NCBI GenBank assembly: GCA_024400635.1
Contig: JAKSMI010000006.1
Location: 1 to 64,000, forward strand
Origin: Bacteroidales bacterium
Lineage (GTDB): Bacteria; Bacteroidota; Bacteroidia; Bacteroidales; WCHB1-69
Direction of reading: 5' to 3'
DNA: 64,000 nt
The translations under genes and the position numbers were made by a program. Numbering within the stretch: position 1 is the stretch's first letter; the number at the start of each line of letters is the position of its first letter. This document shows positions 1-64,000 of the stretch, one piece after another. The notes under the pieces are model-generated. The model had not been told where the DNA came from, made no database searches, and saw nothing but the letters and a program-made list of their open reading frames with translations.

Positions 1-316
1 AAATACCATTGTGGTATTTATATTTATTTCCGTCATCTCCAACAATCCATATCTCTTCCCCATTCGGGTCAACCAACTTGATTGGGTTATTTGCACAGTA
101 AACGTATGGGCTTAAAGAGGGGTATTTTGAGGCCTGCGGGTCCACGCTCAGCCAAATGCTTAAATCTGAGCTGTAATATCTTGAACCAAAGTAGCTTAAA
201 CCTGTTTCAACGTCGCGTTCTTTCGCCGAGAAGGTGAAAGAGGGCTGTGACCAGTGAACTGTGAGCTGTGAACCGCATTGTTTGGGTGGGGAAAATGTGG
301 GTTTTTGTGTTGGCAT
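1..316 (-). CDS. Orphan Rhs C-terminal cassette (partial, runs off window start)
   Basis: An open frame runs on the minus strand from an ATG at 316 to the window edge without a stop. After about 25 unrelated residues it encodes the end of an Rhs core (FTFSAKERDVETGLSYFGSR onward, through the DPNGEEI border) that almost matches the core end of the large Rhs protein at 1761-1950. It then diverges completely at about base 49 into a different tip (WIVGDDGNKYKY...). It lacks the Rhs N-terminus, signal peptide and YD repeats. In Rhs loci such headless modules are silent alternative toxin tips that can recombine onto the main gene. A TATCTTTG box lies 36-43 bases before the ATG, so low expression is possible. 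The codons before the Rhs homology (316 to about 240) look like fortuitous coding of spacer DNA, so the start is uncertain. The tip's activity cannot be judged because it is cut off. Confidence 0.75.
   Translation of the reverse strand, partial: MPTQKPTFSPPKQCGSQLTVHWSQPSFTFSAKERDVETGLSYFGSRYYSSDLSIWLSVDPQASKYPSLSPYVYCANNPIKLVDPNGEEIWIVGDDGNKYKYHNGI
50..237 (-). repeat. Duplicated Rhs core border
   Basis: About 190 bases are near-identical to 1761-1950, with scattered mostly synonymous differences. Both copies encode the Rhs core segment from about AKE(R/K)D through GLSYFGSRYY to DPNGEEI. Homology stops abruptly on the tip side, as expected for a recombination border between a conserved core and swappable toxin tips. 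The two copies are in the same orientation. Confidence 0.85.
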
Positions 317-351
317 TTTGGGGGTGTTCGGAGTTTGGTTGGTTGATGGGG

Positions 352-359
352 CAAAGATA
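352..359 (-). promoter_or_regulatory. Candidate -7 box (TATCTTTG) of the orphan cassette
   Basis: On the minus strand this matches the Bacteroidota TAnnTTTG -7 motif, 36 bases before the ATG at 316. No clear TTG -33 element is seen. Confidence 0.4.
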
Positions 360-423
360 GGGAAAAATTTGGTTTTTTGAGGAAATATAAATTTTATTCG
401 GTTTAATTTGGGGCCAATATAAT

Positions 424-1107
424 CTAATCTAAACTAATAGGTATTTCATTGTACAATATATCATTATAAAAGTTTTTCAAAATCTCATTTTCGGAAGGTC
501 GAAAATAGTAAGATATCATCTGTCGCCCCAAATCGTCTTCTATAAAATCTCGATATTCCAAATAAAAGCGACCATTTCTTTTAACTTGAAACAAATCCTT
601 TAATGGTATTTGTCTGATTTTTATTTCTTTATAAAACAACAATACTGTGTCTTTTGAAAGGTGGATCTTGTCAAAAAGTAGAGCGTAGTCTTTCGTATTT
701 TCACCTCTAAACGGAAATATTGATGTACTATGTAAATCATGTTGATATTCGTATTTGATGTGGTATGAGCATAGTATACCCTTAGATTCATTCCAGATTT
801 CATTATTGTTGTATGTAATGTTGCATTCGAATGCAATCGTGTCTTTTTTTACATATTTGATGTATGGGGTACCATATGGCATAACATACGTTGAGTATAA
901 ATTATCATGTCCAGACTTAATAAATAGTTCGTTATTTTCACCATACGTGTCATACCAAAAAAAAACGGCAATAGAAGTGTCATTAATAGGATATATTTGG
1001 TAAGGGAGTGCGTCTTTAGGAAAAACGGTGTTCTCATTGTTGCAACATTTTGAACACAATATTGCAACAAATACGATTATAACGAATTTTAGATTTAATC
1101 TTTCCAT
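424..1107 (-). CDS. Candidate immunity protein for the Rhs tip (secreted or membrane-anchored)
   Basis: A 227-residue protein with an N-terminal hydrophobic stretch (KFVIIVFVAILC) followed by SKCC, i.e. a signal peptide and possibly a lipoprotein with a non-canonical lipobox. The rest is hydrophilic and rich in aromatic, Asp and Asn residues, and I recognise no family. Its ATG lies inside the 3' end of the Rhs gene (13-base overlap, 1095-1107), which implies translational coupling. Immediate position downstream of a toxin tip and ahead of an orphan cassette is the standard place for the cognate immunity gene. That function is inferred from position only. The export signal would put protection in the periplasm or outer membrane, unlike cytoplasmic immunity proteins that guard against nucleases. 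Confidence 0.6.
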   Translation of the reverse strand: MERLNLKFVIIVFVAILCSKCCNNENTVFPKDALPYQIYPINDTSIAVFFWYDTYGENNELFIKSGHDNLYSTYVMPYGTPYIKYVKKDTIAFECNITYNNNEIWNESKGILCSYHIKYEYQHDLHSTSIFPFRGENTKDYALLFDKIHLSKDTVLLFYKEIKIRQIPLKDLFQVKRNGRFYLEYRDFIEDDLGRQMISYYFRPSENEILKNFYNDILYNEIPISLD

Positions 1108-4100
1108 ATTGTCGAATAACGCAACTCGAATTTGTTAATTGTATTAATGCCTTCATACCCTAATCTTTGAAAAAAATTAGAGATACCATCTTCACCATAA
1201 GTTTTTTGACCAAGATATAGACCTTCTCCAAATGTATTAAGTGCCTTCTGATAGAACGTACCATAATGAAAGAAGAATTCTTTTTTTTGGTTTCCGGCTA
1301 ATTGAAATGCGCCATAAGAGGCAAGGGTTCTTGTCTTTGATAATCCGACAAGGCGGCCAAATGCGCCAGCCGCATAGTTCCCAAGATCACGCGGTGAAAC
1401 ATAAACCCCTTCACTAATCATTGATCCAGCATTCATATGAGATTTGACGTCATAAAGGTCTCCGTTGCCAGCATTCATTGCATAAAAAAGCAATGAACCA
1501 AGAGGATTAGAGACGGCATTAGCAAAATTGGATTCGAATGAATTCAACCACAGTTCAGCTTCGTTTGAATTAATATTTATTCTATCTCCTTGTTTAAATG
1601 ATTGTTCACAAAAGGTGAAACCTATAAGGTTGTCATAATTATTTGAAAAATTTTTACCATTATAAAAATCTGTTATTTCAGCTGAATTATGTTTGTAAAT
1701 ACCCGTGTTTGCGTCATTGTAAACAGCTAAAACATTTCCGTCTTTATCTATATGTGTGGAAATTTCTTCCCCATTCGGGTCCACCAACTTCACAGGGTTA
1801 TTGGCGCAATAAACGTATGGGCTTAACGAGGGGTATTTCGCTGCTTGCGGGTCCACGCTTAGCCAAATGCTTAAATCTGAGCTGTAATATCTTGAACCAA
1901 AGTAGCTTAAACCAGTTTCGGCATCCTTCTCTTTGGCGGAAAAGGTGAAACGGGCATTCCAACCAGTACTCCGCTGGTCAACAAAATTCTCGCCCCATGG
2001 GAGATAGTGCAAATGCTGCACGGCCTTACCGTCAGAGAAGGTTATCCAGGAGGAACTGCCCAAGTGGTCGGGATGGTACCAATAGCATTCCTTTTCATCT
2101 TTTCTTATTTTCTTCCATTCGTAAAGGAATTTCAGCGGAGATTCCTGTACTTCGGCTTGCGTTTCAAGACACTCCAATACTTGGTTGAAATGCCAAATTG
2201 AACGTTGGCGGTGTCTGGCAAACATTTCTTGGTTGTCGTTTTTTTCAATTTCTTGCAGTCCCCCACCTCCAATTTTGCTTACAATGCGCTCGTTCTCGGC
2301 ATAATAGTGCTTGGTGTAGCCCTTTCGGTTGGTTACCACGTATGGGGAAGCATAAAGGGTTGGTCTATCCATATAGTGGTAGTATTGCCAGTTACCGTTT
2401 ATGTTCTGGGCGGCCAACTTTCCAGTCAGCTTATATACCCTGTCGCCATTGGCATCGTAAAGATAATAGGAAAGAAACTTGTCATCCTTAACTCCCTGTA
2501 ACCGATTCTGATCATCCCAACAGAAGGAACGGTTCAAGGGCTCTTCGTCTCGGTGATGAAAGACGAGGTTGCCTTTTACGTCCCAATTGAAATTCTGAAT
2601 TGTACCATTGGTTATATGGGTAAGGGTATTAGGCTGGATAGGATTGTCATAGTGGTAGTCATTATGATAATGGACAGTGGACTGGTTACTGGAAAAGGGT
2701 GTTTGCGTGTAGGTGTCCGCATCGAGATATTTTTCCACAATGCGCCCGTTTGGCATATATCGCATTTCCAGATTGTAACCTACGGGATTGTTTCCGTACC
2801 AATTGCCTTTGGCTTGTTCAAGTCTATATAAGTCATCATACGTGTATATGTTTTGGTATTTTCCTCCCAAGCCGTTGGAAAGCATTCCGGCGGTGTTGCC
2901 GATAGAGACGATATTGCTCACGGCATCGTAGGAATAGTCAATGCTCTGCATCGGCTCTCCCGCAGATGTTTGAGAATACAACCATACAAGTCTTCGCAGA
3001 ATATCGTACTTATAGGATGTTCTTGTTCCGTTTCCGTAATAAACTTCATCCTTCTGTTCAAACTCATTGTATAGGATGCTGTCAAGGTACTTGTACGACG
3101 AGCCGTTTTGGAGTCCCGTAATGCTGTTGAGCTTGCCTCCGCGGTCGTAACCATAGCTCACCTTTTCCCCATCGGGATAAATCATATATTGTATGCGGTT
3201 CCAGCTGTCGTATCCAAAATTCATGACGAAAGTATATGGCCAGTTTTCAAATGGCAGTGCAAAAGTACGAATATTTTGCGTAACCTCACCCAATTTGCCG
3301 TAAGAAAACGTTTGCCATCCGGAAGCGTCTTCCTGCAAGACCACCTTGCCCACCGCATTGGTATTGGTATCGGCAGCCGTGCCATACTCGTAGTGTACGT
3401 TGTTGCCTGGGTAATGGGAGCAAAAAATGTCTGTCAGTTGGTTATAGTTATATTGGTAGTCAAGAATTTCACCCATCTCATTTGTATGTTTTGTCAGATT
3501 CCCGGCAGGATCGTATTCATAGCGGTCCCTTCCCGCATCCGGGTGTATGCGAAGAGTCATTCGTCCGAGGGTGTCATACTCATAACGGGTCTCAAACCCG
3601 TCAGGGTCGGTGTTTTTTTTCAGTTGTCCCAGGCAGTCATACTCAAAAAGGGTCGTCGTGTTATGGGGCGCAACCTGTTTGACCTGCTGTCCGAGAGTAC
3701 CCTTCAGTACCTGCACGCTGTTGTTCATTGCATCCGTGGTAATGGTGGAGAAGTATGTTTTTCCTCCGAAGTTGTCAAAACCATAATTCGTCGCGGTTAC
3801 CTCGTGGGTGGGCAATTCAACACGGGTCTGGCGGTCGAGGATGTCGTACTGCGTCAATGTCTTCGTGGAAGAATCATAAAACGCATTATAGCTTGATCTT
3901 AAGGCCGTATCCTCGGTAAAGGGATGGTACTGTTCCACCGTCCTTCCAAAGCAGTCATAAACGACCTTTCCCGACACAATGCTCCTTTCCAGACCGTTAA
4001 TCGCCGCGTCCTTCTTGGACTGCAACAGGCGTCCCCAGCCGTCAGTCATTATCGTGGTGGCAATGTCGTCGGTGGGATGTTGAGGGTCATAATGGTGAGT

Positions 4101-7100
4101 TATGGCGTAACTTTGGGACGTATTTGTTCCAAAAATATTGACTTTGCTGTAATTTTTTGGGAAATATTGCATTTTTATGGTATAGGGGACGTTGTTGTCC
4201 TGCTCGTATGGAGCCGTTATCGTGGAAGTTCTTCCAAGAAAATCATAAACATACAAAATTTCGTTGCCGTTTACGTCAATGGTCTTGGTGGGCTTGCCAA
4301 ACCTGAAATCGTAGCTTGCCGAGGAATGGAAGCCGAGTGACAGGTTGTCAACCCTGACGGGATAGGTATGGACAATGGTGTCGTACCGATATTCATACTC
4401 CAGTCTCTGTCCGTTTTGGTTTTCTGGCAGTAGCACATAGGCCAGGTTTCCATATTGGTCATATTTAAATCTATATTCCGTGTTGTGTGTGTTGTTATTG
4501 TGTGCAAGCAGGTCTAATTTTCCTGTTGAAGTGTATGTTGCCGTACGCTTACGCAACAAGTTTCCGGTCTGATCGGTCACCTCTATATGTATGGGTAGTG
4601 CGACAAGGTTGTGCGGCATACCCTGTGCATAATTTATTTCGGCCTTGAAATACTCGTCGTGACGGGTAGTGTCGCCAAAATGGGTGTATTGCGTGATGTT
4701 GCGTTTGTTGTCGTAAATGTATCCAACTCTTGATGTTATCCGTGGGGTGTTTTGTCCCTCGTAGTAATTGGTCAGTGTTGCCTCGTTGGCCACGTACACG
4801 TCTGCTCTGGCGCAGCTGTCGTCAGAAACAGAAGTTCCTGCAAAATCAAGCAGTGTGGCATCATACAAATGTTCAACGTAGGGTTTCCCCGCGGCGTCAT
4901 ACACACAGTCGCGCGTCTTTCTCCCACGTTTGTTGAAGATGCGGTTCTCGTACTCTTCCACCGTGTAGCGGTACAGGGTGTCGCCGCCATCGGTGTCGTA
5001 TTGCTCGGCCGTAACCTTTCCGTAGCCGTAGTCCATTCGCTCATAGCGGTCATAATGAGGGTTTTCGTATGAGAATTTAGTATGGGTATATTTCCCGGGA
5101 AGTGGAGAATTGGTGTCCGCGGTTACCACACTGGAAAGTGTCCAAGAGCGTTGTGGTTTTTCGAAGCAGGCCTGCGGCATGTCGTAATCCAATTCTATGG
5201 TGCTGCCCGTGAAATTGGTCACTTTTTTCAGCAGGTTGGTCTTACCCGCCGTGCTGTAGCGTATGGTCATGGCATCTTCCGAAGAGGATGTCACGTAATC
5301 AACATAACCGTCGCCGTTGATGTCGGTGAGCTGTGCGACATCCGTGGTAAACGACATGTTTTTGGGAGAGACTTGCACTCCGAAATTAAGTTTGGCTATT
5401 GCGCACACGGTAAATCCCGCAGTGACACCTATGTTTGTGCTTTCATTATACGAATAGCTCTTACTGATTTCCATAGAGTCGATGTAATCCGAATTTGACC
5501 ATTTCCCATTACCGATATTATACATGACACAGAGCTTGTCCTCGTCATAAAAATTCACTTTGTCGGGCAGACCGTCACCGTTAAAGTCCAACAACTGTTT
5601 GGTGGTCTCGTTGGTGGTGAAGGTTTCGCCACGACCGCCTCCGATACTGCATTGTGCTACACTATAGTTCTTGAGTACAGTTTCCCCGACCCCATTTGTA
5701 ATAGTAGCAATTTCGTCTTGGCTAATGCCAAATTGTGCCCCTGAGGAGCTTCCTTGGGCAATACTATTTCCATCCCTAATATATTCAATGTCCCAATAAT
5801 TGTCGTTAACAAATCCGTAGCCTATATTAAGGCACACGGTCTGCTGAGAACTGACGAAATCGGGCAGTCCATCTCCATTGATGTCGAAGAACATATAGTC
5901 CGTTTCGTCGTCACTTTCAACAGTACTGCTACTGTTTGTTCCCCCCGAGGAGACCGACATCTTGTTCATTTTTCCATTATTGCCTGGTTCTCTTGAAGAA
6001 ACGGGATAGCAGCGACCGTATGTATCCCCGCTGGATTTAACTTCGGACGCACTCAAATGGTTGTCCGCAATCATATTTAATTGGGAAAGTTCCCCAATGC
6101 CACCCCACGGCATGGAATATTGCACGCCGCCTGTTCCAATCGGATCAGGGTAGCGGTCACCGTTCATATCCATATAGTCACTTTGAATGCCGTTCGTGCT
6201 TTTAGATCCTGATCTTCCCACGTTGGCGACAATCATACCAACACTGAATGAACCATCCACACAAGTATTGAAACTCCTTTTCCTGATGCTCTGCACGGGA
6301 GCTCCTTCTACAGATATTGGAACGGGATGGTCATAAATGTCAATGGATTCAAGGTCTATGTCGGAACCTTCATACGAAATGTCTCCCGGGACTGAGTCCA
6401 GTGCTGGAAGAAGCAGTGACGGGCTCGTATTGTCCATAATTGTTGCTGAAACTGCGGTGTTGAATCCATGCCCTCGATAAGCCCCGTATTGTCCGTAGGC
6501 AGTCATTTCCGTCCAACGACTTCGTGTTGACAACGGGTTATACACGTTGTCAATGGCAGTTGTCATTGAGGACTGTAGATTGTTGGTGTCAATTTCATCT
6601 TTGATATAAAATACATTGGTATCAATATCATTCGCGTTCTCTGCAAGATAAATGCTTGGCAATGTGAGCTTGGAAACGTCTATACAGGCACTTCTGACAT
6701 CTAACGAGTCGTGGTTGTTGTAGGCGAACTGTCCCCAGCCACGATACAGTTCCCCGAAAAGCTTGTGATAATGCTTCCTCAAATCGGATTCCGTGCCATG
6801 GTTTATGTCCATTTTAACTTGTGGATAATATGCCAGACTGTCCATTTCAAACTTGTCACCCACCTGGTTCATTGGGTAAAACTTCAATATGGGCTTAAAA
6901 TTTATGTTTGACCAAACAGGATTGGCGTTCACATTTTGTTTTACAATATTAATTTCGATCTTGTCAAGTGTGTCAACGGCAAATTCCACAGTGATGGTTG
7001 TATCTGTATAATGCATATTCGTATCAATGAAGAACACCAACTTTGGTGTATTTTCTTTCAGGATTTGTATTTTTGCCTTATTTTTGATATTGGATGCCGT

Positions 7101-10100
7101 CAGCAAACCTCTGATCTTCACCGTTCCACTTTTTGGAGCTTGGAATAGGTTCTTGCCCGTCAAGACAAATTCATCCGCTGATGAATACTTGATACTGGAG
7201 AGATTGTATATGTCATTTCTGACACGTTGCTGATTCACAATATATTCTATTTTCTGTGTCCAATTTACTTTATCAAAAGACCGGTTGTTTTGTGACTGGA
7301 GTCTGAAAAACAGAATATCGTTTGCATGTACCTGAATGTAACTCATCGTGTCCAGTTTTGTTTCATAATAGCTCTTTCCGATTGTGTCGGCAAAACATAG
7401 AGTAGTGGAGCCTTGCAAAACGCCATTGTAGAGATTGCAACCACCGCAATGCTCCACCGAATACCTTATTCCGTCCACAAACCTGCTTTGCTGGCGGCTT
7501 TCCGTCGTATCCTCAATGAGTTGAATTTGCGAATAGACATTGATGAACCCGTTACGGGGAACAACCCAAACCCTCACGGCATCCATGTCGGGATTTACGG
7601 TTTCCGGAAAACAATTTGATGGTTCATGACAATATTGACGAAGAATAACCGAATCGATAATAACGGTATCTATACTGGTTACTCCTGTATTAATTTTGTC
7701 GTTATGTGTATAATATCCCACGACAACAGAGTCGCACCTTTCATTATTGTTTTGCTGATTTACTATATACTCGTCATAAGGGACTGATACTGTTGAGTTA
7801 GGATAAACGCAGGCAATGTCGGGATTCACTTCTCCATCATAGATAAATTCCCCGCAGTTTCCTGTCCCCAAGCTGGAAGATGAAATGTGATAAGTGGTAC
7901 TGCTGCCTGATTCAACACCAGTTGTCGCAATGGAGTTGATGTGCGAAAAGCCAGGGTCACCATTTGAATCCAAATGGTTGAAACATACACCGTTCTTTGT
8001 CACCAAATCAACGAGTCCGTCTCCGTTGATGTCGGCAAAATAATTGGTGGTGGTTGTCCAGGTCAGAGGGGCACCACAACTCGCACTTACTCCAGCAGAA
8101 GCCTGCAAACCCAAAGAGGCCGCATCGCTGCTTTCCCATAAGAAGTCGGTTATCCCGGGAACAAGTCTTTCAATTGAATCAAATTTAAAATGATATTCGT
8201 CCGTTTTTATTTGTTTTCTATAATAAATGCTGCCGTTTTTCTTGAAGACTTTGTCAACAAGTCCGTCGCCATTGAGATCTATCAGTGTCATAACTCCTTC
8301 GCTTTGAGAATTGGTGTAAGCCGCATTCGCCCCTAAGGTGACCAGTGTCGTGGCTATGTCAGGACCCAAACCCACCGCACCAGTTCCTCCCGCACTCCAA
8401 CTCTTGCCTTTCGTTGCTCCCAATGCCGTCGTAACATATTGGTTGAGCCCGACATGGTCCTGGGGAAGACTCTCTATTATGACTTTAGTCGTAAACAAAT
8501 GATTGGCATCAGGGTAATCATAATATTCAAAATGCGTATTGGTGAAATTTATTTTTTCTTTGATAGCGGTTATTGAATTCCAACAATCTGTTCCATCAAT
8601 GTTAGAAGCAGAATATTCATTTCCGGGTTCCATTCTAACCAAGTTTTCCAGTCGGGTTTTGTAATTGCTTTCTCTTCCACAATTCATTATAAAGAAGTAT
8701 TTTCTTAGAATGGAATCTTTGGAATACACCCCGACGTTGCACAACTTTTCCGCCGTCACCTCCTTGAACCCTCTGTTGCAGCTCACGATAACATCCTCCC
8801 TTTCGTCATTATTTCTGCCAAATACCACGCTGTAATATCCGTCTTCCGAAAAATTGCCGTTGTTGAAGCAGGTGTAGCTGATGCTGTCGATGTAAATCTG
8901 CTTTCCGCTGTGCGCAAACACCACGTCGTAGTAATACCTTACGCTGTTGCCGAATGGATCTACGCTTTCCGCCAACGCCCAATGCGCCACGGCTCCCGAT
9001 GCGTTGTCTGTTCCCGTACGCAATACGCAGTTGTCGTTTACGCCCGAATCCGAGGCATATTTGCCATAGTAGTCCGTCACACCATTTTTATGCGTCACGC
9101 TCCACCAATAGTCGCCTGGTCCCGTCCCGTGTCGCACGATGCTGTCGAAAACCTCGTTTTTGCGGGGCCAGAACTGCACATTGCCCGAATTTCTTTGAAG
9201 ATATTCATTGGTACGATGACGCATTTTACGGAACTCACCATTGGCATCCTTTGATACCAGTTGCTCTCCCTCATATACGTAAACTTCACTTTCCTGGTCA
9301 CTGTCGTATCTCGGCACGCCCCATCTCGTCTCCACGGTGATGGACGGGATGGAAATGTTCCACCCGATGCCCAGCCAGCCGTTGCCGCCGCCGCTGCTGT
9401 AGCTCAGTGCCAAATTGGGCTGCATCCCTTGCCGTCCGGCGGGAATCTCTATCGGGTAGCTCAGATTTGCCGTTCCGCTGTTGTTGGCCGTGGGTGGCTG
9501 CATCAGCGTCAGGCCCTCCAACGGGTCGGCGGCCTTCAGTTCCTTGATGCTTGTCGGCGTATAGGCCGATGTTTCTGGCATCTCGGGCGTTTTCAGCACG
9601 GCGTTGACAAAGTCCAGCGGGGAGTCTCCGCCGCCATCGCCCTGTGGGGCAAACGACATCATGTCCTGCACCTGCGCAAGCGCGTCCTGCGGGTTGCTCA
9701 TGTCATTCTGAGTGTGGGGCAGACCTTTCTCCCACGTCCTGTACCGTGAGCAGACCAGCAATTCCTCCATGTTCACGGAATCCCGCTGTATGGCCACCCA
9801 GCGATGGTACTGCTTATCATAGACGTAGGTCTGAATGTCGTCCTCGGTGAAACCCTGCGGGAGTAGCGAGGGGTCATAAGGCACGTTGATGACGAACTCG
9901 TAGGGATGGGTGCCAACGTGATACCCAGCCGTATGTGAGTCCACATTGCCCCGGCTTCCCGTCACGTTCACCATGCCCGCATCCAGCGGCGGCAGCTGCG
10001 ACGGTTCCACCTCCGACATCATCTCCATGGACATCAACGGCAGCGGCAGGGTTGCTGCTTCGTCAAGTTCAGTTCCTTCAGCCGACGTCGTCGGCATTCC

Positions 10101-10286
10101 TGTATGTTTGGGCTCCTGTTCGGGAGACTCTCCGATGGCGTGAAGCGGTTCGGGAACGATATGTCGTTTCGGGAGACTTCGATTTTCATATTCGTGGGTG
10201 AGGCCGTGTGTGGCGATATTCACGGACAACATTGCGGCAATCAGGGCAGTCAGTGCCGCTATGACCATCAGCAGGTACTGTTTCAT
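1095..10286 (-). CDS. Giant Rhs/YD-repeat polymorphic toxin with SpvB and FG-GAP regions
   Basis: A 3,063-residue protein. Residues 1-25 form a Sec signal peptide (LLMVIAALTALIAAML). SpvB/TcaC-like sequence starts near 275 (LSYPIEIPAGRQG, then LSYSSGGGNGWLGIGWN). Six FG-GAP/VCBS-type calcium loops (DLNGDGLVD, DINGDGLPD and similar) lie at roughly 672, 754, 1375, 1470, 1570 and 1659. YD repeats (YEYDTLGR, YEYDPAGN, YSYDAVSN) occupy about 1930-2610, and the Rhs core ends with GLSYFGSRYY...DPNGEEI at 2842. Residues 2843-3063 are the variable tip. In known TcB-TcC and Rhs proteins this layout forms a hollow shell around the toxic tip. The tip (YDVKSH...SPRDLGNYAAGAFGRLVG...YGEDGISNFFQRLGYEG) has the spacing of the polymorphic toxin type 44 family, a predicted nuclease; this is tentative. 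No T9SS sorting domain is present. It is probably co-transcribed with the gene ending at 10,340 (53-base gap) and overlaps the candidate immunity gene. Confidence 0.9.
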   Translation of the reverse strand: MKQYLLMVIAALTALIAAMLSVNIATHGLTHEYENRSLPKRHIVPEPLHAIGESPEQEPKHTGMPTTSAEGTELDEAATLPLPLMSMEMMSEVEPSQLPPLDAGMVNVTGSRGNVDSHTAGYHVGTHPYEFVINVPYDPSLLPQGFTEDDIQTYVYDKQYHRWVAIQRDSVNMEELLVCSRYRTWEKGLPHTQNDMSNPQDALAQVQDMMSFAPQGDGGGDSPLDFVNAVLKTPEMPETSAYTPTSIKELKAADPLEGLTLMQPPTANNSGTANLSYPIEIPAGRQGMQPNLALSYSSGGGNGWLGIGWNISIPSITVETRWGVPRYDSDQESEVYVYEGEQLVSKDANGEFRKMRHRTNEYLQRNSGNVQFWPRKNEVFDSIVRHGTGPGDYWWSVTHKNGVTDYYGKYASDSGVNDNCVLRTGTDNASGAVAHWALAESVDPFGNSVRYYYDVVFAHSGKQIYIDSISYTCFNNGNFSEDGYYSVVFGRNNDEREDVIVSCNRGFKEVTAEKLCNVGVYSKDSILRKYFFIMNCGRESNYKTRLENLVRMEPGNEYSASNIDGTDCWNSITAIKEKINFTNTHFEYYDYPDANHLFTTKVIIESLPQDHVGLNQYVTTALGATKGKSWSAGGTGAVGLGPDIATTLVTLGANAAYTNSQSEGVMTLIDLNGDGLVDKVFKKNGSIYYRKQIKTDEYHFKFDSIERLVPGITDFLWESSDAASLGLQASAGVSASCGAPLTWTTTTNYFADINGDGLVDLVTKNGVCFNHLDSNGDPGFSHINSIATTGVESGSSTTYHISSSSLGTGNCGEFIYDGEVNPDIACVYPNSTVSVPYDEYIVNQQNNNERCDSVVVGYYTHNDKINTGVTSIDTVIIDSVILRQYCHEPSNCFPETVNPDMDAVRVWVVPRNGFINVYSQIQLIEDTTESRQQSRFVDGIRYSVEHCGGCNLYNGVLQGSTTLCFADTIGKSYYETKLDTMSYIQVHANDILFFRLQSQNNRSFDKVNWTQKIEYIVNQQRVRNDIYNLSSIKYSSADEFVLTGKNLFQAPKSGTVKIRGLLTASNIKNKAKIQILKENTPKLVFFIDTNMHYTDTTITVEFAVDTLDKIEINIVKQNVNANPVWSNINFKPILKFYPMNQVGDKFEMDSLAYYPQVKMDINHGTESDLRKHYHKLFGELYRGWGQFAYNNHDSLDVRSACIDVSKLTLPSIYLAENANDIDTNVFYIKDEIDTNNLQSSMTTAIDNVYNPLSTRSRWTEMTAYGQYGAYRGHGFNTAVSATIMDNTSPSLLLPALDSVPGDISYEGSDIDLESIDIYDHPVPISVEGAPVQSIRKRSFNTCVDGSFSVGMIVANVGRSGSKSTNGIQSDYMDMNGDRYPDPIGTGGVQYSMPWGGIGELSQLNMIADNHLSASEVKSSGDTYGRCYPVSSREPGNNGKMNKMSVSSGGTNSSSTVESDDETDYMFFDINGDGLPDFVSSQQTVCLNIGYGFVNDNYWDIEYIRDGNSIAQGSSSGAQFGISQDEIATITNGVGETVLKNYSVAQCSIGGGRGETFTTNETTKQLLDFNGDGLPDKVNFYDEDKLCVMYNIGNGKWSNSDYIDSMEISKSYSYNESTNIGVTAGFTVCAIAKLNFGVQVSPKNMSFTTDVAQLTDINGDGYVDYVTSSSEDAMTIRYSTAGKTNLLKKVTNFTGSTIELDYDMPQACFEKPQRSWTLSSVVTADTNSPLPGKYTHTKFSYENPHYDRYERMDYGYGKVTAEQYDTDGGDTLYRYTVEEYENRIFNKRGRKTRDCVYDAAGKPYVEHLYDATLLDFAGTSVSDDSCARADVYVANEATLTNYYEGQNTPRITSRVGYIYDNKRNITQYTHFGDTTRHDEYFKAEINYAQGMPHNLVALPIHIEVTDQTGNLLRKRTATYTSTGKLDLLAHNNNTHNTEYRFKYDQYGNLAYVLLPENQNGQRLEYEYRYDTIVHTYPVRVDNLSLGFHSSASYDFRFGKPTKTIDVNGNEILYVYDFLGRTSTITAPYEQDNNVPYTIKMQYFPKNYSKVNIFGTNTSQSYAITHHYDPQHPTDDIATTIMTDGWGRLLQSKKDAAINGLERSIVSGKVVYDCFGRTVEQYHPFTEDTALRSSYNAFYDSSTKTLTQYDILDRQTRVELPTHEVTATNYGFDNFGGKTYFSTITTDAMNNSVQVLKGTLGQQVKQVAPHNTTTLFEYDCLGQLKKNTDPDGFETRYEYDTLGRMTLRIHPDAGRDRYEYDPAGNLTKHTNEMGEILDYQYNYNQLTDIFCSHYPGNNVHYEYGTAADTNTNAVGKVVLQEDASGWQTFSYGKLGEVTQNIRTFALPFENWPYTFVMNFGYDSWNRIQYMIYPDGEKVSYGYDRGGKLNSITGLQNGSSYKYLDSILYNEFEQKDEVYYGNGTRTSYKYDILRRLVWLYSQTSAGEPMQSIDYSYDAVSNIVSIGNTAGMLSNGLGGKYQNIYTYDDLYRLEQAKGNWYGNNPVGYNLEMRYMPNGRIVEKYLDADTYTQTPFSSNQSTVHYHNDYHYDNPIQPNTLTHITNGTIQNFNWDVKGNLVFHHRDEEPLNRSFCWDDQNRLQGVKDDKFLSYYLYDANGDRVYKLTGKLAAQNINGNWQYYHYMDRPTLYASPYVVTNRKGYTKHYYAENERIVSKIGGGGLQEIEKNDNQEMFARHRQRSIWHFNQVLECLETQAEVQESPLKFLYEWKKIRKDEKECYWYHPDHLGSSSWITFSDGKAVQHLHYLPWGENFVDQRSTGWNARFTFSAKEKDAETGLSYFGSRYYSSDLSIWLSVDPQAAKYPSLSPYVYCANNPVKLVDPNGEEISTHIDKDGNVLAVYNDANTGIYKHNSAEITDFYNGKNFSNNYDNLIGFTFCEQSFKQGDRININSNEAELWLNSFESNFANAVSNPLGSLLFYAMNAGNGDLYDVKSHMNAGSMISEGVYVSPRDLGNYAAGAFGRLVGLSKTRTLASYGAFQLAGNQKKEFFFHYGTFYQKALNTFGEGLYLGQKTYGEDGISNFFQRLGYEGINTINKFELRYSTIWKD

Positions 10287-10339
10287 GACTAAAATTTATG
10301 TGTATAATATTTTTATTTTTCTAATAAATCTTACGGCAA

Positions 10340-11893
10340 TTAGCGGTTTACCACCATTTTCAGGGTCTTGCGCTCCAGCTCCGACACGATGTCTATCAAG
10401 TAGTGTCCGGAAGTCTCCGTCCATCCCTCCAAACGGTACTGGCGTTGTCCCTTTCCGTTCATGTCCAGAACCTTTTTCCCGTCCGCCGCATATACCGTCA
10501 CCACTACGTCCTGTTCAACGGGATAGTTTATCTCCACTACGAATTTTCCGCTGTTGGGATTGGGATAGAGCAGATAGTCGGGCAACTGCGACGATGCGGC
10601 TTCTTCCGTCTTATGATTGCCCGAAGTGGAAGTCTCAGGCGAACCTTGCGGTGAGGTTGGCGAAGCGCAGGACATCGTGGTGCCTTGTCCTGTTTCGTAT
10701 GGCGTCACGGCAAAACAAAAGGCGTCGGTTCCGTTGCCGTCGGGATCCCAGTTCAGTTCGGAAAACCAATAGACATGGTCGCTGTCGATGCGGTCGGGAT
10801 AGAAAAACTCAATGTCCGAAATGTCGTAACTGCCGCTTCCGCTGCGGTCAATGACCAATGCGGGCTGCACCGAATCGGCCGTGAACGCCTCCGTCTGAAG
10901 TCTGACAAACGTATGATGATATGGCGTTTCCTCCCCCGTCATCTGGATGATGCCGTGCCCATACGAGTCAAATTCCTCGCCATTGGACAAATACAGTGTC
11001 GTCGGCATCCAAAAGGCGTTGCTGTCCATGCCCATAATCATAAAGTCACCGTCGTTCAACTGTGAGAAACTGAGCCCGTTACGTTCCACGAGACTGTCCA
11101 GGCCGAAGACGATCTGCCTATCCGCAAAAAAGGTCTGTTTTTGGTATAGTCCGAGGCTGTCGTCGCGTCCCAAACCCGCGATGGAATATGAATAGTTTGG
11201 ATACGCGTCGTGGTTCCAGACGCAGCGACGGCGGCTGTCAAGGTAGTTGGTTCCATAAAGCGTGATGCCGTATTTGACCGCCATGTAGCTGATCCACTGC
11301 ACGCAGTCGCTATCGGGAAGATGTTGGTCGAAAAACATAAATTCAGCCAGTTTCCCGTGCAGCGGCATCGTGTCCGCAATCCCGAACCTGAGGGTGGGAT
11401 GGTTGGGCACGGCTTCCTCATCCCAAGCCTGTCCGAGGTAGTTCACCTCCGCGTGCCGCCGGTTGAGGCTGTCGTACGTAATCCGTCCGTGATCGTTAAG
11501 TATGCGCAGCGATGTCAGTCCAACGCACGACGAGCTGTCTATCCGCAAATCCCACAAGCCGTAGTCCGACGTGTCGTCTGCCGCCTCGTAAACCACAATG
11601 GCCGACGGCCTGCCGGTGGACAAACTGTCGAAAGAGACGTTGAACCAGTCGGTTCCGTCAAGATAAAAGCACGGATTGAAGTTCATCAGTGTCAGGCTGT
11701 CGGAAAGGTTGCCCGACGACGGGGCGGCGTGGAATCCGTGTCCGGAAACGTCACGCCACCATTGGCCGTTGACCTCGGCCCTGTCCGCGCGCTGCCACGT
11801 AAGTGGCCCGAAGGGCATTGTCTGTCCGTACGCAAAAAGTCCCAGAACCGCGCAGACTGTCGTCAGGACAAATTTATATGTGTTGATTGGCAT
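10340..11893 (-). CDS. LamG-like secreted protein with T9SS sorting domain
   Basis: A 517-residue protein. It has a signal peptide ending at about residue 23 (VLGLFAYGQ). A concanavalin/LamG-like part follows (WQRADRAEVNGQWW, DVSGHGFHA, YLDGTDWFNVSF, AEFMFFDQHLPDSD, MAVKYGITLYG), then a conserved GLGRDDSLGLYQKQ segment often found behind such domains. A C-terminal T9SS type A domain closes the protein (YPNPNSGKFVVEINYP...LKMVVNR). It should cross the outer membrane by T9SS and stay on the surface or be released. It lies 53 bases upstream of the Rhs gene on the same strand, so the two are probably co-expressed. Whether it helps Rhs export or display is unknown. Confidence 0.8.
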   Translation of the reverse strand: MPINTYKFVLTTVCAVLGLFAYGQTMPFGPLTWQRADRAEVNGQWWRDVSGHGFHAAPSSGNLSDSLTLMNFNPCFYLDGTDWFNVSFDSLSTGRPSAIVVYEAADDTSDYGLWDLRIDSSSCVGLTSLRILNDHGRITYDSLNRRHAEVNYLGQAWDEEAVPNHPTLRFGIADTMPLHGKLAEFMFFDQHLPDSDCVQWISYMAVKYGITLYGTNYLDSRRRCVWNHDAYPNYSYSIAGLGRDDSLGLYQKQTFFADRQIVFGLDSLVERNGLSFSQLNDGDFMIMGMDSNAFWMPTTLYLSNGEEFDSYGHGIIQMTGEETPYHHTFVRLQTEAFTADSVQPALVIDRSGSGSYDISDIEFFYPDRIDSDHVYWFSELNWDPDGNGTDAFCFAVTPYETGQGTTMSCASPTSPQGSPETSTSGNHKTEEAASSQLPDYLLYPNPNSGKFVVEINYPVEQDVVVTVYAADGKKVLDMNGKGQRQYRLEGWTETSGHYLIDIVSELERKTLKMVVNR

Positions 11894-11960
11894 AATTCTG
11901 AATATTTTGTGTGAAATAATCCGTTAAATACAGGAATGCTATCGTTGTCTAAAATATTGG

Positions 11961-12458
11961 CTAATCATTTCTATATGCGGCTCTATCGCTGTAATACAGC
12001 CCGTTAAAGGTGAATTGCAGGGTGGCACTATCTCGATAAACCAGTTGAGCGGGGATGTTCAGCCACACTTCTTTCTTATTTTTGTCTAATTCGACAAAGA
12101 GCGACCTTGCCGGCATATTGAACAAGTCCGCGTCTGTCAGTTCCGTGCTATCGGTCGTGGTGGCGGAAAATAGGTTTTCATCAACCTGTGTTAAAGTGAT
12201 TTGAGACTGCAGTTCACATAAGTTCCCTCGTCCCTGACAATTTAGATGAATCCATTTACCATTCACACAAACACATCCCGGACAATTTTCTCCAGAATGA
12301 CCAATCTGAAGGTTTATTATGTAATCTGCAGGACTTTTAGATGAGTCAATTATTTTTTCCACTGCGGGAAAATGTTGTACTAGATCACCTTGATTATGGG
12401 TCTTTTGACACGACATTAACAATAAAAACAATGACAATAATAAAACAAAAAGTTTCAT
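11961..12458 (-). CDS. Small lipoprotein of unknown function
   Basis: A 165-residue protein with a clear lipoprotein signal: a hydrophobic stretch followed by LLMSC, with Cys17 as the likely acylated residue. The mature part contains a Cys-rich segment (ENCPGCVCVNGKWIHLNCQGRGNLCEL) and then a beta-rich tail; I recognise no family. It is the first gene of the minus-strand run leading to the Rhs toxin, 67 bases ahead of the LamG-like gene, and is divergent from the regulator at 12,756. The cysteines suggest disulphides in the periplasm. Confidence 0.7.
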   Translation of the reverse strand: MKLFVLLLSLFLLLMSCQKTHNQGDLVQHFPAVEKIIDSSKSPADYIINLQIGHSGENCPGCVCVNGKWIHLNCQGRGNLCELQSQITLTQVDENLFSATTTDSTELTDADLFNMPARSLFVELDKNKKEVWLNIPAQLVYRDSATLQFTFNGLYYSDRAAYRND

Positions 12459-12681
12459 AATTTTATTTTTTTGAAATTATCCTGTTAAATTTTGAGTTGC
12501 CTCCGAGTTCCTGCTATTACTTTATCCTTTTTTCTCGTTTTTACTTTATAACAAGCGTTACATCGTTATTATGGCATAGCAAATAATATAAGCTTTATTA
12601 AATTTTCATTGATTTCAATTTTACAAAATTGCTATTTTCTCAACAATTATCCAATACGTTTTTATCATCCAAAACCAAAAG

Positions 12682-12703
12682 GTGACGAAAAAGTGACGAA
12701 AAA
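12682..12703 (+). promoter_or_regulatory. Tandem 11-bp repeat, candidate operator
   Basis: GTGACGAAAAA occurs twice head-to-tail, an 11-base period of about one helical turn, in the gap between the divergent regulator and the Rhs-locus lipoprotein. It sits about 25 bases before the regulator's -7 box, a position expected for activator binding. LytTR proteins bind direct repeats, so self-binding is plausible but not shown. Confidence 0.4.
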
Positions 12704-12710
12704 TCAAAAG

Positions 12711-12724
12711 TGGCACGATAAATT
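12711..12724 (+). repeat. 14-bp element found three times around the regulator
   Basis: TGGCACGATAAATT occurs exactly here and again at 13,613-13,626 and 13,676-13,689 inside the regulator gene. This copy ends two bases before the -7 box. The two internal copies are in one reading frame (both encode GTIN). This copy lies outside the chosen coding region, so shared protein sequence alone does not explain the identity. Confidence 0.6.
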
Positions 12725-12726
12725 GT

Positions 12727-12734
12727 TATATTTG
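12727..12734 (+). promoter_or_regulatory. -7 box (TATATTTG) of the LytTR regulator
   Basis: Matches the Bacteroidota TAnnTTTG motif 22 bases before the ATG at 12,756. This favours that start over an upstream in-frame extension that would run through the promoter and repeats. Confidence 0.6.
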
Positions 12735-12755
12735 CACATTCAATTATCGTTATTA

Positions 12756-13916
12756 ATGAAAAAGAATTCACTTGTTATTTGGGTAATCATACATGTTTTG
12801 TTTGCCGTTGGAATTATTGTTGTTTTTGGACGTTTTTGCTATTTGCGTCCTGGTGCTTACGGGGCATTTTATAAGGAATATATTACTGGGGCAATAGCTG
12901 TAGCTATGCTGTATCTCAATTATTTAATACTTATACCTCAACTGTTTTTGCGGCGCAAGTTCTTGTTGTTTTGGTTTTTGGCAATGGCATCTGTTTTCTT
13001 ATCCGTTGGTGCCGAGTACCTGTTGGTGAAAGACAACGTTTTGTCGCTCATTCGGCATTCAATCAACGATCCTTCGCAAATAAAGGATATTATGCTATTT
13101 GATTTTGCCTTTGTCTTTCTGCGCAATCTCGGATTGTTCTGCTTCTTCTTTATCCTCAAGATGTTGGAATATAGTCGAATGGAAAATCAGAATATCCAAA
13201 AGGCTATCAGTAAAATGGAGGGCGCATTATTGGTAAAGGATGAAAACCACAACGACTACTTTGTCAAACTGAATCGGATTATTTATGTCTGCCAAGACCA
13301 AAACTACGCATTTATCTACACTGACGAACAAAAATTTCACAAAAGATGTTCGCTGTCAACGATAGAGGAACTCATTGACTCTAAAGCATTTACACGAATC
13401 AGCAGAAACTGTATTGTCAATGCCGCTAAAATTGAATCATTCGACGGTGAGGCCGTTACGATGAGGCATTCGGAAAATGGGAGTATTTGCTTTGTCGTTT
13501 CGGATTATGCAAAAGAGAAACTTCAAAATCTTGCCTATCGGGAAAAGATATATCTGACGTTTCTCCCAACTGAAGGAAGTCCAATGCCGCAAACTGGTCC
13601 CGAAACAGAAAATGGCACGATAAATTCCGATTTGGCATTACAAATTGACCGTTCTGATGACGAAAAAGAAGATTTTGGCACGATAAATTTGGCGGATTTG
13701 GAAGAATTTTCCAAAATTTTTGCCGAAGACGAGGACTACAAAGCCATCATTTTGCACATTGCCGAACTCGGTCCCGTGAGTGCCGTTGACTTGTCTGAGC
13801 AACTTGGCATTCCACTTCGCACTGTGGCAAGGAAAATTAAATTGCTTAAAGAAAAAGCTGTTGTCGAATTTGCGGGAGCCAAGAAGAACGGTGGCTATGT
13901 GCTAAAAAAGCAGTGA
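12756..13916 (+). CDS. Membrane-anchored LytTR regulator with C-terminal winged helix
   Basis: A 386-residue protein. The first 135 residues contain about four hydrophobic helices (for example LVIWVIIHVLFAVGIIVVFG, FLLFWFLAMASVFLSVG and FVFLRNLGLFCFFFILKML). A LytTR DNA-binding domain follows at about 156-257 (FVKLNRIIYVCQDQNYAFIYT, FTRISRNCIVNAAKIESF). After an acidic linker, residues 321-386 look like a MarR/ArsR-type winged helix (GPVSAVDLSEQLGIPLRTVARKIKLLKEKAVVEF). The start was chosen because the -7 box and repeats lie just upstream; an in-frame extension to 12,609 would be 49 residues longer. A membrane sensor carrying two DNA-binding modules is unusual. It is divergent from the Rhs locus and is the obvious candidate to regulate it, but this is inference from position. 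Confidence 0.8.
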   Translation: MKKNSLVIWVIIHVLFAVGIIVVFGRFCYLRPGAYGAFYKEYITGAIAVAMLYLNYLILIPQLFLRRKFLLFWFLAMASVFLSVGAEYLLVKDNVLSLIRHSINDPSQIKDIMLFDFAFVFLRNLGLFCFFFILKMLEYSRMENQNIQKAISKMEGALLVKDENHNDYFVKLNRIIYVCQDQNYAFIYTDEQKFHKRCSLSTIEELIDSKAFTRISRNCIVNAAKIESFDGEAVTMRHSENGSICFVVSDYAKEKLQNLAYREKIYLTFLPTEGSPMPQTGPETENGTINSDLALQIDRSDDEKEDFGTINLADLEEFSKIFAEDEDYKAIILHIAELGPVSAVDLSEQLGIPLRTVARKIKLLKEKAVVEFAGAKKNGGYVLKKQ

Positions 13917-13929
13917 AACGGCTTAGCCG

Positions 13930-14100
13930 TCAAAACACCAACTTATTGTGCTCGAGTATCTTGCGTGCGCTGGAGCGGTGTGTGTAGCGTTCCGTCATGG
14001 ATATGGAGTGGTGGTCGGCCAATTCCTTGACGTACTTAATGGGGACACCCGACTCATATAATGCTCCCCAAATTTCGGACCAATGGCTAAAGTGATTATC
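13930..14100 (-). pseudogene. Tyrosine recombinase (integrase) C-terminal remnant
   Basis: The minus strand encodes 56 residues ending in a stop: ...ALYESGVPIKYVKELADHHSISMTERYTHRSSARKILEHN. This is the end of a phage-type integrase, with ESGVPIKYVKEL and the H-x-TERYTH catalytic tyrosine region. The rest of the enzyme (Arg and His-x-x-Arg boxes) is missing; the frame meets the start of the IS3-family element at about 14,100. It is the relic of an earlier mobile element. Confidence 0.75.
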
Positions 14101-14120
14101 TTTGCACAAAATTCAAAAAG

Positions 14121-14447
14121 ATGAACAATTCACGAAAACCGAGCCGTCGGAAATTTACGGCAGAGTTCAAGGCAAAGGTTTCCTTGGAAGCGATGCCGGA
14201 ACGTCAAACCCTATCAGACCTGTGCAAGAAGTACGAACTTCACCCCAATCAAATCACGCAATGGAAGAAGCATCTGAAAGAACAGAGTGCCAGCGTTTTC
14301 AAAGAGCAGTCCAATGGTAAAGACGAGAAGGATAAGCTGATAGGACAGCTTTACAAGACCATCGGAGAGCTTACGATGGACGTGGACTTCCTAAAAAAAA
14401 GCTGTTTCCATGAGTGTACAAGAGCGGCGAAGTATGGTTTCGTCTGA
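14121..14447 (+). CDS. IS3-family transposase orfA
   Basis: A 108-residue helix-turn-helix protein (RRKFTAEFKAKVSLEAM...LSDLCKKYELHPNQITQWKKHL) with the leucine-zipper-like end typical of OrfA (GELTMDVDFLKK). Near its 3' end a run of eight A residues (14,393-14,400) is the likely slippage site for making OrfAB. The downstream orfB frame is +1 (equivalent to -2) relative to orfA, whereas IS3 elements usually use -1. Either slippage is unusual here or the A run has changed length. Confidence 0.85.
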   Translation: MNNSRKPSRRKFTAEFKAKVSLEAMPERQTLSDLCKKYELHPNQITQWKKHLKEQSASVFKEQSNGKDEKDKLIGQLYKTIGELTMDVDFLKKSCFHECTRAAKYGFV

Positions 14448-15249
14448 CGAGAGACTCAGTTTGCGCCAACAATGCATATTGCTTGGATTGTGCCGCTCAA
14501 CCTTCTATTATACACCTGCAACGGAAAGCGAGGATAACTTGAAAATAATGGAACTGCTTGATAATCAATATTTCGAAACACCTTTTTATGGTCAGCGTCG
14601 CTTGCAGGCATGGCTCCAGACACAGGGATACAAAGGGAACATCAAACGGCTGCGGAGACTGATGAACATGGTGCGTTGGCGAACAATATTTCCGCAGATG
14701 CGCACCACGCATTCCGACCCCAAGGCCTACAAATACCCGTATCTTCTGAAGGGATTGGACATCAACCACTGCAATCAGGTATGGGAATTGGATATCAGCT
14801 ACATCCCTATGTAACACGGCTTTATGTACCTTTTCGCTATCATAGACGTGTATTCGCGCTTTGTCGTTGGCTGGAGTTTGAGCAATACGATGTCCGCAGA
14901 ATGGTGCTGCTCGGTAATTTCCGAGGCCATTGCCACCTACGGCAAACCTGAAATCATCAACAGCGATCAAGGGAGTCAGTTCACCTCCAATGAATACATC
15001 AAGATGCTGACGGACAATGAAATAAAAATCAGCATGGATGGCAGGGGGCGCGCGCTGGATGATATTTATATCGAGCGATTGTGGCGGAGTGTGAAATATG
15101 AACATATCTACATCCATTCCTACGGGACGTGTCTGGAATTATGGAGGGGATTGACAGAATATTTTGATTTTTACAACCATCAGAGGCCGCATCAAAGTCT
15201 TGATTATCAGCTGCCAGTAAAAGTTTATAGGAATAAAATCGCCGCGTAG
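14410..15249 (+). pseudogene. IS3-family transposase orfB, interrupted by a stop codon
   Basis: The integrase-type transposase starts at SVQERRSMVSSDERLSLRQQ and continues through the HTH_21 region (ELLDNQYFETPFYGQRRLQAWL) to WELDISYIPM, where a TAA at 14,812-14,814 stops it. The same frame resumes at once with HGFMYLFAIIDVYSRFVVGW, then INSDQGSQFTS and the final acidic part (IERLWRSVKYEHIY...FYNHQRPHQSLDY). The stop falls between the first catalytic Asp (ELDIS) and the rest of the DDE triad, so each half is inactive alone. The homology is otherwise continuous, implying a recent nonsense mutation. Confidence 0.85.
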
Positions 15250-15309
15250 AATTTTCGGCGCTTCATTCCGCTCTGGCTACGCCTCCGCTACATTCCGCGC
15301 CGAAAATTC
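15249..15309 (+). terminator. Hairpin at the IS 3' end
   Basis: GAATTTTCGGCGC (15,249-15,261) pairs perfectly with GCGCCGAAAATTC (15,297-15,309), with a 35-base loop and a following A-rich stretch. It overlaps the orfB stop and probably marks the IS end. Confidence 0.5.
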
Positions 15310-15351
15310 AAAAAAAATGAATCAGAACCGAAAAGTGATGAAATAAAAATG

Positions 15352-15359
15352 TAAATTTG
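15352..15359 (+). promoter_or_regulatory. -7 box (TAAATTTG) of the mechanosensitive channel gene
   Basis: Fits TAnnTTTG and lies 84 bases before the chosen ATG at 15,443. It is just downstream of the IS hairpin and may be part of the original chromosomal promoter. Confidence 0.45.
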
Positions 15360-15442
15360 CAACGTTAAACCAGCAAAGAGAGTCACCTTAACTTGCAAGA
15401 AAAATGGTCCTAAGAAAGGGACGCACTATAAAAACACAAATT

Positions 15443-16291
15443 ATGGAAAAAGCAGAATTTAAATTTTTTGATGTTCAACAATTGTTTTCAGGGAAGGGAG
15501 ATTTTCTGAATGAATTGCTTTTCAAAGACATTCCAAGAATCATCATCGCGCTGATTGTACTATGGATTGGCTTAAAAGTCATCAAACTTTTAATCAAAGG
15601 ATTAAAGAAGATTCTTGACAAACGCAACGTCGACGCATCGCTGCAGTCGTTTTTATCATCAGTCTGTGACATTGCGCTGAAAGTGATGTTAATCATTGCC
15701 ATTATGGGCATGGTGGGTATCCAAACGACCTCCTTCATTGCAGTTCTTGGTGCTGCCGGCCTGGCCGTTGGTATGGCTTTGCAAGGCACATTGCAGAATT
15801 TCGCCGGTGGCGTTATCATTTTGCTACTCAAGCCATTCCGCGTTGGAGACTATATCGAAGTCAATGGTATCCAAGGCAATGTCGTTCAGATTCAAATCTT
15901 CAACACGATAGTTAAAACTTTGGACCAGAAAGTCATCATCGTTCCCAATACCGACTTGGCCACCAAAATGCTGACCAACTATTCAAGTTCTGACGTACGT
16001 CTTATTTCCATTCCCGTTAGCATTGCCTATGGTTCAAACATCGAAGAAGCAAGAAAAGCGCTCTTGGATCTGGCTACCAACTATGAGCTTACGTTGAACG
16101 ATCCCGCCCCATGCGTTGTCGTAACAGAATTAGCAGAAAGTTCTGTAAATCTCCAAGTACGTTTTTGGGCAAAAAACGAAAATTATTGGGCTGCGGTTTT
16201 CTATATGAACGAACACGTTTACAACACACTGAACGCTGCCGGCATTGAAATTCCTTTCAATCAGCTGGATGTTCACGTTGTCAACAAATAA
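15443..16291 (+). CDS. mscS: Small-conductance mechanosensitive channel (MscS family)
   Basis: A 282-residue inner-membrane channel that releases solutes on osmotic downshock. Transmembrane segments lie near residues 30-55 and 70-95. The pore-lining TM3 is canonical (AVLGAAGLAVGMALQGTLQNFAGGVI) and is followed by the MscS beta domain (LKPFRVGDYIEVNGIQGNV, VIIVPNTDLATKMLTNYS) and the C-terminal alpha/beta domain. The ATG at 15,443 gives the usual N-terminus; an in-frame start at 15,404 would add 13 residues. It converges with prfB, sharing a hairpin between the two genes. Confidence 0.92.
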   Translation: MEKAEFKFFDVQQLFSGKGDFLNELLFKDIPRIIIALIVLWIGLKVIKLLIKGLKKILDKRNVDASLQSFLSSVCDIALKVMLIIAIMGMVGIQTTSFIAVLGAAGLAVGMALQGTLQNFAGGVIILLLKPFRVGDYIEVNGIQGNVVQIQIFNTIVKTLDQKVIIVPNTDLATKMLTNYSSSDVRLISIPVSIAYGSNIEEARKALLDLATNYELTLNDPAPCVVVTELAESSVNLQVRFWAKNENYWAAVFYMNEHVYNTLNAAGIEIPFNQLDVHVVNK

Positions 16292-16302
16292 ATTGTGTGA
16301 TT

Positions 16303-16339
16303 CACTAAGCAGTGCCAGAACGGCTGTCACTGCTTAGTG
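16303..16339. terminator. Bidirectional hairpin between mscS and prfB
   Basis: CACTAAGCAGTG (16,303-16,314) pairs perfectly with CACTGCTTAGTG (16,328-16,339) around a 13-base loop. The right arm covers the prfB stop codon (16,334-16,336). It has no long U-tract, but it sits exactly between convergent genes. Confidence 0.65.
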
Positions 16340-17417
16340 GAATTGCATTAGGTAAGCTTTAATAAATTCGTCCAACTCTCCGTCCATCACGGCGGCGACG
16401 TTGGACGTTTCGTATTGGGTACGCAAGTCTTTCACCATCTTGTAGGGGTGCATCACATAACTGCGGATTTGCGAGCCCCACTCAATTTTCTTTTTACTAT
16501 TTTCTATTTCTGAAATTTTTTCACGTTTTTTTTCAAGTTCAATTTGATACAATTGAGACTTAAGCATCTGCATGGCCTTTTCGCGGTTCATAATCTGCGA
16601 GCGGGTTTCCTGGCAGGAAACGACAATACCCGTCGGGTGATGATGCAAGCGCACCGCGGTTTCTACCTTGTTGACGTTCTGGCCGCCAGGTCCACTCGAA
16701 CGGTAAGTATCCCATGAAATGTCGGCGGGACTGACTTCTATGGTAATGTCGTCGTTGATAATCGGATATGCAAAAACCGAGGCAAAGGAGGTGTGGCGTC
16801 GGTTGGCTGAATCGAAAGGAGACAGACGCACCAAGCGATGCACCCCAATCTCGCTCTTCATATTACCGTAACCATATTTCCCGTCCAATTCGATGGTTGC
16901 CTGCTTAATACCAGCGACGTCACCCTCTTGTCGATCCAGAATCTTGACAGTGAACTTGTTACGTTCAGCCCAGCGAAGATACATGCGGAGCAGCATTTCC
17001 GCCCAGTCACAACTTTCGGTGCCGCCGGCCCCAGAATTAATCGTCAAAACGACACTTAAAGGATCCTCTTCTTCTTGCATCATATTACGGAATTCCAAGC
17101 GTTCGAGCGTTTTCAACGCTTTGGCATATTGCTGATCGGTTTCGGCTTCCGTGGCTTCTTCCTGTTCGAAGAATTCGAACAGCACCTTCAAATCCTCAAA
17201 ATCCGCGACGGCCTTGTCATAATCTTCAACCCATGATTTGATGCCGCTGATTTCTTTCAGCAGTTTTTCCGCTTCTTTCGGGTCATCCCAAAAGCCATCC
17301 CGATGCGTAATCTCTTCTTTTGCCTTTATTTCCGCCAATTTTCCATCGACGTCAAAGGCACCTCCTCAGCTCGACCAAGCGAGCGTTAATCTCTTTAATT
17401 TGTTCGTTTTGTACCAT
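16334..17417 (-). CDS. prfB: Peptide chain release factor 2, with programmed +1 frameshift
   Basis: RF2 ends translation at UGA and UAA. The first frame (ATG at 17,417) encodes [21 protein letters not shown] and stops at an in-frame TGA (17,356-17,354). A +1 shift then continues [12 protein letters not shown]... for 360 residues in all. The SPF codon-recognition tripeptide ([11 protein letters not shown]) and the GGQ peptidyl-hydrolysis motif ([24 protein letters not shown]) are both present. The shift site has an AGGAGG sequence and then CTTTGAC, the standard RF2 autoregulation device: low RF2 leaves the UGA unread and favours the shift. Without the shift only the part from about 17,338 is open, so the gene can be mis-called as truncated. 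Confidence 0.95.
17354..17368 (-). promoter_or_regulatory. RF2 frameshift signal
   Basis: On the minus strand: AGGAGG (17,368-17,363), a three-base TGC spacer, then CTT TGA C. The internal Shine-Dalgarno-like sequence close to a slippery CTT before UGA matches the known prfB +1 frameshift element. Confidence 0.93.
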
Positions 17418-17485
17418 TTCATTTATTTTAGTTAAGAACTGAGTCCATTGGTTGAAAGCAACGGAAGACTCATTTCTCATTTATT

Positions 17486-18283
17486 TCATTTCAATCCAGT
17501 CTTCAGATTTTTAATTTCACACGAAAGTGTATCAAATTTATAACGGAACCCATTGTCCTTCAATGAAAAAAGTGTCAGAAATTCCACATTTTTATTCTTT
17601 TCAAACAGAGTGGAAACAGCAATATTGTTCAAGAAAAAGCCATCCATTGTTGCCTGTGCCATTACTCGTTGAATAGCGGTTTTGTATCCTTTTTCATCAA
17701 CAACTATACCGCTTCTGTTCAAGAATGATGGTCCTGCTTCAAATTGAGGCTTTATCAAAAGCATCAGTTGAGCATCTTCCTTCATGAAATTCTTGAAATA
17801 AGGGAAAAGATATGTCAGCGAAATGAAAGACACATCAGAAACAATCCAATCGAATTTCCTGTCTTGAACATCCTCTGGTGTCAACGCTCTAAAGTCCTTA
17901 TTTTCAATAGACAAAATCTTCTCATTATTCTTCAAAGATTCGTGTAACTGGTCATTGCCAACATCAATGGCCGTAACGAAATCGGCACCATACTGCAATG
18001 CGCAATCCGTAAAGCCACCTGTTGAGCTTCCGACATCGAGCACTTGTTTTCCCGCGAAATCAAGGTGAAAGGTTTCGATGGCCTTTTCCAGTTTCAGACC
18101 TCCGCGACTCACATACTTGTTAAAAATGTCAATGACCGTAACTTCGTCGGTTTCGACAATTTCTCTTGACGACTTCTCCACAATGACACCATTTACCGAA
18201 ACGGTCTTCTGCCTAATAGCATCCTGCGCTCTCTCACGAGATGTAAAAAACTGATTTTCAACAAGATATTTATCAAGACGCAT
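17486..18283 (-). CDS. tlyA: TlyA-type rRNA 2'-O-methyltransferase
   Basis: A 265-residue protein. Residues 1-60 form an S4 RNA-binding domain (MRLDKYLVENQFFTSRERAQDAIRQKTVSVNG). An FtsJ/RrmJ-like methyltransferase follows, with the SAM-binding motif QVLDVGSSTGGFTDCALQYG and the catalytic-region motifs FDWIVSDVSFISLTYLFPYF and LLIKPQFEAG. Family members methylate 16S and 23S rRNA (the old name is hemolysin A). It lies on the same strand as and just upstream of prfB, 68 bases apart, so co-transcription is possible. Confidence 0.9.
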   Translation of the reverse strand: MRLDKYLVENQFFTSRERAQDAIRQKTVSVNGVIVEKSSREIVETDEVTVIDIFNKYVSRGGLKLEKAIETFHLDFAGKQVLDVGSSTGGFTDCALQYGADFVTAIDVGNDQLHESLKNNEKILSIENKDFRALTPEDVQDRKFDWIVSDVSFISLTYLFPYFKNFMKEDAQLMLLIKPQFEAGPSFLNRSGIVVDEKGYKTAIQRVMAQATMDGFFLNNIAVSTLFEKNKNVEFLTLFSLKDNGFRYKFDTLSCEIKNLKTGLK

Positions 18284-18388
18284 AACAAGTTTTTCTTAAG
18301 TTTCAAACTTATAATCCTATCAGATTTTGGAAAATACATTCATCAAAATTTGATAAAAAATGGAATTACAAAAATACGATTTTTTGTG

Positions 18389-18396
18389 TAATTTTG
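18389..18396 (+). promoter_or_regulatory. -7 box (TAATTTTG) of murF
   Basis: TAnnTTTG match 29 bases before the murF ATG at 18,425. Confidence 0.6.
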
Positions 18397-18424
18397 CATT
18401 TCGTAAACACAAAACATCCCCACC

Positions 18425-19696
18425 ATGTTAGAAAAGCTGTACGAACAATTTTTAGCTCATCCGCAGGTATGCACCGATACCAGACATATCATTCCCAATT
18501 CTATTTTTTTCTGCCTGAAAGGCGAAAATTTTGATGGCAACGATTTTGCTCTTAAAGCATTGGAAGAAGGAGCCGCATTCGTTGTGACCACACGCAAGGA
18601 TTTGGCAAGCAATCCCCGGTGTCTGGTCTGCGACGACACGCTGTTTGCGTTGCAAATGCTGGCAAAGCAGCATCGTATTGAACTAAAAACCAAAATCATA
18701 GGCATCACCGGCACCAATGGCAAAACGACCACGAAAGAGCTCACTGCCGCCGTTTTGTCAAAAGGTTTTAGAATCACTTACACGCAGGGGAATTTGAACA
18801 ATCACATAGGAGTTCCGCTCACCCTGCTTTCCATCAAGCCCGACGATGAATTGGCCATTGTTGAGATGGGGGCCAACCATCCCGGCGAAATTGCGGAACT
18901 CTGCTCCCTATCGATGCCCAACATGGGCGTTATCACCAATATTGGCACCGCTCACATTGAAGGATTTCGCAGCAAAGACAATATCATCTCAACAAAAAAA
19001 GCGCTATACACATCAGTATTAGGACGTTGTGGTTTACTTTTTGTCAACAAAGACGACGAGCTTTTATACAACAAACTTTACGAATACAATTCGCTTTATT
19101 ATTCAACCAAAGACGAAAACGCACATGTTTTCGGCAAGATTGTGAATAACGATGGATTTCTGACCGTTGAGATTTTCGGGCGTACCGTGAAGACCCATCT
19201 TACTGGCGCATACAATCTCAATAACATTCTGGCAGCATGCGCCATTGGAAAATATTTTCAAATTGACGAAGAACTCATTTGCGAAGCCATTGCCAGCTAT
19301 AGCCCTGCCAACCAGCGCTCGCAGATGATGCACTGTGGTACAAACACCATCATTGCAGATTATTATAACGCCAATCCGACGAGCATGGCGGCCGCATTGG
19401 AAAATCTGCTTACCATCAATCACGGGCACCGCATTGCCATTTTAGGTGAGATGAGAGAACTTGGAGAAATCAGCGTCGAAGAACACGCCCGCATCGTTGA
19501 TTTCTGCCATAAAAATCATATTGAGACCTATTTCGTCGGCAATGAATTCCTAAAGCATCTACCCAACGGCAACAACGTCTTTGCCAATGTCGATGAGGCC
19601 AACGAATATTTTGCCAAGAATCGATTGGACAATGCCATGATTTTAGTTAAAGGTTCTCGTGGTGTTCATTTAGAAAAATTATCTTTCCTTCAATAA
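18425..19696 (+). CDS. murF: UDP-MurNAc-tripeptide:D-Ala-D-Ala ligase
   Basis: A 423-residue cytoplasmic Mur ligase that adds D-Ala-D-Ala in the last soluble step of peptidoglycan precursor synthesis. The N-terminal substrate domain includes VCTDTRHIIPNSIFFCLKGENFDGN. The ATP loop GITGTNGKTTTKEL lies near residues 96-109. GNLNNHIGVPLTLL, VEMGANHPGEI and the C-terminal ADYYNANPTSMAAALENL / LGEMRELGEIS motifs are all typical of MurF. It starts a plus-strand pair with anmK (12 bases between stop and start). Its product links this island to cell-wall recycling by AnmK. Confidence 0.95.
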   Translation: MLEKLYEQFLAHPQVCTDTRHIIPNSIFFCLKGENFDGNDFALKALEEGAAFVVTTRKDLASNPRCLVCDDTLFALQMLAKQHRIELKTKIIGITGTNGKTTTKELTAAVLSKGFRITYTQGNLNNHIGVPLTLLSIKPDDELAIVEMGANHPGEIAELCSLSMPNMGVITNIGTAHIEGFRSKDNIISTKKALYTSVLGRCGLLFVNKDDELLYNKLYEYNSLYYSTKDENAHVFGKIVNNDGFLTVEIFGRTVKTHLTGAYNLNNILAACAIGKYFQIDEELICEAIASYSPANQRSQMMHCGTNTIIADYYNANPTSMAAALENLLTINHGHRIAILGEMRELGEISVEEHARIVDFCHKNHIETYFVGNEFLKHLPNGNNVFANVDEANEYFAKNRLDNAMILVKGSRGVHLEKLSFLQ

Positions 19697-19708
19697 TCCT
19701 GTTTGATA

Positions 19709-20809
19709 ATGCCACCCTACTCCCATGTCATCGGATTAATGTCGGGCACATCGTTGGATGGGCTTGACATTGCCTATTGCACATTTGATTCGGAAGAAAA
19801 ATCTGTTTCAGAATCTTTTTCTTTCCATGATGTTAGAAACATCAAATGGAAGTATAAAATACTTAAATACAAGACCATAGCATATCCAGCGGAGCTATCT
19901 GAAAGATTAGCGTCAGCAATGGGAATGACAGCTTTTGAGTTGGCACTTTTGGATGTTGACTTAGGCAGATTCATTGGGGAAACTGTCAAAACATTTGTCA
20001 CAGAATTATCAATGCCTGTTGATTTGATAGCATCGCACGGACACACGGTTTTTCACCGGCCAGAGTTAGGACTAACCACGCAAATCGGCAGTGGCGCCAC
20101 CATTGCAGCCATCACGGGAATACCTACTATTTGCGACTTTCGCACGACGGATGTTGCGCTTGGCGGACAAGGCGCCCCCCTCGTTCCCATGGGTGATGAA
20201 CTTTTGTTTTCGGAATACGACATTTGCCTTAACTTAGGTGGTATCAGCAACTTATCCTTCCGTAAAGGCAACAAGCGCATTGCCTACGACGTATCGCCCT
20301 GCAACATTGTTTTGAACTTGTTGGCACAAAAGGTGAACAAATCCTACGATGTCGATGGCGAAATGGCCCGCAGCGGACATCTATGCCATACTCTATTAGA
20401 ACGATTGAATCAGTTGGATTACTATCAAAGAGAGACATGTAAATCCTTAGGACGGGAATGGATAGATTTGAATTTTCTGCCGTTAATAGAAAATTGCGGA
20501 CTGGACATAGCGGACTGCTTGCGGACGGTGAGCGAACACATTGCTGAACAGATTGGCGCCGCCGCCAATAGGAGCGATGGCAAAAGCATGTTAATTACCG
20601 GCGGCGGCGCCCACAACCGCTTCCTCGTTGAACTCATCCAAAGCAAATTCCACGGAGAAATCATTGTGCCCGACAATGCCACAATTGACTACAAAGAAGC
20701 ATTAATCTTCGCCTTATTGGGCTTCCTGCGTGCCAACGGATGGCGCAACTGTCTTGCCTCTGTCACAGGTGCCAGTAGAGATTGTGTTGGCGGAGGAATG
20801 TATTGTTAA
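19709..20809 (+). CDS. anmK: Anhydro-N-acetylmuramic acid kinase
   Basis: A 366-residue kinase that converts anhydroMurNAc from recycled cell wall into MurNAc-6-phosphate. Hallmarks are the N-terminal GLMSGTSLDGLDIAYC, LIASHGHTVFHRPE, a central GGQGAPLVPMGDELLF, CLNLGGISNLSF and the C-terminal ATP-site ITGGGAHNRFLVELI. The ATG at 19,709 was preferred over an in-frame TTG two codons earlier. It is probably translated from the murF transcript. Confidence 0.93.
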   Translation: MPPYSHVIGLMSGTSLDGLDIAYCTFDSEEKSVSESFSFHDVRNIKWKYKILKYKTIAYPAELSERLASAMGMTAFELALLDVDLGRFIGETVKTFVTELSMPVDLIASHGHTVFHRPELGLTTQIGSGATIAAITGIPTICDFRTTDVALGGQGAPLVPMGDELLFSEYDICLNLGGISNLSFRKGNKRIAYDVSPCNIVLNLLAQKVNKSYDVDGEMARSGHLCHTLLERLNQLDYYQRETCKSLGREWIDLNFLPLIENCGLDIADCLRTVSEHIAEQIGAAANRSDGKSMLITGGGAHNRFLVELIQSKFHGEIIVPDNATIDYKEALIFALLGFLRANGWRNCLASVTGASRDCVGGGMYC

Positions 20810-20934
20810 TTGTCAATCAGTGTATTAGTAGAGCCGATTTGCCACATTAACCCACTATCCGATTACGGGAAACGAAAAAGGCGAAGAAACTAAGAAACTA
20901 AAATCATTTATATTCTCCGCATTTCAAGCGGAAA

Positions 20935-21245
20935 ACCTTTCTTTGCGATACTTTCTTTGGGTTTCAAAGAAAGTATCAGGAAATGGTATTGCCTTTCAGG
21001 CAAGAAGTGTCAACATTGCCTCCCCACCGAGGACTCCGTCCCCGGTTACTATGTTGTGGTGTCTTTCAGACACCGCAGTTTCTGTGTCACACTGCCGACA
21101 ACACCTTCTTCGTCAATGTCCCCGGTTACTATGTTGTCGTGTTTGGTTGTTCTGCCTGAAGGGCAGTATTTGAGTAACCGAGGACAAAGTCCTCGGTAGG
21201 TGCGGTGCTGTTGAAATCTATTGTCTGAAAGACAAATGTTCACCG
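20935..21245. repeat. Interspersed palindromic repeat cluster, copy 1
   Basis: A non-coding stretch of short hairpins shared with 48,540-49,045 and 63,395-63,625. Components are a 13-bp perfect stem GATACTTTCTTTG / CAAAGAAAGTATC (20,947-20,977), a GGTGTCT / AGACACC hairpin, and CCGAGGAC / GTCCTCGG arms with GGTTACT. Predicted peptides in any frame are artefacts of these repeats. The segment 20,815-20,930 before it shows nothing recognisable. Confidence 0.75.
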
Positions 21246-21262
21246 CAGATTAACAACGGAAA

Positions 21263-21295
21263 AAGGGTTTTGCATCCACAGGATGCAAAACCCTT
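21263..21295 (-). terminator. Strong terminator of the giant surface-protein operon
   Basis: AAGGGTTTTGCATCC (21,263-21,277) and GGATGCAAAACCCTT (21,281-21,295) form a perfect 15-bp stem with a 3-base loop. It is followed by a T-run on the minus strand, 50-80 bases after the stop codon of the giant gene. Confidence 0.8.
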
Positions 21296-21307
21296 ATCGT
21301 AAATTAT

Positions 21308-21335
21308 GTAGCGACGCGGCACGCCGCGTCGCTAC
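21308..21335. repeat. Perfect GC-rich palindrome
   Basis: GTAGCGACGCGGC and GCCGCGTCGCTAC flank a 2-base centre, making a 28-base perfect inverted repeat 9 bases beyond the stop codon of the giant gene. It may be a second terminator stem or a REP-like element. Confidence 0.6.
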
Positions 21336-21344
21336 AATATTCTG

Positions 21345-24300
21345 TTATTCTACCGTTACCGTAGCTGGCGTCGGAGCGGCGGTGATGCTGCCGCCGGCGC
21401 AGTTGTACAGCTTGGCACGGACGTAGTAGGTACCGGCGGGCAGGTTGTCAAAGTCGTGGCTTTGTGTCCCTGTCGCAGTCAGCACCACCTTGTGGGTGTA
21501 CATCGGCGTAGAGCTGCTGAAGCTGTCGTCGGTGGCCACTTCGAGTTCCAATACCGGTGCGGCTCCGATGGCATCCACATTCACGCTGACACTCACCGTG
21601 TGGCCGGTAACCGTTGCCGTGCAGTTGGACAGTGCCGGCTGGGCGATGATGTCGCCGCTCGCCGTCAATGACGGGAAGTCGGTACGGTCGCCGCTCGCAT
21701 TCACCGTCGTGTCGGGAGCGTAGCTCGTGATTTCGCCGCTGCGGGTGATACCCTCTATCGGCGTTGCCTCCACGGCTGTCAGCGTCACGCTCTGGGTGGC
21801 GGAACAGCCCTTGCTGTCCGTAACCGTTACCGTGTAGCTGTCGGCGGAGAGGTGGTTGTAAATGCCGAGTTCGTCTTCCGCGGCTTCATTGAGCTTGAAC
21901 TTGTTGCCGCCGTTGCCGCCCGTGGTGAAACTCATCACGCTACCGTCTTCGCAGACAGGATTGTCGGAAGTCAGCGTCAGGGTCAGCGTGTCGGGCTGCG
22001 TGATAGTGAAGGTCACCGTCTTGTCGTAGCTGAGGCTGTCGGAAACGTAGAACGTGTGGCTGCCGTTGGTCAAGCTGGTCAGGTTGACCGTGCCCGCAGT
22101 GCTTGTGGCAGTGCCGCCGTCCAGTTTGTAGGAGTAGTTGCCGGCGTTCTTCTTGCCGCCCGTGATGGTGACGTCGGCCTTGCCGTCGTTGAGGCCGTTG
22201 CAGGTCACCGCTGTCGGGGTGACGACCACCTTCAAGCTGTCGTACATCCTGACGGTTCCCTTAACAATGGTTCTCGTGCCGACATACTTGGTATCGTTTT
22301 GGAGAGCGTAGGTATAGACGTTGTTGCTATCCGCATTCTCGCTCGGCGTGGTAATACCTGCGAAAGTCGGGGTGACGGTCAGCGTATCGTGGGTGGCAGT
22401 CGGCATCACGAACTTCAGTCCGTTGCTGCCTGTCACAGCCATGATTGGGGTACCGTCGTAGCTGACGGCATATTCTTCCTTCTTCTGCGGCTGGCCGGTG
22501 CATTCGAGTTCGGCGGAAGCAGAAGTGATGACGATGGTGCCCGGGAAGCCCTCGATCTTGAGCGTTCCGTTTACCTTCGCAACGGCATAGTTGGTCGTCA
22601 CGTTGTTGCCTCCCGCATCGGTGATGGTCACTTCTCCGACTACTGTCGGCGTGGTGGCATCAAGTTCGCTGATAGAGGCACTGGTGACCACCGCAGTGAG
22701 ACTATGGCCGCTCACCAGCTGCGTGGAGTCGATGGTATAGTATGGAGCGTGCATATCGGTGATGCTATGCGAATTGCCATCAAAATAGAAAGTGCTGTCG
22801 CGGCCGGTAACCGTAATCGGACGCTGGTTGATGGTGAGCGTACCCGTATCGGCAATCACCACGAAACTTTCGGACACATCATTATCATTAGCATCCAGCA
22901 CTCTTGGCGTACCCGTGATGACATTCTCATATTCGCCAACAGCCGTTGCAGCTCCCGTTGTGGCCGTCACATCCACAATATGGAAATAGACCGGTGTCTG
23001 CTGCACATCGTGGGCACGTACCATAAAGCGCAAGGTGTCAAAACCGCTTACGGTGTGTTCCAATCCGTCATAGGTCAGTGTTTGTGACTTGGAGACGATC
23101 TTAAACGTATCCTTCTGCGTACGAGGCAGAATGTTGATGGCACTGTCCACGTAGGTGAAGCTGTAGTTTCCTGTCAAATCCATGCTGGACATATTGTGCT
23201 TGATCTTTACGGAATCCGGAACGATATGTATCGGTGTACGTCCCACGGCCGTAAGTTCTCCTTCAAGTTTGATATTGGAGATGGAATGTCCAGGACAGAT
23301 TCCGTCTGCCGTGGCATACGGGAAAGGATTGTCACGATAACTATGGGAGAGGAAGTCGTATTCAACGCTAACTCCTAATGCGACAATCTTGATCGGTTTC
23401 TGCGTAATAGTGAGCGTTCCTGGAGTGGTATTTACGATAAATTCTTCCGTAACATCTTCTCCCGTGGAACCATAGACCTTGGCTTCCCGTGTGATTTCGG
23501 TTTGATATGTGCCCACGTTTTCTCTCTCAACTTGTGAAAGGATATTCTCCACGTGATAGGTAAATCCGTCTTTTTCGAAAATATTGTTCACCCAACCGGA
23601 GAGTTGTTGCCCAGCCCCATTGTATTCGTATGTGGTATCCTTACCAACCATAGTAACCTCGTACTTGGTCTCACGATGCTTGATACTCAGGGTATCTGTC
23701 AAAAGTACGATTCGGTAACCTCCATTACGCAACTGACTGGGTTGCAGGTCTAAATAATCGTGAACTTCTGAAGTGTCCACAATCTTAATGGATGCGGAAT
23801 CGATGACAAACGGAGTTTTGCCGAACGAGGACCTGCTACCGTTGATAGTCAATGCCACGATGGAGTCCTTGCCCACCAAGGCAGTACCATCCGCAAAGAC
23901 GAAGTGTGGTGCTTCGGTGTTGGCCGAGCTGTAGGTTTGTCCGTCAAATTCGTGTTCAAATGGCAGCGGCTTGAGTTTGAGTTCCACTGGCGTGATGGTG
24001 ATGGTACCGTTGAGATAGGTCATATCGTAACTCTGCGTCACATCCGTCCAGCTCGTATCGCCGTCATTCACCTCATAGTGGTTCACCAATACGTTGTTCA
24101 ACTCAATCTGGGTGACACCGGCGATGGTACGGGCACCGGCGATAAATACGGAAGTCACGGTATCGTGCTCCAAGAGGTCGCTTTCCACCAACTGGTAATG
24201 CGGTGCCTCCGATTCCTGCCAAGTGTGCTGGGTACCATCGTAGGTTATGTGATCTACAGACAATGCCTGGATGGTCAACGGTCTTCTATTTATTTTCAAA

Positions 24301-27300
24301 GTTCCGTTTTGTGGAACAACCGAATAATTCTGGAATTGGACATCCGTCAAATCAATGTTAATCGGATAGGTTCCGGCAGGAGACGTTGTTTCTGCGCCAG
24401 TAGCCAATACCGGACGTGCTGAACCTATATATGGTGCCGAGGTAGTATCTTCCCCGTGTACAAAGCCCGTAATCGTGTATCGCAACGGAGGATTTGCTTC
24501 ACCGTACATCTTGAAGGTATCTACTGCCGTAAAGGTCAGGGTGGCGGCGGCAACCGTCAAACTGCCGAAATGCGTCTCGATGTCATAGTCATTCAAATCG
24601 GTGGAACCTTTCGGAACGTAGGTAAAGCTATTTTCGCTGCTGCCCACTTTGGTTTGCTCACCGGTAACCGTACAAGTGACTCCTTCCAATCCGACGAATC
24701 CCATACCAGAACGTTCCACGCTCAAATCGGTACTTGCAACCGAAGAAGGCAGCGGCGTGCCGTCATAGATTTTCCAATCGTTCTTCGAACGGAGACTGAC
24801 CATACGCTTGCTGATGACAATCTTTCCCGTATCCAAGGTAATCGATGAATAGTGGTCGCTGTGTGCCAGGTTGACGGCAAAGGTATTGTTCTTTTCCGCA
24901 TTCTGATTCACGTGGGTGATACCCGTATTGCCAGTTCCCGTCGGAGTGATGGTCAAGACATCTCCCGTCGGCAGCGTGTAGGTTGTTCCGCTGGTCGGCG
25001 TCAGGGATTCGCCGTTATAGAGAACGGTATAGTCCTGATAGGTATGCGGCTGGCCGTCATACATAAAGCTGTTCGTGTTGGACTTCACCACCAGGGGCAG
25101 AATCGTCTGTCCGATGGACAGCGTTCCCGTTTGGTAGCCGATGTCGTAGTTGGCGGTCACGTCATTGCCGTCCGCATCCTCAATGAGGGCCGTACCCGTA
25201 AAGGCACCGTTGTAGGTTCCCTTCTGGGTACCACTGGCTGAATATGAAATACCGCTAATGGTATGTCCGGCCACCAAGTTTGGTGACGTGAAGCCCGTAA
25301 GGGTATGTACTTGTCCGTCATAGTCGATGGAACGGGTTTCACCGATGATGGTCAGCGGGCGCTGCGTGACGATGAGCGTTCCCTCGCTCTTCTGTAAGTT
25401 GTAGTTGGCTACTAAATAGCCCGTGTCCGGCGTGACGGTGATGGCATTCGTCACCGTGCCGACGTTGGTAATACTGTTATCAGCCGTGTAACTTGTCACC
25501 TCGCCTTCCACGAAGCCATCGCCCGAAAGCGTCACTTCGGGACGGGACAGCGGCGTGCCGTCATAGACCTTGCTGTCGCTCACCGTGCTCAACGTGACGT
25601 TGCGCTGCGTTACCGTCAATGTGCCGTGAACAACGGGGTCTATCTTAGTATAAGTGGAAGTATGCACTTCTCCTGAAATTTTGTCTTTAATTACGATCGA
25701 CGCGGAATCCACGTGGTTGACCTCGGTGCCCACATTGGTGATGCTACCGCTGATATGCACGATGAGGGTATCGTTGGCAAATTTGGCACCGGCTGCAGGC
25801 AGAATATAGGTATAACCGGAATCAACCAAGGCAGTTCCATCGTATTTTTTGGTATTGGAATTGGCAATCACCACGACACTACTATCCGTAGCCACCACCA
25901 ACCTTCCTTCTTCCGTGGTGATGTCGTAGTTACCTGGCAAAGTATTGTCTTTCAGTGTATAGGTAAAGGTGTTGGCCGACGCGCCCACATCGGTCTGTGA
26001 ACCCGTGACGTTGCAATTCAACGTGTCCTCGCCGTCAACAAAGCCGCTGCCGCTAATGGTAACCGTGTGATTGGTCAGCGCCGTGCCGTCATACACCTTT
26101 TGGTCAGAAGCGGAAGTCAAGATTACGTCGCGCTTGCTGATGATGATGTTGCTGTTGTGCGTGGTCACGTTGTAGCGGCAGGTCTGGTCCACGCCGTTCT
26201 TCGTGATGGAGAATGTCACGACTTCGTTGGCTTCGGACATCACGTCCTTGACACTCGTGCCCGTGTAGGAAACCGTGGCGCGCAGGGTGTCGCCGTTGGC
26301 CAGTTCCTTGAACGAGCAGGAGGCGATGGTATCGGGAGCGTTCTCCCCTATCTTCAAGATATATTGATTGGGGTTGACTGCTACGCCGTCATACATCTTG
26401 TTCACGCCGAAGGCGGTGATGGCGTATTCCGTGGCATCTTCCATCAGCTCAACGTTTTCCCACTTCTTGGTACAGCCGTGGGCATCCTTTGCCTGGACGG
26501 TATAGGTGCCGGCCGCCAGACCCGTGATGGTATCGGTGGTAGCACGCGAAACGTCCATCTTCTCGCCGGTGCCCCAATCCACCTTGTACGGCATCGAACC
26601 GCCGGCCACGGAAAACTCGATGTAGCCGTCGTTCTGGTTATAACATTGGCTGTCGTAGGTGCCCGGCGTGAGCACCAGCTCATCCGGCCGCGTGATGGTG
26701 ACGTCCGTACTCTTCTCGCAGTCCGGGTGAACCTTGTCGCGTACACTGAAATGGTAGGTTCCCGGTCCCGGGTTGTCAATCCTGGTCGTCGTGTTGATGG
26801 TGTCGCCCGACTCGTTGGTCCACACATAAAGATACCCCTCGGCAAAGCCGCCGGTTACCGTGGCTTCGGCGTAGGCGTCATTATCCTCGTAGCAGTTGTA
26901 GTTCTTGGAATCCATCTTGATTTGCAATGCAGGCGGAATCGTCAGCTTCAAGCGCATGATACTGTCGCAGCCCTCCGACACTGTCAGAGCGATGGTCACC
27001 TCGCAGCTCTCGGTATAGACACGGCCGTTGGCCGCCCATACGTAGAAGCCGTCGCAGGCGGTGTCCACCACCGTGGTGGCCGCCATACGTAACACTTCCA
27101 CCGGCACGATCCTGAGGTCCTTGTTCTTTTTAACTATCAGAGTATCCGGACCGCAAATGGCAATGCCCACCTTGCCTTCAGACAACTTTTCCGTATTTAA
27201 CGAATTTCCAGTACCGTAGTGTGACCACTGGATGCTGTCGTTGGTCTTGGCAATGAACGGCAGTTCCAATTCGGTGCATTTCAGGTTTTCCGGTATGTAT

Positions 27301-30300
27301 AAGGGTTGTACCGAAACGATACTACCGTCACCATTCTCCAATGCCTTCAGACGCGGATACAAGCTGTCGGTAAAGGTCCAGTAGGTGGCGCTCAAGCCAT
27401 CTGTACCGGAAAGTCCCGTGTTCACCATTTCAGGCGTGAATTTCGCCGTGGTTCGGTTGGTGCTGTTCAACTGTAGGGTTCCGTTGCCGATACCGCCGTC
27501 CTGACTGCTCATCTGCTGGTCGTAGAAACAGTTAAACGGATAGTAAGCGGCGTTATCACTGGCTGCGATGGCACCCACATTGGAAGGTTCTGCGGATAGT
27601 GAAGTGATGATACCCGCGTTATAGCAGTAGTAGATCCACTTGTTCTGGCTCCAACCCACGATACCGCCCACACGGTTCTTACCCGTGACGGCACCCGTGT
27701 TGTAGCAGTTGCTCACCTCTGTGTTGGCAGAACCCGTGATACCGCCCTCATAACTTTCCGTGGATTTGGCGGTGATGATGCCCGCATTGAAGCACTGGGA
27801 AATAACACCCGCATCCATATTGGCACCCGCAATGCCGCCCACATACTGATTACCCGTAATATTACTGCTGTTATAAGAGAACGACACCTGATCGTAGGAG
27901 TTGTAGCCCGTAATACCGCCCACATAACTACCACCCTTCACCTGCCCGCCGATGCTGCTGCAGTTGAGGATGGTGCCGTAATTGTAGCCGGCGATGGCTC
28001 CATAATAGTTGCCCGAACCGGTTATCTCCGTGCCGACCATCCGCAGGTTCTTGATTGTACCCCGCAAGTAGCCGAAGAGTCCCTGATAGTTCTTGTTGCT
28101 GTTTTGATTAATCAATCCTTCCACAACGTGGTTGTCACCGTTGAAATGGCCCTTGAACATCAGCTGGTTGGATGCCCCGTAATTTCCTATCGGAGTCCAG
28201 TTTTCCAAGTCCAATGCCATATCCGTGGTGAGCTTGAAATACATGTGTTCACCGCAGGGATCAATTTGTATATATCCTTCTCCTTCAGATGCGTAGAAAA
28301 TCTTGTGTACATCATCAAAATAGAAGGTCTGGTTGCTGTTGATCAGGTCGCGGAACTTCTTGAACTGTTCCAAGCTGACGATTTCCAAGGGGTTTTCTTC
28401 CGAGATGCCCAACACCAATTGGACCACCTTGAGGGTGTCTTCCCCTATCTTGTTGGTTACCTGCACGTAGTTACGTCCCGTGGCGTTCAGGTCGCAGTCG
28501 GTAATGGAAAGGCCGTAGCCCTGATGGCGGAACCAGCTCACGCTGTCACAACCCGATAGCTCATAATGACCCACCGGCACGTCGTCGGCATAGACGGTAT
28601 CTTCCGCACTTGCGGTCAAATAGACGGGCAGTGCTGAAGCCAAGGCAACCTTGCCCGTATCTATCTTGCTTAAGCGCGGATACATACCTTCCGTATAGAC
28701 CCAGTCGGTTGTACCGAGGATGTTCTTGACAATATCGCTGTTGGAAGCCAACTCCGTGGTAAGCAATGGCTTGGTGGCGGCCAAATCTACATCGTTCACC
28801 CCGCCCCTGTGGCTCATCTGCACATCGTACGCGCATTTGTCAAACTTATTGATGCTGATGGGCGAATAGCCGCAGACGCTGCCCACCATACTCACGCCAT
28901 ATACCCAACCCGCATTGTAGGAGTTGGTGGAATTTACGTTGGGCTCGACTTGACCGCCTATCAGACCGCCGATTTGGGCCACGCCCTTGACGATGCCCAC
29001 GTTGTAGCAGTTCTGGATGGCACCGTGGTAGTTCTGGCCCAAGATGCCGCCCACAATGTTCTGTCCCGTTACCTGGCCCATATTGTAGGAATGCAGGATA
29101 CGGGAACTGTTGTCATTGTACATATATCCCTGAATACCGCCCACGTAGTTGCCCGTAGCCGTCACGTTGCCGCGGTTCACCGTATGGGTAAGGTAGGAAT
29201 AATTGTCCGCATACCCCAAGATACCGCCCACGTAGGTGGTACCGTTAACGGAAGCCCGGTTCTCACAGGAGTCAATACACGCAGAATATAAATAACCCGT
29301 GATGCCGCCCACATAGGATGCTCCCTTGACAGGGTTCTCGTTTATGCAGCGCATCACCTTATTGTTAGAACCTTCATAATGTTGTTGTCCACAGATACCA
29401 CCTACGCTGTTGGAGGTGGAAGTGACGGTTCCTCCGGTAACAAGACAGTCGTAAACAAAAGAAAACGGATAATAATTGTTGCCACAAATGCCACCCACCC
29501 TTGGTTGGGTTGACTTAATCGTGGTGTTGAGGTTGGTACAGTATTGGATGATGGCGGGACTTGCTTTAGTGTTATAACTATAACCATAACCACAAATACC
29601 GCCGACATCAGATCCATTTACATCTATTTTACTGTTCAAAATGTCAGAATGATAAATCTTACCTTGATAATTATAGCCGCAGATACCGCCCTTGTAGCTA
29701 CCCGCACCCGTCATATAGAGTTGGTCGGTATAACAGGAATCAATAAAGCCGTTTTCGCTGTAGCCGCAGATACCGCCGGCCCGTTCGCCCGTACTCTGGA
29801 GTGTATCCTGGGTAACACTGCAATGCTTGATGTCGCCATAGTAGAGGGAGCCACACAGCACACCCGTGTAGGTGCTGCCGCCAGCAACCTTGCTGTTATT
29901 CACGGCGCAGTTGTCAATGGTGCCGCCATAGCTCATTCCGCAGAGAATGCCCTTGTGCTGGCTGTTGCTGCTCATCTGGGCGGCCTCTACCGTCAAGTTG
30001 CGGACAACACCGACATTGAGATAGCCAAACAAGCCGCGATAGTTCTTGTTCTCTGCCAATTTCATTCCGCTGATGGTATGACCTGCTCCGTTGTAGTTGC
30101 CCTGGAAGAGCCAGTTAGTGTTGGTTGCATAATCGGCAATGGGCTGCCAGCTGCCGCTCTCGCCCGACATATCGATATCCACCACCTGCTTGAAGTAGAG
30201 GTCGAGACCGCCGTTCTGGATTTCAATGAAGTCGGCAATGTGGGTGGAGTCGTCAGAAGTAAGTGCCGTATGGTAGGTACTGTCCATCATATTGTAGTAA

Positions 30301-33300
30301 CCCATATCGCTGTTGATGACATTGCGGAAGTTTTTCAGTTCCTGCAAGCTCTTGACAATCATCGGAGCGTTTTCATCGATATTCACCAGCAGACGCACCA
30401 CACGGTAAGTCTTGTTATGCACCACGGCACCCATCTGTACCACGCCGGTTCCGGACAAAACGGTTTGGCAGGCATTGCCCACGGTGTCCAATTCAACGCA
30501 CTTGCCCTGCAGGATCGTCCAATCGCCCACGTCGCAGCCGTGCATCAGGTATGAACGGGTTACCGATTTCCAGGTTTCATTGTCACTGAGCGATACGGGC
30601 ATTACCGAAGAAAGGGAAGGATCAGTTCCGACAAACGCAGTCAACTGGGGATAGAGCAGTGTGGTGAAGGTCCACGGAGAAGCGCTGCCACTCGGCACCA
30701 AGAGCGTTTTCAAGCCCTCGGTGAGCATTTCTTCCGTGCTTCTGCCCTCGGCCTTACCGGCCGCATCGGCACGGTTGATACCGCCCTCGGGACAGAGCTG
30801 CTTGTCATAATAGCAGTGGTTGGGCGAACCAGTAGCCACCACCGCACCGAACTGTGTACCCGTGCTACGGACCATGTTGGAGTTGTAGCAGTAGGATGGA
30901 TTGTCCGAACCCGAAATACCGCCCACGTACTTTCTATTGTTGCCATAGACGATGCCCGCATTGTAGCAGTAGGAGGGGCTGCCGCTACCGCAGATACCGC
31001 CCACATAGTGGTTGGAGGTGCTGTTGCCCGGCTGGGCCGTAACGGTGGCCACGTTGTAACACTGCGAAACCGTCGTCCCCGTACCACTAATACCACCAAT
31101 GTATTCGCAGGAGGAATTGCCGTAAACATCTCCCGTATTGTAACAGATTTGTACCGTTCCGCCTTCACCGATAATACCACCCACACGATAGTTGGAGGTA
31201 ATGCTTGCCTCGTTATGGCAGTTGATAACACGCGTATTGCCATTGGCATAGCCCACGATACCGCCCGAACGGGAATAGGAGTTTGTTGCTGTAACCGTTA
31301 CCCTATTCACGCAATTTTGGATGGTGTCCTTACCAGCAGACCAACCGACTATACCACCCGTATAAAACACGTTATTACCTACCGCAGCACCGCCAGAGAT
31401 TGTACCTTGAGCCGTACAGTTAAGCACTTTGCCGTTGAGCAGTTTGGCACAAAGGGCACCACGATAAGCACCGCCGGTAATGTTCACATTTGTCAAATGT
31501 AAATCAATTAACTTACCTGTACAAGTTCCAAACAAACCAGAATAGGTGAAATTCGACTTTAAATTGGAAATAGTGTGTCCTTCTCCCAAAATATTACCAC
31601 AAAATCTACCACTAAAATCCTTACCTCCAATTGGTTCCCAATTGGTTTCCAGCGGTATATCAATATCTGCAGTCACTCGAAAATGAACACTATCTGCAAA
31701 ACGAGGCAGAAGATGTTCTTTATAGTAAAATGGCTCATTGGAATTAACCCCCTTACGTAGCGAGTCCAAATCGGCAAAATTGTCAATGTCCAAGGTGTCC
31801 TTGGTGGGTTCCACATAACGACGAAGGGTAAGCGTTTTCACCAACATCGTATCGTGAATATAGGCGCCAATAGTCGTGGTGCCGATGCAGATATCATTTA
31901 AGCGAGGAGTAATGGAATTATTGGCACAAGACATTGATTGAACATCATCTTCCAAATTGACAAACAGACAACCGCCTTGAACATCATCTTCTTGCGGTAT
32001 TTGTTTCCACACCACATTGCTGTCACAGCCGAACAGTTTCATACCTGATTTTACGTGGTCAACATCCTCTGCCGAAGTTTGGAATAACACTGGTGTACAG
32101 GCGGCAATGGCAATGTCTCGAGCCCAATCACAAGTATCCGTCCACTTCAAACGGGGATACATACCTTCTTCATAAATCCAGTGTGTGGTACCCAGTTTTG
32201 CTTTCATTACAGAAGCAGGGCCAATAAGCTGTTCCGTAGTATAGCCGTAAGAACTTGTACTCTCTGGATACATATCCTTGTCGTAAGAGGAGGTACTATT
32301 ACCACCTGGATTCATTCGAACACCAAATCCTGTCCCTGCAAAATAAGAATAGCTACTACTACCACTAATGCAACTTTGGCTTAGGTTAAAATTTTCGTAA
32401 TCAAAAACATTACCAAAATTCATACAATAGCTACAAGAACCTGTATTAATACCTGCGACACCTGAACTTGACTGAGTTCCGGTTCCGTACATTACAATTT
32501 CGCCCGTATTGAAACAAAAATTAACACCATTATCTTGATAACTAGCAATACCTGATACATTACACCAATTTGTAGTGCCACGCATTCTATCCATAATACG
32601 CCCTGTATTGAAGCAGTACGAAACGTTAGCATTTCTACCATCACCTATAATACCAGCAACAAAGCCCCATTCCGTCGAAATATTGCCCGTATTGTAACAA
32701 AAAGACAAATAAATCTTATTTTCTGATCTACCTACTATACCGCCAATTCCAGTCCAACTACTCTTGTCCGTCCGATTTACCATTGTCGTAATATTACCAG
32801 TATTCCAGCAATGATTAACCACAATACACCCATATTTATTACTTGAAATACATCCGATAATGCCACCATAATGACTAATAGCTTTTATAATTATATTGCA
32901 ATCATTATGGCAGTTCGAAATAAATACTGTGTCAGAACCGCTAACATCACGCTTAACAATAGCAATAAGTGCTGCTGACGAATAACCAGAGAATTCAAAA
33001 CGCGCATTGTCACCAGTAGTATAACAATTATCCACAGTGCCACTTTCCATACATGCTATTAATGCAGCACTATAACTATAAGTGGTAATCTTCGCATCTC
33101 GAATTCCCAAATTTTTGATATGACCTTTTGAATAACAAAAAAGAGCCCTATCACTTCCAGATGTATAAGTCAAATGTTTTATTTCGTGCTTTCCACCGTC
33201 ATAATGACCAATAAATGGAAAATAGGATGTACCCACTGGAGTCCAATTGGGTACGCTAACCATATCAATGTCGTTCACCTGCTTCCAGTGGATATTGGCC

Positions 33301-34709
33301 AAATTGCTGTAATCCACCTTAAAACGGCGGAAGATAAAGTCCATACCACCATTAATACCGTCACGAAAAGTAGTTAGATGTTCCAAGTTTTCAATTAAGA
33401 AGGGGTTTTCAGCACTGCCCAAGAAAGGGGCTTTATGGGGTATCAGCACGTAGGTACGCGACAGCGTATCCATCTTCACCATCAAGTCGGCAATACCTTC
33501 CTTGTTAATTGTGGCTTTCAGATTCGCATTATCAACACTCATACAGTCGTTCCAAGTGTCAACAGACCAAGTGGCACCCGGTCGGGTTCCCAAGTCAAAA
33601 TCCTTGTCAAGATGCTCCACATCATCATAGTTAACGTCAGACACTGCTTGCAAGACAAGCGGAATCACAGACATCGCCACGGAGGGATTGCTAATGTCAA
33701 AACCATTAATATAGGGATAGATACCGTTGGTATAGGTAAATTGTCCTCCCAAGTCGGTCCAAGAGCCGCTGGTCATATTCCGTGTCAGCAAACCCATAGC
33801 CAAAGTATTGGTATTCAGCGTGGAGAGCTGTTTGTCGTAGAAGCAGTTGCTAATCTCGCCTCCATCGTTGTTAAAACCGCAGATGGCAGCCGTGAGCGAG
33901 CCCTCGCTCTGGATCATCATATTGGAGTAGCAGTTGTAAATATTTGCCCCTTCAAAATTCTGGCCCACGATACCGCCCACGTGGCGGGAGGTAGAAAATA
34001 TTTGGCCCGTGGAGTAGCAGTATTTCACTTCGGAGGTACCCTGGCTAATACCCACGATACCGCCCGAGTTAATGTCGGTAGATTCCAAGGTTCCTTCAAA
34101 GAAGCAGCCCTCGAGGATGGATTCTTTCAACAACCAGCCGCAAATACCGCCCACGGCCTTGGCACCAGAGATGTAGGAGTTGGTTACACCCAAATGCTTC
34201 ACCGTGGCACTGTCGTTCACCTGGGTAAAGAAACCGCGTTCGTTACGATCGTTTTGGACACTCTTGTCACGTTCGGTGCAGTACAAACCGGAAACAATGT
34301 GGTAATCGCCGTCAAAATGGCCAGTAAAGATTTCCATAGGAGTCCACGCCTTCCAGGTGCTGTCCTTCACGCCTTGGCAGCCGGCCACGTTGCCCTTGTT
34401 AATCACAATGTCGGTGGTCAACTTAATGTACGTGCCGGCGCAGCCCGTAGGAATCGTATGGTAATTGGTTCCTTCCGTTCCAGCGGGTTTGGTAATGGTG
34501 TATGTTCCCGTGGCATAGTCAAAGTAGAACTGGCTGCCCGGCACCATACACTCGTGGAAGTCCCAGAGTTCCTGTTCGCTTTCGATGAGGAAGGGATGGG
34601 CTTCGGTACCGTCTTCAATAACGGGTTCCTGTGCCATTGCCGCATTAGGCATCCAAAGCAAGCCGAGAAGCAGGGCGAGAAAGGCCCAATATCTATTTGT
34701 GTTTTTCAT
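21345..34709 (-). CDS. Giant GLUG/SprB/MBG-repeat surface protein
   Basis: A 4,454-residue protein with a signal peptide (WAFLALLLGLLWMPNAAMAQ). Five large blocks begin near residues 10, 436, 976, 1448 and 2106. Each opens with a motif like NPFLIENLEHLTTFRD, then W-x-PIG...F-x-GHFDGDNH, and then a run of GLUG-type repeats (GGIVG/GGICG loops, CYNTG). SprB-like modules lie near 2610-2760 (CYNQNDGYIEFSVAGGSMPY). About 14 MBG/YDG-type domains follow from 2770 to 4060 (KVYDGTALTNHTVTISGSGF and similar). A last SprB-like module lies near 4170. Such proteins are long beta-solenoid and Ig-like adhesins. No T9SS sorting domain is visible at the C-terminus (ends ATVTVE), unusual for a Bacteroidota surface giant. 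The ATG at 34,709 is preferred over a GTG two codons upstream. It is the last gene of a minus-strand set with the fibre and FISUMP genes. Confidence 0.9.
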   Translation of the reverse strand: MKNTNRYWAFLALLLGLLWMPNAAMAQEPVIEDGTEAHPFLIESEQELWDFHECMVPGSQFYFDYATGTYTITKPAGTEGTNYHTIPTGCAGTYIKLTTDIVINKGNVAGCQGVKDSTWKAWTPMEIFTGHFDGDYHIVSGLYCTERDKSVQNDRNERGFFTQVNDSATVKHLGVTNSYISGAKAVGGICGWLLKESILEGCFFEGTLESTDINSGGIVGISQGTSEVKYCYSTGQIFSTSRHVGGIVGQNFEGANIYNCYSNMMIQSEGSLTAAICGFNNDGGEISNCFYDKQLSTLNTNTLAMGLLTRNMTSGSWTDLGGQFTYTNGIYPYINGFDISNPSVAMSVIPLVLQAVSDVNYDDVEHLDKDFDLGTRPGATWSVDTWNDCMSVDNANLKATINKEGIADLMVKMDTLSRTYVLIPHKAPFLGSAENPFLIENLEHLTTFRDGINGGMDFIFRRFKVDYSNLANIHWKQVNDIDMVSVPNWTPVGTSYFPFIGHYDGGKHEIKHLTYTSGSDRALFCYSKGHIKNLGIRDAKITTYSYSAALIACMESGTVDNCYTTGDNARFEFSGYSSAALIAIVKRDVSGSDTVFISNCHNDCNIIIKAISHYGGIIGCISSNKYGCIVVNHCWNTGNITTMVNRTDKSSWTGIGGIVGRSENKIYLSFCYNTGNISTEWGFVAGIIGDGRNANVSYCFNTGRIMDRMRGTTNWCNVSGIASYQDNGVNFCFNTGEIVMYGTGTQSSSGVAGINTGSCSYCMNFGNVFDYENFNLSQSCISGSSSYSYFAGTGFGVRMNPGGNSTSSYDKDMYPESTSSYGYTTEQLIGPASVMKAKLGTTHWIYEEGMYPRLKWTDTCDWARDIAIAACTPVLFQTSAEDVDHVKSGMKLFGCDSNVVWKQIPQEDDVQGGCLFVNLEDDVQSMSCANNSITPRLNDICIGTTTIGAYIHDTMLVKTLTLRRYVEPTKDTLDIDNFADLDSLRKGVNSNEPFYYKEHLLPRFADSVHFRVTADIDIPLETNWEPIGGKDFSGRFCGNILGEGHTISNLKSNFTYSGLFGTCTGKLIDLHLTNVNITGGAYRGALCAKLLNGKVLNCTAQGTISGGAAVGNNVFYTGGIVGWSAGKDTIQNCVNRVTVTATNSYSRSGGIVGYANGNTRVINCHNEASITSNYRVGGIIGEGGTVQICYNTGDVYGNSSCEYIGGISGTGTTVSQCYNVATVTAQPGNSTSNHYVGGICGSGSPSYCYNAGIVYGNNRKYVGGISGSDNPSYCYNSNMVRSTGTQFGAVVATGSPNHCYYDKQLCPEGGINRADAAGKAEGRSTEEMLTEGLKTLLVPSGSASPWTFTTLLYPQLTAFVGTDPSLSSVMPVSLSDNETWKSVTRSYLMHGCDVGDWTILQGKCVELDTVGNACQTVLSGTGVVQMGAVVHNKTYRVVRLLVNIDENAPMIVKSLQELKNFRNVINSDMGYYNMMDSTYHTALTSDDSTHIADFIEIQNGGLDLYFKQVVDIDMSGESGSWQPIADYATNTNWLFQGNYNGAGHTISGMKLAENKNYRGLFGYLNVGVVRNLTVEAAQMSSNSQHKGILCGMSYGGTIDNCAVNNSKVAGGSTYTGVLCGSLYYGDIKHCSVTQDTLQSTGERAGGICGYSENGFIDSCYTDQLYMTGAGSYKGGICGYNYQGKIYHSDILNSKIDVNGSDVGGICGYGYSYNTKASPAIIQYCTNLNTTIKSTQPRVGGICGNNYYPFSFVYDCLVTGGTVTSTSNSVGGICGQQHYEGSNNKVMRCINENPVKGASYVGGITGYLYSACIDSCENRASVNGTTYVGGILGYADNYSYLTHTVNRGNVTATGNYVGGIQGYMYNDNSSRILHSYNMGQVTGQNIVGGILGQNYHGAIQNCYNVGIVKGVAQIGGLIGGQVEPNVNSTNSYNAGWVYGVSMVGSVCGYSPISINKFDKCAYDVQMSHRGGVNDVDLAATKPLLTTELASNSDIVKNILGTTDWVYTEGMYPRLSKIDTGKVALASALPVYLTASAEDTVYADDVPVGHYELSGCDSVSWFRHQGYGLSITDCDLNATGRNYVQVTNKIGEDTLKVVQLVLGISEENPLEIVSLEQFKKFRDLINSNQTFYFDDVHKIFYASEGEGYIQIDPCGEHMYFKLTTDMALDLENWTPIGNYGASNQLMFKGHFNGDNHVVEGLINQNSNKNYQGLFGYLRGTIKNLRMVGTEITGSGNYYGAIAGYNYGTILNCSSIGGQVKGGSYVGGITGYNSYDQVSFSYNSSNITGNQYVGGIAGANMDAGVISQCFNAGIITAKSTESYEGGITGSANTEVSNCYNTGAVTGKNRVGGIVGWSQNKWIYYCYNAGIITSLSAEPSNVGAIAASDNAAYYPFNCFYDQQMSSQDGGIGNGTLQLNSTNRTTAKFTPEMVNTGLSGTDGLSATYWTFTDSLYPRLKALENGDGSIVSVQPLYIPENLKCTELELPFIAKTNDSIQWSHYGTGNSLNTEKLSEGKVGIAICGPDTLIVKKNKDLRIVPVEVLRMAATTVVDTACDGFYVWAANGRVYTESCEVTIALTVSEGCDSIMRLKLTIPPALQIKMDSKNYNCYEDNDAYAEATVTGGFAEGYLYVWTNESGDTINTTTRIDNPGPGTYHFSVRDKVHPDCEKSTDVTITRPDELVLTPGTYDSQCYNQNDGYIEFSVAGGSMPYKVDWGTGEKMDVSRATTDTITGLAAGTYTVQAKDAHGCTKKWENVELMEDATEYAITAFGVNKMYDGVAVNPNQYILKIGENAPDTIASCSFKELANGDTLRATVSYTGTSVKDVMSEANEVVTFSITKNGVDQTCRYNVTTHNSNIIISKRDVILTSASDQKVYDGTALTNHTVTISGSGFVDGEDTLNCNVTGSQTDVGASANTFTYTLKDNTLPGNYDITTEEGRLVVATDSSVVVIANSNTKKYDGTALVDSGYTYILPAAGAKFANDTLIVHISGSITNVGTEVNHVDSASIVIKDKISGEVHTSTYTKIDPVVHGTLTVTQRNVTLSTVSDSKVYDGTPLSRPEVTLSGDGFVEGEVTSYTADNSITNVGTVTNAITVTPDTGYLVANYNLQKSEGTLIVTQRPLTIIGETRSIDYDGQVHTLTGFTSPNLVAGHTISGISYSASGTQKGTYNGAFTGTALIEDADGNDVTANYDIGYQTGTLSIGQTILPLVVKSNTNSFMYDGQPHTYQDYTVLYNGESLTPTSGTTYTLPTGDVLTITPTGTGNTGITHVNQNAEKNNTFAVNLAHSDHYSSITLDTGKIVISKRMVSLRSKNDWKIYDGTPLPSSVASTDLSVERSGMGFVGLEGVTCTVTGEQTKVGSSENSFTYVPKGSTDLNDYDIETHFGSLTVAAATLTFTAVDTFKMYGEANPPLRYTITGFVHGEDTTSAPYIGSARPVLATGAETTSPAGTYPINIDLTDVQFQNYSVVPQNGTLKINRRPLTIQALSVDHITYDGTQHTWQESEAPHYQLVESDLLEHDTVTSVFIAGARTIAGVTQIELNNVLVNHYEVNDGDTSWTDVTQSYDMTYLNGTITITPVELKLKPLPFEHEFDGQTYSSANTEAPHFVFADGTALVGKDSIVALTINGSRSSFGKTPFVIDSASIKIVDTSEVHDYLDLQPSQLRNGGYRIVLLTDTLSIKHRETKYEVTMVGKDTTYEYNGAGQQLSGWVNNIFEKDGFTYHVENILSQVERENVGTYQTEITREAKVYGSTGEDVTEEFIVNTTPGTLTITQKPIKIVALGVSVEYDFLSHSYRDNPFPYATADGICPGHSISNIKLEGELTAVGRTPIHIVPDSVKIKHNMSSMDLTGNYSFTYVDSAINILPRTQKDTFKIVSKSQTLTYDGLEHTVSGFDTLRFMVRAHDVQQTPVYFHIVDVTATTGAATAVGEYENVITGTPRVLDANDNDVSESFVVIADTGTLTINQRPITVTGRDSTFYFDGNSHSITDMHAPYYTIDSTQLVSGHSLTAVVTSASISELDATTPTVVGEVTITDAGGNNVTTNYAVAKVNGTLKIEGFPGTIVITSASAELECTGQPQKKEEYAVSYDGTPIMAVTGSNGLKFVMPTATHDTLTVTPTFAGITTPSENADSNNVYTYALQNDTKYVGTRTIVKGTVRMYDSLKVVVTPTAVTCNGLNDGKADVTITGGKKNAGNYSYKLDGGTATSTAGTVNLTSLTNGSHTFYVSDSLSYDKTVTFTITQPDTLTLTLTSDNPVCEDGSVMSFTTGGNGGNKFKLNEAAEDELGIYNHLSADSYTVTVTDSKGCSATQSVTLTAVEATPIEGITRSGEITSYAPDTTVNASGDRTDFPSLTASGDIIAQPALSNCTATVTGHTVSVSVNVDAIGAAPVLELEVATDDSFSSSTPMYTHKVVLTATGTQSHDFDNLPAGTYYVRAKLYNCAGGSITAAPTPATVTVE

Positions 34710-34726
34710 AATCACGTTTTTGTTTT

Positions 34727-34810
34727 AAACTAAGAAACTAAGAAATTAAGAAATTAAGAAATTAAAGATATCCTTCGTTTCTTCGTTCCTTCGTTTCTTC
34801 GTTTCTTAAT
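34727..34810. repeat. Simple tandem repeats forming complementary arms
   Basis: About four or five copies of a 9-base unit (AAGAAACTA/AAGAAATTA, 34,727-34,766) are followed by TTCGTTTC-type repeats (34,770-34,808). TTTCTTAAT at the far end is complementary to the first arm, so the spacer between fibre and giant genes could fold back on itself. Slippage here could alter spacing. Confidence 0.6.
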
Positions 34811-34813
34811 CAT

Positions 34814-37800
34814 TTATTTCACCCAATAAACCACCTGAATTCTGTCGCCCACCTTGCATTCCTTGTTGTCGTTGAGAGCAGGGTAATAGTACAGTTTTCC
34901 ACCGATGAATTTCACGATGTCGCTGCCGTCCTTGGTATCGGCCACATACACGCCGTTGCGGTAGAACTGGATGAGCATATTGGCTGTATCCACTTGTGTA
35001 TAGCCGGTAGGGATGGACAGCACGAGACCCGTCGTGTCGAGACCGTCCTCAACATAATCGAGGGTATCAACCGTGTTTTCATTCAAGATCAGTCGGGTAG
35101 AAAGTTGTTTGAGATTAATGTTCACGGCCAGGGTGTCCTTATAGTCGGCGGAGAATTGTCCGAGGGTGTCGCCGTTGAACTTGATGTAGAGTTTACCGTC
35201 ATAGACATTCACGTTGGCGGTAACGGCACTGCTGGCGTTAGCGGTGAAAGTTGCCACGTCGGCACCGTTCTTCTGGATGGTGAGGGCGGCGTCGTTCACG
35301 GTAGGGATAGTCGGTTTGTCGATCAAATTGTTGTAGCTGCCAGAAGTGGCCACGGTGGCGAGACCAGATGTCGGAGTATAGTTGTCCTTCAAATTCGCAC
35401 TGTCCGCTTTGAAGCGTGTCTCCAAGGATGACAGGTCGGCTGACGTGCTGCCCAGACTTGCGCGGATGGCAGCTGCCGTGTCAACCAACGCCGTGCGGAC
35501 ATTCGTGCTCGTCGTGTCGATCATTCCCTTCAAGGCGGTGCTGTCGTTGTAGATGCGCTGCGCCAATGCAGAGCTGTCGGCTCGCATCTTCGTTGTAAGT
35601 GTCGTGCTGTCTTGGCGAATGATTGCCGTGATAGCCGTGCTGTCCTGGCGGATCTTGGTTGCCAATGTGGAGCTGTCGGCGTGCATCTTGGTTTTCATAT
35701 CCTTGATGCCCTGGCAATCCATTATCGTGGTGCACAATCCGTCGGTTATTTCCTTAATGGATGCGCGGATGTCTTTTGCCGTGTCAACCAACGCCGTGCG
35801 GACATTCGTGCTCGTCGTGTCGATCATTCCCTTCAAGGCGGTGCTGTCGTTGTAGATGCGCTGCGCCAATGCAGAGCTGTCGGCTCGCATCTTCGTTGTA
35901 AGTGTCGTGCTGTCTTGGCGAATGATTGCCGTGATAGCCGTGCTGTCCTGGCGGATCTTGGTTGCCAATGTGGAGCTGTCGGCGTGCATCTTGGTTTTCA
36001 TATCCTTGATGCCCTGGCAATCCATTATCGTGGTGCACATATTTGTATTGATGGCATTGATGGCATCACGAAGATTGCCTGCCGTGTCAACCAAGGCGGT
36101 GCGAATGGCTGAAGCCGTGTCGGCCAAACCGCTCTTCGTGATGATGCTGTCGGTGAGGGCCACTTCATTGATGTAGTGAGTCAGCGTGTCGTTGAGTTTC
36201 GTGTTGGATACGTAGTTGTGTTCAACGCTGTCCTTCAACGCCTTCACGCCATTGTCGGCATTGGTAATCAAACCGCGGAGTACGTTGGCCGTATCTTTGA
36301 TTTCTTCGCGGATGTTCTTGGAGCTGTCAGCAATGGCTTTGATGTTTAGCTTCACGCTGTCGCTCAAGTTCTTGATGCGGTCGGCGAAAAGGACGCTGTC
36401 CTCTGCAATCTTTGTAGCGTTGGCAGCGATATTGGATGTATTGGTTAAGATGTTGCCTTGCATTGTCGTAATGCCAGAGCAGGACATTATCGTGGTACAC
36501 ATACTTGTATTGATGGCATCGATGGCATCACGAAGACTGCCCGCCGTGTCAACCAAGGCACTGCGGATGGCTGAAGCCGTGTCGGCCAAGCCACTCTTCG
36601 TGATGATGCTGTCGGTGAGGGCCACTTCATTGATGTAGTGAGTCAGCGTGTCGTTGAGTTTCGTGTTGGATACGTAGTTGTGTTCAACGCTGTCCTTCAA
36701 CGCCTTCACGCCATTGTCGGCATTGGTAATCAAACCGCGGAGTACGTTGGCCGTATCTTTGATTTCTTCGCGGATGTTCTTGGAGCTGTCAGCAATGGCT
36801 TTGATGTTTAGCTTCACGCTGTCGCTCAAGTTCTTGATGCGGTCGGCGAAAAGGACGCTGTCCTCTGCAATCTTTGTAGCGTTGGCAGCGATATTGGATG
36901 TATTGGTTAAGATGTTGCCTTGCATTGTCGTAATGCCAGAGCAGGACATTATCGTGGTACACATACTTGTATTGATGGCATCGATGGCATCACGAAGACT
37001 GCCCGCCGTGTCAACCAAGGCACTGCGGATGGCTGAAGCCGTGTCGGCCAAGCCACTCTTCGTGATGATGCTGTCGGTGAGGGCCACTTCATTGATGTAG
37101 TGAGTCAGCGTGTCGTTGAGTTTCGTGTTGGATACGTAGTTGTGTTCAACGCTGTCCTTCAACGCCTTCACGCCATTGTCGGCATTGGTAATCAAACCGC
37201 GGAGTACGTTGGCCGTATCTTTGATTTCTTCGCGGATGTTCTTGGAGCTGTCAGCAATGGCTTTGATGTTTAGCTTCACGCTGTCGCTCAAGTTCTTGAT
37301 GCGACCGGCGAACAGGGTGCTGTCCTCGTGAATGGCGATGGCGTTATTTTTCACGCTGTCGCGGAGATTAGAGATGCACGGAGCGATCTTTTCGCAGAGA
37401 GCGTCATTGGTAACGTAATTCTTGGCTATGCTGTCACGCAGTGCGCTGATGCTGTCGCGTACGTCCTTGATTGTATCGGCCAACACCGTGTTCGTCACAT
37501 ATTTAATGTGTAGGGTGTCGAAAAGGTTATTGTTCAAGCTGTCCACTTTTTGGTTGAGTTTACCAACGTCGCCGTGGGCACCCGTAATCAATGCACGGAT
37601 GGCCGTGGCCGTGTCGGAAACGTGTTGCATAATGGCGGTGCTGTCGGAAGCAATCTTTGAGGTGTTGGCGGCAACCTGGCTAATCACGTCTGGAATACAT
37701 TCAGTCTTAACCTTGTCGCAGAAGTCGCTGTTGGAAACATAGTTGGTCGTCACAAAGGTGCGAATGGCTGAAGCCGTGTCGGCCAGACCGCTCTTGGTGA

Positions 37801-39550
37801 TGATGCTGTCGGTGAGGGCCACTTCATTGATATAGTGGTTCAACGTGTCGTTGAGTTTCGTGTTGGATACGTAGTTGTGCTCGACACTATCCTTCAGTGC
37901 TTTCACGTCTTTGTTGGCATCCGTAATCAATCCGCGTAGCGTAGAGGCCGTGTCTTTGATTTCTTTGCGGATGTTCTTAGAGCTGTCAATGATGGCCTGC
38001 ACGTTCATCTTCACGCTGTCGCTCAGGTTCTTGACGCGGCCTGCGAAGAAGATGCTGTCGGCCTTGATATTCGCCGCATTCGTCTGGATGCTGTCACGCA
38101 TCGTCTTGATGTCGGCACAGTCCATCACCTTGTCGCAAAGGTCTGCGTTGGAAACGTAGTTGGTCGTCATGCTGTCGCGCAAGGCGCTGATGCTGTCGCG
38201 TACATCCTTGATCGTGTCGGCCAACACCGTGTTCGTCACATATTTAATATGTAGGGTGTCGAAAAGGTTTTTGTTCAAGCTGTCAACCTTGTGGTTAATG
38301 TCGCCGCTGGCACCCGTAATCAATGCGCGAATGGCCGTGGCCGTGTCGGAAACGTTCTTCATAATGTCGGTGCTGTCGGCTTTAACAATATCCTTAATTT
38401 CGTTGTCGGCAGCGGTACGATTGGTGATTTCATCTGATATGGCAGTGGCATTTGCCACGATGGCGTTTTTGTTCGTCTGGATGCTGTCACGCATCGTCTT
38501 GATGTCGTCGCAGGCCATCACTGTGGTACACAGATTGGTATTGATGTCATTGATGGCATCACGAAGATTCTTTGCCGTGTCAACCAACGCGCTGCGTATA
38601 TGCTGGCTCGTACTGTCGATGTTGGCCTGAAGTGAGTTGTCTCGGGTTATCGATTTGGCTGCCGTCGTGTCGATGCGGGTATTGAGCGCCGTGTTGATCG
38701 TACGGATCGTGTCGCGCACGTGGTTGTTCACGTTGGCGATGCTGTCTAAAATATCATCATTCATGTTTCCCATGTCGGCGCGAATGTCGGAAATGGAATC
38801 GCGCACCACTTCCATGCTGTCGGCTATCCAGCCCGTCACGCAGCCCTTCACGCTGTCGCACACGTGCCTGTTGAAATTGTCAACGCGCATGGCAAGGTCT
38901 CCCACGTCTCCCGTGGCAGTATGAATCAGTCCCCGCAAAATGCCCGCCGTGTCGCGCAACTCCCTGTTGCTTATCAGCGTGTCGGTCGCCCACTGAATGT
39001 GGTTGTCGGCGATCGTGTCCACGATGTGGTTGATGACCGAGTTGCCGTCAGCCAACTGGTTCTTGATCGTGTCCGGTATGTTCGGCTTGTTCTTGATGAA
39101 CGTACACTTGGCCGGATTCGTCTCGTCCCAGTCACTCTGCGGGACGGCCCCCAGGTTCACCGAGTCGGCATAAAGAGCGCTGATGGCCAGCGGTACCGCC
39201 GACACGTCCGATACCGATTCAACCATGCCCATGTCGCCGGGCAACGTGATCTTCACGTTGATCTTCGCCTTGAACCAGTCAACGTTGTCCCAGCTCGGCC
39301 GGTTGCCGATCAACAGCGACATCAAGCCGTTCTGGTTCGTCGGAACCGCCGTGAACGTCTCCGTGTATTGTACGGCAAGGTCCGGCTTGAGGATGTTGAT
39401 TTCAACATTGACCTGGCTGTTGGTCAGCAGCCGGTTCTGGTTGTCGCGAACCACCGCCTGGTAGCTCAGCTTCGGGTTGTCCTGTGCCCTCGCGGTCATC
39501 GTCGCCGCCGCGAGGAAAATTGTCGTGAGAATGATTAACAGTCTTTTCAT
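34814..39550 (-). CDS. Repetitive fibre-like surface protein with recent internal duplications
   Basis: A 1,578-residue protein with a signal peptide (LLIILTTIFLAAATMTARAQ). The N-terminal domain (LSYQAVVRDNQNRLLTNSQVNVEI...SVSDVSAVPLAISALYADS) is common on Bacteroidota secreted tail-like proteins. About 1,200 residues of heptad-like sequence follow (IRDSI, ADSTALA, LKDSVEHNYVSNTKLNDTL, IKDTANVLRGLI), reminiscent of phage tail fibres and trimeric coiled coils. A short beta-rich C-terminus ends in GDRIQVVYWVK. A 154-residue module is repeated 2.5 times with no visible DNA difference, and a roughly 88-residue module occurs twice. The ATG at 39,550 is used, since an upstream ATG (39,580) would precede the signal peptide by 10 residues. 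It is the middle gene of the minus-strand surface operon. Confidence 0.8.
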   Translation of the reverse strand: MKRLLIILTTIFLAAATMTARAQDNPKLSYQAVVRDNQNRLLTNSQVNVEINILKPDLAVQYTETFTAVPTNQNGLMSLLIGNRPSWDNVDWFKAKINVKITLPGDMGMVESVSDVSAVPLAISALYADSVNLGAVPQSDWDETNPAKCTFIKNKPNIPDTIKNQLADGNSVINHIVDTIADNHIQWATDTLISNRELRDTAGILRGLIHTATGDVGDLAMRVDNFNRHVCDSVKGCVTGWIADSMEVVRDSISDIRADMGNMNDDILDSIANVNNHVRDTIRTINTALNTRIDTTAAKSITRDNSLQANIDSTSQHIRSALVDTAKNLRDAINDINTNLCTTVMACDDIKTMRDSIQTNKNAIVANATAISDEITNRTAADNEIKDIVKADSTDIMKNVSDTATAIRALITGASGDINHKVDSLNKNLFDTLHIKYVTNTVLADTIKDVRDSISALRDSMTTNYVSNADLCDKVMDCADIKTMRDSIQTNAANIKADSIFFAGRVKNLSDSVKMNVQAIIDSSKNIRKEIKDTASTLRGLITDANKDVKALKDSVEHNYVSNTKLNDTLNHYINEVALTDSIITKSGLADTASAIRTFVTTNYVSNSDFCDKVKTECIPDVISQVAANTSKIASDSTAIMQHVSDTATAIRALITGAHGDVGKLNQKVDSLNNNLFDTLHIKYVTNTVLADTIKDVRDSISALRDSIAKNYVTNDALCEKIAPCISNLRDSVKNNAIAIHEDSTLFAGRIKNLSDSVKLNIKAIADSSKNIREEIKDTANVLRGLITNADNGVKALKDSVEHNYVSNTKLNDTLTHYINEVALTDSIITKSGLADTASAIRSALVDTAGSLRDAIDAINTSMCTTIMSCSGITTMQGNILTNTSNIAANATKIAEDSVLFADRIKNLSDSVKLNIKAIADSSKNIREEIKDTANVLRGLITNADNGVKALKDSVEHNYVSNTKLNDTLTHYINEVALTDSIITKSGLADTASAIRSALVDTAGSLRDAIDAINTSMCTTIMSCSGITTMQGNILTNTSNIAANATKIAEDSVLFADRIKNLSDSVKLNIKAIADSSKNIREEIKDTANVLRGLITNADNGVKALKDSVEHNYVSNTKLNDTLTHYINEVALTDSIITKSGLADTASAIRTALVDTAGNLRDAINAINTNMCTTIMDCQGIKDMKTKMHADSSTLATKIRQDSTAITAIIRQDSTTLTTKMRADSSALAQRIYNDSTALKGMIDTTSTNVRTALVDTAKDIRASIKEITDGLCTTIMDCQGIKDMKTKMHADSSTLATKIRQDSTAITAIIRQDSTTLTTKMRADSSALAQRIYNDSTALKGMIDTTSTNVRTALVDTAAAIRASLGSTSADLSSLETRFKADSANLKDNYTPTSGLATVATSGSYNNLIDKPTIPTVNDAALTIQKNGADVATFTANASSAVTANVNVYDGKLYIKFNGDTLGQFSADYKDTLAVNINLKQLSTRLILNENTVDTLDYVEDGLDTTGLVLSIPTGYTQVDTANMLIQFYRNGVYVADTKDGSDIVKFIGGKLYYYPALNDNKECKVGDRIQVVYWVK
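35475..36043 (-). repeat. Two copies of a ~265-bp repeat (303-bp period) in the fibre gene
   Basis: The segment encoding MKTKMHADSSTLATKIRQDS through KGMIDTTSTNVRTALVDTA is present twice with matching DNA over about 265 bases. The copies begin at about 35,475 and 35,778. Confidence 0.85.
36163..37303 (-). repeat. 462-bp repeat, 2.5 near-identical copies, in the fibre gene
   Basis: Copies at about 36,163-36,624 and 36,625-37,086, with a partial third to about 37,303 that diverges where GCGGTCGGCG becomes GCGACCGGCG. The period is 154 codons, so the repeat keeps frame. The identity implies very recent expansion or ongoing recombination. Confidence 0.9.
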
Positions 39551-39612
39551 TGTATATTGTTTTTTTATTTTTATCTCCATTTATGTGTTTCCTTCGCCTG
39601 GTCTCAAACGCG

Positions 39613-40809
39613 CTATTCCAGGGGGGTCTTCCTCTGTGTCGCCGTCCACTCCGTCTCCGAATACAGGTTGTCCTTCAGGCAGCGTACGCTGAAGCCGTAG
39701 TTCTTGGTGACGTCCCTGTCTATCAAAAGGTTGCAGCCCATCTCTATGCTGCAGTGCTTCGCCAGCATCTCGCTCACGGACTCCGACGACCAGAAGTGCG
39801 TCGACCCCAGCAGGCCCTCGAAACGGCCCGTCGCCGGGTTGTAGAAGCCCGCCGGCAACGCGTTGAACCCGCTGGAGTTGTCCCCCGTCGGAACGATCCA
39901 CAGGCTGTCCGACGACAACGCCACCGCCCCGAAGTCCATCAGGTCGCGCATGTTCACATCGTTGGGAACGTGCCACCCGTCTGGACAAATGCCTTGTACG
40001 AAGCCCTCGTCCGTCGCAACTGGCTCATCGGTACTGCTTTCCGGAAGGCCTACGCCAGAGTACCACGTGTACAGGCGCCCGTAGACCGCCAGGTTACGCT
40101 CCGTGTCCGGAAACTCGTACGAACGGTATATCATGCTCGCCGCCTCGGTGCCCGTCCCCTGGCGTGCCGCCGCCTCGGCCGTGTAGTGCGTCGTCCTGAG
40201 GTTGCTGTTCAGCCAGCAGTCGTTCCCAAGGAATATGTTGCCGTAGCTGTTCGCGTCCGCGTCGGCAACGTTCGGGAAGCCGCACACGTACACCATGTAG
40301 TGAAGCAGCGAGTCGCAGTCGTTCTCGCTGCGGAGCAGGCTGTCGTTGCGGCCCGGGACGAAGTGCATCGCCAGCATCTCCTCGTATGACAGGCGCAGCG
40401 TGTCGTAAAGCTCGTATATCGGCCAAACCGTCAGCGTCAGCTCCGTCAGGCTGTCGTAGTTCAAAAAGCTGCCGCAGTAGTGCGACGAGTCGTACTGACC
40501 GGCGGGTATCAGGTTCCCGTCGGCATCCACAGAGTGGAACTCGAAGCCGTATACCGGCCTCACGTCGTTCTGGCAGAACGATGTGTCGTAGACCTCGCGC
40601 AGCAACTGTGCCTGCTGCAGGCCCTCGGCTACCTCGGTGCCCCCGGGGTTCTTCGTCTGGTGGTGGAACACCTCGCCAAACGACTGCGACACGTTGCCCG
40701 CCTGGCCGTAGGCCGTCACGAACCCGTTCGCGAATTCCACTGTCTGCCCCTTCGCCGAGAAGAAGAGGGCAGCGCCGAGCGTTAGAATCGTCAATAGTTT
40801 CCTGTGCAT
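39613..40809 (-). CDS. FISUMP-domain secreted protein
   Basis: A 398-residue protein with a signal peptide (LLTILTLGAALFFSAKGQ). An N-terminal beta-rich part follows (VEFANGFVTAYGQAGNVSQSFGEV). The Fibrobacter-succinogenes major paralogous domain comes next: YGNIFLGNDCWLNSNLRTTHY, YGRLYTWYSG, GFVQGICPDGWHVPNDVNMRDLM, GFNALPAGFYN, HFWSSESVS and the ending YGFSVRCLKD. The domain is abundant in Fibrobacter and Bacteroidota surface and lipoproteins; its role is unknown. It has high G+C and a strong C/G strand bias compared with the flanks. It is the first gene of the minus-strand set 40,809 to 21,345, with 62 bases to the fibre gene. Confidence 0.82.
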   Translation of the reverse strand: MHRKLLTILTLGAALFFSAKGQTVEFANGFVTAYGQAGNVSQSFGEVFHHQTKNPGGTEVAEGLQQAQLLREVYDTSFCQNDVRPVYGFEFHSVDADGNLIPAGQYDSSHYCGSFLNYDSLTELTLTVWPIYELYDTLRLSYEEMLAMHFVPGRNDSLLRSENDCDSLLHYMVYVCGFPNVADADANSYGNIFLGNDCWLNSNLRTTHYTAEAAARQGTGTEAASMIYRSYEFPDTERNLAVYGRLYTWYSGVGLPESSTDEPVATDEGFVQGICPDGWHVPNDVNMRDLMDFGAVALSSDSLWIVPTGDNSSGFNALPAGFYNPATGRFEGLLGSTHFWSSESVSEMLAKHCSIEMGCNLLIDRDVTKNYGFSVRCLKDNLYSETEWTATQRKTPLE

Positions 40810-41079
40810 TATTTGTCGTTTTTGTTTGTTTTTTCCCTTTTTTGTCGTTCCGTCGGCGATAACGCCGTGTTGTTTTATTGTTGTATTATATTTTACACTA
40901 TTACTTTATAGTTTTTATCATAGTCTTTATCCGACTGCCCCGCCCTGCGGACACCGGCGACACAAACGGCCACGTTTCCCCGGTGTTGAAGTTCTGGCAA
41001 ACTTGTGAGAAGGGAAAACGCGACCATTTTTTCCGCCCACCCTTTTGTCCGGATGCTCGTCCGGCATGAATGGGCGCTG

Positions 41080-41105
41080 CAAAAATATAAAATTAAATAA
41101 TTCAA
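41080..41105 (-). promoter_or_regulatory. Promoter of the FISUMP-fibre-giant operon
   Basis: On the minus strand, TTG at 41,105-41,103 and TATTTTTG at 41,087-41,080 match the Bacteroidota -33/-7 elements, with a shortish 15-base spacer. It would give a leader of about 260 bases before 40,809. The plus-strand gap 41,106-41,525 shows no gene I can support. Confidence 0.5.
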
Positions 41106-41525
41106 GGGGTAAAAATTACCAAAAAAAGAAAAAACGATTTGTTAATTTAATCGACGGGGACCTGGTTCGCCATTTCTTGCCTTAACCGGCATATTCAGCT
41201 GTGGTTCAAACAATTGCGGACACAAGCCCTGCCTCAGGACGGGCCCGGCAATGCCGAAATTGCGGAAATCAGGGCCGTTTTCGCCTTTTCGCCCTTGGAA
41301 GAATTTGGCTGGAATTTTGCTCCCGGCGAAATGTCCCGTTCCACGTTTCAAAATCAATTTGTCATGTAAATCTTTCGGAAATTGTTAAATATTGTTAATG
41401 ACGAAAATGCTTCGTGCCGACCTGGCGCCGTGTTCGGGCTGGGGGAATTTTTATACACGTTTGAAAGTTGAATATATAATAAATGTAAGTAACATTTTTA
41501 ATAGAAAACTATGACAAAAAATCTG

Positions 41526-41533
41526 TAATTTTG
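41526..41533 (+). promoter_or_regulatory. -7 box (TAATTTTG) of argS
   Basis: TAnnTTTG match 17 bases before the argS ATG, implying a very short leader. Confidence 0.6.
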
Positions 41534-41549
41534 CCAAAATTTTCCAACG

Positions 41550-43364
41550 ATGATAGAACAGATTTTAGCAGAGTCCTTAAAGAATGTTTTGAATCAATTA
41601 TATAATATTGATATTCAAGCAGATAAATCATTAATACAAAAAACAAAAAAAGAATTCGAAGGCGATTTTACCATCGTGGTCTTCCCATACGTGAAAGCAG
41701 CACGTAAAGCACCAGATGCCGTCGCTAATGAAATCGGCAACGCTTTGGTTGAAAATTTATCTCATTTTTCCACTACCGACGGCATCGAAGGTTCTCTTGT
41801 CGCATTCAATGTGGTCAAAGGCTTTCTCAACCTATCAATTTCCGATAGTTTTTGGTTAAACTTCATCAATATAAACGCTGACAATCAGTATTTTGGGAAA
41901 GAAGCAAACATTGACAACTGCCCTACCCTTATTGAATTTTCGTCGCCCAACACCAACAAACCATTACATCTTGGACATATCCGCAACAATCTGTTAGGCA
42001 ATTCGGTGGCACTCATTTTGGAAGCCTGCGGCAGAAATCCCAAACGCGTCAATTTGGTCAACGACCGCGGCATTCACATTTGCAAATCCATGTTGGCATG
42101 GCTGGAATACGGGAATGGTGAGACGCCAGAATCATCTGAAATGAAAGGCGACCACCTGGTTGGCAAGTATTATGTAGAATTCGACAAGCATTACAAAGCC
42201 GAAATCGAAGAGTTGAAAGCCCAAGGGATGAGTGATGACGAGGCTGCAAAGCAAGCTCCTTTGATGCTAAAAGCCCAGGAAATGCTTCGCAAATGGGAAG
42301 CTGGCGATGAGGAGGTCCGCAATTTGTGGCAAAAAATGAATGGGTGGGTTTATGCCGGTTTCGATGAAACTTACCGCCGCATGGGAATCAGTTTCCACAA
42401 AACATATTATGAATCTAATACTTATCTTTTAGGAAAATCATTAGTTGAAGAAGGCCTGAAAAGCGGAGCATTCTTTCGCAAAGAAGACAATTCCGTATGG
42501 GTTGACCTCAGCGCTGACGGGCTCGATGAAAAGTTGCTTTTGCGCGGTGATGGCACCTCCGTTTATATGACACAAGATTTAGGGACGGCACAACTTCGCT
42601 ACGAAGAATTCCATCCTCAAAAGATGATTTACGTTGTCGGCAACGAGCAAAATTACCATTTCGACGTTCTTAAACTCGTATTAGGCGACAAGTTGGGCAA
42701 GGAATTCGGCAAGAATATCTACCATTTATCTTACGGGATGGTAGAACTGCCCAACGGCAAGATGAAATCACGCGAAGGCACGGTGGTTGATGCCGACGAC
42801 TTGATGAATGAAATGTACTCTCAAGCCAAAGACAGTACTGAAGCATTGGGCAAACACGATTTCTCCCCGGAAGAAGCTGAAAAACTGTACGAAATGATTG
42901 GTATCGGCGCATTGAAATATTTCATTTTGAAAGTGGATCCAAAGAAAAACATGCTTTTCAACCCTGAAGAATCCATCGACTTCAACGGCAACACCGCGCC
43001 TTTCATACAATATACGCACGCACGCATCAAATCATTGTTACGCAAGGCAGCAGATGCAGACATCAACACAAATGTCTGCAATCCCAATATCAAATTACAA
43101 AATACTGAAAAAGAAATACTTAAAAACCTTTACAGTTTTCCTCAAATAGTAGCCAATGCTGGCGCAAACTATAGTCCGGCCCTCATTGCGAACTACGCTT
43201 TTGATTTAGCCAAAGACTTCAACGGTTTCTACCAGTCCTGCCCTATTTTCAAGGAAGAAAATGCCGATTTAAGGACCTTGCGCTTAGTTATTTCCAAGAT
43301 GGTGGCATCTGTCATCAAACAGGCAATGGCTTTGCTCGGCATTGATGTTCCAGAGAAAATGTAA
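41550..43364 (+). CDS. argS: Arginyl-tRNA synthetase
   Basis: A 604-residue class I synthetase that charges tRNA-Arg. The N-terminal Add-1 domain is followed by EFSSPNTNKPLHLGHIRNNLLG, holding the HIGH-equivalent HLGH. GMVELPNGKMKSREGTVVDADDLM holds a KMSKS-equivalent KMKSR. A C-terminal DALR anticodon-binding domain (FIQYTHARIKSLLRKA...) completes it. The length is normal. It converges with clpB, and only five bases separate the stop codons. Confidence 0.96.
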   Translation: MIEQILAESLKNVLNQLYNIDIQADKSLIQKTKKEFEGDFTIVVFPYVKAARKAPDAVANEIGNALVENLSHFSTTDGIEGSLVAFNVVKGFLNLSISDSFWLNFININADNQYFGKEANIDNCPTLIEFSSPNTNKPLHLGHIRNNLLGNSVALILEACGRNPKRVNLVNDRGIHICKSMLAWLEYGNGETPESSEMKGDHLVGKYYVEFDKHYKAEIEELKAQGMSDDEAAKQAPLMLKAQEMLRKWEAGDEEVRNLWQKMNGWVYAGFDETYRRMGISFHKTYYESNTYLLGKSLVEEGLKSGAFFRKEDNSVWVDLSADGLDEKLLLRGDGTSVYMTQDLGTAQLRYEEFHPQKMIYVVGNEQNYHFDVLKLVLGDKLGKEFGKNIYHLSYGMVELPNGKMKSREGTVVDADDLMNEMYSQAKDSTEALGKHDFSPEEAEKLYEMIGIGALKYFILKVDPKKNMLFNPEESIDFNGNTAPFIQYTHARIKSLLRKAADADINTNVCNPNIKLQNTEKEILKNLYSFPQIVANAGANYSPALIANYAFDLAKDFNGFYQSCPIFKEENADLRTLRLVISKMVASVIKQAMALLGIDVPEKM

Positions 43365-43369
43365 CAAGG

Positions 43370-45979
43370 TTAAACCTCCGTTTCCTTATTGAAGAAAGCA
43401 AATTTACCTTCTTCCAGGGAATCGACAAAAATAGGTTTGCTGGTATCCAACGTACCTCCAAGGATGATTTTCGACAATTCGTTGAGAATCTGTTTCTGGA
43501 TGACACGCTTGAGCGGACGAGCGCCATACAAGGGGTCATAACCCAGTTCCGCCAGTTGCTCCAACGCATATTTCGTAAATTCCACTTTGATATTCTGTTG
43601 CGAAAGCAGATTATTCAACTGATTGATTTGCAGCTGGATAATATTCTTAATTTCGCGTTTTGACAGAGGCTGGAACATCACGATTTCATCAATACGGTTA
43701 ACAAATTCCGGTTTGAGCGAACGTTTCAACAAATCAATGATTTCAGCTTTGGTACGGTCGAAGACTTCCTCATCCGAATAATTGCTGCGGTCGGCATAAT
43801 TATCTTGGATGATGTTTGAACCCATATTGGAAGTCATGATGATAATGGTATTCTTGAAGTCGGCGGTACGACCTTTATTGTCGGTCAGACGTCCATCGTC
43901 GAGCACCTGAAGCAGGATGTTGAAAATATCGGGATGGGCTTTTTCGATTTCATCAAAAAGGACCACGGAATAGGGTTTTCTACGCACTTGTTCGGTAAGT
44001 TGACCACCTTCGTCGTAACCGACATAACCTGGAGGCGAGCCGATGAGTCGGGAGACGGAGTGACTTTCCTGGAATTCGCTCATATCAAATCTGACAATGG
44101 CATCTTCGGTGTTGAAAAGGTACTCGGCGAGTGCTTTGGCCAATTCGGTTTTTCCCACGCCAGTGGTGCCCATGAAAATAAATGAGCCGATGGGACGTTT
44201 CATGTCCTGCAAGCCGGCTCTGCTGCGTCGGATGGCATTGGCAATGGCACTGATGGCTTCGTCTTGTCCAACGACACGTTTATGCAATTCCTCTTCCAAA
44301 GTCAGCAATTTTGCCTTTTCGCTCTGCATCATCTTGCTGACAGGAATGCCAGTCCAGCGGGCCACCACTTCAGCAATGTCGTCGGCACCGACTTCTTCAT
44401 CAATCATAGCTTTGTCGGCTTGCAAATTTGTAAGTTCTTCCTGCAAGCGGACAATTTCATCTTCTTCCCCTTTGATGAGTCCATAGCGCAATTCTGCCAC
44501 ACGGCCATAATTTCCCTGACGTTCCTGGTTGGAAGCTTCAAGTTTATATTCTTCTATTTTTGCTTTTTTATTTTGAATGGCATCAACGATTTCCTTTTCA
44601 TTATGCCACTTCGTGGCGATGGCGTTGCGTTGTTCTTGCAATTCAGAAATGGTTTTGCTGAGTTGTTCTACTTTTTCAGTAGCGTTTTCGCGTTTGATAG
44701 CTTCCCTTTCAATTTCCAGTTGTCTGATTTTACGTTCGATTTCGTCAAGTTCTTCAGGAACGGAATTGATTTCGAGACGCAGTTTCGACGCGGCTTCATC
44801 AATCAGGTCGATGGCTTTGTCGGGCAGGAAACGGTCGGAAATATATCTCTGTGACAATTCAACGGCGGCGATGATGGCTTCATCAAGGATACGCACCTGA
44901 TGATGGGTTTCATAGCGCTCTTTCAGTCCACGGAGAATGGAAATTGCCGAGTACTTGTCGGGTTCGTCGATGAGAACGGGTTGGAAACGGCGTGCGAGTG
45001 CCTTGTCTTTTTCGAAATACTTTTGGTATTCGTTAAGGGTTGTTGCACCGATAGCGCGCAGTTCGCCGCGGGCGAGGGCGGGCTTGAGTATGTTGGCAGC
45101 ATCCATGGCGCCTTCGCCCGAGCCGCCAGCACCCACCAAGGTATGAATCTCATCAATGAACAAAATTATCTCGCCATCGGCATCAATCACTTCTTTGATA
45201 ACACTTTTGAGGCGTTCCTCAAACTCGCCTTTGTACTTGGCACCAGCCACCAACGCACCCATGTCCAAGGAGTACAACTGCTTTGTTTTCAGGTTTTCTG
45301 GAATATCCCCACTAACCAAACGATGAGCCAGGCCTTCGGCGATGGCTGTCTTGCCGACACCAGGCTCCCCAATCAAAATAGGATTGTTTTTGGTACGTCT
45401 GGATAGGATCTGCAGCACACGCCGAATTTCCTCATCACGACCGATGACCGGGTCAAGCTTGCCTTTGCGGGCAGCATCATTCAGGTTGGTGGCAAATTTG
45501 TTCAAGGCATTGTACGTGTCTTCGCTGGTCGAACTGGTGGCTTTGCTTCCTTTCCGCAACTCTTGAATGGAAGTTTGAATGCCCTTTTCTGTCAATCCAT
45601 TATCCTTCAATATTTTAGATGCATCATCGTTGGCTTTGAAAATACCGAAGAACAAGTGCTCTAACGAAATGAATTCATCGCCCATCTGCTGACTCAGCAG
45701 CATCGCCTGCTGAATGGCTGTGTTTACCCCACTGGACAAATAGGGATCTCCCCCCGTCACCTTGGGGATGCTTTTCATCCGACGTTCTACTTCTTGGGCT
45801 ATCGCATTAGGATTGGCACCCTGCTTCTTGATAATATAAGGAATAACGTTTTCATCAATTTCGAAGATGGCTTTCAACAAGTGCAAATTATCGATTTTCT
45901 GCTGTTGGTTACCCAATGCAATCATCTGCGCCTGTGTAATTGCCTCTTGCGTTTTAATAGTCAAGTTGTTCATATTCAT
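43370..45979 (-). CDS. clpB: ATP-dependent disaggregase ClpB
   Basis: An 869-residue Hsp100 chaperone that extracts polypeptides from aggregates with DnaK. It has an N-domain repeat ([20 protein letters not shown]) and a first AAA module with [15 protein letters not shown] and [16 protein letters not shown] long coiled-coil middle domain (about 390-520) marks ClpB rather than ClpA or ClpC. The second AAA module has [17 protein letters not shown] and [14 protein letters not shown]. The start at 45,979 (MNMNNLTIK) was chosen because the in-frame upstream extension is not conserved-looking. A perfect palindrome lies 58 bases upstream. Confidence 0.96.
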
Positions 45980-46036
45980 GGTTTCATATATTTTTAAACA
46001 GCCACCAATATGCAACAACTTTGCCAAATAGAACAA

Positions 46037-46053
46037 ACTGACAAATTGTCAGT
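46037..46053. promoter_or_regulatory. 17-nt perfect palindrome upstream of clpB
   Basis: ACTGACAA-A-TTGTCAGT lies in the 105-base gap between the lepA 3' end and clpB. A perfect inverted repeat ahead of a heat-shock gene is a natural operator candidate; it is not CIRCE. Confidence 0.55.
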
Positions 46054-46084
46054 ACAAACAACATTAAAAGATAGAGAAAACGGA

Positions 46085-47872
46085 TTAATCGAGTTTCAAC
46101 ACTGCCAAGAAAGCAGACTGTGGCACTTGCACGTTACCGATTTGACGCATACGCTTTTTCCCCTGCTTCTGTTTTTCAAGCAGTTTACGCTTACGCGTGA
46201 TATCACCACCGTAACACTTGGCGGTCACATCCTTTCGGACTGCCTTAACGGTTTCTCGAGCAATAATCTTTGTACCGATAGCCGCTTGAATGGCGATATC
46301 AAACTGCTGGCGCGGAATCAATTCCTTAAGTTTCTCGCAAATGCGTCGTCCGAATGCGTAGGCATTATCCACATGTATCAGGGATGACAAGGCATCGACA
46401 GAATCGCCATTAAGCAGAATGTCCAATTTCGCCAATTGGGCTGGTTTGTAATCGGATAAATGATAATCAAAAGAAGCATAACCTTTGGATATACTCTTCA
46501 GTTTATCATAAAAATCGAAGATGATTTCGCCCAAGGGCAGATAAAACGACAACTCTATACGGTCGGTTGAAATATAGGTTTGGTTGATTAGGGTACCGCG
46601 CTTATCAAGACAAAGTTTCATGATAGGACCGATGAACTCCGCCTTGCTGATGATTTGTGCCAAAATGAAAGGTTCCTCAACATGATCGATAGAATTGGGA
46701 GCTGGCATGCCTGACGGGTTATGCACCTCAATAATTTCACGCTTTGTCGTGTGAACATTGTAGGAAACATTCGGGACAGTGGCAATGACATCCATATCAA
46801 ATTCACGGTCAAGGCGTTCCTGAACGATTTCCATGTGAAGCAGGCCAAGGAATCCGCAGCGGAAACCGAAACCCAAGGCGGCAGACGATTCAGGAGTAAA
46901 AGTCAGGGAAGCGTCATTCAACTGGAGTTTTTCCAAAGAAGAGCGTAATTCTTCGTAATCGTCAGCATTGGTTGGATAAATACCCGCAAAAAGCATGGGT
47001 TTAACTTCCTGGAAACCGGCGACAGCTTCCGTACAGGGTCTTTCCACATGTGTAATCGTATCACCGACACGTACTTCTTTAGAAGTTTTTATACCGGAAA
47101 TGATATAGCCGACATCACCAGCCGAAAGGACTGGTTTGGGTTCCTGATTGAGTTTTAAAACGCCGATTTCATCTGCATGATATTCTTTTCCAGTAGCCAT
47201 GAACTTAACGAAATCGTTGGTTTTAATGGTACCGTTTTTGATTCTGAAATAAGCGATGATACCACGATAAGAGTTAAAAACGGAGTCGAAAATAAGAGCT
47301 TGAAGTGGTGCGTCCGGGTCGCCAACGGGAGCTGGAATTTTCTCGATGATGGCTGCCAAGATTTCCTCAACGCCAATACCCGTTTTGCCGCTGGCTTCGA
47401 TGATGTCTTCGCGATCACAACCGATAAGATCCACGATTTGGTCTTTCACTTCTTCCGGCATCGCCGCCGGCATATCCATTTTATTGAGTACTGGAATGAT
47501 TTCCAAATCGTTTTCGATGGCGAGATACAAGTTTGAAATAGTCTGTGCCTGAACACCTTGCGTAGCGTCAACAAGAAGCAACGCCCCTTCGCAAGCAGCG
47601 ATGGAGCGGGAAACCTCGTACGAAAAATCGACATGACCCGGGGTATCAATCAAGTTCAGCACATAGTCTTCGCCTTGATACTTGTAATTCATCTGGATGG
47701 CGTGGCTCTTGATGGTGATGCCTCTTTCGCGTTCCAAATCCATATCATCCAACACCTGATCCTGAAAATCACGGTCGTTTACCGTCCCTGTAAATTGCAG
47801 CAATCGGTCAGCTAACGTGCTCTTACCGTGGTCGATATGAGCAATAATACAAAAATTCCTAATGTGTTTCAT
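46085..47872 (-). CDS. lepA: Elongation factor 4 (back-translocating GTPase)
   Basis: A 595-residue GTPase acting on stalled or mistranslocated ribosomes. G1 is [18 protein letters not shown]3 is [15 protein letters not shown] and G4 is VLNKMDMP. The EF-G-like domains and the LepA-specific C-terminus ([44 protein letters not shown]) are complete. The second Met of MMKHIRN is preferred. It is divergent from the DNA glycosylase gene with 54 bases between starts. Confidence 0.96.
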
Positions 47873-47880
47873 CATAGCGG

Positions 47881-47888
47881 CAAAAATA
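47881..47888 (-). promoter_or_regulatory. -7 box (TATTTTTG) of lepA
   Basis: TAnnTTTG match on the minus strand, nine bases before the lepA start at 47,872. Confidence 0.55.
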
Positions 47889-47901
47889 CGATTTTTTTCT
47901 T

Positions 47902-47909
47902 TATTTTTG
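47902..47909 (+). promoter_or_regulatory. -7 box (TATTTTTG) of the DNA glycosylase gene
   Basis: TAnnTTTG match 18 bases before the ATG at 47,927. With the lepA box it makes a compact divergent promoter. Confidence 0.6.
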
Positions 47910-47926
47910 TTTTTTCAAACTTAAGA

Positions 47927-48502
47927 ATGAGAATTTCGATAGACTATTTTCAAAAAGATGACGTTGTCGGTTTGGCAAAGGACCTGCTGGGAAAATACAT
48001 TTTCACCAAGATTGACGGGCAGCTGGCGGGCGGAATCATCACTGAGACAGAGGCTTACAATGGCGTTAAAGACAAGGCATCGCACAGCTTTGGTGGACGT
48101 CGGACAGCCCGCAACGAAATGATGTACCATGCTGGCGGAGTGGCATACGTATACCTTTGCTATGGCATGCACCGGATGATGAACATCGTTACCAACAAGG
48201 AAGATATTCCTGACGCCATTCTCCTTCGTGCCATTTTTCCCACCCATGGTGAAGAGCTGATGCTTCAGCGTCTGGGTTACAACAAGATGTCGTCCAAGCT
48301 GACCAACGGCCCTGGAAAATTAAGTAAGGCTTTAGGCATCAACATAATACATAATGGCATCAAGCTCAATTCTCCGCAACTTTGGCTCGAAGACCACGGC
48401 GTAAAGTTCGAAGACGAACAGATACAAATCGGTCCGCGCATCGGTGTTGACTATGCTGGAGAAGATGCTTTGCTTCCGTACCGGTTCGTGGGGAAGTTGT
48501 GA
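47927..48502 (+). CDS. mpg: 3-methyladenine DNA glycosylase (AAG/Mpg family)
   Basis: A 191-residue base-excision repair enzyme that removes alkylated purines. The catalytic Glu lies in GGIITETEAYNGVKDKASHSFGGR. The nucleotide-flipping and fold motifs NEMMYHAGGVAYVYLCYGMHRMMNIVT and LTNGPGKLSKALGI are present. The start at 47,927 sits just after the -7 box; the upstream in-frame extension overlaps lepA and would read through the promoter. Confidence 0.92.
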   Translation: MRISIDYFQKDDVVGLAKDLLGKYIFTKIDGQLAGGIITETEAYNGVKDKASHSFGGRRTARNEMMYHAGGVAYVYLCYGMHRMMNIVTNKEDIPDAILLRAIFPTHGEELMLQRLGYNKMSSKLTNGPGKLSKALGINIIHNGIKLNSPQLWLEDHGVKFEDEQIQIGPRIGVDYAGEDALLPYRFVGKL

Positions 48503-48539
48503 GCTGTTGAGTTGTTGAATTGTGATCTGTTGAATTGTT

Positions 48540-49045
48540 TAATTGTTGAATTGTTTAAGGGTTCTGCCTGGAGGGCAGTATTTGAGTAACCGCTTGCACC
48601 TACGAAGGAGGTGCTGCAGGCATTGTGATGGTGAGGCGGCGGTGTCTGAAAGACACCACAATTAGTAACCGGGGACGAAGTCCTCGGAGCAGGATGCTCT
48701 GAGGGAAAACTCTTGCCTGAAAGGCAATACCATTTTTCTGATACTTTCTTTGAGACCCAAAGAAAGTATCGCAAAGAAAGGTTTCCCGCTGAACAAGCCT
48801 TTGCTACAAATCGGGCAGTTGCAGGCTAAACGCAGAAACTCGCAGGCTCCACTCCGTTCCGCCTGCTCAAACAGTCTGCGTTCTTAACGCCTTCACCCGC
48901 CGCGATTTGTCACGCAAAGCGCTTGTAAGGCGGAGGATATAAATGGGATGTTGGAGGTGCTGCAGGCATTGTGATGGTGAGGCGGCGGTGTCTGAAAGAC
49001 ACCACAATTAGTAACCGGGGACGAAGTCCTCGGAGCAGGATGAAC
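48540..49045. repeat. Interspersed palindromic repeat cluster, copy 2, with a 90-bp direct repeat
   Basis: A 90-base block occurs at 48,607-48,696 and again at 48,953-49,042 with no visible difference (GGAGGTGCTGCAGG ... CTCGGAGCAGGATG). It contains the GGTGTCT / AGACACC hairpin and GTAACCGGGGACGAAGTCC. Between the copies lie the GATACTTTCTTTG stem (48,740-48,770) and a stretch shared, inverted, with 63,395-63,480 (CAGGCTCCACTCC, CAAACAGTCTGCGTTC). A short run of GTTGAATTGT-like repeats (48,503-48,560) precedes it. No gene is supported here. Confidence 0.75.
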
Positions 49046-49129
49046 CTCTGATGTCCTGGCGCGGCGCGGGGATGAAGGTGCCATGATGGTATCAGGCTGC
49101 CGCCGCGCAATCGACACGCGAGGCCATGA

Positions 49130-49232
49130 CGCGTGCGTTAGGGATTGAAGCGGTTACGAGCCTGCCGCAGGCAGGCGAAGTTTGAGCGAAAAGCCCGACG
49201 GCGAGCGCCAGCGAGCCGGAACGCCCTAATCG
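49130..49232 (+). ncRNA. Possible structured RNA or REP-like element
   Basis: TTAGGG (49,138-49,143) can close with CCCTAA (49,224-49,229) around a GC-rich interior. The interior includes a perfect CCTGCC-GCA-GGCAGG hairpin, an AAGCCCGAC core and a second GC hairpin, followed by an A/T run. Similar GTTAGGGATTGAAGC ... AAGCCCGAC ... CGCCCTAA arrangements recur in Bacteroidota intergenic DNA as I recall them. The strand is a guess, and the -7 box of the next gene lies beyond it. Confidence 0.35.
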
Positions 49233-49284
49233 AAAAAAATTTTTATTTTTTTCATTTCCCGTCGTTCATTTAATGTAAAAATAT

Positions 49285-49292
49285 TATATTTG
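49285..49292 (+). promoter_or_regulatory. -7 box (TATATTTG) of the glycogen operon
   Basis: TAnnTTTG match 19 bases before the ATG at 49,311. This argues against an in-frame start at 49,290, which would lie inside the promoter. Confidence 0.65.
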
Positions 49293-49310
49293 CAGAAATT
49301 ATTTTTCTAT

Positions 49311-51251
49311 ATGAGCTATATTGAATTTGACAAGAACGACCTGGTAAACATACCTTTCTCGAAGAAAAAAGAAATCGTGCGATGCAGCCGTACAGGAGCC
49401 TTCGCCACCACTACGCTACTCGGTCTCAACACCCGCAAATACCACGGATTGTTTATTCTGCCGCAAGAAAACGTTGACGGGGAGCGACACATTCTGGTCT
49501 CCAGCCTCAACGAAAGCATCATCATCGATGACATGGAATTCCACTTGGGAACGCACCAATACCGCGGCGGTATCATCGACCCCAAAGGCAACAAATACCT
49601 TCAGAAATTCGTAACCGAAATCATTCCCGTTTACCACTACCGCGTCGGAAAATTCAACTTCACCAAAGAATTGCTGTTTTCCGACAGCGAAGAGCGGCTG
49701 ATTATAAAATACACCATCAAAGACAATTTTGATTCCGCGCAGATTCAATTTCGTCCCCTGCTGGCCTTCCGCCAGATTCACCAATTGACGCACCACAACG
49801 ACCATGCCAACACAAATTTTGAAACCGTGGAAAATGGCGTTGGTTATTGTATGTACGAACATTACTCGCACATTTATCTTCAATCCTCCGAACCGATTAA
49901 TTATCAGCATAATCCAAGTTGGTATTACGATTTCGAATACGAAGAGGAACTGAATCGCGGCTATGAGGGACACGAAGACTTGCTCAACATGGGCAGTATC
50001 AACGTGCCCATTACCCAAAAGGAATTATACTTTTCAATAGGGACAAAGCCCATTGATCCTCAGGAAATCGCAAAGATTTTCGAGCAGGAACTGGCGGTTC
50101 ACCGCTCAAGAAGCAGCTTCCAACTCTGCCTCCAAAATGCCGCCGAGCAGTTCATCATCGAACGGAACGGCAAAATGCAAATCATTGCTGGCTATCCGTG
50201 GTTTGGCCGTTGGGGCCGCGACACTTTCATTTCTGTCGCCGGACTGACACTTTCGACGGTCAACAAGCCCGAACTTTGCAAGCGTATCATCGACGATATG
50301 CTTTCCGAAATGAAAGACGGACTATTTCCCAACATTGGCAGTGGCGATGCCGCGGCGTACAATTCGGTTGACGCGCCGCTTTGGTTTTTCCGGGCATTGC
50401 AGCATTACGCCAGCTACACCCACAGCGAAAAGAAAATCTGGAAAGAATACGGACCTGTGATGCGACAGATTCTGAACGCATACCGATACGGTTCTCTCTA
50501 CAACATACGGATGCTTGACAATGGATTGATCTATGCCGGTTGCGATGGGGTTGCCCTGACTTGGATGGACGCCGTGGTCGATGGCAAGCCCGTCACACCA
50601 CGTTCCGGTTGCGCTGTCGAAATCAACGGCCTGTGGTACAATGCCATACAATTTTCTCTCGAGATGGCCCGCTTGGCTAAAGACCATGATTTCGTCATCG
50701 AATGGGAAAACATAGCCAAAAGCTTTCCCGATACTTTCAAAGCCACTTTCTGGTCGAAAGAAATCGGCTACCTTGCCGACTACGTGGACGGCGACTACAA
50801 AAACTTCCAGGTACGCCCCAACATGATGATTGCCGTATCCCTACCCTACGTTCCCATCAGCGAAAAGATAAGACAATTGGTATTGCGCAAAACTTGCGAA
50901 GAGCTGCTGACGGAAAAAGGCATTCGGACACTTTCGCCCAACGACCCTGAATACAAAGGGCACTACAGCGGCAACCAAAAAGAACGCGATATGGCCTATC
51001 ACCAAGGTTGCTGCTGGCCGTGGCTGCTGGCACCGTTCTGCGACGGCATGCTTGCCGTTTATGGCAAACAGGCCATTCCTTTCCTCGAAAAGATATATTA
51101 CAAATTCGATAGTTGCATGAAGGACTACGGCATTTCCACCATCTGCGAAATCACCGACGGAGACCCACCCTACAAACCCAATGGCTGCGTTTCCCAGGCT
51201 TGGAGCGTGGCGGCACTGCTGTACTTAAAATGGAAGGTGATGTGTTGTTGA
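49311..51251 (+). CDS. Glycogen debranching enzyme (GH133 amylo-1,6-glucosidase type)
   Basis: A 646-residue protein. The N-terminal bacterial/archaeal GDE domain (SRTGAFATTTLLGLNTRKYHGLFI, VTEIIPVYHYRVGKFNFTKELLFSD) is followed by an (alpha/alpha)6 catalytic domain. Typical motifs of the latter are IIAGYPWFGRWGRDTFISVAGL, ALTWMDAVVDGKPVTPRSGCAVEINGLWYNAI and GCCWPWLLAPF. It hydrolyses alpha-1,6 branch stubs. It heads a three-gene operon with a GT4 glycosyltransferase (34 bases downstream) and a GH57 enzyme, an arrangement known from Bacteroides relatives for intracellular glycogen turnover. Confidence 0.88.
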   Translation: MSYIEFDKNDLVNIPFSKKKEIVRCSRTGAFATTTLLGLNTRKYHGLFILPQENVDGERHILVSSLNESIIIDDMEFHLGTHQYRGGIIDPKGNKYLQKFVTEIIPVYHYRVGKFNFTKELLFSDSEERLIIKYTIKDNFDSAQIQFRPLLAFRQIHQLTHHNDHANTNFETVENGVGYCMYEHYSHIYLQSSEPINYQHNPSWYYDFEYEEELNRGYEGHEDLLNMGSINVPITQKELYFSIGTKPIDPQEIAKIFEQELAVHRSRSSFQLCLQNAAEQFIIERNGKMQIIAGYPWFGRWGRDTFISVAGLTLSTVNKPELCKRIIDDMLSEMKDGLFPNIGSGDAAAYNSVDAPLWFFRALQHYASYTHSEKKIWKEYGPVMRQILNAYRYGSLYNIRMLDNGLIYAGCDGVALTWMDAVVDGKPVTPRSGCAVEINGLWYNAIQFSLEMARLAKDHDFVIEWENIAKSFPDTFKATFWSKEIGYLADYVDGDYKNFQVRPNMMIAVSLPYVPISEKIRQLVLRKTCEELLTEKGIRTLSPNDPEYKGHYSGNQKERDMAYHQGCCWPWLLAPFCDGMLAVYGKQAIPFLEKIYYKFDSCMKDYGISTICEITDGDPPYKPNGCVSQAWSVAALLYLKWKVMCC

Positions 51252-51285
51252 TGTGTTATTTACCAATAAGAAAACAAGGATAAAA

Positions 51286-52563
51286 ATGAGAGTATTAATG
51301 TTTGGATGGGAGTTTCCGCCGCACATTGCCGGAGGTTTGGGAACCGCATGTTTCGGCCTCACGAAGGGGCTGGCCGTCAACGGTGTTGACGTGACTTTTG
51401 TCATGCCCAAAGCTTCTGGCGACGAAGACCAAAGTCTCATCCGCATCATCAACGCTTCCGATGTCGAAATCGACACCCGTTATTCTTCCTTTTTCCAGCA
51501 AAACACAAACACCTATATTGAAGTCAATTCCAAACTCATTCCTTATGTCGGCTTAGACGATTACTATAATGTTATCAATCAGATTTATAGTGGAAAATTA
51601 GACTATGCGGCAACGGGCAATCGACGCCGTTTCCAGTTTGCAGGCGGCTACGGTCCCAACCTGATGCAAGAAGTGGACCGTTACGCACAAGTAGCCGCCG
51701 AGATTGCGAAACGCGAAGACTTTGACGTCATCCACGCCCACGACTGGCTGACCTATCGTGCCGGCATCGCCGCCAAGCAAGTCAGCGGGAAGCCTTTGAT
51801 TGTACACATTCACGCCACCGAATACGACCGCTCTGGCGAAAACAACATCAACGACGTGGTTTACAACATGGAACGTGAGGGCATGTCCGCCGCCGACAAG
51901 GTCTGCGCTGTCAGCGACCTCACCCGCCGCATCGTCATCGACAAGTATCATATTCCCGAATACAAAGTTGTCACACTTCACAATGCCGTAATTCCGACAG
52001 ACAAAGTTGTTGCACGAAGAAAGAACGTCAAGGAAAAAATCGTCACATTTTTGGGTCGCGTCACATTTCAGAAAGGCCCGGAATACTTTGTTGAAACAGC
52101 CCGCAAAGTGTTGGAGAGAGACAAGAATGTTCGTTTTGTCCTTGCCGGTGATGGCGATATGATGCCGCACGTCATTGAGCGAGTAGCCGAATTGGGCATT
52201 TCCGACCGCTTCCACTTCACGGGTTTTCTGCACGGCGATGATATCGACAAGATGTTCGGCATGAGCGACGTCTACGTAATGCCCTCCATATCAGAACCTT
52301 TTGGAATTTCCCCGCTGGAAGCCATGAGAGCCAACGTCCCCGTCGTCATCTCGAAGCAATCTGGCGTGGCAGAAGTTTTACAACACGCCATCAAGGTCGA
52401 TTTCTGGGACATCGATGCTACCGCCGATGCCATTCACGCTCTGCTCCACTATCCAGCCCTTTCCAGTTTATTCATCAAAAACGGCAAAGAAGAAGTCGAT
52501 TCTCTAAAATGGGAACACGTCGCACGAAAACTCAAAGGCATTTACGAATCCGTCATCTATTGA
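51286..52563 (+). CDS. GT4 glycosyltransferase, glycogen synthase-like
   Basis: A 425-residue retaining glycosyltransferase. It has an N-terminal nucleotide-fold start with the glycogen-synthase-like GGLG loop (MFGWEFPPHIAGGLGTACFGL), DVIHAHDWLTYRAGIAA, and the C-terminal EPFGISPLEAMRANVPVV holding the E-x7-E motif. Position between the debranching enzyme and a GH57 enzyme suggests it builds alpha-glucan from a sugar nucleotide, but the donor (UDP- or ADP-glucose) cannot be read from sequence. The start at 51,286 (MRVLMFGW) matches the family N-terminus better than an in-frame start 11 codons earlier. Confidence 0.86.
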   Translation: MRVLMFGWEFPPHIAGGLGTACFGLTKGLAVNGVDVTFVMPKASGDEDQSLIRIINASDVEIDTRYSSFFQQNTNTYIEVNSKLIPYVGLDDYYNVINQIYSGKLDYAATGNRRRFQFAGGYGPNLMQEVDRYAQVAAEIAKREDFDVIHAHDWLTYRAGIAAKQVSGKPLIVHIHATEYDRSGENNINDVVYNMEREGMSAADKVCAVSDLTRRIVIDKYHIPEYKVVTLHNAVIPTDKVVARRKNVKEKIVTFLGRVTFQKGPEYFVETARKVLERDKNVRFVLAGDGDMMPHVIERVAELGISDRFHFTGFLHGDDIDKMFGMSDVYVMPSISEPFGISPLEAMRANVPVVISKQSGVAEVLQHAIKVDFWDIDATADAIHALLHYPALSSLFIKNGKEEVDSLKWEHVARKLKGIYESVIY

Positions 52564-52587
52564 TAATCAATTAAAAATAAGCATATT

Positions 52588-53769
52588 ATGCATAACATAT
52601 GTTTCCATTTCCAGATTAGTCAGTTGTTTCGTCTCAGGACCTACCGTTTCTTTGACATCAACGAGCACCACCAGTATTTTGATGACTATCAGAACAGTTA
52701 TCTGGCCAATCGTTTAGCTGAACGCGGCTATCTGCCAGCTAACGACATGCTACAGAAACTCATGCGGAAATACGGAGATAAAGTACGTGTAAGTTTCAGT
52801 ATTGCAGGAAGTTCCATAAAACTCTTTCAGGAATACTGTCCAGAAGTCATTGAAAGTTTCAAGGAGCTGCACCAAACTGGGAATGTTGAAATTTGCGGTG
52901 GCACTTATACCTACAGTATTGCCTCATTAAACAACAAAGAGTGCTTTCTGGAGCAGGTTCATTTGGAAGAAAAGTTGTTAAAAGAAGTTTTCGATATTCA
53001 TCCCAGCAGCTTTTTCAATACCGAACTGCTCTATTCCGACGATATTGGCGAATGGCTGAACGAAGCCGGCTATAACATGGTGCTGACCGAAGGTGCCAAG
53101 CATATCCTTGGATGGAAAAGTCCATGCTTCCTCTACTGCAACCCCTTCAAAACCGACCTCAAGCTCTTGCTGAGAAGCTATAAGCTTTGCGACGACATCA
53201 CGCTTCGCTTTTGCGACAAAGGTGCCGACGGAATAGGACTGACAGCAGAAAAATTCATTGACAAACTTAAGAAACTCCCCGAAGACCAACCATTTGTAAA
53301 TCTTTATTTCGATTACGAAACCATTGGAGAATATTACACGGCAGATACTGGCATTTTTGATTTCTTTGACGCATTAATTTCTCAGTTGATTGATTCTAAA
53401 GAATTTAAAATGGTAACACCTAAAGATGTGGCTGCGATGGATGTTCCCTGTTCAACGATGCACGCACCCTGGCCGATTTCCGCCTGCGGCGATGAAAAAG
53501 ACCAATCGGAATGGTTGGGGAACGAATTGCAGAAAGAAGCTTTTGAACAACTCTTCAAGTTGGAAGAACTCTATCAGAAATCTCACAACAACACCGCAAA
53601 ACTCAACTGGCTGCGCCTGCAAGCCGCCGACCACTTCGCATTCATGAGTACAAAATGGTTCGAACAAAAGAGCGTACATCGTAATTTTGACGTTTATCCT
53701 TCCCCATATCAAGCATTCATCAATTTCATGAATGTTCTTAACGATGTCAAATTACAACTTGAAAATTAA
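52588..53769 (+). CDS. GH57 family glycoside hydrolase (alpha-amylase or branching-type)
   Basis: A 393-residue protein starting MHNICFHFQISQLFRLRTYRFFDI, with the GH57 N-terminal HFQ-type motif. It continues with VEICGGTYTYSIASL, the Glu-bearing FFNTELLYSDDIGEWL and the conserved FDYETIGEYY. It is about the length of cytoplasmic Bacteroides GH57 enzymes. It is the third gene of the alpha-glucan operon, 24 bases after the glycosyltransferase. Whether it is an amylase, 4-alpha-glucanotransferase or branching enzyme is unresolved. Confidence 0.85.
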   Translation: MHNICFHFQISQLFRLRTYRFFDINEHHQYFDDYQNSYLANRLAERGYLPANDMLQKLMRKYGDKVRVSFSIAGSSIKLFQEYCPEVIESFKELHQTGNVEICGGTYTYSIASLNNKECFLEQVHLEEKLLKEVFDIHPSSFFNTELLYSDDIGEWLNEAGYNMVLTEGAKHILGWKSPCFLYCNPFKTDLKLLLRSYKLCDDITLRFCDKGADGIGLTAEKFIDKLKKLPEDQPFVNLYFDYETIGEYYTADTGIFDFFDALISQLIDSKEFKMVTPKDVAAMDVPCSTMHAPWPISACGDEKDQSEWLGNELQKEAFEQLFKLEELYQKSHNNTAKLNWLRLQAADHFAFMSTKWFEQKSVHRNFDVYPSPYQAFINFMNVLNDVKLQLEN

Positions 53770-53784
53770 TATTAGTTTAAGTAT

Positions 53785-56241
53785 ATGAAATTGAAAAATC
53801 TGATATCAAATATCTTCTGCTTACTCATCATCTCAAGTTCAATTGCATCCCCCATCGACAGTAGTGAAGCTAAACAATTAGCCATCAGCTTCATAGAAAA
53901 CCAATTGGGAAGTTCTGCCGACAACGTAAATTTGCTTCAAACCCATTTTCAGAACACAAGAAATCAGCGGCAGTCCGCATTCTTCATTTGCAATTTTGAC
54001 CACGGGTTCGTCATCATTTCCGGCAATAACGCCACCATCCCCATCCTTGCCTACTCCACGGAAAACAGTTTTGACGGTACAGATATGCCTGAAGGACTGC
54101 AAGTTCTTTTACAAAGCTATCAATCACAAATTGAATCAATCGATGATTCCAACATTGATTTAAAAATTGCGCGTCAGTGGCAGGATTTAAGAGACGGCGC
54201 GAGTCGGACAAGACAAGCAGCCGCTGTAAATCCCTTATTGCAAACCACTTGGGGACAGACTCCCGTATACAACATGCTCTGCCCTGTTGACGCCAGCGCT
54301 TCTTCAGGCCATGCTGTTGCCGGCTGCATTGCGGTGGCGATGGCACAGGTAATGCGTTTTTGGCAATCCCCTTTCAACGGGTTCGGCAACAACGGATACT
54401 CTTGCGGAAATTACGGATACCAATATGCCGATTTTGAAAACACCAGTTACCTGTATCCACAAATGCCGAATGAGATCAATGCAAACTCACCAGAAGACCA
54501 GAAGAATGCCGTCGCGAGATTGATTTACCATTGCGGCGTTGCCGTAAACATGGTTTACGGACCGACCACAAGTTCCGCCTACGCTTTAGGCAATGCTCCC
54601 AGCGCCGTCTACGCATTGAACCACTATTTCGGTTATGGCGATGCCATGGGCATCAGAAGAAACACTTTCCCCAATGACAATGCCTGGATTGACACATTGG
54701 AACGACAATTGGACCATGGTTTCCCCATCATTTTGACAGGTTACAGTCCGGAAAATGCAGGACACACATTTGTCTGCGACGGCTATAATGCCAGCCACCA
54801 ATTCCACATCAACTGGGGATGGAGAGGCGCCTACAATGCCTACTATACCATCACGTCACTAACGCCTGGAGAATACAACTATTCCCTCAACCAGAATGCA
54901 ATCATCAATTTGTATCCGACACAGACGGCAAGCATTATGGTCAGTCCGAATTCATTAACATTTACGCCGTCAAACAACGTTGACTCCGTTCAAGTGGAGG
55001 GTGTTTTGCTACACAACGACATCAACGTTGCCGGAGCACATCCTTTTTTAGTATCTTTGGATAAAAACAGCTGGGACAGCCATTGCGTTTTGGATAGCAC
55101 TGGTGGCAAATTCTATGTCAAGTATTTAACATCCACCAACATGGCTGATAGTGCAAGCATTACGATTTCAAGCAACAATGTATCAACGAAACATGTCAAA
55201 GTCAAAGGATACAGCGCCATAGACACCATTTTCGCATCTGCCATTGGAGGTGCGATAATCGAACCGGAAGGAACGATTTTGGTTCCACGAAACTCCAATA
55301 AGACCTTTTACTTTCATGCTGCCGATACCAATCATGTATTCAATTTTCTGAATGTAGATGAGAATATCTTTACAGAAGAGACCAATTCATATACATTTAG
55401 CAATATTCAAGGAAATCATAGTATCACAGCCGTTTTCAGAGAACTCATTCCGACCATTATCTCAGATAATGACACCATGAACTTTGAAGTGCGATTAGGG
55501 CAATACAGCCATCGGCAAGCCATCCACATCGCTAAGAAAGACTTTTCAGAACCCATCAGTTTAGAAGTCAGTGCCCCCTACTCCATTTCAACAAACGGAA
55601 ACGATTGGGGCGAGCAATGTGAAATAAACGAGATACATAACACCGTTTACGTACGATTTCATCCCGAGAATCTCGGGGACTACCATGGCTACATGATTAT
55701 GCGAACCGAACAAACGCAACTCTGCGACAGCGTAACACTTTTAGGTAAACTGTCTCCATACAATATATATTTATATAGCAATAATGGAGGATCATTTGAA
55801 AGAGATGAAAACCTTCTGCAAGTAACCTATGACACGACCGTAACGGTAAGATTTTCAGCCCATTCGAACTATCGCATAGCGCAAGTTATCGTTGACGAAG
55901 CCGATTGTGGAGCGATTGACAGCGTTGTTTTCAGCAATGTTGCCGAAGACCATTTCATCTATGTAATGTATCAAGACCGAAGTGTTGACATCCAAAATAT
56001 TGATTTAGAAGACATTGCAACATATCCCAATCCGACTTCAGATTATTTGAAAATAAACCTTGGAGAGAAAGCACAAAATACTGATTTGCAAATATTTGAC
56101 CTCAATGGAAGGATACTGATGCATGAACAAATCCCGTCGGAAACGACGATAGACATGCAAGGATTTGCGGAAGGAACTTACATTTTCGTATTCAAACTGG
56201 GAGGATGGAGTACGATTCGTAAAGTTGTGAAACTGCGTTAG
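53785..56241 (+). CDS. C10 family cysteine protease (streptopain-like) with T9SS sorting domain
   Basis: An 818-residue secreted zymogen. It has a signal peptide (LISNIFCLLIISSSIAS) and an N-terminal prodomain to about residue 145 (FFICNFDHGFVIISGNN...LAYS). The C10 catalytic domain begins with PLLQTTWGQTPVYN. The nucleophile is Cys181 in GHAVAGCIAVAMAQVM, the catalytic His is His327 in GHTFVCDGY, and HINWGWRGAYN carries the family Trp. Beta-rich linker domains lead to a T9SS type A sorting domain (IATYPNPTSDYLKINLG...VRKVVKLR-like end). Family relatives include SpeB of Streptococcus, Bacteroides Bfp proteases and Porphyromonas PrtT. It is 15 bases behind the GH57 gene but looks functionally unrelated. 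Confidence 0.92.
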   Translation: MKLKNLISNIFCLLIISSSIASPIDSSEAKQLAISFIENQLGSSADNVNLLQTHFQNTRNQRQSAFFICNFDHGFVIISGNNATIPILAYSTENSFDGTDMPEGLQVLLQSYQSQIESIDDSNIDLKIARQWQDLRDGASRTRQAAAVNPLLQTTWGQTPVYNMLCPVDASASSGHAVAGCIAVAMAQVMRFWQSPFNGFGNNGYSCGNYGYQYADFENTSYLYPQMPNEINANSPEDQKNAVARLIYHCGVAVNMVYGPTTSSAYALGNAPSAVYALNHYFGYGDAMGIRRNTFPNDNAWIDTLERQLDHGFPIILTGYSPENAGHTFVCDGYNASHQFHINWGWRGAYNAYYTITSLTPGEYNYSLNQNAIINLYPTQTASIMVSPNSLTFTPSNNVDSVQVEGVLLHNDINVAGAHPFLVSLDKNSWDSHCVLDSTGGKFYVKYLTSTNMADSASITISSNNVSTKHVKVKGYSAIDTIFASAIGGAIIEPEGTILVPRNSNKTFYFHAADTNHVFNFLNVDENIFTEETNSYTFSNIQGNHSITAVFRELIPTIISDNDTMNFEVRLGQYSHRQAIHIAKKDFSEPISLEVSAPYSISTNGNDWGEQCEINEIHNTVYVRFHPENLGDYHGYMIMRTEQTQLCDSVTLLGKLSPYNIYLYSNNGGSFERDENLLQVTYDTTVTVRFSAHSNYRIAQVIVDEADCGAIDSVVFSNVAEDHFIYVMYQDRSVDIQNIDLEDIATYPNPTSDYLKINLGEKAQNTDLQIFDLNGRILMHEQIPSETTIDMQGFAEGTYIFVFKLGGWSTIRKVVKLR

Positions 56242-56315
56242 TTCGTTGTTTTTTCTAAGCTTAATAAAAAACAAAAAAAAATTCAGGGAAAAGAAATTCG
56301 TAAGGATTTTTTTTG

Positions 56316-56323
56316 TACTTTTG
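56316..56323 (+). promoter_or_regulatory. -7 box (TACTTTTG) of the ribosomal protein/tsf cluster
   Basis: TAnnTTTG match with a leader of about 110 bases before rplM. In such clusters leaders often carry r-protein control sites, but I see no clear fold. Confidence 0.6.
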
Positions 56324-56433
56324 CACCCTCAAAAAATACCGATTATTATCCTTTAGGTTAGAAAAGGAAAAATTAGTAAAAAAAATCGAGGCCGTGTGGG
56401 TGAAGACATTGCCTCACAAACAAAAAAACAAAA

Positions 56434-56889
56434 ATGGATCAAGTAAGTTACAGAACAATTTCGGCAAACGAAAAGATCGTAAAGAAGGAATGGGTTGTTG
56501 TTGATGCTCAGGAAATGATCGTAGGTCGTTTAGCTACAGCCGTAGCACGCATTTTGAGAGGCAAGAACAAACCTTATTACACACCTCATTTTGATTGTGG
56601 CGACAATGTCATCATCATCAATGCGGAAAAAATCAGATTCACGGGACACAAGATGACGGACAAAGTTTATGTACATCACACCACGTATCCTGGCGGACAA
56701 CGTTTTGCTACTCCGAGAGAAGTGTTGAAGAAGAACCCCATCAAGGTGGTTGAACATGCCATCAGAGGTATGCTTCCCAAGAACAGACTGGGAGACCAAT
56801 TATTCCGCAATCTGCACGTATATGCAGGTTCAGAACATCCGCATGCTGGACAAAATCCAAAAGTGATTAACATTAACGAAATCAAATAA
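56434..56889 (+). CDS. rplM: 50S ribosomal protein L13
   Basis: A 151-residue protein with the L13 hallmarks VVDAQEMIVGRLATAVARILRGKNKPYYTPHFDCGDNVIIINAEKI, YVHHTTYPGG and RGMLPKNRLGDQLFRNLHVYAGSEHPHAGQNP. It assembles into the large subunit. It is the first gene of rplM-rpsI-rpsB-tsf, the usual Bacteroidota order, with five bases before rpsI. Confidence 0.97.
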   Translation: MDQVSYRTISANEKIVKKEWVVVDAQEMIVGRLATAVARILRGKNKPYYTPHFDCGDNVIIINAEKIRFTGHKMTDKVYVHHTTYPGGQRFATPREVLKKNPIKVVEHAIRGMLPKNRLGDQLFRNLHVYAGSEHPHAGQNPKVININEIK

Positions 56890-56894
56890 GAGAG

Positions 56895-57281
56895 ATGGAA
56901 GTAATTAATACAATCGGTAGAAGAAAAACGGCCGTTGCCCGTATTTATATGAAAAAAGGTAGCGGTAACATCACGATCAACAACCGTGACTATAAAGAAT
57001 ATTTTCAGTTGGCAACATTGCAGTATGTTGTAACCCAGCCTTTGGCAATCGCACAAGTAGAAGGCGAATATGACATTAAAGTCAACCTTGACGGTGGTGG
57101 TATCACTGGTCAGGCAGAAGCATTGCGTCACGCCATTTCACGTGCTCTTTGCGAAATCAACCCGGAATTTCGTCCAGCCCTCAAGTCAAAAGGCTTGCTG
57201 AGACGTGACCCACGTATGGTTGAACGTAAGAAACCTGGTCAGCCAAAAGCTCGTAGAAGATTCCAGTTCAGCAAACGTTAG
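56895..57281 (+). CDS. rpsI: 30S ribosomal protein S9
   Basis: A 128-residue protein with IGRRKTAVARIYMKKGSGNITINNRDYKEYF and the C-terminal basic tail LLRRDPRMVERKKPGQPKARRRFQFSKR, which reaches the P site. The terminal KR is the universal ending. Confidence 0.97.
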   Translation: MEVINTIGRRKTAVARIYMKKGSGNITINNRDYKEYFQLATLQYVVTQPLAIAQVEGEYDIKVNLDGGGITGQAEALRHAISRALCEINPEFRPALKSKGLLRRDPRMVERKKPGQPKARRRFQFSKR

Positions 57282-57394
57282 TATTTTATCAAAGCCGTTT
57301 AGTTTAGTATCGAAATTGCGAAGACTTCTTCGTGAACTACTCCGCAATTGCTTATTAATCAAAACGAAAGTAAACAAATAAAAAAAATAAAAAA

Positions 57395-58291
57395 ATGGCA
57401 GAATTAAAATTTGAAGATTTATTAGATGCTGGTTGTCACTTTGGACACCTCAGAAGAAAATGGAATCCCGCAATGGCTCCATACATTTTCATGGAGAAAA
57501 ACGGTATTCACATCATTGACCTTTACAAGACCATGGACAAATTGCAGGAAGCATGTGCTGCTGCAAAACAAATTGCCAAGTCAGGTCGCAAAATCCTGTT
57601 TGTTGCCACCAAAAAGCAAGCTAAAGACACCGTTGCGGAAATCGTCAAGGGCGTAAACATGCCATACGTAACCGAACGTTGGCCTGGTGGTATGCTTACC
57701 AACTTCTTCACCATCCGCAAGGCTGTGAAGAAAATGGGTGACATCGACAGACTGATGGCCAGCTCTCAATTCAACAGCATATCAAAACGCGAAAAACTGC
57801 AGATTCAACGTGAAAGAGCGAAACTTGAAAAGAACTTGGGTTCTATCGCCGACTTGTCACGCCTTCCCGCTGCCGTATTCATCGTTGACGTGCTGAAAGA
57901 ACATATCGCCGTTGCCGAAGCTCGCAGATTGAACATCAACACCTTCGCTATCGTTGATACCAACTCCAATCCTAACCTCATCGACTTCCCCATCCCAGCT
58001 AACGACGACGCTTCCAAATCTATCGCCATCATCGTTAAAGCCGTCTGCGACGCTATCGCCGAAGGTTTGAACGAAAGAAAAATGGACAAAGACAGCGCTG
58101 ACATTGAAGAGGAAGAAGAAGAAATGATTAGCAATGCAGCCAACGAAAGCGAAGAAGAAGAAGAAGTTGCCAGCAAGGCTAAAGCCGTGGTGAAAAAAGT
58201 TAAAGCCGTTGAAGAAGACAGCAACGACGAAAACAAACCCAAAAGAAGAAGAACAACTTCTAAAGTTGCCGCTTCTGGTTCCAACGAATAA
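57395..58291 (+). CDS. rpsB: 30S ribosomal protein S2 with extended charged C-terminus
   Basis: A 298-residue protein. The S2 body (FEDLLDAGCHFGHLRRKWNPAMAPYIF, TERWPGGMLTNFFTI, IVDTNSNPNLIDFPIPANDDASKSI) covers about residues 1-235. The last 60 residues are an acidic stretch (EEEEEMISNAANESEEEEE) and then a Lys/Arg-rich end (KPKRRRTTSK). That makes it longer than most bacterial S2 proteins (about 240-260). A spacer of 113 bases separates it from rpsI. Confidence 0.96.
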   Translation: MAELKFEDLLDAGCHFGHLRRKWNPAMAPYIFMEKNGIHIIDLYKTMDKLQEACAAAKQIAKSGRKILFVATKKQAKDTVAEIVKGVNMPYVTERWPGGMLTNFFTIRKAVKKMGDIDRLMASSQFNSISKREKLQIQRERAKLEKNLGSIADLSRLPAAVFIVDVLKEHIAVAEARRLNINTFAIVDTNSNPNLIDFPIPANDDASKSIAIIVKAVCDAIAEGLNERKMDKDSADIEEEEEEMISNAANESEEEEEVASKAKAVVKKVKAVEEDSNDENKPKRRRTTSKVAASGSNE

Positions 58292-58317
58292 TTATTAACT
58301 ATTAAAATTTAGAAATT

Positions 58318-59316
58318 ATGGCAATTACTGCTGCTCAAGTAAATAAACTCAGACAAGATACCGGTGCCGGTATGATGGATTGCAAGAATGCTCTCGTAGA
58401 AGCTGATGGCGACTACGAAAAAGCTATTGACATCCTTCGTAAAAAAGGTCAGAAAGTAGCTGCTAAACGTGCAGACCGCGCTTCTAACCAAGGTCGCGTT
58501 ATCGCCAAAGTTAATGCTGACCATACTTTCGGTGCAGTTCTGATGGTTGGTTGCGAAACTGACTTCGTTGGCAAAAATGCCGACTTCGTTGCTTTCACCG
58601 ACAAAATCATCGACAATGCAATGGCCGCTGGTATTAAAAACAGAGAAGACCTGCTGAACATGGTTATTGACGGACAAACCGTTTCCGCTTTGCTGCTCGA
58701 AATGACTGGCAAAACTGGTGAAAAGATTGAATTGCCCGCTTACAACACCATCGAAGCCGCTCACGTTGCTTCTTACAACCACAATGGCAACCTCTTGGCT
58801 TCCATCGCTGGTTTCAATATGAATAACGATACTGTTGCTGAAACCGCTCACAACATCGCCATGCAAATTGCAGCCATGAATCCTATGGCTATCGACGCTA
58901 ACGGCATCAGCCAGGAAGTTAAAGACCACGAATTGGCTATCGGCAAAGAAAAAACCGTTGCTGAATTGATTCAGAAAGCTGTAGAAACCGCTTTGAAAAA
59001 AGCCAACATCAATCCTAACCTCGTTGATTCCGATGACCACATCGCTTCAAACATCACCAAGGGTTGGTTGACAGAAGAAGAAGCTCAGAAAGCTCGCGAA
59101 ATCAAAGTCAGCGCTGCTGAAGAAAAAGCAAAAAGCATCCCCGCCGCAATGGTAGAAAACATCGCCCAGGGCCGTTTGAACAAGTTCTTCAAAGAAAACA
59201 CCCTTCTCGGACAAGAATACATCCTCGATGGTAAACTTACCGTTGCTGATGTTATGAAACAAGTCGACAGCAAATTGGAATGCACCGCATTCTTCCGTTT
59301 GCAATTGGGTGCTTAA
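58318..59316 (+). CDS. tsf: Elongation factor Ts
   Basis: A 332-residue nucleotide-exchange factor for EF-Tu. It starts AITAAQVNKLRQDTGAGMMDCKNALVEADGDYEKAIDILRKKG, the conserved UBA-like domain, and has MVGCETDFVGKNADF of the core. The length of about 330 fits Bacteroidota EF-Ts, longer than the E. coli protein (about 280). It ends the cluster, and a short hairpin and a tRNA gene follow. Confidence 0.97.
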   Translation: MAITAAQVNKLRQDTGAGMMDCKNALVEADGDYEKAIDILRKKGQKVAAKRADRASNQGRVIAKVNADHTFGAVLMVGCETDFVGKNADFVAFTDKIIDNAMAAGIKNREDLLNMVIDGQTVSALLLEMTGKTGEKIELPAYNTIEAAHVASYNHNGNLLASIAGFNMNNDTVAETAHNIAMQIAAMNPMAIDANGISQEVKDHELAIGKEKTVAELIQKAVETALKKANINPNLVDSDDHIASNITKGWLTEEEAQKAREIKVSAAEEKAKSIPAAMVENIAQGRLNKFFKENTLLGQEYILDGKLTVADVMKQVDSKLECTAFFRLQLGA

Positions 59317-59329
59317 TCCGAAATAATTT

Positions 59330-59345
59330 CCCCGAAACATCGGGG
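59330..59345. terminator. Short hairpin between tsf and the tRNA gene
   Basis: CCCCGA-AACA-TCGGGG, a 6-bp GC-rich stem without a U-run. It may terminate tsf weakly or mark processing of a tsf-tRNA transcript. Confidence 0.4.
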
Positions 59346-59349
59346 AGTG

Positions 59350-59423
59350 GGTCCCATAGCTCAGTTGGTTAGAGCAGCTGACTCATAATCAGCGGGTCCT
59401 TGGTTCGAGCCCGAGTGGGACCA
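59350..59423 (+). tRNA. tRNA with CAU anticodon (Met, or Ile2 after lysidine modification)
   Basis: A 74-base cloverleaf. The acceptor arms GGTCCCA and TGGGACC pair fully with discriminator A. The D-arm is GCTCAGTTGGTTAGAGC, the anticodon stem GCTGA/TCAGC has loop CTCATAA (CAU at 59,384-59,386), and the T-loop is TTCGAGC. CCA is not encoded. An A-U first pair of an initiator is absent, so it is elongator Met or the CAU isoleucine tRNA; the two cannot be separated by eye. The accessory island starts directly downstream, a common site for integration. Confidence 0.9.
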
Positions 59424-59434
59424 CAACGAAAATC

Positions 59435-59464
59435 AAAGGTTTGCGAGTGTACCGCAGACCTTTT
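59435..59464 (+). terminator. Terminator after the tRNA gene
   Basis: AAAGGTTTGCG (59,435-59,445) pairs with CGCAGACCTTTT (59,453-59,464) with one mismatch, and a T-rich stretch follows. Confidence 0.6.
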
Positions 59465-59506
59465 CTGTTTTCATTATGAACAAATACTGAACAAATGATT
59501 GATAAT

Positions 59507-59689
59507 TTAACAATTGTCTATCTCCTTTATCCTTCTTTTGTACTCGTCAATCAGCACCTTGACCTCGAAGTCTGAAATCTTGCACGGAAGGTTCTTTCTC
59601 GCCTCAAGCATCAGCACCCTGCTCTCTCCTATCTTCTTGACAAGGTTTTCCCGATAGTTGAGAAGGTGGTTCTGATTTAATCTCATCAA
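59507..59689 (-). CDS. Small hypothetical protein starting inside a 33-bp repeat
   Basis: A 60-residue frame. Its start codons lie in repeat A, so the true N-terminus was probably replaced when the repeat became joined here. The remaining sequence (LVKKIGESRVLMLEARKNLP...DEYKRRIKEIDNC) is helical and charged and not recognised. It is likely a 3' fragment of a former gene. Confidence 0.35.
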   Translation of the reverse strand: MMRLNQNHLLNYRENLVKKIGESRVLMLEARKNLPCKISDFEVKVLIDEYKRRIKEIDNC

Positions 59690-59706
59690 AATTATTTAAC
59701 ACTTAA
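59674..59706 (+). repeat. 33-bp dif-like repeat, copy A
   Basis: The sequence comprises G, then ATTTAATCTCA, TCAAAA, TTATTTAACAC, then TTAA. The 11+6+11 layout resembles a Xer recombinase (dif) site. It has stop codons in all six frames and is followed by AC rather than the CC of copies B-D. Confidence 0.8.
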
Positions 59707-59822
59707 ACGTCGGTGGTGATGGTGAAGGCCTCGCCGGCCAACACGCGCTCTATGGCGCGAAGTTTACGGTCTGATTGCTCCTTTACCGCCTGAGCTGGGC
59801 TGATTCTGATGTTGGATAACAT
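59703..59822 (-). CDS. 39-residue small ORF ending in repeat A
   Basis: Encodes MLSNIRISPAQAVKEQSDRK... through ERVLAGEAFTITTDV, with its TAA supplied by the edge of repeat A. A 15-base leader sequence (minus strand ACCAAACAGTAACAA, 59,839-59,825) directly precedes the ATG and is duplicated before the next ORF upstream. I recognise no family. Confidence 0.4.
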   Translation of the reverse strand: MLSNIRISPAQAVKEQSDRKLRAIERVLAGEAFTITTDV

Positions 59823-59952
59823 GGTTGTTACTGTTTGGTAATAAAGAAAGCCGACGTAGGGATACCGCGTCAGTAACTACGCCACCAGAAGTTTCCCAAA
59901 GGCGTACCATATCGGCTTTTAAATATCGTTTACTGGATTGATGATTCTTCAT
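59764..59952 (-). CDS. 62-residue hypothetical ORF with duplicated leader
   Basis: The ATG at 59,952 follows a second copy of the 15-base leader (59,970-59,956). A near -7 box lies shortly upstream on the minus strand. It encodes YLKADMVRLWETSGGVVTDAVSLRRLSLLPNSN..., of which the last third overlaps the 39-residue ORF in another frame. The function is unknown, and it could be a leader ORF. Confidence 0.35.
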   Translation of the reverse strand: MKNHQSSKRYLKADMVRLWETSGGVVTDAVSLRRLSLLPNSNNHVIQHQNQPSSGGKGAIRP

Positions 59953-60097
59953 CTTTTGTTACTGTTTGGTGCCGTAAAAATACAAAAAATTTCAATCCAT
60001 ACACAAAAAGCACACAAAAAAGACAAAAAAAAATTATTATAACAAAGAATAATGATAAGTTGCTGATTTACAATCTAGAAAATTTTCAAAAAAAAGC

Positions 60098-60123
60098 AAA
60101 TAGTATTAAAAATAATACTATTT
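60098..60123. promoter_or_regulatory. Palindromic operator of hicAB
   Basis: AAATAGTATTA and TAATACTATTT flank a 4-base A spacer, a perfect 26-base inverted repeat overlapping the -7 box (TATTTTTG, 60,119-60,126). This is ideal for autorepression by the HicB DNA-binding domain. Confidence 0.65.
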
Positions 60124-60126
60124 TTG
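60119..60126 (+). promoter_or_regulatory. -7 box (TATTTTTG) of hicAB
   Basis: TAnnTTTG match 28 bases before the hicA ATG; it is partly inside the palindrome. Confidence 0.6.
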
Positions 60127-60153
60127 CATAATCAAATTCTGAAAGAAAAAAAT

Positions 60154-60348
60154 ATGAAGACAATAAAAGTGCGGGATTTAATCAGAATGTTGAGGAGGGA
60201 CGGATGGGAACTTGTAAAAATCAAAGGCGACCACCGACAGTTCAAGCACCCCACCAAGAAAGGGAAAGTGACGGTAAACAAGAAATTGTCGGACGATTTG
60301 GACGGAGACCTTTTAGACAACATTTTGAAACAAGCGGGACTGAAATAA
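60154..60348 (+). CDS. hicA: HicA mRNA interferase toxin
   Basis: A 64-residue dsRBD-like toxin. MKTIKVRDLIRMLRRDGWELVKIKGDHRQFKHPTKKGKVTV holds the conserved GDHRQFKHP with the catalytic His, and the C-terminus is DLDGDLLDNILKQAGL. HicA cleaves mRNA when HicB is lost. The ATG at 60,154 matches family N-termini; an in-frame upstream start lies in the promoter. It is 22 bases ahead of hicB, sharing one transcript. Confidence 0.9.
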   Translation: MKTIKVRDLIRMLRRDGWELVKIKGDHRQFKHPTKKGKVTVNKKLSDDLDGDLLDNILKQAGLK

Positions 60349-60370
60349 GCCCCATAAAAAAAACAATAAC

Positions 60371-60907
60371 ATGGAACAGATAAAAGTAACAGTGGATTGG
60401 TGTGGCAAAAACTACGCATCATACATCAGCGACCCACGCATCAATGGTGTAGTCGTTTCAACAGGCAAAACATACGGAGATCTGAAGAGGGAGACCGAAG
60501 AGGAATTACAGTTCCATCTGGAGGGCTGTATCGCCGACGGCGACTCTATTCCAGAAAGCATCAAGAATGGCGACTATGAACTGGTGTATGAAAAAAGGGT
60601 TAGCGCAATCTTGCACGAGGCACAGCAATACACAACACTGGCTGCGTTAAGCCGCGCAACCGGTATCCGTCATGCACAGTTATCACATTACGCCAATGCC
60701 GTGTCCAAACCGCGCCAGGAACAGCGCGAACGTATAATCAATGGATTGCATATTATCGGAAAGGAATTGCAGGAGTTTGGCACAGTTGCAAGAGCTTCCG
60801 AAAAATACGATCAAGGTTATAGCCCCGAGATGGTATCAAAGGCTAAACGAGGAATGGAAGAACACAAGAAAGGCAGGTGCGGATTTAATCTCATCAAAAT
60901 TATTTAA
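60371..60907 (+). CDS. hicB: HicB antitoxin with helix-turn-helix
   Basis: A 178-residue protein. The N-terminal RNase-H-like HicB fold (VDWCGKNYASYISDPRINGVVVSTGKTYGDLKRETEEELQFHLEG) binds HicA. A C-terminal Xre-type HTH (YTTLAALSRATGIRHAQLSHYANAVSKPRQEQRERIINGLHIIGKEL) should bind the palindrome at 60,098. The last residues, FNLIKII and the stop, are encoded by 33-bp repeat B. The original C-terminus may have been replaced, though the core domains are intact. Confidence 0.88.
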   Translation: MEQIKVTVDWCGKNYASYISDPRINGVVVSTGKTYGDLKRETEEELQFHLEGCIADGDSIPESIKNGDYELVYEKRVSAILHEAQQYTTLAALSRATGIRHAQLSHYANAVSKPRQEQRERIINGLHIIGKELQEFGTVARASEKYDQGYSPEMVSKAKRGMEEHKKGRCGFNLIKII

Positions 60908-60914
60908 CACTTAA
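60882..60914 (+). repeat. 33-bp dif-like repeat, copy B
   Basis: Identical to copy A over 33 bases, followed by CC. It ends hicB on the plus strand and the SPFH fragment on the minus strand. Confidence 0.85.
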
Positions 60915-61252
60915 CCATGTTTTTGATGAGGTTGCTCACATTGGCCTGTACCAAGTCGTAGTTGATGGTGTAATCCACTTCGGAAGTTTGAACATCGCGG
61001 GTGTAAGAGCTTTCGTGGCCGTCAAATTTCTTTTGCTGGATGTTCACCTTGTTAATGGTCTGAATAAAAGGTATTTTCACATGTAATCCGTCTGTGACCG
61101 GAGTCTCTGATATCTTTCCGAAAGTGCTCAAGACGCCACGTTCAGTGGATTTGATGACATAGAAGGAGGATAAAATCACCATCAGTGCAAAAAAAGCCGA
61201 CAACAGACCAGATGAAGATTTTGCGCATGTTTGTTTTTCTTTGATAATCCAT
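60904..61252 (-). pseudogene. SPFH/band-7 (HflC/prohibitin-like) gene, truncated and frameshifted
   Basis: Only the first ~110 residues remain. The N-terminal membrane anchor MDYQRKTNMRKIFIWSVVGF is followed by FALMVILSSFYVIKSTERGVLSTFGKISETPVTDGLHVKIPF and FDGHESSYTRDVQTSEVDYTINYDL. The gene is cut at repeat B, giving an artificial end NMVKC. A run of seven T (minus strand, near 61,188-61,194) shifts the frame between the anchor and the SPFH domain; six T would restore it. A -7 box TATTTTTG lies upstream on the minus strand. A full-length relative would be about 270-330 residues, so two independent lesions mark it as dead. Confidence 0.75.
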
Positions 61253-61398
61253 GATGTTTTTATTTTTTTGTTATTGATTCTGATGAAATTTTTTCAAACT
61301 TCAAAAATACAAAAAAAAAATCATATTTGTTGTAACGTTTTTGATGTTTAAAGCGTCACATAAAATATACATATTATAAAAAACGAAAACACGGAAAT

Positions 61399-62292
61399 AT
61401 GAAAAAGTTTGTTTTTTTAGGCTTGTCATTGCTCATCTCTTTGGCGTTGCTGACGGTTTCTTGCCACAAGGAGAATTTGACCAATAACCAAAATAATACT
61501 GACACTGAAGTGCCGGGTGGCGGTGAGGATCCTGGAGATGAACCTGGTGGTGGCGAAGGTGGCGAAGGAGAAGATCCCGGTGACGGAGAAGAGGAAACGG
61601 GAGATCATGTCATTCCCAACGGTGTGACGGATGCTGATGGGAATCAATATAATACGGTAGTGTTGGGCAATCAGGAATGGATGGCCCAGAGTCTCCGTGT
61701 CACTCATTATGCCGATGGTACAGCAATTCCGATGGGAACGGACGGTCAGTGGAGCGACACAGATCCCTATCGTTATGCTCCTGCAGGGGATGAAACTAAA
61801 GTTGAACTATGGGGTTATTTGTACAACTGGTCGGCGGTAATGCATGGCTCTGGTTCCACCACGGCCAATCCGTCAGGTGTGCAGGGTATTTGTCCTACGG
61901 GATGGCATGTGCCCAGCAAGGCGGAGTGGGAACAGCTGTTCAGTTATGTGGGAAGCCAAAGTCAGTATGTATGCGATGACAATCCTGCGCATATTGTTAA
62001 ATCGTTGTGTGTTAACAAAGACTGGGAAAGTGCTGGCACCGGCTATGAATGTTGCCCGGGTTGGGAATCATGGAGCAATAATGCCACGGGCTTCTCTGCT
62101 TATCCCTGTGGAACATACAATGGTAATTATATGGACCAGAACCTGGGTGCGCACTTTTGGAGTACCACGATGATCAATGTAAACTATAAGTGGATTGCCG
62201 CCCCCCGTTTCTATTGTTTTTCTCCTGTTTCGGACTTGGCCGCTGGTGGTCAGGTAGGGACCGCTATCTCCCTCCGCTGCGTCAAAGACTGA
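61399..62292 (+). CDS. FISUMP-domain lipoprotein
   Basis: A 297-residue protein with a lipoprotein signal (LLISLALLTVSC, Cys22 acylated). A Gly/Glu/Asp-rich linker (about residues 40-70) is typical of tethers that lift a domain off the membrane. The FISUMP domain follows: VTDADGNQYNTVVLGNQEWMAQSLRVTHY, LWGYLYNWSAVMHG, GICPTGWHVPSKAEWEQLF, NNATGFSAYPCGTYNG, GAHFWSTT and ISLRCVKD. It is intact, while the genes either side between the 33-bp repeats are broken, and it ends at a good terminator. Confidence 0.85.
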   Translation: MKKFVFLGLSLLISLALLTVSCHKENLTNNQNNTDTEVPGGGEDPGDEPGGGEGGEGEDPGDGEEETGDHVIPNGVTDADGNQYNTVVLGNQEWMAQSLRVTHYADGTAIPMGTDGQWSDTDPYRYAPAGDETKVELWGYLYNWSAVMHGSGSTTANPSGVQGICPTGWHVPSKAEWEQLFSYVGSQSQYVCDDNPAHIVKSLCVNKDWESAGTGYECCPGWESWSNNATGFSAYPCGTYNGNYMDQNLGAHFWSTTMINVNYKWIAAPRFYCFSPVSDLAAGGQVGTAISLRCVKD

Positions 62293-62362
62293 TGCAGTTG
62301 ACAGTTGACAATGAACAATTGATGATTAATAGTTGGAATTGGTGGGGTTGTGTGTCAATAAT

Positions 62363-62398
62363 AGGCACTGGTGAATTGATTTGCCAGTGCCTGTTTTT
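62363..62398 (+). terminator. Rho-independent terminator
   Basis: AGGCACTGG (62,363-62,371) pairs with CCAGTGCCT (62,384-62,392), followed by GTTTTTT. It lies 70 bases after the FISUMP lipoprotein stop. Confidence 0.85.
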
Positions 62399-62399
62399 T

Positions 62400-63003
62400 G
62401 TCAGGCTTTTCATTTGGTGATGTGGCAAGCACCGTCTCTACATTACGATATCTGTCGCGAATTGCTGGATTGTGAATTTCGCGGCGGCAACTGGTGTGCA
62501 TCGGTGCAAATATTTTACGCGCCGCGACCATACATACAATCCGTATTCCTATCCTATGCGGCGGTTGCGGTTCCACCGCAAATTTTTTGTTTTGCCATTC
62601 ATCATGTCGTCATTCATCCGTACGAGGTTGTGGTTTCGCTGCATTGGCCGCATAGGGAATTTTATTAATCCCGCACAAGCGACGTAGTCGTGTAGTGTGG
62701 TGAGAAAGCGACAGATCCGCATAGAATGGAGACGTCAGATAGAGCACGTCTCATGCCTCCGGCATGAACATAAAAATGTTGTTTCAGTGGTAATTGTTAA
62801 CTTTTATAATCCCCAAAACAAATTGTGCAACATTTTCAAATCAAATTGTACACAATTTCAATGGTCTTCAACCAGCATTTAATTACCACCTCCCCCAGCA
62901 AGTGTCAGAAGACCACTGCAACACTTCCACTTGAGTATTTGTTGATGTTGTGACGTGTGTGTGAAAGAACAGCAATGTGAATAACAGGAGCAGAACACCT
63001 GCT
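62400..63003. other. Gene-free stretch inside the accessory island
   Basis: About 600 bases with no frame I can support. They include GC-rich scrambled sequence (62,430-62,760), a small ATGCCTCCGGCAT hairpin near 62,752, and an AT-rich part with CAAATTGTGCA / CAAATTGTACA near-repeats (62,815-62,855). It may be remains of decayed genes. Confidence 0.5.
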
Positions 63004-63036
63004 GATTTAATCTCATCAAAATTATTTAACACTTAA
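63004..63036 (+). repeat. 33-bp dif-like repeat, copy C
   Basis: Same 33 bases, followed by CC. It cuts the 3' end of the PASTA fragment on the minus strand. Confidence 0.85.
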
Positions 63037-63385
63037 CCGAAACGTCACGAAGTTCAGGCATGATGACTTTGGGCGGTTCGGAAGTAGCCACTGTCAAATA
63101 AACCTTGCGTCCTTTTTTCACTTTTTCTCCCGCCTCCGGATTCTGTTTCAAGATTGTACCAGCTGCAACCGTCTTGTCATAAACTTCATCCGTTACCACA
63201 ATGATGTAATCAGATGGCAAAAGTGTATCTATCAACGCATTACAATTCTGTCCAACAAAATCGGGCATATCAACTTCGCGACCATGGCGAGTATATGACC
63301 TAAGCAAAATCATTGTCACCAACATCAAAACGAAGGTAATACCAATGGCAAGCAATGATTTAATCTCATCAAAATTATTTAACAC
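63026..63385 (-). pseudogene. PASTA-domain protein fragment bounded by two 33-bp repeats
   Basis: The frame begins (MLNNFDEIKS) in repeat D and ends (VSVKC) in repeat C. Between them are a transmembrane helix (LLAIGITFVLMLVTMILL) and one PASTA-type repeat (VDMPDFVGQNCNALIDTLLPSDYIIVV...GTILKQNPEAGEKVKKGRKVYLTV), then PPKVIMPELRDVS. Intact Bacteroidota relatives as I know them carry two or more PASTA repeats after one TM helix. This is therefore an internal piece missing both its proper start and its later repeats. Confidence 0.7.
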
Positions 63386-63389
63386 TTAA
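63357..63389 (+). repeat. 33-bp dif-like repeat, copy D
   Basis: Same 33 bases, followed by CC. It borders the interspersed palindrome cluster at 63,395. Confidence 0.85.
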
Positions 63390-63394
63390 CCTTA

Positions 63395-63625
63395 AGAACG
63401 CAGACTGTTTGAGCAGGCGGAGCGGAGAGGAGCCTGCGAGTTTCAGCGTTTAGTCTCAACTACCCGATTTGTAGCAAACGCTTGAGCAGCGGAAAACCTT
63501 TCTTTGCGATACTTTCTTTGGGTTTCAAAGAAAGTATCAGGAATGGTATTGCCCTTCAGGCAACAGGTATCAACAACGCCTTTCCCCACCGAGGACTCCG
63601 TCCCCGGTTACTTGTTGTGTTCGCA
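63395..63625. repeat. Interspersed palindromic repeat cluster, copy 3
   Basis: Shares GAACGCAGACTGTTTGAGCAGG, the GATACTTTCTTTG / CAAAGAAAGTATC stem (63,508-63,538) and CCGAGGACTCCGTCCCCGG with the clusters at 20,935 and 48,540. It is inverted relative to the second. Confidence 0.75.
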
Positions 63626-63642
63626 TTGAGGCTGGCAATGCT

Positions 63643-63685
63643 TAAAAAAAACATCTCCAACCGCATAAATTCAGCGATTGGAGAT
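63643..63685 (-). terminator. Terminator of the T9SS cargo gene at the window end
   Basis: ATCTCCAA (63,653-63,660) pairs with TTGGAGAT (63,678-63,685). On the minus strand the stem is followed by a run of T (63,651-63,644). Confidence 0.75.
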
Positions 63686-63744
63686 GATCTTCTTTGCCGT
63701 ATTTCTTTGTTATCAAACAGCAATATTAATCGTTCAACTACATA

Positions 63745-64000
63745 TTATTTCTTGATGAATTTCTTTGTGGTAACGGCGTTGTCATTGGCAATGCGGATGA
63801 AATACATTCCGGATGCGAAATTCTCAAGATTTATCGTGCAGTGGTTGTCCGACAGCGTAATGGTCTGGATTAATTGACCAAAAGCATTGAAAATGGCTGC
63901 TTCTTTTACGTTGATATTGGCCTCAATGGAGAGGTTGATGTGGTTATCGGCAGGGTTGGGCATCAGACTGATACTGTTGGACAACAGATTGTTGTCAATG
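63745..64000 (-). CDS. T9SS cargo protein, C-terminal sorting domain only (partial)
   Basis: The frame enters from the window end (DNNLLSNSISLMPNPADNHINLSIEAN) and ends TTKKFIKK. It is a T9SS type A sorting domain, with the PNPADN turn, a central NAFGQLIQTI strand and the LENFASGMYFIRI / KKF-type close. The functional part of the protein lies outside the window. Confidence 0.85.
   Translation of the reverse strand, partial: IDNNLLSNSISLMPNPADNHINLSIEANINVKEAAIFNAFGQLIQTITLSDNHCTINLENFASGMYFIRIANDNAVTTKKFIKK

Follow-up and report, generated by a model that had tools for sequence, protein, structure and literature searches.

Spacer acquisition by CRISPR systems is taken to be limited to about 30 bp, both by the geometry of Cas1-Cas2 and, in type II systems, by Cas9 trimming; GTTT...AAAC is a form in which CRISPR repeats occur. 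IS91/ISCR-like elements are one-ended transposons, and we know of no cas1 and no repeat duplication in the pdif/dif modules of Acinetobacter. Casposons rely on a solo Cas1 and bring ends and a polymerase of their own. The locus described here resembles them in that long DNA would be inserted by Cas1, but is set apart by fragments of other genes in an array adjoining cas1-cas2. As far as the accessible text describes them, the Acinetobacter modules are likewise repeat-bounded and accessory, often with toxin-antitoxin (TA) genes, but their boundaries are Xer sites, at which recombination leads to inversions and deletions (PMC13141974). About 2 kb of plasmid-like DNA lie flush between identical CRISPR repeats of Sulfolobus islandicus LAL14/1 (pseudo-spacer SiL-E1), and the available portion of that report states that no earlier case was known to its authors (PMC3718332). 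According to the same portion (PMC3718332), SiL-E1 is a single odd spacer in an archaeal array; here an array has giant inserts almost throughout, in a Bacteroidales Cas1 clade. The type II adaptation module (Cas1-Cas2; TIGR03639) is similar with respect to Cas1 (259-285 bits), repeats of 35 nt, most copies of which have GTTT/AAAC as ends, and signs of leader-end growth with repeat duplication. It differs in that the giant loci were devoid of Cas9 in the DNA fetched, contain inserts of mostly 0.2-2.4 kb, encode a Cas2 without the first-strand Asp, and have a Cas1 that groups separately in the tree. A literature search, which left out bioRxiv and most subscription papers, listed no Cas1 lineage with gene-sized spacers among its matches.

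The DNA analysed (the window) is a stretch of 64,000 nucleotides from a Bacteroidales bacterium. The 33-mer GATTTAATCTCATCAAAATTATTTAACACTTAA is present at positions 59674, 60882, 63004 and 63357, on the plus strand in all four cases, as had been claimed in an earlier note on this DNA, and is directly followed by CC in copies B, C and D and by AC in copy A. The full repeat unit comprises 35 nt, and the four near-identical 35-mers are distinguished by one base that separates A from B-D. Read on the minus strand, they are the leader-distal repeat A (59674..59708; GTTTAAGTGTTAAATAATTTTGATGAGATTAAATC), repeats B (60882..60916) and C (63004..63038), both of the variant GGTTAAG...AAATC, and repeat D (63357..63391) on the expected leader side. 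No cas gene was seen beyond repeat D. A search of the whole genome with a 32-base pattern and up to three mismatches returned these four copies and none elsewhere (reversed control, 0), and the number of matches expected for the 27-base repeat core was zero in 100 shuffles of the window. The tRNA gene previously placed beside the array is a tRNA-Met (59350..59424, plus strand) and is a neighbour only.

The three inserts measure 1173, 2087 and 318 nt. Insert A-B (59709..60881) harbours a hicA-like toxin gene of a TA pair (60154..60348, plus strand; Pfam HicA_toxin), an ORF placed where a hicB-like partner would be expected (60371..60907, plus strand), which reads into repeat B, and a small ORF that is cut at repeat A and uninterrupted in congener G002. 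Of the TA pair proposed earlier, the toxin gene is supported by its Pfam match; the partner ORF matched no Pfam or NCBIfam family. Insert B-C (60917..63003) starts flush at repeat B with a segment (60917-62288) that matches congener G001 DNA at 98% identity; the remainder after 62288 was partly traced. This insert comprises the 5' piece of a Band_7/SPFH gene (60904..61203, minus strand), which is whole in G001, is cut at repeat B and receives its stop codon from that repeat. It also carries a lipoprotein-like ORF with a Fib_succ_major domain (61399..62292, plus strand), in agreement with the lipoprotein gene reported before. Insert C-D (63038..63355, minus strand) is an inner piece of the window genome's own PASTA-domain gene, being an exact copy (318/318) of G000:C12:204203-204520; its first base is common with repeat C, and base 63356 lies between the end of the copy and repeat D.

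On the outer sides of the array, a phage NinG-like gene is represented by a C-terminal piece (59510..59689, minus strand) that is cut flush at the left side of repeat A, its frame beginning inside the repeat, and a dispersed multi-copy element of the window genome (63392..63619, plus strand) is cut flush at repeat D. Three of the four other copies of this element that were examined run about 70 bases further; the fourth is a partial copy. Gene pieces that end exactly at a repeat, as the earlier note had described, exist at A (small ORF and NinG), at B (SPFH) and at C-D (PASTA). Traced inserts sit flush between whole repeats and never within them, and their sources are free of the repeat: it is present at neither end of the PASTA source locus, and of the sources one was followed at both ends and another at one end. 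These two sources yielded no PAM. When the NinG piece and three insert proteins served as queries, no relative was detected in the viral contigs scanned. In a search for insert sources, phage records gave no match to L112:1780-9570 or to L019:8090-13160, and the L112 stretch gave one match to plasmids (171 nt, 69%). In eight congeners, the 3-16 kb of DNA fetched downstream of tsf had no longer flank in common with the window locus, and therefore no empty site could be read.

Congener G005, a metagenome assembly, carries seven copies of the repeat, mostly in the GTTT...AAAC form, immediately after cas1 and a cas2 remnant. The array begins about 50 nt behind the remnant, which overlaps the cas1 end. 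Both genes are truncated: the 3' end is missing from cas1 and the 5' end from cas2, and the cas2 remnant scored under both curated cut-offs. The first (newest) spacer is an ordinary one of 30 nt. Insert A-B is common to the window genome and G005 at 99.5% identity and with the same ends. Variation of the segments between relatives, which the earlier note had proposed to examine, thus takes the form of a shared leader-distal insert and newer inserts that differ between the two species. Repeat A has the same form as repeats 6 and 7 of G005, and each lineage's newer repeats bear a base change of their own (GGTTAAG..AAATC in B-D; GTTTAAG..AAAAC in repeats 1-5 of G005). Degenerate repeats were located far from the cas genes in genomes G120 (2 and 4 mismatches) and G105 (6 mismatches). 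An old and shared distal end with degenerate repeats, together with a differing leader end, is as found in CRISPR arrays, and the history of inserts and repeats appears polarised as in leader-end acquisition. The window genome has no cas1 of the giant-array clade; its sole cas1 match is its own ordinary type II-C cas1.

Genomes G105 and G120 belong to two other families and possess related, whole cas1-cas2 genes next to three and six perfect repeats, respectively, with inserts of 232-2350 nt. By score, they were the sole clade members among 393 genomes sampled from the order, and a check of 20 family relatives of G120 and eight of G105 yielded no further member. One genome, G496, has a Cas9-linked relative. 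Giant arrays with adjoining cas genes thus amount to three loci in all (G005, G105, G120). The eight Cas9 proteins used in tblastn reached a best E value of 0.36 in the DNA fetched around L019, L063, L112, L141, L113 and L142, whereas the control loci L120 and L140 were positive; a cas9 gene as in type II CRISPR-Cas is hence lacking from the DNA fetched around the loci.

The near-identical direct repeats with unique inserts are those of a CRISPR array; the regular spacing of about 30 nt is absent. In the three Cas9-less arrays, 15 of 16 gaps exceeded 85 nt and one held a spacer of about 30 nt (none of three in the window), compared with 449 of 455 gaps of at most 85 nt in 20 Cas9-linked arrays. 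L114 was excluded from this count because its repeats vary, and four Cas9-linked loci had no visible array (L119, L123, L124 and L139). The six longer gaps were located in L133 (1692 nt), L134 (541 nt), L135 (100 and 161 nt) and L138 (1204 and 1346 nt). Inspection by eye of the L133 gap revealed a 496-codon transposase-like ORF, and the L134 gap is at the distal end. Since Cas9-linked L138 has two flush giant spacers among its 26 gaps, absence of Cas9 does not fully account for giant inserts. In a scan of 15 giant inserts for hidden degenerate repeats none was detected; the best matches had 14-18 mismatches per 35 positions, the same as shuffles.

The Cas1 proteins of the three giant loci scored 259.4, 284.5 and 276.6 bits against TIGR03639 (cut-off 120), which suggests that they are type II Cas1 proteins. 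In a quick tree of 139 rows they grouped with 110 of 111 database rows, apart from 25 Cas9-linked loci (SH-aLRT 99); the database rows stem from 120 of 1658 Cas1 relatives, nine outside 270-320 aa being omitted. Residues E148, H205 and E220 were invariant across 23 rows. The first-strand Asp of Cas2 was present in all five Cas9-linked rows and in none of 12 clade rows. Cas2 of G105 scored 24.4 against Pfam (cut-off 23.8) and 24.0 against TIGR01573 (cut-off 24.5), and Cas2 of G120 remained under both profile cut-offs. The best PDB matches of the predicted G105 fold (pLDDT 77.6) were Cas2 proteins, headed by 6jhz (E 1.5e-4); profile and predicted fold would thus qualify the clade protein as Cas2.

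We consider it probable that the four copies belong as repeats to a CRISPR-type array and that a Cas1-Cas2 derived from type II, without an adjoining Cas9, likely captured its inserts from cellular and phage DNA; we infer that this Cas1-Cas2 integrates unsized DNA. The integrase would join a DNA fragment to the array at its leader-end repeat, with duplication of that repeat, similar to spacer acquisition. Owing to missing Cas9 trimming, as known from type II, and to the altered Cas2, fragments of widely varying length would be stored. The window array would be an orphan that either has lost its leader and cas genes or is served by them from another location. In the accessible parts of the respective reports, Cas1-Cas2 alone took up unprocessed lengths and the Cas9 supercomplex about 30 bp (PMC8034620), integration at the second site was inhibited for longer pre-spacers in vitro (PMC8390005), and Cas2 D7N reduced full-site integration in vitro (PMC13034035); neither of the latter two results, as given there, predicts longer inserts. 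Points against capture by a Cas9-less Cas1-Cas2 are the lack of a clade cas1 in the window genome, the broken cas genes of G005 and its newest spacer of 30 nt, the small number of cas-linked loci (three), the giant spacers of Cas9-linked L138 and the metagenomic origin of the G005 assembly.

An unlikely alternative holds that ordinary 30-nt spacers were later joined to their source DNA, by recombination in the cell or by chimeric assembly, each giant insert being spacer, source and spacer. The 30-nt spacer of G005, the metagenomic origin of that assembly and the two giant inserts of the normal Cas9-linked L138 are in line with it, as is homologous recombination, one option that the S. islandicus authors give, in the accessible text, for their 2-kb pseudo-spacer (PMC3718332). 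It would, however, require that almost every gap (15/16 as opposed to 6/455) had received two spacers of one source, and in matching order; one insert has the same ends in two species, and the trait tracks one Cas1 clade as far as three loci show. An assembly artefact at short repeats, considered in the earlier note, is weakened because two further unrelated loci display the same pattern. Improbable, too, is a decayed CRISPR locus in which repeats of a dead array received unrelated DNA by other means. The window genome without clade cas1 and the truncated G005 genes would fit, but G120 and G105 retain whole cas1-cas2 with perfect repeats, and each traced insert abuts whole repeats instead of interrupting one.

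The earlier interpretation as Xer/dif sites, moved by XerC/XerD like the modules of Acinetobacter plasmids, is very improbable. Its description of an accessory array bounded by same-orientation repeats and containing cut genes as well as a TA-type gene stands, and a TA dif module is present on most r3-T5 plasmids according to the available text (PMC13141974). The repeat agreed with E. coli dif, which may differ from that of the host, in 13 of 22 arm bases. Such likeness is common in the window, this score being reached at 119 of 127,946 positions (the four repeats included; best 15). Moreover, cas1 adjoins the repeat in G005, the PASTA source lacks the site which the source of an Xer/dif module would carry, and the history is polarised; Xer/dif identity was rejected on these grounds. 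Hardly any credence can be given to ends of a one-ended, IS91/ISCR-like transposon that dragged along neighbouring DNA. The cut genes do share a fixed junction, but every insert is repeat-flanked, a 30-nt unit exists, the same Cas1 clade is associated with different repeat sequences in G120 and G105, and no transposase was among the family matches of the scanned insert proteins.

In a wider reading, which we put forward tentatively, an effector-less CRISPR adaptation module acts as a gene-capture machine, in which a distinct Bacteroidales Cas1-Cas2 lineage keeps fragments as long as 2.4 kb, TA and phage genes included, in a polarised array growing by repeat duplication, as a CRISPR-derived counterpart of integrons. 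The gain to the cell may consist in carriage of TA genes, or there may be none at all. If capture by a Cas9-less Cas1-Cas2 holds true, the clade would be a DNA-capturing offshoot of CRISPR and a natural kilobase-storing lineage, meaning that the limit of about 30 bp can be lost, and an E. coli assay could then address the ruler question directly. It would also provide an integrase for placing gene-sized DNA at a fixed site and, for the Bacteroidales, an additional route of gene capture that is now annotated as plain type II cas1.

The repeat described in the earlier note, four 33-mers in the same orientation, was recovered at four places on the window's + strand, every copy exact: 59674 (A, leader-distal), 60882 (B), 63004 (C) and 63357 (D, toward the expected leader side). 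No copies beyond these four were detected when the 2.43-Mb assembly was searched with a 32-base pattern allowing ≤3 mismatches. Read on the − strand, the repeat unit comprises 35 nt, GTTTAAG...AAATC in A and GGTTAAG...AAATC in B, C and D, and the gaps A-B, B-C and C-D measure 1173, 2087 and 318 nt. A dispersed element at least about 230 bases long is present at window positions 63392-63619, 48657-48887 and 20927-21058; 26 matches are listed elsewhere in the same genome (several partial, 78-97% identity), and further ones occur in the congener G005. The window's genome also carries an ordinary type II-C locus with cas9, cas1, cas2 and 47-nt repeats at a 76-77-nt period (L064:5513-12720, G000:C1), in which an insert of ~62 bp splits the last repeat.

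Among the nine genomes of the genus that were searched, one other member, G005, contains the repeat, in seven copies on a single strand (R1-R7, numbered from the cas side); family-wide it was found in 2 of 104 genomes, including the window's own. In G005 the array follows a 5'-truncated cas2 remnant at a distance of ~50 nt; the remnant overlaps the end of cas1 (L019:6991-7755), which in turn stands after a recQ-like gene. This position behind cas genes, together with the form GTTTAAGTG...GATTAAAAC, marks the repeat as CRISPR-type. Starting with the first, the spacers measure 30, 984, 190, 2076, 435 and 1175 nt. Cas1 of G005 ends at 254 aa (286 aa in relatives). In the 98% identical relative P0002, on another contig, the break lies near residue 196, and in G005 near residue 240 (L019:6991-7975); given these different break points, loss of cas1 may have recurred.

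The two closest Cas1 relatives among 393 genomes of the order were those of G120 and G105 (55% identical), each from another family, and both loci have whole cas1 and cas2 genes. Their inserts measure 1874, 454, 452, 412, 790, 1159 and 2350 nt (G120) and 409, 232 and 342 nt (G105). Of 28 cas1 loci read, 25 had a Cas9 match, 21 of these with an array; G005, G120 and G105 had none within the 26-37 kb fetched per locus. Gaps of ≤85 nt made up 449 of 455 in 20 Cas9-linked arrays but 1 of 16 in the three Cas9-less arrays (Fisher p ~1e-22, with gaps of one array not being independent). Six viral contigs bearing Cas1 included four with arrays, all at 76-78-nt spacing. A quick Cas1 tree (139 rows) placed the three loci and 110 of 111 database relatives, which were chosen as relatives of G005 Cas1 and are known from Cas1 sequence rather than arrays, on one side of a branch with SH-aLRT 99; the opposite side held the 25 Cas9-linked loci and the one remaining database row. 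Cas1 of this clade is absent from the window's genome.

Cas1 of all three loci exceeds the TIGR03639 cut-off, and its closest solved structure is chain 4zkj_A. E148, H205 and E220, which we take to be the metal site, are invariant in 23 rows. Cas2 of G105 scored slightly over the Pfam and slightly under the NCBIfam cut-off, that of G120 under both; the predicted fold of G105 Cas2 matches Cas2 chains. The aspartate of the VFFDLP motif was found in 5/5 Cas9-linked and 0/12 clade rows. At this position S-F-T-R-Y is invariant in 34 database rows, chosen as relatives of G105 Cas2.

Isolated giant spacers also occur outside the Cas9-less lineage. The regular, Cas9-linked array L138 (G448) holds two flush ones of 1156 and 1298 nt (469-1673, 2764-4110), the first an open reading frame from end to end and neither with a match in Pfam or PHROG, and an S. 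islandicus array has one of ~2 kb, according to the accessible part of PMC3718332. A 496-codon ORF, transposase-like by eye, lies in the regular CRISPR array of L133 (G315; 5176-6868).

G005 also has the leader-distal insert A-B, which contains a hicA-like gene and its partner, at 99.5% identity and with identical ends, although the EF-Ts proteins of the two genomes are only 79% identical; this suggests that the array has passed from one species to another. Their remaining inserts do not match one another. Repeats distal to the shared insert have a common form, whereas B-D carry one private change and R1-R5 another, as leader-end repeat copying would predict. In G120 and G105 the degenerate repeats are those far from cas.

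Insert C-D is identical over 318/318 nt to an inner piece of the PASTA gene that this genome carries on another contig, and this source locus lacks the repeat at both ends. In insert B-C, the 1372 nt on the B side match the congener G001 at 98% identity; they start flush with repeat B and in the interior of an SPFH gene, of which G001 has a whole copy. The remainder of this insert was traced only in part. A small ORF stopping at A continues further in the congener G002. Accordingly, a repeat was gained when the insert came in, in the manner of spacer acquisition, and where the source is known the insert did not bring it along.

Genes in the inserts include hicA-like, DUF2442, AAA/DUF4143 ATPase, PEGA protein and lipoprotein genes, besides phage-type pieces (baseplate hub, DUF6046 and an ATPase gene reading into the leader-proximal repeat of G120). 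Five of 17 scanned inserts (L138 excluded) have one frame open throughout, as gene fragments would, though short ones may be open by chance. The first 63 nt of one G120 insert (L112:4231-4293) match, at 98%, the last part of an antitoxin-like ORF (6668-7063) carried by another insert in opposite orientation. The contents look more like unselected capture than tidy gene cassettes.

The reading of the repeats as Xer/dif modules was not borne out, in view of the same repeat behind cas1, the site-free PASTA source and the polarised repeat history. From these comparisons, the repeats in the window most probably represent an orphan fragment of a CRISPR-derived array whose inserts are gene-sized, from a Cas9-less type II Cas1-Cas2 lineage; among the papers listed in searches of the openly accessible literature, none described such a lineage. 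As the array lacks the regular spacing required of a CRISPR array, we name it a variant working like CRISPR acquisition. In the accessible part of PMC8034620, the S. pyogenes Cas9 supercomplex trims to ~30 bp, and Cas1-Cas2 without Cas9 integrated substrates at unprocessed length, apparently far shorter than the inserts here. A lineage without Cas9 could thus keep DNA untrimmed. Two findings speak against this in its simple form: second-site integration is inhibited in vitro for longer pre-spacers, and Cas2 D7N reduces full-site integration (PMC8390005 and PMC13034035, accessible parts). Besides the loss of trimming, one therefore has to assume some other change in Cas1-Cas2. The Cas9-less lineage would accordingly store untrimmed DNA by means of a Cas1-Cas2 that is presumably altered in some further way.
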